Source of the DNA: a candidate division WOR-3 bacterium
GTDB taxonomy: Bacteria; Hydrothermota; Tepidihabitantia; Tepidihabitantales; Tepidihabitantaceae
DNA: 34,523 bases
Direction of reading: 5' to 3'
Assembly: GCA_039801245.1 (NCBI GenBank)
Contig: JBDRUF010000016.1
Span: forward strand, 1-34,523
Translations under genes and position numbers: made by a program
Shown: one piece after another, positions 1-34,523 of the stretch
Layout: each line of letters starts with the position of its first letter
How positions within the stretch are numbered: the first letter of the stretch is position 1
The notes under the pieces: model-generated
The model's database searches: none
Told to the model about the DNA's origin: nothing
The model's input: the letters and a program-made list of their open reading frames with translations, nothing else

Positions 1-1575
1 GATGGCTTACTTATCAAAAGCGAAAACTGGCAGGCGCTGAACTTGCTTTTGAATAAATACAAAGAAGAAGTGCAGACAATTTATATTGACCCGCCGTTCA
101 ACAAAGAGCAGGATGCGGATTATCTTTATAATGTAAAGTATAAAGATTCCACCTGGGCAAGTATGCTTGAGAACAGATTAAGGCTTGCCAGGGATTTATT
201 AAGTGAAAAAGGAAGTATTTTTGTCCGCTGTGATTACAACGGCAACTGGATTGTCAGACCTTTGATGGATGAGATTTTTGTGAAAGAGAATTTTAGGAAT
301 GAGATAGTTGTTGGCCGAACAAAAACCGCCCCTTATATAGGAACCGCCCCCGAAAAAGCCGGCGTAAATTTTGGCAGTTTAATGATTGTTTATGATAATC
401 TTTATTTATTTTCCAAAAGCACAAATTTTAAAAATAAATTTTCAGATGGGATTATAGAAGAAAGAAGAGAAGCTTATTGGAAAGATTTTAAGACTTTTTT
501 TGATAGAGATTATAACAGATATGAGTTGCTAGGAATTATACCCGAAAAAGGATGTAGTTGGATGTGGCGTAAAGAAGTTGCCGAAGAAGCGGTTAAGAAT
601 TATCAAAACTATCTAAATGAAAGTAAGACAACAGAAGAAAGTCTTGAAGAATATTGGGAAAGAACCGAAAGAAAATTTAACTTTATTAAAAAAGAAGGTA
701 ATACACTTAAATATTGGGTAGCTCCATATAAAAAAGTTTCGCATAATAACTGGTCAGCTCTAGAAGGCTATGGGAGAAGATGGAACTTTCCCACCGAAAA
801 CTCTGAAATACTTCTCAAGCGTGTTATAGAATCCACTTCTAACGAAGGCGATTTAGTTATGGACTTCTTCCTTGGTTCTGGCACAACAACAGCAGTAGCC
901 CACAAACTTAAAAGAAAATGGATTGGTGTTGAGATGGGAGAACATTTCTGGACCGTGGTTTTGCCGAGGATGAAGAAGGTTTTGGCTTATGATAAATCGG
1001 GCATTTCAAAGGAGGTCAAGGAATATCAAGGTGGTGGTTTCTTCAAATACCAGATTCTTGAGCAATACGAAGATGCGCTTGATAATATTGAACTAAAAGA
1101 AAACAGGCAGGCGGAAACTTTATTTAAAGATGAATATCTTCTTAAATACTTCCTTGATTTTGAGACAAGAGAAAGCCCGTATCTTTTGAGCCTTAGTGCG
1201 CTGAAGAAGCCGTTTGAGTATAAACTCAAGGTCAATCTGGCTGAAGTTGGAGAACCGCAGGAGATGGTGATTGATATTCCCGAGACCTTTAATTATCTAT
1301 TAGGGTTGAAGGTGAAAAAGATAAAGGTCCGAGACAACGGCAGAAAATACCTGTTTGTTCTCGGTCAGAAAGAAGGCAAAGATTATGCCATTGTCTGGCG
1401 CGAATATTCTGATGATTGGAAGGATGAGGATTTCAAAAAAGACAGGGAGTTTATCAATCAGCAGATTTCCGAATGGCAGCCGCAGGTCGTTTATGTCAAC
1501 GGGCAGAGCGTTTTGACGCCGAAGAACTGGGAAGTGAGATACATTGAGCCGGAGTTTAAAAGGTTGATGGTCTAA
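1..1575 (+). CDS. mod: Type III restriction-modification DNA methyltransferase (Mod), 5'-truncated by window edge
   Basis: This is an adenine-N6 DNA methyltransferase, the modification and specificity subunit of a type III R-M system. The frame is open from base 1 (DGLLIKSENWQALNLLL...), so the true start lies upstream; the TTG at 43 is only the first possible start inside the window. The catalytic DPPFN motif (motif IV, DPPY variant) is encoded near 88-102. The SAM-binding motif DFFLGSG (motif I, FxGxG) is near 862-882. Motif IV preceding motif I is the beta-class order typical of Mod proteins. The stretch between them, about 290-830, should be the target-recognition domain and is much more AT-rich than the flanks. 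The stop codon is 3 nt before the res start, so the two genes form one operon. No simple-sequence repeat is visible in the part present. Confidence 0.93.
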   Translation, partial: DGLLIKSENWQALNLLLNKYKEEVQTIYIDPPFNKEQDADYLYNVKYKDSTWASMLENRLRLARDLLSEKGSIFVRCDYNGNWIVRPLMDEIFVKENFRNEIVVGRTKTAPYIGTAPEKAGVNFGSLMIVYDNLYLFSKSTNFKNKFSDGIIEERREAYWKDFKTFFDRDYNRYELLGIIPEKGCSWMWRKEVAEEAVKNYQNYLNESKTTEESLEEYWERTERKFNFIKKEGNTLKYWVAPYKKVSHNNWSALEGYGRRWNFPTENSEILLKRVIESTSNEGDLVMDFFLGSGTTTAVAHKLKRKWIGVEMGEHFWTVVLPRMKKVLAYDKSGISKEVKEYQGGGFFKYQILEQYEDALDNIELKENRQAETLFKDEYLLKYFLDFETRESPYLLSLSALKKPFEYKLKVNLAEVGEPQEMVIDIPETFNYLLGLKVKKIKVRDNGRKYLFVLGQKEGKDYAIVWREYSDDWKDEDFKKDREFINQQISEWQPQVVYVNGQSVLTPKNWEVRYIEPEFKRLMV

Positions 1576-1578
1576 ACC

Positions 1579-4500
1579 GTGAAAATCGAGAAGTACCTGG
1601 TCCTGAACCGTTATCTGCTTTCGCTTTTTGGGTTTTCTGAACCCCGGGATTTATTCAATCAGTTGAAGGATAAAAACCCGGGTTATGACAGCGACGGCAG
1701 AAGTTATTTTGTTAACACACTTCTCGCGCTGGATAATTTGAGGATATCCCGCGATCATCTTCTGCAGTATGATGAGCGGATCCGGTTGCTGGTGCAGAGA
1801 ATCAACGCCAGGCGGGAGCTGGTGACGCTGAAATACTTCCAGTATCTGGCGGTGCTTTTTACCGAGATTGTGCTGGACAATCTGAAAAACAGGCAGGCGG
1901 AGTTTCTATATGAATTAAATGAATTCCTCCACCAGTATAAACAGGAGCAGGGGATTGATATTATTGAGCAGTTCGCTGAAGATGATTTAAGAAAACTTGC
2001 CTTCTGGATGGCAACCGGTTCCGGCAAGACGCTGATTATGCACATCAACTATTATCAGTTCCAGGACTATAAACTTTTCACCCCTGACAATATTATCCTG
2101 ATTACTCCGAATGAGGGGCTTTCCCAACAGCATTTTGATGAGTTAATGAAAAGCGGCATTCCGGCACAGCGATATACGGGTTCACTTGCCGGCGGACTGA
2201 AACGCGGTGATGAGGTATTGGTAATTGAAATGACCAAGTTTGTTGAGGAGAAAAAGGGCGGGGGTGTAACTTTGCCGGTTGATACCTTTGAAGGGAAAAA
2301 TCTGGTGTTTGTTGATGAGGGGCATAAGGGCAGAAGGAGCGAGGAGCAGAAATGGGCAAAACTGAGAAACCGGCTGGCAGAAAATGGCTTTGTCTTTGAA
2401 TACAGCGCCACCTTCGGACAGATTTTAAGCGAACAGAACCGGGAGACACTTAAGGAGTATGCCAAATCAATCATCTATGACTATTCCTATAAATACTTTT
2501 ATCTTGATGGCTATGGCAAGGATTTTGCTGTTGTTAATGTTACGAGGGGCAGGATTTCCCAAGACCGGTTTCAGCAGACGATGTTTATTGCCAACCTGCT
2601 CTCATTCTATCAGCAGATGCTGATATACGAAAGTGAAAAACAGCTGGCAAGAGAGTATAATCTTGAGAAACCACTCTGGATTTTTGTCGGCACTACCGTT
2701 ACCGGCGAAAAGGAGGAGTCGGATATTGTGCAGATTGTGGAGTTGTTCAAAGGGGTAATCGCCAACGAGGAATGGGTTAGAGCAACTGCCGATAAGATTC
2801 TTAATGGCAAAACCGGCTTGAAGGATGAAAACGGCAATGATATTTTTGCCGGCAGGTTTGATTTGTTAAAAAGCCGCGGGTTTGACTTTGACGACATTTA
2901 TCAGCGGGTATTTGGCGGCAGGGGAGCGCTTGGTGTCTTTGTGCTGAAAAATGCCGAGGGTGAAATCGGGCTGAAGACTGGGGACAATGACTATTTTGGG
3001 GTCATCAATATCGGTGATGTTGGTGGGTTCAGAAAGATGCTGGAAAATAAAGGAATCAGTGTCTCGGAGGATGTTATCAGGAGTTCACTTTTTGATGAAA
3101 TCAAAACGGAAAATACCAAACTGAATGTCCTGATCGGCGCCAAAAAGTTCATTGAGGGCTGGGACACTTGGCGGGTATCGTCAATGGGTCTTCTGAATAT
3201 CGGCTCCGGACAGGGACCGCAGATTATTCAATTGTTCGGCAGAGGGGTGAGGCTGAAGGGCAAGGGGAAGACATTACAGCGCAGTGGTGACGAAAGGATA
3301 AAACATCTGGAGACACTGAACATCTACGGCATCAAAGCCGATTATCTGAGCAGATTTCTTGAGGCGATCAAGAAAGAGGAAATTGAGTATGAGACGATTT
3401 TAATACCGGTGCAACCATTACATCAGGATAAGTGGGATACTTTACATATTCTGGTAGAGAACGAGGGGCGAAAATTTGAAGAGGAGGAGGTTCTGCAGTT
3501 GAAACTGGACCGCCGATATCATTGCGCTCTTGACCTGATGCCCAGAGTGACAATATATCAGTCTGCTGAAAAACGGCAAACCGGCGTCATCAGTCGGGCA
3601 ATAACCAGTGAGAAGCCGGAACAGACAATACCGGCAGAGATAACGGAGATGCTGGACTGGGAGCGATTTGAAAGGGAAATTTACGAGTATAAAGCAATCA
3701 AAGGCTACTGGAATCTTGTCTTCACCCGCAATGACCTGCAGAATCTTTTGCATTCCAATCTTTATAGTATTTCCGCCCCGCAGGATATTCTGGAAGTAAA
3801 AAATAAGAGTGATATAATACGATTAGAAGATATCGCCATTATGGTCGTCAAGAAATATTTAGACACATTCTACCGTCATAATGCCCGGCGGTTTGAGACC
3901 GAAAATTTACGCTGTGATAAATTAGGGCAGTTGATGTTAGCTCTGGACGAGCCATATGTCGTCCAGGTGGATAAAACAAAGAGGAAATTAATAAGAAAGA
4001 TAAAAAAATTAGCACAAGACCTGAAGGAACTATGGCAGGGTGAAAATGCCGACTTACCGCGAATCTACTTTGACCGGCATCTTTATGTACCAATCTTACT
4101 TAAGAGCAAGGAAATTGACAAAATAACACCTGAGGGGCTGGTAAATAGTGAAAAGAAATTTGTAAAAGGAATCCGGGAGTATCTCAAATCCCACCAGAAG
4201 GAGTTTCAGAATTATGAAATTTTTCTACTTCGGAATTTGCCCAAAAGTGGCGTCGGATTTCGTCTTACCTGGAGCGGGTTTTACCCTGACTTCATAATGT
4301 GGGTAAAGAAGGGTAATAATCAGTACATCGTATTCATTGACCCGAAAGGGTTGGTGCACTCAAAAGGACTTGATGATGAAAAAATTGTCTTTGCCGGATT
4401 TACCAACACTAATTCAGATGCGGTTACAATAAAAGCCATAGAAGAGATGCTAAATATGCCAAACATCCGGCTGAAATCATTTATCCTATCATTCACACCG

Positions 4501-4632
4501 TATAATGAATTGATTAAGGGTATGACCGAACCTCCATCGCAAGAGGAATACGAACAACATCATGTATTATTCCTGGATGATGACACCTGGCCACAAAAGT
4601 TGTTCTCTATTCTTTCCTTAACCTACCATTAG
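1579..4632 (+). CDS. res: Type III restriction enzyme Res subunit (DEAD/DEAH helicase-endonuclease)
   Basis: This is the ATP-dependent translocase and nuclease subunit that acts with Mod. It has 1017 aa and a GTG start 3 nt after the mod stop. Walker A (ATGSGKT) is at about residues 145-151, the DEGH Walker B/DEAH-type box at 246-249, SAT (motif III) at 276-278 and QLFGRGVR (motif VI) at 551-558. A C-terminal PD-(D/E)xK nuclease signature is readable as YPD (PD at 903-904) followed by FIDPKG (D921, K923). All the expected motifs are present and the length is normal for Res, so the enzyme looks intact. Together with the upstream mod it forms a complete type III R-M operon, apart from the 5' end of mod lying outside the window. 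Confidence 0.95.
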   Translation: MKIEKYLVLNRYLLSLFGFSEPRDLFNQLKDKNPGYDSDGRSYFVNTLLALDNLRISRDHLLQYDERIRLLVQRINARRELVTLKYFQYLAVLFTEIVLDNLKNRQAEFLYELNEFLHQYKQEQGIDIIEQFAEDDLRKLAFWMATGSGKTLIMHINYYQFQDYKLFTPDNIILITPNEGLSQQHFDELMKSGIPAQRYTGSLAGGLKRGDEVLVIEMTKFVEEKKGGGVTLPVDTFEGKNLVFVDEGHKGRRSEEQKWAKLRNRLAENGFVFEYSATFGQILSEQNRETLKEYAKSIIYDYSYKYFYLDGYGKDFAVVNVTRGRISQDRFQQTMFIANLLSFYQQMLIYESEKQLAREYNLEKPLWIFVGTTVTGEKEESDIVQIVELFKGVIANEEWVRATADKILNGKTGLKDENGNDIFAGRFDLLKSRGFDFDDIYQRVFGGRGALGVFVLKNAEGEIGLKTGDNDYFGVINIGDVGGFRKMLENKGISVSEDVIRSSLFDEIKTENTKLNVLIGAKKFIEGWDTWRVSSMGLLNIGSGQGPQIIQLFGRGVRLKGKGKTLQRSGDERIKHLETLNIYGIKADYLSRFLEAIKKEEIEYETILIPVQPLHQDKWDTLHILVENEGRKFEEEEVLQLKLDRRYHCALDLMPRVTIYQSAEKRQTGVISRAITSEKPEQTIPAEITEMLDWERFEREIYEYKAIKGYWNLVFTRNDLQNLLHSNLYSISAPQDILEVKNKSDIIRLEDIAIMVVKKYLDTFYRHNARRFETENLRCDKLGQLMLALDEPYVVQVDKTKRKLIRKIKKLAQDLKELWQGENADLPRIYFDRHLYVPILLKSKEIDKITPEGLVNSEKKFVKGIREYLKSHQKEFQNYEIFLLRNLPKSGVGFRLTWSGFYPDFIMWVKKGNNQYIVFIDPKGLVHSKGLDDEKIVFAGFTNTNSDAVTIKAIEEMLNMPNIRLKSFILSFTPYNELIKGMTEPPSQEEYEQHHVLFLDDDTWPQKLFSILSLTYH

Positions 4633-5030
4633 TATTAAAATAATCGAGCAGAAATAAAAAATTTCCGCAATTCTGCCGATGGATTCCACAGGTTTGGTTC
4701 GTAGTGACACCTTCACCCTTCCTTTTTCTGAGGCAGGAGTGGTGAAAGAGATAAAGAGGGCGCTAGAAGGGCGACAGGCAAGATTACCAGAATAAAACGG
4801 GCGCGGTAGGTTTTGGGAAAGATAGAATTGAGAATTAAGTAAAACTGAGCCAGAAGGCGGATGGTGCGGCGGTGCTTTCTTAAGATAGGAAATTTTAGTA
4901 TATTAAAGGCAGACGGCAACTCTGAAGGAGTTGCAACAGTACTTAAAATTTGAAGACATTCGGACAAAATAAAAGATAGAAGAGAGCATCTCTTTAAGGT
5001 TGCCAATGAAATTAAAGAAATATTTGCAAT
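4633..5030. other. Non-coding gap after the R-M operon
   Basis: About 400 bp without a convincing gene. A minus-strand open frame at 4713-5006 has no family resemblance or ribosome-binding site that I can see. The clearest structure is a 7-bp stem (GCAACTC / GAGTTGC, 4916-4934) with a 5-nt loop and no T-run, so it is not a standard terminator. AT-rich stretches around 4885-4905 and 4940-4980 could hold the promoter for the following gene, but I see no clear -35/-10 pair. Confidence 0.5.
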
Positions 5031-5044
5031 AGGAGGTGAAAGGT

Positions 5045-5371
5045 ATGGCGTTTAAGGTTTTGTTTATTGCCCATTCCCCTGATGCCGAGCCAGAGAGGCA
5101 TCGGTGTGTTGTTGAGACGCCCAGGTGCTATAAACTTTTTGTGGTGGTGGTGAAAAACCAAAAGGAGGCACTTGAGGTGAGTAAAAGGTATGTGCAGGAG
5201 GAGGGGGTGCAGTCAATCCTTCTCTGTCCTGGATTTACCCATAAGGATATTGCCGAGATAGCACAGGCGGTTGGCGAGAATGTGGGAATTTCGGTGGCAA
5301 GAGGCGATGGTCCGAGTAACAGGATTGCAATGGAGGTGATGAGAAATGAGGGCTGGTTTTCCTCAGAGTGA
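5045..5371 (+). CDS. DUF6506-like small protein
   Basis: A 108-aa protein beginning MAFKVLFIAHSPDAEPERHR. ATG 5045 is chosen because AGGAGG at 5031-5036 lies 8 nt upstream. A GTG in the same frame at 5036 overlaps that Shine-Dalgarno site and is unlikely to be used. The pattern of an alternating beta/alpha N-terminus, 'PERHR..VETP', a middle 'EEGVQSILLCPGFTHKDIAEIAQAVG' region and a closing 'VGISVARGDGPSNR' resembles what I recall of the DUF6506 family, which has no assigned reaction. No signal peptide or membrane segment is seen. The 3' end overlaps the start of the GIY-YIG gene, so the two are probably co-translated. The assignment rests on pattern memory. Confidence 0.75.
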   Translation: MAFKVLFIAHSPDAEPERHRCVVETPRCYKLFVVVVKNQKEALEVSKRYVQEEGVQSILLCPGFTHKDIAEIAQAVGENVGISVARGDGPSNRIAMEVMRNEGWFSSE

Positions 5372-5606
5372 TATGTATTATGTCTATCTAATCCAGAACA
5401 GGGCGAATAAAAGGGTGCGTTATGGTTATGCAGAGGATTTGCGGCGTTGCCTGAGGGAATTCAATAAGACTGGCGATTGGGAACTAATCTATTATGAGGC
5501 ATATCGTGCAGAAGAGGATGCCAAGAAGCGGGCAAACCAACTGCATTACTTGGGGCAGTCGCGGATATATATCAGGCGGCGTTTGGTTAGGTCGTTGTTA
5601 AAATAA
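5346..5606 (+). CDS. GIY-YIG (URI-type) nuclease-domain small protein
   Basis: An 86-aa protein (77 aa if translation begins at ATG 5373). YYVYLIQN followed by RVRYGYAEDLRRCLREFN matches the opening of single-domain GIY-YIG proteins: YVY replaces GIY, RYG replaces YIG, and the conserved Arg-containing helix with Glu follows. Family members are small nucleases or nuclease relatives of mostly unknown target. ATG 5346 has GGAGG 9 nt upstream (5332-5336). ATG 5373 gives the more typical family N-terminus (MYYVYL) but has a weak ribosome-binding site. The gene overlaps the end of the DUF6506-like gene, which implies translational coupling. Position behind a type III R-M operon may or may not be meaningful. 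Confidence 0.8.
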   Translation: MRAGFPQSDMYYVYLIQNRANKRVRYGYAEDLRRCLREFNKTGDWELIYYEAYRAEEDAKKRANQLHYLGQSRIYIRRRLVRSLLK

Positions 5607-5610
5607 CTGC

Positions 5611-5694
5611 CTATGGTTCGGTTACGATAAGTAACTGGTCGGGTTTGACATCTTTAATAGTAACGGTTGATTTCGGTCCGAAGCGAATCACACT
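5611..5694 (-). pseudogene. Orphan C-terminal tail of an ASPIC/UnbV (CRTAC1-like) protein
   Basis: Reading the minus strand from 5694 to the TAG at 5613-5611 gives 27 codons, SVIRFGPKSTVTIKD then VKPDQLLIVTEP. This aligns residue for residue with the last 26 residues of the CRTAC1-like protein encoded at 9798-12401 (VQVRFGPNAMIELKD then IKPDILLIVTE). Nothing upstream in this frame belongs to such a protein, because the YVTN gene occupies that sequence in another frame and ends at 5697. It therefore looks like a leftover 3' end of a second, diverged ASPIC gene abutting the YVTN stop codon. The DNA is only moderately similar to the intact copy, so it is not a recent duplication. Confidence 0.7.
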
Positions 5695-5696
5695 CC

Positions 5697-8258
5697 TTAT
5701 TGCGTAAGAAGAATTTTTCTAGTCAAGTGAAGACGGTTAGCCTGGAGATAGATAAAGTAGGCGCCTGGTGGAAGGCGGTTACGGCTTTCGTCAGTGCCGT
5801 CCCAGAAAAAGGTGTGGTTGCCCGCCTGCTTGTCTGCTTGGTTTAACAGGCGAACCAGTCTGCCATCAGCGCTAAAGATTTTGATTTCTGCCTTTGCCGG
5901 ATAGGGCAGGTGATATCTTATCTCCACATAATTACGGAAGGGGTTCGGTGAAACGGTCGCCTGTAAACTCAACTTTTCTGAAGAGCCGCTCTGAATCCCA
6001 ACAATCTCATCCCTGAACACATAAATGTGGGATGTCGGGCAGGAGACAAAGACCCGATTTCCAAGAGAGTCAAAACCAGAGCCGAATATCTGGTTGGCTA
6101 TTCCCACAGGAATGGGAAACTGGACAAGTCTATCAATGGTATCAAGGTCGGCATCAATAAACAGGATACCGCCATTAAGCGAGTCGTTGGCATCAAGACA
6201 CCAGTAGACCCGGCTTGCCTGCGGATGGCTGAATGGTCTTGGAAACTGCGACCTCGAACCAGGCAGGAGAATAGAATCTATGATGCTGTCGGTCGGTCCG
6301 TCAATCACCAAGATAAATGAATAACGGCTGAAGTAAGCCTTGTTCTTTACCGGCTGCCAGGTTGCGCCCATTACATATCCTGAAATGGAGTCAAGCATCG
6401 TATCCGCTATCGCATCTGCCGAGTAAAACATACCCTGGAAATTTAAAGGGAGGACAGTGAAATACAGTTTGTTGTCCTTCAGGTTGCAGGCACCAGGCGG
6501 CGAAGGAAAGAAGAATGGTCTATGAGGAATCGTGGTGAGAAGAGAGTTGGTAACACCATCAACAACATTGAGATGGGCGATATCCTCAATATAGACCTTA
6601 TTCACGCCGCTGTGCCAGACTATCCAGGGAGAAGAGTTAGACGGGTCAATGGGAATCGGCACGACAGCGATAACCGTATCGGCGTCATAATCAATCACAC
6701 TCAGGGCAGATGTAGCAGAGTGTGAGGAGTAAAGTTTGTGATTGGTGGTATTCACGGTCAGGTCAAACGGGTAAGGGGCAACAGGAATTGTCTTGATGAC
6801 CGTGTCCGCGAAGCAGTCAATCACCGAGAGGGAGTTGAGTTCAAAGTTTGAACAATACAACTTCCTTTTTTCTGGATGCAGGCACATCCGCAGTCCCTCA
6901 AATCCGCGCCGACCGGTGGCGATTGACTTGATAAGCCTGCCATTATCAGCGTTCAGGATAAAGAGGACATTATCAAGTGTATTGTAATCAAGGGAGTAGA
7001 CATATAACTTATTGACCAGCGGATTAAAGACAACATCCCCGAGCGCCGAAATGCCGGTTCTAATCGTATCCAGAACCTGAAGGTTTTCAGCATCAATCAC
7101 CAGAATCTGATTTGTATAATGACTGGTGGCGTAAAGCAGTTGTCGCTGAGGATTATAGCACAAATCAACCACCTTTCCGGGAACAGAAACCGAATCGGTG
7201 AAAAGCGTATCCGCATTGCAATCCAGAACCCTTATAAAGTTGCCTTTCATGAAATACAGCCGGTTCAATGTTGGGCTATGAACCGGTTTACAATATGAAG
7301 AGTGACCAGGTACTGAAAGCGTTTTAATAACACTATCATTTTCGCAGTTAATTACTGCAATAACCTCAGGGGCACCTGTCCTACAACCGAAACAGTATAG
7401 TTTATTGCTAAGCGAGTTATAGAAAAGATGGCAAAACTCTCCAAACTGGACCTCAGGCAGGCGTTTGATAATCCGGTTTGTTGCCCCATCAATAATGAGG
7501 AGGGCATTCGACAGGGTAAGATAGATTTTATTTGAGTGGGACAAATAGAGGGATTTGATAGCCCAGCCTGCGGTTTCTTCTAAGACAACGCTATCAATTA
7601 CCCGGTTGGTTCTGCCATCAATTACCGTCATTATACCCACGGAATGATTGTCAATGGTAAACACGCAATAGCGATTGTTGTGAGAATTCCAGACCATATC
7701 CAATATGTCGCGAGTGAAGCGCAACCGCATCCGGATTTGATTGGTTGTGCCATCCAGAACCGCCAGCCCGTAAAAGTATTTTTCAAATCCGTCCACGATT
7801 TGTTGGTCTGGCAAGGTATAATCCGGGATTTTCAATCTGGCAAGATAACAGTTTTCTGAGTCATTGAATACACCGGTAACCCCAGCAGGAACAACAGCAA
7901 CAATTGAATCTGTAGATGGGTCAATTACCACACTTCCCTTATAGGTGAAAATAAACACCCTGTTATTCCGCTGCCAGTAAAAAGCCCTTACTGTGCCATA
8001 AGCGGTTGGCAGGTCCTTGATGATGCGGTTGGTGGCACAGTCAACCACAATTGTCCAGCCCATATCACCGGCGCAATAGAGTTTACTGCCATCGCCAGTG
8101 CATATTAGTGCGGATGGTTCGGTAGTTGCGCCGTGGTCTTCTGGATGATAATTTACCGGAATTACCTTTTCCAGATACTGGGCAGAGAGATTTAATAATG
8201 AACCGGAAATGGCAATGATACAAACAACTCTTAAAAACGGAGTGAAGTGTCGGGTCAT
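5697..8258 (-). CDS. Secreted YVTN-type beta-propeller protein with C-terminal sorting/FlgD-like domain
   Basis: An 853-aa exported protein. ATG 8258 is chosen because GGAGG lies about 7 nt upstream; a TTG two codons earlier sits too close to it. The N-terminus (MTRHFTPFLRVVCIIAISGS...) is a signal peptide with a likely cut near LSA|QYLEK. The body is made of many repeats of about 40-45 residues built around 'VIDGxTNRIIKxLP' / 'VIDCxxDSVIKTI', the surface-propeller YVTN type, alternating with 'NKLYC' strands. The last 85 residues or so (VSPNPFRNYVEIRY..., IFSADGRLVRLL..., PPGAYFIYL) form the C-terminal Ig-like module seen in type A sorting or FlgD-like domains of FCB bacteria. The kelch gene ends 22 bp upstream, so this is the second gene of that operon. 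Confidence 0.88.
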   Translation of the reverse strand: MTRHFTPFLRVVCIIAISGSLLNLSAQYLEKVIPVNYHPEDHGATTEPSALICTGDGSKLYCAGDMGWTIVVDCATNRIIKDLPTAYGTVRAFYWQRNNRVFIFTYKGSVVIDPSTDSIVAVVPAGVTGVFNDSENCYLARLKIPDYTLPDQQIVDGFEKYFYGLAVLDGTTNQIRMRLRFTRDILDMVWNSHNNRYCVFTIDNHSVGIMTVIDGRTNRVIDSVVLEETAGWAIKSLYLSHSNKIYLTLSNALLIIDGATNRIIKRLPEVQFGEFCHLFYNSLSNKLYCFGCRTGAPEVIAVINCENDSVIKTLSVPGHSSYCKPVHSPTLNRLYFMKGNFIRVLDCNADTLFTDSVSVPGKVVDLCYNPQRQLLYATSHYTNQILVIDAENLQVLDTIRTGISALGDVVFNPLVNKLYVYSLDYNTLDNVLFILNADNGRLIKSIATGRRGFEGLRMCLHPEKRKLYCSNFELNSLSVIDCFADTVIKTIPVAPYPFDLTVNTTNHKLYSSHSATSALSVIDYDADTVIAVVPIPIDPSNSSPWIVWHSGVNKVYIEDIAHLNVVDGVTNSLLTTIPHRPFFFPSPPGACNLKDNKLYFTVLPLNFQGMFYSADAIADTMLDSISGYVMGATWQPVKNKAYFSRYSFILVIDGPTDSIIDSILLPGSRSQFPRPFSHPQASRVYWCLDANDSLNGGILFIDADLDTIDRLVQFPIPVGIANQIFGSGFDSLGNRVFVSCPTSHIYVFRDEIVGIQSGSSEKLSLQATVSPNPFRNYVEIRYHLPYPAKAEIKIFSADGRLVRLLNQADKQAGNHTFFWDGTDESRNRLPPGAYFIYLQANRLHLTRKILLTQ

Positions 8259-8280
8259 TTTCAAACCTCCTTATCTTACA

Positions 8281-9650
8281 CTATCTGACAACCAGTTTCA
8301 ATGACTGCTGGTTGCCATTTGCTGCCTCTAACCTCAATAGATACACACCGGCAGGGACCTGAGTTTTAGCATCTGAACACCGGTTCCAGGTTAAAGAATG
8401 AGTTCCAGGGTTAAGTTGCTGGTCAAGAAGTGTGTGGACAAGTTCACCGGCAGCGTTATAGATTTTTGCCTGATAGTGCGAACTGTGGAGAACTGAAAAG
8501 CGGATGATGGTCTTATTAGAGAATGGATTGGGATTGGCAAAGAACTGCTGATTTTCCATTTGGGTTACACCGGAAACCTGTTCTCCACCAGGTTCTGAGC
8601 AACCGCCCCGGTAGTAGATTTTCCAGAAATTTCGGCTGCCACCTCCAAAGAATGCGTAGTAGAAGTAATCTTCACCATAGGCCGTCGCTGCACCCATCTG
8701 AATAATTTCAGGTGTAGGCGAGTAAGCGCGAGTGTTCCAATTGCTGGGCCAAAGAGCCACCATTCTTGCCCCGGCTCTATCATCATTAGGACCTTTTGCC
8801 AGGCAGAAAAGATACCAAGCAAGCGAAGGTTCGCAGTTCATAGAGGTCATAGCGGTTCCCGGTCCCGGGGTAACAGGCAGATATTTGGAGTTATGCCAAT
8901 CGTTATCAGCAGGGCTGTAGGCGATAATCTGTTTTCGTTCATCGCTTTGCTGCATAGAATCACAGGGAGCACAAAAGATTGAATCCAGCGTCAGGTTGGA
9001 GTTGTGAATCCAAGTGAGACTGGCACCCGGACAGGCATGAAGGTCTACCCGGTGTCCATAAGGGTCGCGATAATGCATGGAATCAAGGCGATACCAGTTG
9101 TAGGTAGTGCCTTTGGGTCGGGGACCGCCTGCAGCACCTGGACCATATGGACCATAATGGTAGAAGTGAGTGCTACCACCACCGATGAGTGCATACACAA
9201 AGAAGTACTCACCTCTGCGGGCAAAGGTAAGCGCACCACCAGACTTGACCGGTTCTGGAATGTCAGGCAGTCGCTGCCAGGTATTACTAATAATGTCATA
9301 GAGCCAGAATTCGGGTGTGTTGCCGCCGCGCAGGGCGTATATCACCCCGAATGTGTCAGCCGTGAGTGCAGCACCGTCAAAAAAGGTAGGCGTATTTGAG
9401 TTAATAACATACCAGGTGTTACAGGGAATGCTGTATCTCAGAAAGGCGTTAGTTCCACCGCCCATAATCGCATATAACTGCCCCTGTCCGCCGTATGTTA
9501 AAGCGGCACCGGGTTGAGGTCCAGGCACTTGAGGCGGAATTGGCGCAAGTTGAATCCAGTCGGCATTAGCAGGACCGATGAGCGCAAAAATCAGGGTCGC
9601 AATGAGGATGAAGGGGGTAGTTTCTCTTCTCTTCTCTTCTCTTCTCTCAT
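8281..9650 (-). CDS. Secreted kelch-like propeller protein, apparently phase-OFF through a 5-bp repeat in its start region
   Basis: From GTG 9528 the open frame encodes 415 aa with kelch-like blocks (GGALTF..., IYALRGGNTPEFWLYDIISN, 'TWQRLPDIP'). A C-terminal 'NPFSNKTIIRF ... VPAGVYLLRLE' sorting module follows. That frame continues upstream without a stop or any start codon, encoding a signal peptide (TTPFILIATLIFALIGPANA, then DW). The only good start is ATG 9650-9648 with AGGAG 5 nt upstream (9656-9660). It is in another frame and stops after 19 codons (TGA 9593-9591). Between them lies the pentanucleotide tract 9624-9647. Removing one 5-bp unit (or adding two) restores a 454-aa protein beginning MREEKRRE before the signal core. 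I therefore annotate the gene from 9650 as phase-variable and currently OFF. A sequence error is the alternative. Confidence 0.82.
9624..9647 (-). repeat. Pentanucleotide simple-sequence repeat (AAGAG on coding strand)
   Basis: The plus strand reads CTCTT four times followed by CTCT, ending directly beside the ATG complement (CAT, 9648-9650). On the coding strand this is ATG, AGAG, then four AAGAG units. The unit length is not a multiple of three, so each gain or loss shifts the frame of the kelch gene. The same unit on the coding strand (CTCTT) controls opa genes in Neisseria; here the coding strand carries the complement and encodes a basic/acidic n-region (REEKRRE). Confidence 0.95.
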
Positions 9651-9664
9651 CTTTACTCCTTTCT

Positions 9665-9685
9665 GAGCGGATTACCGCTCTTTTT
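9665..9685. promoter_or_regulatory. Stem-loop in the leader of the kelch operon
   Basis: A perfect 6-bp stem, GAGCGG (9665-9670) and CCGCTC (9675-9680), with an ATTA loop. Read on the plus strand it is followed by TTTTT (9681-9685), the form of an intrinsic terminator for rightward (antisense) transcription. Read on the minus strand it sits in the 5' leader, ending 4-5 nt before the Shine-Dalgarno site of the kelch gene. It could therefore modulate ribosome access or block antisense readthrough. Confidence 0.6.
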
Positions 9686-9719
9686 CTCTAACGACCCGAC
9701 ACTTGCACTTCCAAGTTTA

Positions 9720-9747
9720 ATTATACATCATCTTTATATTTTGTCAA
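9720..9747 (-). promoter_or_regulatory. Consensus housekeeping promoter of the kelch-YVTN operon
   Basis: On the minus strand a perfect TTGACA (9747-9742) and a perfect TATAAT (9725-9720) are separated by 16 bp. Transcription would start near 9713, giving a leader of about 60 nt that contains the stem-loop and the ribosome-binding site before ATG 9650. The CRTAC1-like gene ends at 9798, just upstream, so this promoter makes the kelch-YVTN pair an independent unit. Confidence 0.8.
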
Positions 9748-9797
9748 TATGCTTGTTAAAATAATGTTGATGGATAAATTTTAGGGTATCGGTGATT

Positions 9798-12401
9798 CTA
9801 CTCAGTTACGATTAGTAATATATCAGGCTTTATGTCCTTCAATTCTATCATTGCATTAGGTCCGAAGCGGACTTGAACGGTTAAGGGTTCATTTGATTTG
9901 CCTAAGCCGAAGTGCTGGATTAAGGAGTTCTGGCTGGTTGTGCCCTTGCCGCCTTCCACCTCCCTTATATATCTTTTTTTGCCCTGAATGACGGTAATGC
10001 GGGCACCAATGCCAGCAGCGTTGTGTTTTGTGCCTACAACCTTGACCTTGAGCCAGTGGTTGTCGTTTTTGGTGTCGTTGCGGAAAAGTTTAAGACCTGA
10101 GCCAGAGCCGACAATTAAGTCCATATCACCATCGTTGTCAAAGTCGGCAAATGCGCAGCCCCAGCCGTTGAACACCCTTGTGCCCGAAAGATAGGTGGCT
10201 TCGGTAAATTGCCAATGACCAATGTCTAATAGCCATTTTGGGGTTGGATTTAACTGGTTGAGATATAAAAATGAGCGTCTGCCTTCATAGATGGAGGTGA
10301 TGTAAAGGTCGAGGTCACCGTCGTTGTCAACATCGGCAAATGCCGGGTCAGAGTGGGTCTCTTCGTAACGGATGCCCAGTTGGGCGCGCCTGTCAATGAA
10401 TTGAGGGTTTGCCTTTGAACCGCGGTTTTCATAAAACATTGAGCGGTTCGAGAATTCAATGTAGCGGGGATGGGCAAGGTTGGCGCAGAACAGGTCAAGG
10501 TCGGAGTCGTTGTCATAATCTGCCCAGACCGAACCAATGGTATGACCGAACCAGCCCGAGACCTCTTTGCCCGCGATGCCCAGTTTTGGTGCAAGGTTGG
10601 TGAAGGTACCGTTCTGGTTGTTATGCCAGAGAAAATTCTGGCAAAGGCGGTAGTTGGAGACATAACAGTCAGGATAGCCGTCGTCATTGTAATCTGCCCA
10701 GTTCACACCCCTGCCGGCAAGGGGTTCGTTATATGGAGGGATGATTCCGGCTTTTTCAGTGATGTCCTTGAAGATGTCCTGCTCGTTTTTGTAGAGGCGG
10801 TCAGGGTAGTAGCGGTGTTCTTCCCAGTTTTCATAGTTGGCGCAGTAGATGTCAACCCAGCCATCCTGGTCAAAGTCGGCAACACCGCAGCCTTCGGTTG
10901 GATAGGGGTCAGAGGGAGAGCCCAGCGATTCGGTGCGGTCATAAAATCTGCCAAAACGGTTGAGGAGGAGATGGTCACTGGTGTCTGAGCCGCAGATGTA
11001 GATGTCAAGCCAGTAGTCATTGTTGAAGTCGGCAAAGATGCCGCCTCGTCCCTGCACACCAGTTAAACCCACGGAGTCGGTAACATCGGTAAAGTATCTG
11101 CCGGAGTCGTTGCGAAAAAGGCGGCAGCCGTTAAGTAGCAGATCCTCATAGCCATCATTGTTGTAATCGCCCCAGGCGACACGGGATTCTCTGCGACCAC
11201 CAAGACCAAATGAGTCGGTGACATCCGTGAAGAGCGGACCAGAATAGTTTAATAGCCTCCGCGCCAGTTTTAACTGTTCATGAGGGGAGATGCCCATTTT
11301 TTGCAGGGCGGTGTCAGCGCGGCTTGACCAGTAGTTGCGCGAGTCGCCAAAGGCTATTGCCTTTAAATAGGCAAGTTGCGCACTGTCATTTTTACCCAAG
11401 GCTTGATAAACCTCACCTAAGAGGCAGAAATAGGGTGCGGGTGTTGCTTCGTTCTCGGTATCCCAGGAGAACCTGTTTATCGCCTCATAAAGATATGGCA
11501 AAGCCTCTGAATGCCGGTTCTGAATTATTAGCGCCTCGGCAAGTGTAGCCCGGGCGAGCCCGTATAAGAGCGGGTATTCAAGTTGCCACTGCTCAATCGG
11601 CTTGTTTTTAGGCTTTTTTGCCTTTGGCTCAAGTTCTATCGCCTTGCGGGCATAACCTTCGGCAACTTCGGGTCGGAAACGAAGGCGATTGAAAAGGGCA
11701 GCGGCATAGCGGTAACGAAAGGGGTCAAGGGAGTCGTCATTTATCATCTGCTCTGCCATCTGGGCAAGGCTGATGGTGTCCTTTAACCCATAAAGGGAGC
11801 TCAAGAGATAGATGTAGAATGTCTGACGCCATTCGGTCTGGGGATAACGGGCAAGGAAGCGGGAGATGACGAGGGTTTTGGCGGTGTCGTTGTTCCAGAC
11901 CGGATATAAGGAGTCGTAGAACATTGCACCGATTAATTCATAGACCGGTGCAGAATCAGGAAACATTAATGCGAGGACACTGGCGGCGCGGCGGGCGCGG
12001 GTTGTATCTGAGAGATTGAACCCGGCAAAGGAAATAAGCAGGGCGCGATAGGTGGTGTCAATAAAGTAATTTTTTGCCTCACTGGCAATGACTTGTTTAA
12101 CCGAATCAAGCTGAATTGTGTCATTTTTGTGCAGGTTGTAAAGCGCCTGCCATCTGCCGATTATTGCCGAGTCGTCATCAGGGTTTATTTTTAGCGCCCT
12201 TTCCCACCAAAAGAGGCTGGAGTCATAGCGGTGCCAGTGGTCGTAAACCCGGGCAAGGTCCTTGATTGCACTGAGGTTTTTTGGCTTACGCTGAATCTGC
12301 TGAAAATAGTGGTGTGTTGCCGCCTGGTAGTCCTGAAATGCAAGAAAGTCAGCGAGCGACGGCGGGGCAGAGAGAAGGAAAACGATTAAAGGAAAACTCA
12401 T
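9798..12401 (-). CDS. Secreted CRTAC1-like protein: TPR region, FG-GAP/VCBS repeats, ASPIC/UnbV domain
   Basis: An 867-aa exported protein. MSFPLIVFLLSAPPSLA is a short signal peptide. Residues of about 20-380 are helical TPR-like repeats (for example 'SLFWWERALKINPDDDSA', 'YATKAIELEPK'-like blocks). From about 390 to 760 come FG-GAP/VCBS repeats with calcium-loop-like acidic motifs (GDYNNDGYED, ADFNNDYWLD, ADFDQDGWVD, ADVDNDGDLD, ADFDNDGDMD). The last 80 residues or so (NHWLKVKVVGTKHNAAGIGARI..., VQVRFGPNAMIELKD) are the ASPIC/UnbV domain. No sorting module follows. There is no Shine-Dalgarno site before ATG 12401 and the predicted promoter places transcription at or next to the ATG, so the message may be leaderless. 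Likely role, by family only: extracellular or envelope binding. Confidence 0.9.
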   Translation of the reverse strand: MSFPLIVFLLSAPPSLADFLAFQDYQAATHHYFQQIQRKPKNLSAIKDLARVYDHWHRYDSSLFWWERALKINPDDDSAIIGRWQALYNLHKNDTIQLDSVKQVIASEAKNYFIDTTYRALLISFAGFNLSDTTRARRAASVLALMFPDSAPVYELIGAMFYDSLYPVWNNDTAKTLVISRFLARYPQTEWRQTFYIYLLSSLYGLKDTISLAQMAEQMINDDSLDPFRYRYAAALFNRLRFRPEVAEGYARKAIELEPKAKKPKNKPIEQWQLEYPLLYGLARATLAEALIIQNRHSEALPYLYEAINRFSWDTENEATPAPYFCLLGEVYQALGKNDSAQLAYLKAIAFGDSRNYWSSRADTALQKMGISPHEQLKLARRLLNYSGPLFTDVTDSFGLGGRRESRVAWGDYNNDGYEDLLLNGCRLFRNDSGRYFTDVTDSVGLTGVQGRGGIFADFNNDYWLDIYICGSDTSDHLLLNRFGRFYDRTESLGSPSDPYPTEGCGVADFDQDGWVDIYCANYENWEEHRYYPDRLYKNEQDIFKDITEKAGIIPPYNEPLAGRGVNWADYNDDGYPDCYVSNYRLCQNFLWHNNQNGTFTNLAPKLGIAGKEVSGWFGHTIGSVWADYDNDSDLDLFCANLAHPRYIEFSNRSMFYENRGSKANPQFIDRRAQLGIRYEETHSDPAFADVDNDGDLDLYITSIYEGRRSFLYLNQLNPTPKWLLDIGHWQFTEATYLSGTRVFNGWGCAFADFDNDGDMDLIVGSGSGLKLFRNDTKNDNHWLKVKVVGTKHNAAGIGARITVIQGKKRYIREVEGGKGTTSQNSLIQHFGLGKSNEPLTVQVRFGPNAMIELKDIKPDILLIVTE

Positions 12402-12408
12402 AAAATAA

Positions 12409-12436
12409 AATTTAAAAGGAAATAATCTTAAGTCAA
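12409..12436 (-). promoter_or_regulatory. Possible promoter of the CRTAC1-like gene giving a leaderless message
   Basis: The minus strand shows TTGACT (12436-12431), a 16-bp spacer, and TAAATT (12414-12409). The expected start would be at about 12402, immediately beside ATG 12401. The -10 match is imperfect, so confidence is modest. The lack of any Shine-Dalgarno site upstream of this gene is consistent with it. Confidence 0.35.
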
Positions 12437-12487
12437 GCTCAATTGTAACAGATAGTAACTATTGATTTCTGTAAAGTTTTTGTTAGT

Positions 12488-12498
12488 GTCAATATGAC
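12488..12498. promoter_or_regulatory. Short palindrome upstream of the M6 protease gene
   Basis: The sequence GTGTCAATATGACT carries the interrupted palindrome GTCA-ATA-TGAC about 15 nt upstream of ATG 12514, just before the ribosome-binding site. It lies in the 112-bp divergent gap between the CRTAC1-like and M6 genes. It could be an operator, but a palindrome this short may be chance. Confidence 0.25.
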
Positions 12499-12513
12499 TT
12501 AAAAGGAGCAAAA

Positions 12514-14100
12514 ATGAAATTGAGGCTGTTGTTTGTTTTGATATCGGGCATGGCGCTGGCAATGCCACCAAGACCGGGTTTTTCCGGACCGGAGCCGGTT
12601 TTTCCTGTGGGTGTGGAAGTTCCCGGTCCGAACAAACTCAAGGGTTATGATTTTTGTGAGACGGTGACCATTCTGATGCAGTTTCCTGATAACCAGGCGG
12701 ACACAATGGAACATTCTGCTGCAAGGTTTGACTCGATGCTCTATTCGGTCGGTGTCTATAACAATCAGCCGTACCGGGCAGGAAGCCTGAATGACTTTTT
12801 TCTTGAGAACTCCTATGGTCAATATTCGGTCCGGGGCGGGATTGCTGGTAACCGGTGGTTTATGTCAAGGTATAACTACTCCAGTTATTATGATGGCAAT
12901 TATCTGCTTTCCACCGGCGGGCGTCTGGCAAGGGAGAATCTCCAGCAGGTTGATTCCTTTATTGATTTCCGGGAGTTTGACCTTAATAATGACGGGCATA
13001 TTGATGCGATGTTTATGGTCCATGCCGGTGCGGATGGGGCTGATAATGGTGATGTGAACTGTCTCTGGTCCCATGCGATTCCTAATTTCAATTACCGGAC
13101 AGATGATGGCGTGATAATTGATGGGGTAACAAATGTGCCGGAGTTTGCTATGGTGACCGAGGCACGGGAGACAACCCTTTGCTGTATTGCGGTGATGTGC
13201 CATGAGCTTGGGCATCTGGTAGGCTTGCCCGACCTTTATGACCAGTCCCGGCGCACCTGGGGTATTGGTTACTGGGGTTTGATGGGTTATGGGGCGTGGG
13301 GTGCGGGTGGAAATACGCCCTGGAGCCCATCACATATGGAGGCATGGAGCAAGGTTGAAGCAGGTTTTGTTGAGCCGGTGGTGATTACCCATGACACCTT
13401 CGGGTTGAGAATCTTAGATGTTGAGACCAATCCGGTTGTATATAAGGTCTGGCGCGAGGGCAGAGACTGCGACACCTGCTTTCTCCTTGAAAACAGGCAG
13501 AGGAGGGGTTTTGATGCGCTGCTGCCAGGTTCAGGTCTTTTAATCTGGCATATTGACCCCTATTACAGTGCCGCGCATAACCGGGTTGATTTGGAGGAGG
13601 ACTCCACCTATCACCTTGACCGTGGGAGTGGCACAAGACCGGACCCGCATATTTATCACGAGGAGCTGGGCGATACCTCAGACCCTTTGCCTGGAATCTG
13701 GAACCGGACAACTTTTGACAACTGGTCAAACCCTTCAAGTAAGGCCAGGAACAATCAACCCACTTGGGTGAGTGTGCGTAATATTCGGGAGATAGGGGAT
13801 ACCATCATCTGTGACATTACCTTTGATTCCAGTCAGGTTGATGTTGAGGAAAAAGGAGGAGGGATAAGGTTAATAAGAGTTAAGCCCAATCCGTTTACCA
13901 GCAAAACTGAAATCAAGTTAGAGAATGTTGGACCTGCCCTTGTTGAGATTTTTGGCAGTGATGGTAGGCGGGTCTGGCAGGGTCTGGTTAAACAACACAT
14001 AGTCTGGAACGGCTCAGATTTGCAGGGAAAAAGGTTGCCTGGAGGTGTCTATCTTGTGCAGACAAATGGGTTCAGGGCAAAGGTGCTGATTCAGCGTTAA
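12514..14100 (+). CDS. Secreted M6-family (immune inhibitor A-like) metalloprotease with C-terminal sorting domain
   Basis: A 528-aa secreted zinc protease. The signal peptide is MKLRLLFVLISGMALA, then MPPRPGF. The metzincin-type zinc site HELGHLVGLPDLYD has H230, E231 and H234, and its third ligand is the Asp of PDLYD, typical of M6 proteases. Downstream 'GIGYWGLMGYGAWG' gives the Met-turn-like segment. An Asp-rich segment (FDLNNDGHIDAMF) before the active site looks like a calcium loop. The C-terminus (VKPNPFTSKTEIKLE, then FGSDGRRVWQG and LPGGVYLVQT) is the same sorting/FlgD-like module as in the neighbouring propeller proteins, so all three probably use one export or surface-attachment route. 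AAGGAG lies 5 nt before ATG 12514. The next gene's ribosome-binding site overlaps this stop codon. Confidence 0.94.
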   Translation: MKLRLLFVLISGMALAMPPRPGFSGPEPVFPVGVEVPGPNKLKGYDFCETVTILMQFPDNQADTMEHSAARFDSMLYSVGVYNNQPYRAGSLNDFFLENSYGQYSVRGGIAGNRWFMSRYNYSSYYDGNYLLSTGGRLARENLQQVDSFIDFREFDLNNDGHIDAMFMVHAGADGADNGDVNCLWSHAIPNFNYRTDDGVIIDGVTNVPEFAMVTEARETTLCCIAVMCHELGHLVGLPDLYDQSRRTWGIGYWGLMGYGAWGAGGNTPWSPSHMEAWSKVEAGFVEPVVITHDTFGLRILDVETNPVVYKVWREGRDCDTCFLLENRQRRGFDALLPGSGLLIWHIDPYYSAAHNRVDLEEDSTYHLDRGSGTRPDPHIYHEELGDTSDPLPGIWNRTTFDNWSNPSSKARNNQPTWVSVRNIREIGDTIICDITFDSSQVDVEEKGGGIRLIRVKPNPFTSKTEIKLENVGPALVEIFGSDGRRVWQGLVKQHIVWNGSDLQGKRLPGGVYLVQTNGFRAKVLIQR

Positions 14101-14109
14101 GGAGGCAAA

Positions 14110-17004
14110 ATGGGACGGGTCTTTATCATTTTTGTGGTGTTTGTTTCTTTTTGCTTTGGTGCAAAGGAAAACACTGTTTACGGTCTTGATTCATTAACAA
14201 AGGCAACCATTGATGAGGCGCTGAGGATTCAGGGGATGAAGGAAAGGGAGTTGGGGTTTTTCAAGTTTTGGGCGGTTGACAGTTTTTTCCGGCTGAAGGT
14301 TGTTGACCGGCTGCTCTCCAATCCGCTGCAGGTGCTGCCTTATGTTGAGGAAGAGGCAAAGACAGTTAAAAATAAATATCAGAGACCTGCGAGTGTTTCA
14401 TTCCATCTTTACCGGCAGATTGATGTTAAAATAACCGCAGGGGATTCGCAAGCGATATGGCAAGAGGTGCAAGGTGCAATGCGCCGGGGTCCTGTTGTCA
14501 GGGATTTGGATGCAGAGGTTCTGACAAAGGTGCTGAATTGTATCCTTGCCGGGTTTGAGATAGGCAACCGGTATCTGAATCGGGCGGTTGCCAACCTTTC
14601 TGAGCGGGAATTGAATATCCTTTTGGGTGAGGCGCCTGACTTCTGGAAGGATGAGGATGACACCTTGGAGAAGGGGTTTTCCGGGATTCTTCATCGGGAG
14701 TTCGGAAAAGATTATGACACCTCGAAGCAAATAAAGGCGGAGACGCTGCTGACCTATGCCCGCAAGATCGACCGTAAGGCTTTGGCACTTTCCGGTCTGG
14801 CGGTGGTAATGGCGGTTAATGAGGCGAAGCGGCTTATAGGCACAGGTCAAGGCATAGGTATAGTTAAAGAATCCCCTACCTATTCCTGTGATGGTGTCAA
14901 GGGCGATGTGGTTTATTACGAGGAGACCGAATGGGGCAGGGTGATTGTGGGCGGTGAAGGTGACAATGTCTATGAGTGCGAGGCGGCATTGATAATCGAC
15001 ATTGGTGGCAATGACAGCTATTACAATCGGGCAGGCGGGGCGATTGGGTTCCTTGGCAAGCCCTTCAGCGTGGTTCTGGACTTAAAAGGCAATGACCGTT
15101 ACAGTTCAAACAAACTTTTTTCCCAGGGTTCGGCGCTTTTCGGCTGCGGGGTTTTGGTTGACCTTGAAGGGGATGATTTTTATCAGGCAAGGCATTACAC
15201 TCAGGGAAGCGCCATCTTTGGCTCAGGTCTCTTGTGGGATGTTTCGGGTAAGGATTTTTATGATGCCGGTTTCTTTGCCCAGGGTGCTGGTCATTACGGG
15301 GTTGGCATCTTGATTGATGAAGAGGGAAACGACACCTATCGCTCATTCTGTTACTGTCAAGGATTTGCCTCCACCTGGGGTTATGGTCTGCTTGCAGAAA
15401 TTAAAGGGAATGACCTTTATTATGCTGGGGGGAGATACAAGCACGAGCCGCTTTTGCCGAGGGAGTACCGCTCATTTTCCCAGGGTTTTGCGATTGGGCT
15501 GAGACCGGATGCCGGTGGCGGGATTGGGTTTCTTGCCGACTTTCAGGGAAACGATTTTTATAATGCCGAGGTCTTCTGCCAGGGCACAAGTTACTGGTAT
15601 TCGCTGGGGATGCTTTATGATGAGGAGGGTTTTGACCATTATACCGCAGCCCAGTACAGTCAGGGTGCAGGGATTCACCTTTCTGTGGGCGCACTTGTTG
15701 ATGAGGAGGGTAACGACTCCTATTTCTCCAGGCTCGGTCCAAGTCAAGGTGAGGGGCATGACCTTTCGGTTGGGGTGCTGGTGGACCGCAAGGGAGATGA
15801 TGGCTATTACGCCTCTGGTGGACAGGGAATCGGTTTGACCAATTCGGTCGGGCTTTTTGTTGACCAGGATGGGAATGACTGGTATATGGCTTCAGAGTCG
15901 TTAATCTGTCAGGGAAGTTCAAACTGGGCAAGGGGGTTTGGCGGCATCGGGGTTTTTCTTGACCTGGCAGGCAAGGACTGGTATCCAGGGAGAAACTTGG
16001 CAACCGACCAGGGTAAGTGGACAAAAGGGACATATGGCTCAGGCATTGACCTGCCGAGACCGGCAACCGTGATTGACTATGAACCTGATGTTGACACATC
16101 TGAGGCAAGTATTGATTCGGTGATCACCGCGCCGGTTGAGAGTGTTTTCAAGACCGCATCCATCTGGGCGGTAGGTAATGCCCGGAAGAAGGTTTTGCGG
16201 GCAAGAAAGGAGTTGATCCGTCTGGGCAGAAAGGCGGTTGAGTATGTCTATGAAAACAAACTGGATACCAAGGATGGTCTGGAGTCAGAGGCGATTAACG
16301 CCTTGATGAAGGCTCTGCCTGATACTGCCAAGCCCTATCTTTTTAAGGGGCTGCGCGACTCAAGGTTTCTTGCCCGGCAGAATTCGGCATACTGGCTTGG
16401 CGAGATGGGCAAAAATGCGCTGGATGCGGTGGACTCAATCTTACTGGCTTTAGAGGAGAAACGGATAACCCCCAGACGGGCTGTTTATGCGTTGGGCAGT
16501 ATTGGCGATTCCCTGGTTGTCCCCAAGATTCTTTATCTTTTGAAGGACACCCTCGAGGTGTCAAGAATCGTTACCGCCGAAGCCTGCGGCAAACTGAAAA
16601 ATCCCCTAGCAATAGGTGATTTAATTAGGGCACTGAATGACACCTTTTTTACCGTCAGGAGTGCGGCGGAGGCGGCACTGGTGGCGATTGGCGAACCGAG
16701 CATACCTCCCTTGCTTAACAGTTTACCTAATCAGAAGCCACCAGCGCTTGGACATACTATCAGGGCAATCGGGCAGATAGTGGCAAAGAATGATAGTTTA
16801 GACGAAGAGATTAGAAATAGGTGCAGGCAGGGGCTTGTGGGCTATATCAGTCATCCAGAGCCGTTCGTCCGGTTGTGTGCGGTTGAGGCGCTGGGGAGGA
16901 TGATGGATGATGATGTGCGCGCAGCACTTGAGACAGGACAAAGAGATGAGCAAGACCAGTTTGTTCTCACCGTATATGAGCAGGTTCTGGGAAAAAGGAG
17001 ATAG
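14110..17004 (+). CDS. Exported protein with about eleven 26-residue '[ND]DxY...QG...GxLxDxxG' repeats and C-terminal HEAT-like repeats
   Basis: A 964-aa protein of unassigned function. MGRVFIIFVVFVSFCFGA is a signal peptide; the Shine-Dalgarno site TAAGGAGG overlaps the stop of the M6 gene, so the two form an operon. Residues of about 20-290 are mostly helical. From about 297 to 625 there are about eleven copies of a 26-residue unit: [ND]-D-x-Y, about 6 residues, Q-G, about 6 residues, G-x-G-x-L-x-D-x-x-G (for example NDRYSSNKLFSQG; DDFYQARHYTQG; KDFYDAGFFAQG; NDTYRSFCYCQG). 'DxxGNDxY' is reminiscent of RTX calcium motifs, but the period is 26, not 9 or 18. Residues of about 690-960 look like HEAT repeats (NSAYWLGEMGKNALDAV, ALGSIGDSLVVPKIL). 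No sorting module is present. I do not recognise a named family for the repeat. Confidence 0.85.
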   Translation: MGRVFIIFVVFVSFCFGAKENTVYGLDSLTKATIDEALRIQGMKERELGFFKFWAVDSFFRLKVVDRLLSNPLQVLPYVEEEAKTVKNKYQRPASVSFHLYRQIDVKITAGDSQAIWQEVQGAMRRGPVVRDLDAEVLTKVLNCILAGFEIGNRYLNRAVANLSERELNILLGEAPDFWKDEDDTLEKGFSGILHREFGKDYDTSKQIKAETLLTYARKIDRKALALSGLAVVMAVNEAKRLIGTGQGIGIVKESPTYSCDGVKGDVVYYEETEWGRVIVGGEGDNVYECEAALIIDIGGNDSYYNRAGGAIGFLGKPFSVVLDLKGNDRYSSNKLFSQGSALFGCGVLVDLEGDDFYQARHYTQGSAIFGSGLLWDVSGKDFYDAGFFAQGAGHYGVGILIDEEGNDTYRSFCYCQGFASTWGYGLLAEIKGNDLYYAGGRYKHEPLLPREYRSFSQGFAIGLRPDAGGGIGFLADFQGNDFYNAEVFCQGTSYWYSLGMLYDEEGFDHYTAAQYSQGAGIHLSVGALVDEEGNDSYFSRLGPSQGEGHDLSVGVLVDRKGDDGYYASGGQGIGLTNSVGLFVDQDGNDWYMASESLICQGSSNWARGFGGIGVFLDLAGKDWYPGRNLATDQGKWTKGTYGSGIDLPRPATVIDYEPDVDTSEASIDSVITAPVESVFKTASIWAVGNARKKVLRARKELIRLGRKAVEYVYENKLDTKDGLESEAINALMKALPDTAKPYLFKGLRDSRFLARQNSAYWLGEMGKNALDAVDSILLALEEKRITPRRAVYALGSIGDSLVVPKILYLLKDTLEVSRIVTAEACGKLKNPLAIGDLIRALNDTFFTVRSAAEAALVAIGEPSIPPLLNSLPNQKPPALGHTIRAIGQIVAKNDSLDEEIRNRCRQGLVGYISHPEPFVRLCAVEALGRMMDDDVRAALETGQRDEQDQFVLTVYEQVLGKRR

Positions 17005-17140
17005 GTGCGACAAAATTTAAGTATACATAAAAGTATACTAAATTCAGAGTGGTGAAATTGAGTTATGTCTCGCAGTTTATTTGATTTATCCAAAATTCAC
17101 TTTTCGTCGGGGTACTGTCCCCTATGCAATTTTGTCACTC
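17005..17140. mobile_element. Possible MITE-like element between inverted GACAAAATT ends
   Basis: The gap after the repeat-protein gene begins G-TG-CGACAAAATT (core 17009-17017) and contains the inverted copy AATTTTGTC (17128-17136) about 110 bp later. Inside are a perfect hairpin, AGTATAC-ATAAAA-GTATACT (17020-17039), and a second short hairpin, GGGG-TACTGT-CCCC (17109-17122). No open frame is present. Terminal inverted repeats plus internal hairpins fit a small non-autonomous element or a REP-like unit, but no target-site duplication is obvious. Confidence 0.4.
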
Positions 17141-17185
17141 ATCCGGAAATAAAGGATTGCCAGTAGGGAGGAGGAGGTTTTGATT

Positions 17186-17266
17186 ATGAAGGGTTCAAAA
17201 ATGGTTATGGGCACGATAAATATTTTATTGACTTTTCTTGTCGGTTTGCTATTTTATTTATTATGA
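17186..17266 (+). CDS. 26-aa single-pass membrane peptide, overlapping the next gene
   Basis: ATG 17186 encodes MKGSKMVMGTINILLTFLVG followed by LLFYLL and TGA (17264-17266). It has the strongest ribosome-binding site in this stretch, AGGAGG (17172-17177) inside a GGAGGAGGAGG run with an 8-nt spacer. The peptide has a basic N-terminus and one hydrophobic segment of about 15 residues. Its stop overlaps the ATG of the following gene (ATGA at 17263-17266), and that gene has no ribosome-binding site of its own. It may be a coupling leader peptide or a separately encoded membrane anchor for the downstream protein. Confidence 0.6.
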   Translation: MKGSKMVMGTINILLTFLVGLLFYLL

Positions 17267-17736
17267 TATATATCCAAACGCTTAATCTGGGTGATTATAT
17301 CGATGGCGAGAGAATTTTCTTTGGTGAGGGACGAGGGGAATGCGGCATCGCGCTTCATCTGCCCTTGAAGAACTATGTTGCTGGTGCTGACCCGAATACC
17401 GATTACGCCTTGATGATTTCGGTTGCCAACAATCTGATTGAGTTCCTTTTGTATAAACGGCAGGAGAAGGGACCGGAACAGTGGGATTATAATGGTGAGA
17501 GGGCGCAAGAGGTCTATAATGTGTGCGGCGACAATGTCTCAACCAGTGGGATAATCATTGAGGACCGTAACTATCCGACCGGCGCCAAGCTGCAGATTTT
17601 CCTTGACAAGACATTTGGTGCTAACGAGGTGGCAATCCGCTGGAAGGGGCAGATGGTGGGGGATGAGCATCTCCTTACTGACTATGAGGAGTATCTAAAA
17701 GCGGAGCTCAAACAGCACCACCACGCCACTGATTAA
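17263..17736 (+). CDS. Protein of unknown function, translationally coupled to the 26-aa membrane peptide
   Basis: A 157-aa predicted soluble protein starting MIYIQTLNLGDYIDGERIFF. I recognise no domain. Visible features are a middle stretch with alternating hydrophobic residues (GIALHLPLKNYVAG; YALMISVANNLIEFLLY) suggesting a mixed alpha/beta fold, 'GIIIEDRNYPTGAKLQIFLD' and 'EVAIRWKGQMVGDEHLLTDY'. It ends in an acidic, Lys-rich helix and HHHATD. There is no signal peptide. It lacks a Shine-Dalgarno site and begins inside the stop of the upstream 26-aa frame. The HD-domain gene follows 32 bp later on the same strand. Confidence 0.7.
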   Translation: MIYIQTLNLGDYIDGERIFFGEGRGECGIALHLPLKNYVAGADPNTDYALMISVANNLIEFLLYKRQEKGPEQWDYNGERAQEVYNVCGDNVSTSGIIIEDRNYPTGAKLQIFLDKTFGANEVAIRWKGQMVGDEHLLTDYEEYLKAELKQHHHATD

Positions 17737-17768
17737 ATTTAACGGTTTGTTTCAATCTTTTAAACCTG

Positions 17769-18446
17769 GTGAAGAAAATGGGGCAGTTGGTTGGTTTTAG
17801 ACAGGTTAGCAAGGAGCCGGAGGTAATCGCTCTGATTACCGAAGCGGACCGGCAACTGGAGATACTGGGTTTTACCGAACATGGATTCAGGCATGCCCGG
17901 TTGGTTGCCAAGAACAGCCGGCGGATTCTTGTGGAGCTGCGGTATGATGAAAGGGTGGCAGAACTCAGTGCGATTGCTGGGTACCTGCATGATATCGGTA
18001 ATGTTATTAACCGACAGGGGCACGACTGGACAAGTGCGTTACTTGCCCGGGAGATTCTTGTCCGTTTGGGGATGGATTATTCAGAGGTCGCCCAGATTAT
18101 GACCGCAATCGGGAATCATCACGAGGAGGGTGGAAACCCGGTTTCGGAGATTGCCGCGGCACTGATATTGGCAGACAAGGCTGATGTTCATCGGAGCCGG
18201 GTGCGCAATCCTGCCCTGATTAAGTTTGATATCCATGACCGGGTTAACTATGCGGTCAAGCGGTCAACCCTGACGGTTGATTATCCCAGCCGGCGGATTG
18301 TTTTTGACCTGAATGTGGATACTGCGATTGCACCGGTGATGGAATATTTTGAGATATTTTTGAGCAGAACGGTGATTTCCCGTCGTGCGGCTGATTTTCT
18401 CAACTGCCGTTTTGAACTGGTGATTAACGGCACCCGGCTGGTTTGA
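17769..18446 (+). CDS. HD-domain phosphohydrolase-like protein
   Basis: A 225-aa cytoplasmic protein with the HD metal-binding pattern: H42 in FRHARLVAKN, the H74-D75 pair in GYLHDIGNV, HH in GNHHEEGG, and a later Asp in LADKADVHRSR. This set of ligands defines HD-type metal-dependent phosphohydrolases, which act on nucleotides or phosphate esters; the substrate here is unknown. The C-terminal 75 residues (LTVDYPSRRIVFDLNVD...) may be a small beta domain. The start may be GTG 17769 or ATG 17778; neither has a strong ribosome-binding site. The gene lies in the plus-strand run leading to mutL. Confidence 0.85.
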   Translation: MKKMGQLVGFRQVSKEPEVIALITEADRQLEILGFTEHGFRHARLVAKNSRRILVELRYDERVAELSAIAGYLHDIGNVINRQGHDWTSALLAREILVRLGMDYSEVAQIMTAIGNHHEEGGNPVSEIAAALILADKADVHRSRVRNPALIKFDIHDRVNYAVKRSTLTVDYPSRRIVFDLNVDTAIAPVMEYFEIFLSRTVISRRAADFLNCRFELVINGTRLV

Positions 18447-18492
18447 GGTGAGATGGCACAATTGACAATAATAATTAAACTGGGTATTCTTA

Positions 18493-19287
18493 ATGACATT
18501 GGCAGAGGAAATTCATCAGGACCGGCTAATCTTTCTGGGTTCGGGTGGAGCCCGAATTGTTATCGCCAGACAGGTTCGCGCCTCTGGTGGTATCTGGTGC
18601 ATCCTCAACAATGTGCAGTTTCTCATTGACCCGGGTCCAGGGGCACTGGTAAGGGCAACGCAAAGTCGGCACCGACTCAACCCAACAAGGCTGTCCGCAA
18701 TTCTTCTTTCCCATCGGCATCTTGACCATTCTGCAGATGTCAATGTGATGATTGAGGCAATGACAATGGGTGGGACCGAAAAACGGGGGAGGTTATTTGC
18801 GCCGGCAGATGCGCTTGAGGGGGAGGACCCGGTGGTGTTGCGCTACCTGCGTGGGTTTCTTGAGGAGGTGGTGGTGCTGAAGGAGGGCGGTGAGTATCAA
18901 CTGGAAAGGATTAAATTCACCTGTCCGGTTCGTCACCGGCACCGGGGTGAGGTTTATGGCTTCCGGTTTCAAACCGGGAGTCTGACCCTTTCCTACATTG
19001 CCGATACCGCCTATTTCCCAGAACTCGCTGATTATTACCGGGCAGATGTTGTGATTTTTAATGTGGTCCGCTTCAAGCCGTCTGACCTTGACCATCTTCA
19101 TCTGCCCGAGGTTGAGGAGCTTATTAAGAGGATGAAGCCGAAACTGGCGATTTTAACCCATTTCGGGATGACGATGCTCAAGGTAAAACCTTGGTTAGTT
19201 GCACGGGAGTTAAGCGAGCGCATCGGCACCGAGGTAATTGCAGCCAGCGACGGGATGGCGGTGGCACTGGACAAATACCAGCGATGA
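18493..19287 (+). CDS. MBL-fold metallo-hydrolase (RNase Z/PhnP-like)
   Basis: A 264-aa metallo-beta-lactamase-fold protein. The opening strand RLIFLGSGGARIVIA, then FLIDPGPGAL and HRHLDHSAD (H74, H76, D78, H79) give the HxHxDH zinc site. Later ligands are probably the His of VRHRHRGE, the Asp of IADTAYF and the His of ILTHFGM. Proteins of this shape act as RNA 3'-processing enzymes or phosphodiesterases. Nothing here fixes the substrate. No Shine-Dalgarno site is seen before ATG 18493. Its stop codon overlaps the mutL start (ATGA at 19284-19287), so mutL translation is coupled to it. Confidence 0.88.
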   Translation: MTLAEEIHQDRLIFLGSGGARIVIARQVRASGGIWCILNNVQFLIDPGPGALVRATQSRHRLNPTRLSAILLSHRHLDHSADVNVMIEAMTMGGTEKRGRLFAPADALEGEDPVVLRYLRGFLEEVVVLKEGGEYQLERIKFTCPVRHRHRGEVYGFRFQTGSLTLSYIADTAYFPELADYYRADVVIFNVVRFKPSDLDHLHLPEVEELIKRMKPKLAILTHFGMTMLKVKPWLVARELSERIGTEVIAASDGMAVALDKYQR

Positions 19288-20894
19288 GTATTAGGAGACC
19301 GGTCAAACTTCTCCCTGAAGAGGTTGTGCGCAAAATTGCTGCGGGTGAGGTGATTGTCCGTCCGGTTTCGGTGGTAAAGGAGTTAATTGAGAATTCACTG
19401 GATGCCGGTGCCAGGCAGATTCGGGTGGAGGTTAAGGCAGGGGGGAAGAATCTTATCCGGGTTACTGATGATGGTACTGGGATGACCCGTGATGATGTGC
19501 GACTGGCGGTGTCGCGCTATGCCACCAGTAAACTGGAAACGGCTGATGACCTTACACGGGTTACCTCTTATGGGTTTCGGGGAGAGGCGCTGGCAGCAAT
19601 CGCTGCGGTCAGCCGTTTGACCATCGAGACCAATACCGATGAAGACCAGCCCGGAACAAAACTTGATGTGGAGGGAGGCGAGATAAAGGAGATTGCCGAA
19701 ACGGTCAGGGCAAAAGGGACAACCGTCACAGTCCGCAGCCTATTTTTCAACCTCCCGGTGAGAAGAGCATTCCTCAAATCCGAAAACTACGAATTTCGAC
19801 TAATCGCCGAGATGGTACGCAATTATTGCCTTGCCTGCCCAGAAGTTGGGTTTGAACTCATCCATAACGACCGCTCCCTTTTTAAAATTCCACCGGTTAG
19901 CGGGGTGAAGGAAAGGCTTGCCTTTCTTTTTGATAAAAGGCTTGTTCAGAGTCTAATCGACTTCCGCGTTGACAATCCCAGCCTGACCTTAGCTGGTTTC
20001 TTCACCGAGCCAAGCCAACTCAAAGGTTTTTACGACATCCAGGCGATTTTCTTCAATCGCCGCCCGGTGCGGAGCCAAACCGTTACCAGAGCGGTCTATG
20101 ACGGTTACGGCGCGCTTCTCGCCGGCAGAACCCCTAACTTCATTATCTTTCTTGAGACCGACCCGTCCGCGCTGGATGTCAACATCCATCCTACCAAACA
20201 GGAGGTGCGCTTTGCTGATGAGCGCTTTCTCTTCGATTTCATTTCCGAGTCGATTCACAAGAGACTCATGATAGAACGCCAGCGGCAAATTTCAGCTGAA
20301 GATTTTTTTGTCCCGGAGAGGTTATTGCCAGATGAGCGTCCGCCCGCTGACCTCTGGCAGCTCCACAATACCTACATATTAGCTCCAGTGGCTTCGGGGT
20401 ATGTGATTGTTGACCAGCACGCCGCACATGAAAGAATTATATACGAAACGATACGGCAGCAGCAACAGGCAGCACCTTCCCAGCCCCTTCTCTTTCCGTT
20501 AACCCTTGAGCTGAACAACGAGGAGTTTGAAGTATATGAACGGCTATACCCGCGCTTGGCAGCGATGGGATTGGAATCCAAGCCTTTCGGGGGAAAAACA
20601 GTTGTTGTTGAGGGCATCCCGCTTGGTTCTTATATCGGCAAAGATGAGGTGCGGGAGTTGTTCAGTGAACTTGCCAGTTTCAGCACTGATAAAGCAACTG
20701 TGGATGATGATTTGGCAAAACTGATTGCCTGCAAAGGTGCGATCAAGGCTGGTCAGCGGCTGACAGCCGAGGAGATGCAGTCGCTTATTAATCGCCTTTT
20801 TGCCTGTCAAGAGCCATATTTCTGTCCCCATGGCAGGCCGGTGATAATTAAAATCACCCTTGAGGACCTGGAGCGGAGGTTCGGTAGGGCTTGA
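19284..20894 (+). CDS. mutL: DNA mismatch repair protein MutL (endonuclease type)
   Basis: The mismatch-repair coordinator, 536 aa. The N-terminal GHKL ATPase shows ELIENSLDAGA (motif I, about residues 34-44), VTDDGTGM, and YGFRGEALAAI. The C-terminal domain carries the endonuclease motif DQHAAHERIIYE (DQHAx2Ex4E, starting at D377), with ACKGAIKAGQ and CPHGRP, the other metal-site segments. It is therefore the nicking type found in bacteria without MutH. Its length is somewhat short because the linker is short. ATG 19284 overlaps the MBL gene stop. An in-frame start further upstream at 19191 would bury the well-conserved N-terminus inside the MBL gene. The 3' end overlaps the miaA TTG start. 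Confidence 0.97.
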   Translation: MSIRRPVKLLPEEVVRKIAAGEVIVRPVSVVKELIENSLDAGARQIRVEVKAGGKNLIRVTDDGTGMTRDDVRLAVSRYATSKLETADDLTRVTSYGFRGEALAAIAAVSRLTIETNTDEDQPGTKLDVEGGEIKEIAETVRAKGTTVTVRSLFFNLPVRRAFLKSENYEFRLIAEMVRNYCLACPEVGFELIHNDRSLFKIPPVSGVKERLAFLFDKRLVQSLIDFRVDNPSLTLAGFFTEPSQLKGFYDIQAIFFNRRPVRSQTVTRAVYDGYGALLAGRTPNFIIFLETDPSALDVNIHPTKQEVRFADERFLFDFISESIHKRLMIERQRQISAEDFFVPERLLPDERPPADLWQLHNTYILAPVASGYVIVDQHAAHERIIYETIRQQQQAAPSQPLLFPLTLELNNEEFEVYERLYPRLAAMGLESKPFGGKTVVVEGIPLGSYIGKDEVRELFSELASFSTDKATVDDDLAKLIACKGAIKAGQRLTAEEMQSLINRLFACQEPYFCPHGRPVIIKITLEDLERRFGRA

Positions 20895-21805
20895 GGATTT
20901 TTGTCCTTACCGGGCCAACAGGTGTGGGGAAGAGTGAAGTGGCTGTTGCCCTTGCCGAGAGATTTGGTTTGGAGATAATATCTGCAGATTCAAGGCAGAT
21001 TTATCGTCATTTTGACATTGGCACCGACAAGCCCTCAAGACAGTTAAGACAGCAGATACCATTTCATCTAATTGATATCTTAGAGCCTGACCAGCCGTAT
21101 TCCGCGGCAGAGTTTGCTCGGGATGCGAGATCGGTGATTGAAAAAATTACTAAGGCAAGGGGAAAATTCATCATTGTGGGCGGCTCGGTCTTCTATCTGC
21201 GGGCCCTGTTCCAGCCGTTGTTCCCAGTGCCTCGGGTTGACCCTGCTATCCGCCAAAAACTTCAGGCTGAAGATACCAATCGGCTATATCTACGTTTGAA
21301 AGAGGTTGATCCTGAGCGGGCAAACCAGCTTCATCCTCACGACCGGCAAAGGATTGTGCGGGCGCTCGAGGTGTATGAATTAACCGGTAAGACTTTTACG
21401 CAACTATCCTCTGAGCAAAAAGAAACCACAGATTTACTGCCGGTTTATGCGGTTCTGACGATGCCCAGAGAAAGGCTTTATCAAAGGATTAATGAGCGTT
21501 TTGACCGAATGATGGCAAATGGGCTTTTAGAGGAGGTGCGTTCACTAAAGGAGATGGGGTTTGGTACAAATACGCCTGCGGTCCAAGGTTATGGTTATCT
21601 TGAACTCTTTTTGTACCTTGAAGGTAAAATCGGTCTTGATGAGGCGGTAAGGCTCGCAAAGAAAAGGACCAGGGGGTATGCCAAAAGACAGTTGACCTGG
21701 CTGCATTCTTTAAAAGGGGCACACTGGTTTGAATTTACCGATATCGCTGATGTTGTTAGCAAGATAGAGCCGCTTTTGCTTGACACGTTAAATATTCAGG
21801 GTTAA
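20891..21805 (+). CDS. miaA: tRNA dimethylallyltransferase MiaA
   Basis: Adds a dimethylallyl group to A37 of tRNAs reading UNN codons. It has 304 aa with the P-loop TGPTGVGKSE at residues 7-16, the substrate-binding ISADSRQIYRHFDIGTDKPS, and VGGSVFYLRALFQPL. HDRQRIVRALEVYELTGKTF and a later GYGYLELFLYLEG also match the family. TTG 20891 overlaps the mutL stop (TTGA), and no better start exists. The mutL-miaA arrangement is common in bacteria. The following metK lies 33 bp downstream. Confidence 0.97.
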   Translation: MRIFVLTGPTGVGKSEVAVALAERFGLEIISADSRQIYRHFDIGTDKPSRQLRQQIPFHLIDILEPDQPYSAAEFARDARSVIEKITKARGKFIIVGGSVFYLRALFQPLFPVPRVDPAIRQKLQAEDTNRLYLRLKEVDPERANQLHPHDRQRIVRALEVYELTGKTFTQLSSEQKETTDLLPVYAVLTMPRERLYQRINERFDRMMANGLLEEVRSLKEMGFGTNTPAVQGYGYLELFLYLEGKIGLDEAVRLAKKRTRGYAKRQLTWLHSLKGAHWFEFTDIADVVSKIEPLLLDTLNIQG

Positions 21806-21838
21806 TCTTGAAGCACCTGATATTAGAAAGGAGCGAGC

Positions 21839-23032
21839 TTGAAAAAAACGAGATTTACCTCAGAATCGGTTACCGAAGGTCACCCGGATAAGGTTTGCGA
21901 CCAGATTTCTGACGCAGTCCTTGATGAGGTTATGCGCCAGGACCCAAAAGGGCGGGTGGCGTGCGAGACATTTGTAACCGTGGGAATGGTTTTGGTTGGA
22001 GGCGAGATAACCACCACTGGCTGGGTTGACCTTGAGCGTTTAGTCCGCCGGGTTCTTAAAGATATTGGCTATGTTAATACTGATTGCGGTTTGAGTGCTG
22101 ACTCCTGCGCGGTTTTGAATTGCATTGGGAGGCAGTCACCGGATATTGCCCAGGGTGTGGATGCCGGTGGGGCTGGCGACCAGGGGATGATGATTGGCTA
22201 TGCATGCAACCAGACCGAGGTGTTGATGCCTTTGCCGATTGTCCTTGCCCATCGGATTGCCGAGCGACTGGCTGAGGTGCGAAAAAAGGGGATTTTGCCC
22301 TATCTCCGACCTGATGGTAAGGCACAGGTGACAGTGGAGTACGAAGACTCAAAACCGATTCGGATTGACAGTGTGGTGATTGCTGCCCAGCACAACGAAA
22401 GTATCCTTGATAACAGTGGCAAAAGGATAACAGCAACGGCACGAGAGGAGATAATTGATGTGGTGGCAAAGGCGGTAATTCCTGAAGAGTATCTTGACCA
22501 AAAGACCCGCTTTTATGTCAATGAGACCGGTAAGTTTGTTGTTGGTGGTCCGCAGTCTGACACTGGGATGACCGGCAGAAAGATAATTGTGGATACGTAT
22601 GGAGGCTGGGTTCGCCACGGTGGCGGCGCATTTTCTGGAAAGGACCCAACCAAGGTTGACCGTTCAGCAACCTATATGGCGCGCTATATTGCGAAGAACC
22701 TTGTGGCTGCGGGATTGTGTGACGAGGTGGAGGTGCGTCTTGCCTATGTTATTGGCAGAGCCGATCCCTTGGATATTTCAGTTGATACCTTCGGCACCGG
22801 TAAAATTGATGAGGAAAGGTTGGTGGGGATAATCCGCGATGTCTTTCCGTTGACACCCATAGGTATGATTGATTGTCTGAAACTGCGCAATCCAATATAT
22901 CAAAGAACCGCGGTCTACGGGCATTTTGGGAGACCACCGCAGATAGATTGGGACCAGATGTTGCAAAAGGAAATAGAGTTTTTCACCTGGGAAAAGGTTG
23001 ACCGTGCTGAAGATTTAAAGGGTTTGTTATAG
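21839..23032 (+). CDS. metK: S-adenosylmethionine synthetase
   Basis: Makes S-adenosylmethionine from methionine and ATP. The 397-aa protein has the full family signature: [20 protein letters not shown] at the N-terminus, [16 protein letters not shown] (methionine/ATP site), and [20 protein letters not shown]. The start is a TTG at 21839 preceded by AAAGGAG with a suitable spacer; no in-frame ATG lies nearby. ahcY follows 12 bp later, so the SAM-producing enzyme and the enzyme that removes the SAH by-product are co-expressed. The 33-nt gap upstream leaves no room for a SAM riboswitch. Confidence 0.98.
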
Positions 23033-23044
23033 AAGGAGCATAAA

Positions 23045-24316
23045 ATGAAGGGTAAAGATGTTGAGTGCGAGGTGAGGGATTTGGGGCTGGCAGAGGAGGG
23101 GGAAAGGAGGATTGAGTGGGCGGCAAAATTTATGCCGGTCTTGGCACGCATCCGCGAGCGGTTTGAGAAGGAAAAACCATTGCAGGGTGTGAGGATGAGT
23201 TGTTGTCTCCATGTGACGGTTGAGACCGCCAATCTTGTGCGGACTTTGAAGGCGGGTGGTGCCGAGGTGCGGTTGTGCGCCTCGAATCCGCTTTCCACTC
23301 AGGATGATGTTGCCGCGGCGCTGGTGAAACGGGATAGGGTTTGTGTGTTTGCCATTAACGGGATTGACCGCAAGGGCTATTACCGGCACATTGAGAAGGC
23401 GCTCGCGCATCAGCCTCTCATTACCACCGATGATGGCGCTGACCTGGTTTCCACCCTGCATAAAAAGGGCGGGGATGTTTTGCGAGGCGTGATTGGTGGT
23501 ACTGAAGAAACGACCACTGGTGTTATCCGTTTGCGCAGTATGGAAAGGGATGGGGTGCTGGCATACCCGATAATTGCGGTCAATGACTCTTTGACCAAGT
23601 ATCTGTTTGACAACCGGTATGGAACAGGTCAGTCAACCCTTGATGGCATCCTGCGGGCAACCAACATCCTTTTTGCCGGTGCAACCGTGGTTGTTTGTGG
23701 TTACGGGTGGTGTGGTCGGGGGTTTGCAATGAGGGCGCGTGGTATGGGTGCTGAGGTTATTGTGACCGAGGTCAATCCGGTGCGGGCGTTGGAGGCAAGG
23801 ATGGACGGGCACCGGGTAATGCGGCTCAGGGACGCTGCGCCTATTGGTGATGTGTTTGTGACCCTGACCGGGAATATCAATGTTATTGACAAAGAGCATA
23901 TCTTGCGGATGAAGGACGGGGCAATCATCTGTAATTCCGGGCATTTTGATGTTGAGATTAACAAAAGGGCGCTGGAGGCAATTGCCAAGAGACATAGGCA
24001 ACTGCGGAAAAACTGCGTGGAGTATCAACTGATTAACGGGAGGCGGGTTATTCTTCTGGCTGAGGGTCGGCTTGTTAATCTCGCGGCAGCAGAGGGGCAT
24101 CCGGCAATGGTGATGGATTTGTCATTTGCCAATCAGGCGCTAGCCGCCGAGTTTATCCTTGAAAACAGGGGCAAACTTGAGAACAGGGTTTACAAACTGC
24201 CCGATGAGATTGACCAGGAGATTGCCCGGTTGAAACTGACAACGATGGGCATAAGGATTGACCGGCTGACAAAGGAGCAGAAACGCTACATCTCCTCCTG
24301 GCAGGAGGGGACCTAA
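23045..24316 (+). CDS. ahcY: Adenosylhomocysteinase (SAH hydrolase)
   Basis: Hydrolyses S-adenosylhomocysteine to homocysteine and adenosine, using bound NAD. The 423-aa protein shows [52 protein letters not shown] (catalytic Asp region), [10 protein letters not shown], and [20 protein letters not shown] (NAD-binding loop). The C-terminus ends [11 protein letters not shown], where the longer family members end in a Lys-Tyr motif. The length fits the shorter thermophile/archaeal-like group that lacks the extra insertion of the longer enzymes. GAAGGAG lies about 6 nt before ATG 23045. It is the last gene of this plus-strand run. Confidence 0.97.
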
Positions 24317-24389
24317 GTTATATCAAATTACGAGCGGCTGTCTTAAGCATAGCGCTCGCAATTGCGTAAGTTAGTTTATTTCTAATTTC

Positions 24390-24412
24390 ACCCAGGGGGT
24401 GACCCCCGGGGT
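24390..24412. terminator. Strong hairpin after ahcY (terminator without a T-run)
   Basis: ACCC, A, GGGGG (24390-24399), loop TGA (24400-24402), then CCCCC, G, GGGT (24403-24412). The two arms pair over nine positions with one A-G mismatch. It lies 74 bp past the ahcY stop and before the lipoprotein promoter, where a transcript end is expected. The sequence after it (CGATTGTGTTTG) is only mildly T-rich, so a classical intrinsic terminator is not proven. A weaker GAGCG/CGCTC stem lies at about 24331-24356. Confidence 0.45.
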
Positions 24413-24455
24413 CGATTGTGTTTGGGTGTATAAATTGGGATTAAATGCAGTTTTG

Positions 24456-24483
24456 TTGACAAAGGTGCAAGTAAAGGGATAAT
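24456..24483 (+). promoter_or_regulatory. Consensus-like promoter of the lipoprotein gene
   Basis: TTGACA (24456-24461), a 16-bp spacer, and GATAAT (24478-24483). The predicted start is near 24490, only about 8 nt before ATG 24498, and no Shine-Dalgarno site fits in between. The message is therefore probably near-leaderless. Confidence 0.7.
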
Positions 24484-24497
24484 TTTGATTGATAACG

Positions 24498-25148
24498 ATG
24501 AAATACCTTCCCCTTTACCTTTGCTTCTGCTTTTTTGCCGGTTGTCATTTTGGTTATGGACCACCGTTAATAAAAGAGATAAGGGTCAGTAATAAGGCTG
24601 TGGCAAGAGACAGCATCTGGTTCAAATGTGTGATGGCAGAGCCAGGTGCAGGGGGCTTGAGTTTCTATTGGTTCTGTTCAAAAGGTAGATTTGCCGATAA
24701 TGAGAGGGATAGTGTGAAGTGGTATGCCCCAGAGTCATCAGGTTCGGTATTTGTCAAGGTAAAGGTAAAGGATGCGCGCGGTGATAGCGCCGTTGATTCG
24801 CTTGGTGTGGAAATCAAGCCCCGCACAGTAAATTTTATCAACTGGGAGGGTGCGGTAAAGGCGGGCAGGTGCCTCTTTTTCTCTGATTCTGCCTGGTCTG
24901 GTTACCGATTGAGCGGGGAATCAAGTGCCGATACCGGCAATATTTTTCTGATTTTCCTTGACAGTGATAATTTTGAGAGATGGCTAAGGGGAGAGGAGCA
25001 TCGGTTCCGGATTAAGCAACCGGCGTACAGAACCGCTCCTTTTTACGATACCATTCCCGAAACCGGTGTTTACTACCTTGTTTTAGACAACAGCCATAAC
25101 TTTACCGACTGTAGTTTCCGTGTAAACATTCGTCTGACCTCGCCCTGA
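24498..25148 (+). CDS. Predicted lipoprotein with PKD/Ig-like domain
   Basis: A 216-aa protein starting MKYLPLYLCFCFFAGC. The hydrophobic stretch ends in a near-consensus lipobox (FAGC, Cys16), so it is probably lipid-anchored. The next 80 residues (KEIRVSNKAVARDSIWFKC, LSFYWFCSKGRFAD, VFVKVKVKDARGDSAVDSLG) have the pattern of a PKD/Ig-like beta-sandwich. The rest (FLIFLDSDNFERWLRGEE, GVYYLVLDNSHN) is a second beta-rich domain I cannot name. ATG 24498 is chosen over TTG 24489 because it opens a clean lipoprotein signal and because the predicted transcript starts at about 24490. Its stop abuts the maf stop on the opposite strand with no gap. Confidence 0.8.
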   Translation: MKYLPLYLCFCFFAGCHFGYGPPLIKEIRVSNKAVARDSIWFKCVMAEPGAGGLSFYWFCSKGRFADNERDSVKWYAPESSGSVFVKVKVKDARGDSAVDSLGVEIKPRTVNFINWEGAVKAGRCLFFSDSAWSGYRLSGESSADTGNIFLIFLDSDNFERWLRGEEHRFRIKQPAYRTAPFYDTIPETGVYYLVLDNSHNFTDCSFRVNIRLTSP

Positions 25149-25724
25149 TTAAAACGAACGCCAGCCTAATTTTTCAAGCAAATCCATTAAAAGACCTACT
25201 GGCAACCCAATCACATTGAGGTAACAGCCCTGTATCCTTTTGACAAAAAGCCCTGCCCTGCCCTGAAGTGCATACCCACCGGCTTTGTCATAGGGCTCTT
25301 TTGTTTTGATATAGTCAATGATTTCCTTTTCGGTGAGTTTGCGGAAGGTGACATTGGTTGTCTCGGCACCCGTAAAGATTTTATATTCAGGTAACTTTAT
25401 AATTGCAATTCCTGTAATAACTTGGTGGGTTTTATTAGAAAGAAGTTCTATCATCCGTCGGGCATCATTTTGGTCCTTGGGTTTGCCCAATATCCTTTGA
25501 TTGACCACAACGATAGTATCAACTCCGAGCACAATTCCAGATTTTAGTTTACGAGCGCAGGAGAGCGCTTTGAGCAGGGCAAGGGTTGTGGCAAGCCTTT
25601 TCGGATTGGTTGTGGTGTTGATTGCCGGTTCTATAAATGAGGGTCTCAGGCAGGTGAATTTGATACCGAGCGATTTCAAGATGCTTTTGCGCCGGGGTGA
25701 GGTAGAGGCAAGAAGGATTTTCAT
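25149..25724 (-). CDS. maf: Maf-family nucleoside triphosphate pyrophosphatase
   Basis: A house-cleaning pyrophosphatase that hydrolyses non-canonical or modified nucleotides such as dTTP/UTP-type substrates. It has 191 aa: MKILLASTSPRRKSIL (substrate-loop signature), GVDTIVVVNQRILGKPKD (metal-binding Asp), and the closing DKAGGYALQGRAGLFVKRIQ and GCYLNVIGLPV. ATG 25724 is chosen because the family begins directly at this strand; a longer in-frame start at 25760 lies within the LptD-like gene. The LptD-like stop (25728-25726) is one base away, so maf is the last gene of the long minus-strand run. Confidence 0.95.
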   Translation of the reverse strand: MKILLASTSPRRKSILKSLGIKFTCLRPSFIEPAINTTTNPKRLATTLALLKALSCARKLKSGIVLGVDTIVVVNQRILGKPKDQNDARRMIELLSNKTHQVITGIAIIKLPEYKIFTGAETTNVTFRKLTEKEIIDYIKTKEPYDKAGGYALQGRAGLFVKRIQGCYLNVIGLPVGLLMDLLEKLGWRSF

Positions 25725-25725
25725 C

Positions 25726-27936
25726 TCAGGGGAGAAATGTGCGGAAGGTGCTTTTGCCAAACTTCACATCAGGCAGTTTTTTTATCCTGACCTCAAAGTC
25801 ATAGCGCCACTGTTTGCCCAAGCCCGAGAGGGTGGCAATTGCCTCCCAGCAATGGAGGTCGCGCCAGAGGTTGATGGAGTAGTCGGTGAGCTGGCCGGTG
25901 GCAAAGTTGTAGCCGATGGAGTTGAGGCTGAGCCGCCAGCCGGTATAGGAGAAGGAGACCGAACCGGTGAGCATGTTCTGATTTTTGCCCCAGGTGTGAT
26001 TTAGCCGGCATTCAAAGCCCCTTGGATAGTCGCGGACGGTGTCGGTGCGCATATGGGACCAGAAAAGGGATGTGACTGTTGAATAGTCGTTCCCGAGGCG
26101 GAGTGATTCGGGTTGGAATGACAGATTGGCGTCGAGGTAGAGTTCATAACGATTGCGTGTGCCATTAGAGTCAACCTGCGGAAGGAAAATCAAGGGTCTG
26201 GTGCTGATGGTGGCATAAATTGGACTCAGGTCTTTACTCACAAGGTCATAGCGGCTGCTGAAGTTGACAGTGCCAATGTCAAACTTCCCTTTTCCTTTTG
26301 AGGTCTTTGCCTGAAAACCGTTGTTGATGTTAAAGGCGAGCATTGCGGCTGAAGGATAAAAAGGCGTCGGACGCCCAAACAAGCCTTGTGGGGTAATTTC
26401 CGGCTGGTAACTGAACTGGATGTTGGGAGAAAGGGTATGGAGGATGCCATCAAGGTTGAAGGTGCTGACGCCAAACACCCGGTAGAGATTAAAACCGGTG
26501 TTGATGGCGAGGTTGTAGCGAGGTTCAGGTGGTAGGGTATCAGTTAACTCATCTGATTGGGAAAATGCGAAGGCTTCGGCAGTGTTTAAAATGCCAAAAA
26601 TCTTCTGGGAGGTGCTGACACTGAACTCGTGGTCAAGGTTTAAAGACGGCTTTCTTTCCTCGCCCCGATAGCGGGTGCGGGAGGAGGAGAGGATTAAACG
26701 GTCACTGATGTCCAGCCTGCCAAATGGTAGATCAGGGCTGGTGATAGAGAGATTGGCTGTTGGCACTAAACGGGTCTTGTGCAGGGTATCAACACCAAGG
26801 GAATCCGCCTTTTCTATGCGCCGCGAAAAGGCGAATACCGGGGAGATGTCCCAGTTTTTAGGCAAAGGGCGGGTGCCAAAGTTGAGGGACGCTGAGGGCA
26901 GAAGGGCATATTGGTAATGGCGCATATAATAAGTATGATTTTCACCCCTAATTGTTGCCCGACAGACCTTTTTGAACCGGTGGCTGAGTGCAGCATAGGA
27001 ATAGACCTCCTGTTTAAGCCAGTCAAGCCGGTCTTCAGCGTAGTCAGGCGCATAGGCGGTGTCAGAGACAAGTTCAGTCTGGATGGCAAGGTTAGTTAAT
27101 GGGGTGGGTTTAGTTTCGCTGGCGAGGTTGAAGCTGTAGCGCAGACGATTGGGGTTCTGAGGATCCCATGCTTCCCTGATGTAGGAACCTTGAATTGAAC
27201 CGCGGGAATAGGGTTCAACAATATAGACCGCTTCGGTGCGGAATTGGATCCCTTTTTTAGTCATAATGTCGGTGATAAAGGTGGCATCAGCATAGTCATT
27301 GATGACCCAGTAATAGGAGATGTTTTTGGCATAATATCCTTGGTCTTTGGCGCTGCCGACTTTGAAGGGCATCAACCCGGATTTCCGCCTTGACGCCACG
27401 GGGATGAGCCAGAAGGGTGCTGCCAACAACGGCAATCGGTGTATTTTAAGTAATACCGGCTCGGTGATGGCGATATCATCCATAAAAAGTTTTACCCTTG
27501 GACCAAAAAAGGTGTAATGAGGTTTGGGCAGGTCACAGGTGGTGTAGTCGGCATAACGGGCATTAAGCACCTTTTCCTTAACCAGCCACACCTCTCGTGC
27601 AGAAAGAAAGCCGTTTTCCACTTGGGTACTGGCATTGCGCATCATTCCTTTCCGGGTGTCAACATTGTAATAGAGTTCTGTCCCAAAGACCTGTTCGGTT
27701 GTGGTCCGGAAAGTTACCGAATTATGGGCAGAGAGGATATGGGTTTTTACACTATAATTAATCGAGTCAGAACAGACCGACATATCACGATACCTGACCC
27801 ACGCCGAGTCAAGTAGCACAACCTGTTCCTCCTGTGCGAGAAAGATAGCCCTTTTCCCGCCGTAATAGACGATATCCTGGTTTAGGGAATCAGGAATGGC
27901 AATGAGCATTATCGATAATAAGAATGGTGAGGGCAT
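25726..27936 (-). CDS. lptD: LptD-like outer-membrane assembly protein (OstA/LPS-assembly family)
   Basis: A 736-aa protein expected in the outer membrane, where LptD places lipopolysaccharide on the cell surface. MPSPFLLSIMLIAIPDSLNQ is a short signal-like N-terminus. Residues of about 20-150 (VVLLDSAWVRYRDMSVCSDS, YYNVDTRKGMMRNASTQVE) match the OstA-type beta-jellyroll: 'D.a.i.y' followed by 'y...g..v.a'. The segment PHYTFFGPRVKLFMDDIAIT and LPLLAAPFWLIPV is the LptD N-terminal/plug signature. The rest is long amphipathic beta-strands ending in an aromatic-rich terminus (DVKFGKSTFRTFLP). It implies a two-membrane envelope. The gene begins 9 bp after the endonuclease III stop and in the same frame. 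Confidence 0.87.
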   Translation of the reverse strand: MPSPFLLSIMLIAIPDSLNQDIVYYGGKRAIFLAQEEQVVLLDSAWVRYRDMSVCSDSINYSVKTHILSAHNSVTFRTTTEQVFGTELYYNVDTRKGMMRNASTQVENGFLSAREVWLVKEKVLNARYADYTTCDLPKPHYTFFGPRVKLFMDDIAITEPVLLKIHRLPLLAAPFWLIPVASRRKSGLMPFKVGSAKDQGYYAKNISYYWVINDYADATFITDIMTKKGIQFRTEAVYIVEPYSRGSIQGSYIREAWDPQNPNRLRYSFNLASETKPTPLTNLAIQTELVSDTAYAPDYAEDRLDWLKQEVYSYAALSHRFKKVCRATIRGENHTYYMRHYQYALLPSASLNFGTRPLPKNWDISPVFAFSRRIEKADSLGVDTLHKTRLVPTANLSITSPDLPFGRLDISDRLILSSSRTRYRGEERKPSLNLDHEFSVSTSQKIFGILNTAEAFAFSQSDELTDTLPPEPRYNLAINTGFNLYRVFGVSTFNLDGILHTLSPNIQFSYQPEITPQGLFGRPTPFYPSAAMLAFNINNGFQAKTSKGKGKFDIGTVNFSSRYDLVSKDLSPIYATISTRPLIFLPQVDSNGTRNRYELYLDANLSFQPESLRLGNDYSTVTSLFWSHMRTDTVRDYPRGFECRLNHTWGKNQNMLTGSVSFSYTGWRLSLNSIGYNFATGQLTDYSINLWRDLHCWEAIATLSGLGKQWRYDFEVRIKKLPDVKFGKSTFRTFLP

Positions 27937-27945
27937 ACCTGACCA

Positions 27946-28593
27946 TCAAGCAGCGGCAAGCGGGCAGCTTGAGCAGAGGGGTTTTTTCCGACAGTAGGTT
28001 TTGGCAAGCCGCACCAAAAGGGCGTGAAACTCATTAAATACCCCTACCACCAACCTCTTGTTCGTCCCGATTTTTGCGACGAGGTCATTTTCTATTCTCT
28101 TCCTTAACTCCTCGTATGGCTCCTTACCGCTGATTAAGCCATATCTATAAAAAATCCTTCTGGTATAGGCGTCAACGACAAAGACCGGTCGGTTAAAGGC
28201 ATAAAGTAATATGGAATCGGCTGTCTCCGGTCCGATGCCATAACACTTGAGAAGCTCTTCTCTTAATTTCTTGGTGCTGATTCGTGCCAGTTTTTTTAGC
28301 CCACCTTTTGCCTTGAGCCACCTCACCACCCCTAAAAGGCGTTGGGCTTTAATATTAAAATAACCACTAGGACGAATCAGGTGTGCCAGTGTTGCCGGTT
28401 CAATAGTGCTGATTTGGTCAAGGTTTAAGAGTCCGGCTCTTTTAAGATTGGCTATTGCCTTTTGGACATTTTCCCAGGCGGTATTCTGGGTGAGAACTGC
28501 GCCGACAATTACCTCAAAAGGGCTTTCCGCCGGCCACCAGTTTTGCGGACCAAAATGGTGATAAAGGAGCGAATAAATCGCCAATAGGTTCAT
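27946..28593 (-). CDS. Endonuclease III-related HhH-GPD DNA glycosylase (COG2231-like), fourth Fe-S cysteine missing
   Basis: A base-excision-repair type protein of 215 aa. 'FGPQNWWPAESPFEVIVGA' and 'LTQNTAWENVQKAI' are characteristic of the endonuclease III-related group I know as COG2231. The helix-hairpin-helix GIGPETADSIL (119-129) has Glu123 where E. coli Nth has its Schiff-base Lys120. The catalytic Asp is D141 (VVDAYTRRI). The Fe-S motif reads C201-x5-C207-x2-C210-x5-stop, so the TGA falls exactly where the fourth Cys is expected. The start ATG 28593 overlaps the PBP1A stop (ATGA). An in-frame extension to 28788 lies within the PBP1A gene and is rejected. Confidence 0.9.
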   Translation of the reverse strand: MNLLAIYSLLYHHFGPQNWWPAESPFEVIVGAVLTQNTAWENVQKAIANLKRAGLLNLDQISTIEPATLAHLIRPSGYFNIKAQRLLGVVRWLKAKGGLKKLARISTKKLREELLKCYGIGPETADSILLYAFNRPVFVVDAYTRRIFYRYGLISGKEPYEELRKRIENDLVAKIGTNKRLVVGVFNEFHALLVRLAKTYCRKKPLCSSCPLAAA

Positions 28594-30602
28594 TTTTTCT
28601 CCTGACCGTGAATCGGACAGGAAGCAGTTGGTTCGGTGCCCTTGATAAAAACCTCGTACCGGGCTTTGGGGCATTGCGGCAGTGCCAGTTTCCCAGACTC
28701 CTCGCAGATATAGGCGGTGGTGATCTCCGGTGGCGCAGGAAATGCGGTGACGGTGTCCTGGTAAATTTCCTTCATAATTTCCCCCCATACTGGAGCAGCA
28801 ATTACCCCACCGGTCGCACCGGGGAAGATGGTTCGCTTGGTGTCATACCCAATCCAGATACCGCAGGTCAAACTGGGCGTATAACCGATAAACCAGGCGT
28901 CGGTATAGTCGTCGGTTGTGCCGGTTTTGCCAGCTGCTGGTCCTCGAAATCCCCTGAGGCGAATAGCGGTGCCGGTTCCTTCATTGACAACACTTTGCAT
29001 CATACTGGTGAGAATATAGGCGCTCTGTGGTCTGATTACCAGCTTAGGATTAGGGTGATTCTCCTCTAATACAAGACCGTATTCATCTTCAACCCGGGTG
29101 ATGAAGAATGGCTTCACCCGGACGCCCTGATTGGCAATGGTGTTAAACGCATTGACAATTTCCAAGAGTGTTAGTTCAACCGAGCCAAGGGCAATTGAAT
29201 AATAGGGAGGGATAGTTTCTTCTATTCCTAAGAGGTTGGCGTATTTACCAACAACTGCCGGTCCGATACTGGCACCAAGACGCACAGCAACTAAATTACG
29301 CGAAAGCGCCAGGGCTCGGCGCAGGGTCATTTTCCCTAAAAACTTGAGGTCATAGTTTTTTGGTCGGTAATCTGGCTGTCCAGGAATTCTTATCACCAGT
29401 GCCGAATCATTCTCAATATCAGCTGCGGTCCAACCGTTATCAATTGCTGCAAGAAAAACAAATGGCTTGAATGCGCTACCAACCTGGCGCCGTGCCTGGG
29501 TTGCACGGTTAAACTCGCTCTGCCGAAAATCCCTTCCTCCGACGAGCGCACGAATCTCACCGGTTTTTACATCTTCAATAATTAGTGCACCCTGAAGGTA
29601 ATCGGGTGGTAGTTTCTCCGCTCCGGATCGGGCAAGGGAGTCGTAAAGAGCCTTTCTTGGTTTTAACCGATACTCCTCCTCTAACTGGTCAAGCCAGTTT
29701 AAGAGCGCTTTTGCGGCTTTTGCCTGCATATCAAGGTCAAGGGTTGTGTGAATCTTGCCACCGGAGCGGTAAACAAAGTCATACCCATAGGTTTTAATAA
29801 GATAGCGTCGGACCTCTTCAACAAAATAAGGCGCCTCATTTTGGGAAACACCAACAGGTTGGACATTGAGCGGTTCTTTGATACCATTTTCGTATTCCTC
29901 TTTTGTCAAAAGGCCTGACCGAAAAAGCCTCTTGAGAAAATAATTGCGCCGACGGAGGAGATTGTCCGGATGATGGTATGGAGAATAAACAGTGGGGTTG
30001 GCAATCATTGCACCTAAGGTTGCGCATTCAACCGGGTTAAGACGCGCAACGTGCTTGCCAAAATATCTTTCACTCGCTGCCGCCACTCCATAAACCGAGC
30101 CGCCAAACCATACCTGATTAAGATACATCTCCAGGATTTCCTCTTTGGAATAGTGCCTTTCCAGTTCAACTGCCAAAATCATTTCCTTCAACTTTCGCGC
30201 CAAATTTCGCTTCGGCGTCAAAAACATCGAACGGGCGAGTTGCTGGGTGATCGTCGATGCCCCTTGCAGATTCTGAGGATGGAGGATGTTGGCAACGATT
30301 GAACCGCCAACCCTAATAAGGTCAATTCCCCAATGGGAATAGAACCGTTTGTCTTCAACCGCAACAACCCCTCGGACCAGATGGGGAGGGATTGATTCTA
30401 AGGGCACCGGTCGTCTCCTTTCCACAAAAAATTCGGCAATTACCCGCCCCCTACAGTCAAGAATTGTAGTGCTTGCCGGCGCCTTAAAATTAATTATTGA
30501 CTCTGGACTTGGCAGCTCGGCTCTGAGACGCAAATACCCAAGAGCAAAAAAGGCAACCGTCAGCCCGAATATGACAGTTGCAACGGTTAACGCCTTGGTC
30601 AT
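28590..30602 (-). CDS. mrcA: Penicillin-binding protein 1A (bifunctional transglycosylase/transpeptidase)
   Basis: Builds and cross-links peptidoglycan. It has 670 aa: a membrane anchor at about residues 7-24, a GT51 transglycosylase domain with EDKRFYSHWGID (catalytic E83) and GASTITQQLAR (114-124), and a transpeptidase domain with SAFK (about 376, SxxK), SRN and KTGTTDDYTDAWF (KTG, about 557). All catalytic motifs are present and the length is normal for PBP1A. The start overlaps the acyl-CoA dehydrogenase stop (ATGA, 30602-30599) and the stop overlaps the next start, so this envelope gene is embedded in the same transcript as the redox genes. Confidence 0.96.
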   Translation of the reverse strand: MTKALTVATVIFGLTVAFFALGYLRLRAELPSPESIINFKAPASTTILDCRGRVIAEFFVERRRPVPLESIPPHLVRGVVAVEDKRFYSHWGIDLIRVGGSIVANILHPQNLQGASTITQQLARSMFLTPKRNLARKLKEMILAVELERHYSKEEILEMYLNQVWFGGSVYGVAAASERYFGKHVARLNPVECATLGAMIANPTVYSPYHHPDNLLRRRNYFLKRLFRSGLLTKEEYENGIKEPLNVQPVGVSQNEAPYFVEEVRRYLIKTYGYDFVYRSGGKIHTTLDLDMQAKAAKALLNWLDQLEEEYRLKPRKALYDSLARSGAEKLPPDYLQGALIIEDVKTGEIRALVGGRDFRQSEFNRATQARRQVGSAFKPFVFLAAIDNGWTAADIENDSALVIRIPGQPDYRPKNYDLKFLGKMTLRRALALSRNLVAVRLGASIGPAVVGKYANLLGIEETIPPYYSIALGSVELTLLEIVNAFNTIANQGVRVKPFFITRVEDEYGLVLEENHPNPKLVIRPQSAYILTSMMQSVVNEGTGTAIRLRGFRGPAAGKTGTTDDYTDAWFIGYTPSLTCGIWIGYDTKRTIFPGATGGVIAAPVWGEIMKEIYQDTVTAFPAPPEITTAYICEESGKLALPQCPKARYEVFIKGTEPTASCPIHGQEKK

Positions 30603-31681
30603 TTAATATAGCGGGCAATGACCTCATGGCTGACCGCCAGACAGAGCATATCAAACGCCTCGCCTTCACCCGATGCCTTTACCAGCCAGTGTTCAAGAGG
30701 GGGAATTGTACCCCCGTGAATACGAATGGCATCGGTCACCATTGCCTTGAGAACATTCTGTGCCTGAAGTTTCAATAGCATTGAGTCAAACTGGATATGG
30801 GCATTTGTAGAAGCGAGCCAGGCGGTATAGTAAACCAGCCAGCGTAGCGCTTCAAGATTGCCGCTCATTGATGCCAAGGTGCGCTGAATCTCCTTGCGGG
30901 AGATGATCGGTTCATTCATTGATTTCCAGTCTCGGGCATAAAGCGCGGTCGTTTCCAGGATGCGCCGACAGACACCAAGAATGGCGGCACTGCGGGTAAT
31001 ACGACCAAGTCCAAACCATTTCTGACCCAGTGACATTGCCATGCCCGGTTTGCCTAAGATTTTGTCAATGGTAACAGCACAGCGGTTGAGGATAAGCTGA
31101 GGTGGTTCTGTTTGTAGGATGATCTCGGTGTTGGGGAGGTCGCGCTCAACGATAAAGCAGGAGGTACCCGCAGGAGTCCGGGCAAATACAAGGCAGAAGT
31201 CAAAATCGGCTCTGGAGAGCTCTTTGATGCCGTTGAGTATATAGCGGTCCGATTCCAATTGGGCAGTTGTTGTCATCTCGTTCTGATGGGCAAAATGTTT
31301 TGGTTCGCGAAAGGCGATGGCGTAGGTTTTTTCACCCGCCACCACTGGTAAAAGGTAATCAGACCTTTGGCTGTCAGAGCATTCATAGAGGAGAGGTGTG
31401 AAATCACCCCATTCAATTGGTATGACGGTAGTTGACAGTTCTTCAGCAATAATGCAGGTTTCAATAAGTCCAAGACCACCGCCACCAAACTCTTCCGGCA
31501 CCCCGGCGCTGTAAAGTCCCATCTCCTTTAGTTTTGCCGTTGCGCTCCTTTTGATTTCCTCCCTCTCCTCTTTACCCCTGGCGTTTAGAAATTTTGGTTC
31601 CAGAGGCAAAAGGTCACGGCGGACAAACTCGTGGAGGGTGGTGCGAATCAGCTCGGCATCCTCAGAAAAGGTAAAGTCCAT
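30599..31681 (-). CDS. Acyl-CoA dehydrogenase-like flavoprotein
   Basis: A 360-aa flavoprotein of the ACAD family. The N-terminal helices include PEEFGGGGLGLIETCIIAEE (the 'p.e.GG.gl' signature), a middle beta domain (AIAFREPKHFAHQNEM...), and a C-terminal helical domain with 'AQNVLKAMVTDAIRIHGGTI'. The C-terminal active-site region is diverged: the usual 'GG.G...E.p..R..RD' and 'YEGT' (Glu base) segments are not clear (PLEHWLVKASGEGEAFDML). It is also slightly short. Adjacent FrdA-like and ETF genes suggest that it passes electrons to ETF. Its ATG follows the FrdA-like stop directly (TAAATG). The substrate is unknown. Confidence 0.87.
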   Translation of the reverse strand: MDFTFSEDAELIRTTLHEFVRRDLLPLEPKFLNARGKEEREEIKRSATAKLKEMGLYSAGVPEEFGGGGLGLIETCIIAEELSTTVIPIEWGDFTPLLYECSDSQRSDYLLPVVAGEKTYAIAFREPKHFAHQNEMTTTAQLESDRYILNGIKELSRADFDFCLVFARTPAGTSCFIVERDLPNTEIILQTEPPQLILNRCAVTIDKILGKPGMAMSLGQKWFGLGRITRSAAILGVCRRILETTALYARDWKSMNEPIISRKEIQRTLASMSGNLEALRWLVYYTAWLASTNAHIQFDSMLLKLQAQNVLKAMVTDAIRIHGGTIPPLEHWLVKASGEGEAFDMLCLAVSHEVIARYIK

Positions 31682-33289
31682 TTACGCCTTCTTTCGGGTG
31701 TAATCAGGCAAAAGGACAGGTGAAAACACCTTCGTCTCAACCCCCTTTTCTTTTAATAACCTGCGCCATTTTTCCAGGTGATTGAGGGTAAGGTTGAGGT
31801 GATCTGGGCGCTTTTGCGCAGACTCTGCCGCAGCTTTTCCTGCCCGACGACCAAACACAATCGTATCTAAGAGGGAGTTCCCCATCAGTCGGTTCCGTCC
31901 GTGAACCCCGCCCGATGCTTCACCAGCCACGAACAAAAATGGGACATTGGTTGAGCAGAACGGGTCAATGGCAACACCGCCATTCTGGTAATGGAGGGTA
32001 GGGAAAACCAAAATCGGCTCCTTGTCAATTTCAATGCCGAACCGGGCGAACTGCCGCACCATCGCTGGTAGTTCCCGTTTAACCGTTCCTTGTCCACGCA
32101 GGATTTCAATCATCGGGGTGTCAAGCCAGACGCCGTCAACGCCCCCTGGTGTCTTTATCCCGCGGTTTTCTGAGCATTCCCGGATGATTGCGGATGCCAC
32201 CACATCCCTTGTTTCCAACGGAAAGATAAACTGCTCTCCCTGAATGTTCACCAGTTGGGCACCAAGGCTTCTAACCTTTTCTGTGACTAATTGCCCGACA
32301 ATCTGCTGAGGAAAGGCGACACCTGTCGGGTGATACTGCATGGTATCAATGAATGCCAGTCGCGCACCCGCACGGTAGGCAAGAACCAGTCCGTCACCGG
32401 TGGCGCCGTAGTGATTGGAGGTTGGAAAGCCCTGGTAGTGAAGTCTGCCTGAGCCACCAGTGGCGATGATAACATTTTTTGCCTTAACGATGAGATAGCT
32501 GTTCAGGTTGAGATTTAAGAGCACCGCACCAGCCACCTCCCCTTCAGGGGTGGTCAAGAGTTCAACCGCCGGGCAGAACTCCAGGACGATGATTTTGTCC
32601 CGGCTTTTGACCTCATCTCTGAGGGTGCGCATAATTTCTGCACCGGTATAGTCCCGGCAGGTATGCATCCTCTTCCTTGATGTGCCACCACCATGGATGG
32701 TCTTCATTGAGCCGTCTGGGTTTTTGTCAAATATGACACCTAAGTTTTCCAGCCACTGGATTGCCTCTGGGGCATCGGTTACCAGCGCCTCCACCAGTTC
32801 CGGAACATTCTCAAAATGTCCGCCACCTAAAACATCAAGGTAATGGATTGCTGGTGAGTCGTTCTCCTTATCCGCTGCCTGAATTCCGCCCTGTGCCATC
32901 ATCGTGTTGGCATCGCCCAGCCTTAACTTGGTGGCGATGATAACCCTGGCGCCGTGGTCATCAGCGGTCAAAGCCGCGGCACAGCCCGCACCACCACCAC
33001 CGATAACCAGGACATCACAGGTGTAATCGGGTGACTCTAAGGCAAGTTTGTTCGGGTCAAGCGAACTATCCGCCTCCAGGAGCGCGGCGAGCTCTTTGGG
33101 TGTTCTGTCCCCGGCATTAGGTCCAACCCTCAAAGTCGCAAAGGTCTCCGCGCGATAATCGGGATGGAACTGTTTTAAGAGTTTTTCCTTTTCCTCAGGC
33201 TTAAGCCGGGGATAGGTTTCTTTTAAGCGCCGCTCCCTTGTCTCCTTTACCTTTGTTATCAGTTCCTGCAACGGTGATGGGTAACTCAT
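31682..33289 (-). CDS. FrdA/SdhA-type FAD-dependent flavoprotein subunit, non-covalent FAD predicted
   Basis: A 535-aa flavoprotein of the succinate dehydrogenase/fumarate reductase/L-aspartate oxidase superfamily. An extra N-terminal segment of about 90 residues precedes the FAD motif VIGGGGAGCAAA (GGGGAG, 97-102). TSRKRMHTCRDYTG, QYHPTGVAFPQQ, TEKVRSLGAQLVN, FPTLHYQNGGVAID and GEASGGVHGRNRLMGNSL are the expected active-site and FAD loops. At the usual covalent-FAD site the sequence is GDANTMMAQGG: Asn128 stands where FrdA has His44. GAGGAG lies 6 nt before ATG 33289. It presumably pairs with the FrdB-like protein encoded just upstream. Confidence 0.9.
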   Translation of the reverse strand: MSYPSPLQELITKVKETRERRLKETYPRLKPEEKEKLLKQFHPDYRAETFATLRVGPNAGDRTPKELAALLEADSSLDPNKLALESPDYTCDVLVIGGGGAGCAAALTADDHGARVIIATKLRLGDANTMMAQGGIQAADKENDSPAIHYLDVLGGGHFENVPELVEALVTDAPEAIQWLENLGVIFDKNPDGSMKTIHGGGTSRKRMHTCRDYTGAEIMRTLRDEVKSRDKIIVLEFCPAVELLTTPEGEVAGAVLLNLNLNSYLIVKAKNVIIATGGSGRLHYQGFPTSNHYGATGDGLVLAYRAGARLAFIDTMQYHPTGVAFPQQIVGQLVTEKVRSLGAQLVNIQGEQFIFPLETRDVVASAIIRECSENRGIKTPGGVDGVWLDTPMIEILRGQGTVKRELPAMVRQFARFGIEIDKEPILVFPTLHYQNGGVAIDPFCSTNVPFLFVAGEASGGVHGRNRLMGNSLLDTIVFGRRAGKAAAESAQKRPDHLNLTLNHLEKWRRLLKEKGVETKVFSPVLLPDYTRKKA

Positions 33290-33292
33290 TTT

Positions 33293-33976
33293 TTACTCCT
33301 CTGGTTCAATATCCCTTGCTGCATAGCGCTCCTGGAGCTCCTTTTTACTCAGCCCTTTCAGTTCGGCAAGCGCGTGGGCAAATTTACCCTCCCTTATCTC
33401 GGCGATCCGTTTTTGTAGATGTTCGGAACGGGGGGCAAGGTTTCTGCCATAGATGCGCCGGCACAGAAGCGCAGCATGGTGCTTTACCAGTTCTGCCGGG
33501 CAGCGGCTGACGCACAGACCGCACATAATACAGTCAAAGGAGATGTCCGCAACTGCAGGGATGTCCCCGCGGACAATCGCGGAGACATAACCTAACACAT
33601 CAATATCCTGGGGACAGGACTTGGTGCAGGTGTTGCAGCCGTAACAGCGCAACATCTCCGGATAGATTCTTAATACCTCATCAGCCGTTCCTTTGAGTTC
33701 GGAAAGCCGGTATCGGGGGCGATGTGCCGGGAAAAAGGGAATCATCGCCAGTTGCATATCGGGTTCAACCTTGGTCTGGCAGGCAAGGGCAAATTTGAGA
33801 TGATAGTCGCCGGTGGTGCGATATACGGTAGCACAGGCGCCGCAGAACCCACCGCGGCAGCCGACACCGCGGACAAGCCGGTAACCGGCGTATTCCATTG
33901 CCTGGAGGATGGTGAGCGAATCTGGAACCTGGTGGTGCTCACCCATGATGTAGATGTCAATCAGGTTTTCTTTCAT
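33293..33976 (-). CDS. FrdB/SdhB-like iron-sulfur protein
   Basis: A 227-aa electron-transfer subunit. An N-terminal ferredoxin-type [2Fe-2S] domain has C40-RGGF-C45-GA-C48 and C66 (LACQT). Two four-cysteine clusters follow: C111-YG-C-NT-C-TKS-C121-P and C149-IM-C-GL-C-VSR-C159-P. Both can hold [4Fe-4S], whereas classical SdhB has one [3Fe-4S]. ATG 33976 is chosen because AGGAG lies about 8 nt upstream; an in-frame start at 34015 lies deeper in the preceding gene. The start overlaps the end of the dicluster protein gene by 20 nt. It probably carries electrons between the FrdA-like subunit and the dicluster protein. Confidence 0.88.
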   Translation of the reverse strand: MKENLIDIYIMGEHHQVPDSLTILQAMEYAGYRLVRGVGCRGGFCGACATVYRTTGDYHLKFALACQTKVEPDMQLAMIPFFPAHRPRYRLSELKGTADEVLRIYPEMLRCYGCNTCTKSCPQDIDVLGYVSAIVRGDIPAVADISFDCIMCGLCVSRCPAELVKHHAALLCRRIYGRNLAPRSEHLQKRIAEIREGKFAHALAELKGLSKKELQERYAARDIEPEE

Positions 33977-34418
33977 TGCCACTCTCCTCATAGAACTGGT
34001 CAAGATAATAATCATCGGTCGGCTGCAGATGTGCCAAGAGATGCCGCATCTGCTCTATTGACCGATTCTTGACGATAAAGTGTTTGATGGTTGTGTCCAC
34101 CTGCGGACAGGATAGAACACACTGATAACAGCGGTCACAGTCTGTGCCGACCATGGTCTCGAGGGCAAGGCTGGTCCTCTGGGCGGTGCGTTTGAGCCGG
34201 GCGGGTTCCCGGGCTAAAAGCGAGCAGATGTCAATGCAGTTGCCACAGCCGAGGCAGGCGCGAGTGCCGGTCAGTTCCTCTTTAACTTTCAGTGTATGGG
34301 AGGGACCGAATCCGGATGAGAGCAGCCGGCACCTGGGGACAGGCGACTCGGAAATGTCAAGGATGCGCTCAAGGATATTACGGATGGCGGCGATGTCGGT
34401 CTGCTTGGTGTTGGGCAT
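33957..34418 (-). CDS. Dicluster 4Fe-4S protein (HdrC-like)
   Basis: A 153-aa soluble protein with two [4Fe-4S] motifs: C55-LG-C-GN-C-IDI-C65 and C94-DR-C-YQ-C-VLS-C104-P. Spacing and size resemble HdrC/GlpC-type electron carriers, though no cysteine-rich CCG (HdrB) domain is present here. Its ATG lies 5 nt after the etfA stop, and its 3' end overlaps the FrdB-like start, so it sits between ETF and the FrdAB-like pair in one transcript. That fits a wire between ETF and the Frd-like unit, by inference. Confidence 0.83.
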   Translation of the reverse strand: MPNTKQTDIAAIRNILERILDISESPVPRCRLLSSGFGPSHTLKVKEELTGTRACLGCGNCIDICSLLAREPARLKRTAQRTSLALETMVGTDCDRCYQCVLSCPQVDTTIKHFIVKNRSIEQMRHLLAHLQPTDDYYLDQFYEESGNERKPD

Positions 34419-34423
34419 CGGGC

Positions 34424-34523
34424 TTAACCCTGCTTTGCCTTCCTAAACTCCTCGGTGAGAAGCGGCACAACCTGAAACAGGTCGCCAACAATCCCGTAAT
34501 CGGCAACCTTGAAGATGTTTGCC
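34424..34523 (-). CDS. etfA: Electron transfer flavoprotein alpha subunit, C-terminal end only
   Basis: The last 32 codons before TAA (34426-34424) read [20 protein letters not shown], then [12 protein letters not shown]. '[19 protein letters not shown]' is the characteristic EtfA C-terminus. The rest of the gene runs off the window edge; etfB is expected upstream but cannot be seen. It heads the redox cluster and accepts electrons from acyl-CoA dehydrogenases. Confidence 0.92.

What the first reader, a model, noticed from the sequence alone, without database searches (positions are those of the whole stretch)
8281..9680. Apparent phase-variable surface kelch protein controlled by a CTCTT/AAGAG pentanucleotide tract
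Directly visible: ATG 9650-9648 with AGGAG 5 nt upstream is followed at once by AGAG and four AAGAG units (9624-9647). The ATG frame ends at TGA 9593-9591 after 19 codons. The frame shifted relative to it encodes a clean signal peptide core (TTPFILIATLIFALIGPANA) and runs without a stop into a 400+ residue kelch protein. That frame has no ATG/GTG/TTG of its own between an upstream TAG and the repeat. Loss of one 5-bp unit, or gain of two, joins them exactly. Known precedent: Neisseria opa genes switch through CTCTT repeats in the signal-peptide region. Inference: slipped-strand switching of an exported protein in an uncultured lineage, OFF in this sequence.
Basis: partly seen in the sequence, partly recalled or inferred. 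Interest (0 to 1): 0.9.

Follow-up and report, generated by a model that had tools for sequence, protein, structure and literature searches.

The report
Repeat-tract switch on exported WOR-3 protein
An uncultured WOR-3 bacterium carries a stuttering five-letter DNA repeat right after the start codon of a gene for a secreted surface protein, and gaining or losing repeat units should switch that gene on or off; a sister species has the same repeat at the same gene with a different count, so this is very probably a real stochastic on/off switch in a group where we found no earlier report of one.

Summary
A strong Shine-Dalgarno site and ATG (9650) run straight into a pure 26-bp AAGAG tract (9622-9647). 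The ATG frame stops after 19 codons. The signal peptide and the rest of a 447-codon exported protein lie in another frame, which losing one unit or gaining two would restore. This is the only period-5 run of 17 bp or more in 1.42 Mb of the genome. The decisive new evidence is a sister species (SKW181, candidate division WOR-3). It has the same three genes in the same order, a 55%-identical protein, and a pure 45-bp AAGAG tract after the same start codon. It too is out of frame, but in the other wrong frame, needing +1 or -2 units. Silent sites between the two genes are near saturation while the protein is under purifying selection, so these are not dead genes. The C-terminus is a type IX secretion (T9SS) sorting domain, and the genome encodes the T9SS translocon SprA. 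In a distant WOR-3 family, two genomes have AAGAG or CT tracts just after the start codon of other exported-protein genes. Best reading: translational phase variation of a T9SS cargo by slipped-strand mispairing. Switching itself is not shown; no reads or same-species strains were available.

The parts
9720..9747 (-). promoter: TTGACA, 16-nt spacer, TATAAT
   Evidence: 12 of 12 consensus matches
9655..9659 (-). Shine-Dalgarno site AGGAG, 5 nt before the ATG
   Evidence: sequence
9591..9650 (-). OFF-state reading frame from the ATG, 19 codons, ends at TGA 9593-9591
   Evidence: translation
9622..9647 (-). pure AAGAG tract, 26 bp (5.2 units), the proposed switch
   Evidence: same tract of 45 bp in the ortholog
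9562..9624 (-). signal peptide core ETTPFILIATLIFALIGPANA in the long frame
   Evidence: mean hydropathy 3.16 over 12 residues against at most 1.34 in the mature protein
8281..9624 (-). long frame of the exported protein (447 codons and stop): signal peptide, propeller-like body, T9SS tail
   Evidence: ortholog 54-55% identical; purifying selection
8287..8532 (-). T9SS type A sorting domain (Por_Secre_tail / FlgD_ig)
   Evidence: PF18962 29.1 bits in the genome search; TIGR04183 35 bits, cut-off 23
5697..8258 (-). downstream gene: YVTN-type beta-propeller with T9SS tail, start 22 bp after the stop; probably same transcript
   Evidence: syntenic in G002
9798..12401 (-). upstream gene: TPR/FG-GAP/UnbV protein, conserved neighbour, not part of the switch

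Best explanation
A contingency gene. A secreted T9SS cargo protein is switched ON and OFF by slipped-strand mispairing of the AAGAG tract between its start codon and its signal peptide. Transcription would not depend on the tract, since the promoter is intact. Ribosomes start at the ATG and read the tract, whose unit count modulo 3 decides whether they enter the frame of the signal peptide and protein (ON) or stop within about 14-30 codons (OFF). The assembled sequence is OFF. Shown: anatomy, frames, a conserved pure tract of different length in a sister species, purifying selection on the long frame, T9SS tail and translocon. Inferred: reversible slippage in living cells, secretion, and a benefit from heterogeneous surface display (phage or grazer escape, or attachment).
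For: SD-ATG-tract-signal peptide anatomy with frame restored only at -1 or +2 units among the states tried. Only period-5 run of 17 bp or more in 1.42 Mb. Ortholog in G002/SKW181: same synteny, 45-bp pure tract at the same start codon, the other wrong frame, ON at +1 or -2. Long frame intact and under purifying selection while silent sites are nearly saturated: pS 0.77, pN 0.33. Consensus promoter. T9SS tail and SprA. In 147 phylum genomes all five AAGAG runs of 22 bp or more follow an SD-ATG start, and paralogs in G068 differ in (CT)n length and frame. Tract meets the length criterion of at least 5 units used for pentanucleotide phase-variable candidates in Neisseria (PMC5953494).
Against: No ON copy seen: both species are OFF, and the five loci of the phylum that lack a start of their own before the signal peptide are all OFF (about 0.13 by chance if a third were ON). 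No reads, so no within-population length variation shown. At 5.2 units the window's tract is short, so its slippage rate may be low. The difference of length is between species, not strains.
Confidence: 0.85

Rival explanations
1. Programmed ribosomal frameshifting: the tract is fixed and ribosomes slip on it, so the protein is always made at some level.
For: Both known copies are out of frame yet under selection; the tract contains tandem AGA codons, which can provoke frameshifting (general knowledge).
Against: The window needs a -1 shift and the ortholog a +1 shift, so no single programmed shift fits. Tract length differs by 19 bp between species. No second conserved signal was found.
Confidence: 0.06
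2. Assembly or sequencing error: a unit was miscounted and the gene is constitutively in frame.
For: Metagenome assembly; reads not available.
Against: 26- and 45-bp tracts lie well inside normal short reads; SKW181 is a SPAdes-style assembly at 25-fold coverage by its record name. An error would not explain a pure tract kept in two diverged species.
Confidence: 0.04
3. Decaying gene: a frame-breaking expansion killed it and the tract is debris.
For: OFF in both species; the third species of the genus lacks the gene at this site.
Against: The rest of the frame is intact over 447 codons in both and strongly constrained, and the promoter is perfect.
Confidence: 0.03
4. The ATG with its tract is a short leader peptide that regulates translation of the gene behind it, and the count matters little.
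For: In the distant genome G068 three of the tract-bearing leaders are followed by a second Shine-Dalgarno site and ATG in front of the signal peptide.
Against: In the window and in its sister there is no second start before the signal peptide. A leader would not need a pure repeat.
Confidence: 0.02

Closest known systems
Neisseria opa genes (CTCTT pentanucleotide phase variation)
   Same: Same repeated duplex (AAGAG/CTCTT); tract in the signal-sequence region at the 5' end of an exported-protein gene; unit count decides the frame (PMC13183285). [quoted passage not shown]
   Different: Here the coding strand carries AAGAG and encodes the charged n-region directly after the ATG; the product is an unrelated T9SS cargo, a single gene in the window's genome, in an uncultured phylum.
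Simple-sequence-repeat contingency loci (Neisseria phasome, PMC5953494)
   Same: Coding-region tract of non-triplet units meeting the published threshold of 5 pentanucleotide units; intact gene behind it
   Different: The window's genome has almost no other such tracts, unlike the tens of phase-variable genes of Neisseria; no strain data
T9SS type A cargo proteins
   Same: Signal peptide plus C-terminal sorting domain above cut-off; SprA in the genome
   Different: Export gated by a repeat tract; the paper search for T9SS with phase variation listed 8 papers, none naming such a cargo switch in title or abstract start
Gracilibacterium hypervariable repeat gene (PMC6851277)
   Same: Slipped-strand variation proposed for a gene of an uncultured bacterium from metagenome data
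   Different: There repeats change tripeptide motifs inside the protein; here a 5-bp unit switches the frame after the start codon

Membership tests
SSR-mediated translational phase variation | Pure tandem tract of non-triplet units within the 5' coding region | tested here: met
   26 bp of AAGAG right after the ATG
SSR-mediated translational phase variation | Unit changes join or break the start codon and the main frame | tested here: met
   ON at -1 and +2 only, among -3 to +3
SSR-mediated translational phase variation | Tract length differs between homologous loci | tested here: met
   26 bp against 45 bp in a sister species, different frames; between species, not strains
SSR-mediated translational phase variation | Reversible switching within a population | not testable with these tools
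   no reads, no same-species strains
SSR-mediated translational phase variation | Gene behind the tract is functional (selected) | tested here: met
   pN 0.33, pS 0.77; codon positions 0.62/0.72/0.36
opa family (Neisseria) | CTCTT as the coding-strand motif and an Opa beta-barrel product | tested here: not met
   coding strand AAGAG; product carries a T9SS tail and a weak kelch match
T9SS type A cargo | C-terminal sorting domain above curated cut-off | tested here: met
   TIGR04183 35 bits (window) and 24 bits (ortholog), cut-off 23
T9SS type A cargo | T9SS translocon in the genome | tested here: met
   SprA over cut-off in all three genomes of the genus, 0 of 14 control genomes
T9SS type A cargo | Secretion to the surface shown | not testable with these tools
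   needs proteomics
Kelch-repeat proteins | Kelch motif above curated cut-off | tested here: not met
   Kelch_6 21.6 bits against 25.3; Kelch_3 18.9 against 22; structure model too poor to settle the fold (mean pLDDT 47)

The most novel reading that the evidence does not exclude
Start-codon slippage switches are a shared device of the WOR-3 phylum for exported proteins: a portable module of promoter, Shine-Dalgarno site, ATG and repeat (AAGAG or CT) placed in front of signal-peptide genes, here tuning T9SS surface display, in bacteria not known to live in an immune host.
Probability: 0.4. Interest if true: 0.75.

Novelty: new member of a known kind. Interest (0 to 1): 0.62.

Why it matters
Slippage switches are known mostly from host-associated pathogens and commensals, where immune escape is the usual explanation (general knowledge). 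Finding one with cross-species support in an uncultured candidate phylum suggests that such switches may also serve other pressures, such as phages, grazers or attachment. It names a specific T9SS cargo whose state can be read from existing metagenome reads: counting repeat units at one 26-bp tract measures the ON/OFF ratio in nature without culture. It also warns annotators: the first conventional start in the long frame is GTG 9528, so a gene caller would miss the signal peptide and hide the switch.

Tried and rejected
Chance repeat: rejected. Dead gene: rejected on selection and intact long frame. Programmed frameshift: disfavoured because the two species need opposite shifts. Kelch-like homologs in the third species G001: looked for a tract; none, and they are distant (L053, L054). 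The 'read backwards' control for the bare AAGAG pattern is uninformative because AAGAG reversed is a rotation of itself; the longer Shine-Dalgarno-ATG-tract pattern gave 0 control hits. Two hits of that pattern (G021:C5, EF-G-like; G068:C76, GuaA-like; named from sequence by eye) are in-frame coding runs inside conserved genes, not switches. The AlphaFold model from two sequences was too poor, so no fold search was run. A PDB sequence search found only FlgD. RNA folding of the 5' leader: stable in the window (z -2.6) but not in the sister (z 0.4), so not pursued. Literature: no paper holding both 'WOR-3' and 'phase variation', or 'WOR-3' and 'type IX secretion', in an open-access library only.

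Full report
OBSERVATION. The - strand of the window reads AGGAG-TAAAG-ATG-AGAG-(AAGAG)4-AA from 9659 down to 9622. The pure period-5 run is 26 bp. From the ATG the frame stops after 19 codons. The long frame is open from after TAG 9690-9688 to TAG 8283-8281, has no ATG/GTG/TTG ahead of the tract, and runs through a strongly hydrophobic signal-peptide core. In-silico changes of unit count join the ATG and the long frame only at -1 and +2 among the seven states tried. About 3e-7 such runs are expected by chance in a genome of this size. In 1.42 Mb of the 1.70-Mb genome it is the only period-5 run of 17 bp or more.

ORGANISM AND CONTEXT. The window is contig 16 of a 70-contig, 97%-complete genome. 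The gene lies between a TPR/FG-GAP/UnbV protein and a YVTN-type propeller with a T9SS tail. A 12-of-12 sigma-70-type promoter ends about 70 nt before the ATG. The downstream gene starts 22 bp after the stop and is probably co-transcribed (inference), so OFF phases might also lower its expression through polarity (inference).

THE PROTEIN. The long frame ends in a T9SS type A sorting domain (TIGR04183, 35 bits against cut-off 23). The three genomes of the genus encode SprA above cut-off, and the window's genome has 63 such tails. The kelch assignment is below Pfam's cut-offs and the structure model was too poor to settle the fold. It is therefore best called a probable beta-propeller T9SS cargo.

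THE DECISIVE COMPARISON. Among 61 genomes searched (the window's own and 60 relatives), one other has a full-length ortholog: G002, 54-55% identity, with the same neighbours on both sides. Right after its start codon (AAGGGGAAAAAATG) stands a pure 45-bp AAGAG tract, nine units. Its ATG frame stops after 16 codons; the signal peptide (NLIIALLFLFLSLADSINA) and the protein lie in another frame, reached at +1 or -2 units. So the two species keep the same tract at the same place, with different lengths, in different wrong frames. Silent sites between the genes are nearly saturated (pS 0.77) while replacement sites are constrained (pN 0.33), with codon-position identities 0.62/0.72/0.36. A dead gene would not look like this, and a non-slipping tract would not be expected to stay pure across this distance (inference). 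The third species of the genus keeps the upstream neighbour but lacks the gene there.

BEYOND THE GENUS. In 147 genomes of the phylum, AAGAG runs of 22 bp or more occur at five places, and all five follow a Shine-Dalgarno-ATG start: the two above, two in G068 and one in G069, both of a different family. In G069 the tract precedes a signal peptide and a subtilase domain and is out of frame, with a second frame break further down. In G068 six places share a promoter and leader. Two carry AAGAG (31 and 46 bp), and two 82%-identical paralogs carry (CT)15 and (CT)7, with their signal peptides in different wrong frames. Three of the G068 leaders (C22, C74, C37) are followed by a second Shine-Dalgarno site and ATG, so there the tract may act differently.

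MECHANISM. Most likely, slipped-strand mispairing changes the unit count at replication, and the count modulo 3 sets whether the exported protein is made. Shown: anatomy, frames, cross-species length difference, selection, secretion signals. Inferred: switching in cells, and benefit. The lack of any ON copy is a mild concern: the five loci without a start of their own before the signal peptide (G000, G002, G069, G068 C118 and C70) are all OFF, probability about 0.13 if a third were ON. [quoted passage not shown]

RIVALS. A programmed frameshift would have to go -1 in one species and +1 in the other. Assembly error is unlikely for 26- and 45-bp tracts, and cannot explain conservation of the tract. 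Gene decay is contradicted by selection. A pure leader-peptide role has no second start to act on in this genus.

PLACE AMONG KNOWN SYSTEMS. It works like a Neisseria-type contingency locus and meets the published length criterion for pentanucleotide candidates (PMC5953494). It is not a member of the opa family: the coding strand is the opposite one and the product is unrelated. It is a new member of a known kind, in a phylum for which the searched library held no paper mentioning both WOR-3 and phase variation.

Noticed in passing
L188, L189, L190, L157, L158 (G068, WOR-3 phylum, another family): Several genes share a near-identical promoter-SD-ATG leader that carries (AAGAG)n or (CT)n; two 82%-identical paralogs have (CT)15 and (CT)7 with their signal peptides in different wrong frames. 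Looks like a small phase-variable family.
   Followed up: partly
L159:8487-11840 (G069): 42-bp AAGAG tract after SD-ATG, before a signal peptide and a subtilase-domain protein, out of frame, with a second frame break near 8750.
   Followed up: partly
L125:15225-15252 (window genome, contig C40): Heptanucleotide (TGACCGA)4 tract, 28 bp, inside a 414-aa gene that looks by eye like a DegT-type sugar aminotransferase, in frame as assembled; matches in G001 and G002 are distant (39-45% identity over part of the protein). A second candidate slippage locus.
   Followed up: partly
L072:18322-18337 (window genome, contig C19): (TGCC)4 tract inside a 557-aa gene whose product ends in a FlgD-like tail (by eye), in frame as assembled.
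   Followed up: no
L053:8506-9781 (G001): Distant kelch-like homolog with its own signal peptide and a frame break near a GGGGGAGG stretch around 8800; no repeat tract. Real or an assembly indel, not resolved.
   Followed up: partly
window 9665-9680: A GAGCGG-TAAT-CCGCTC hairpin stands just before the Shine-Dalgarno site; the sister species has a different hairpin nearby.
   Followed up: partly
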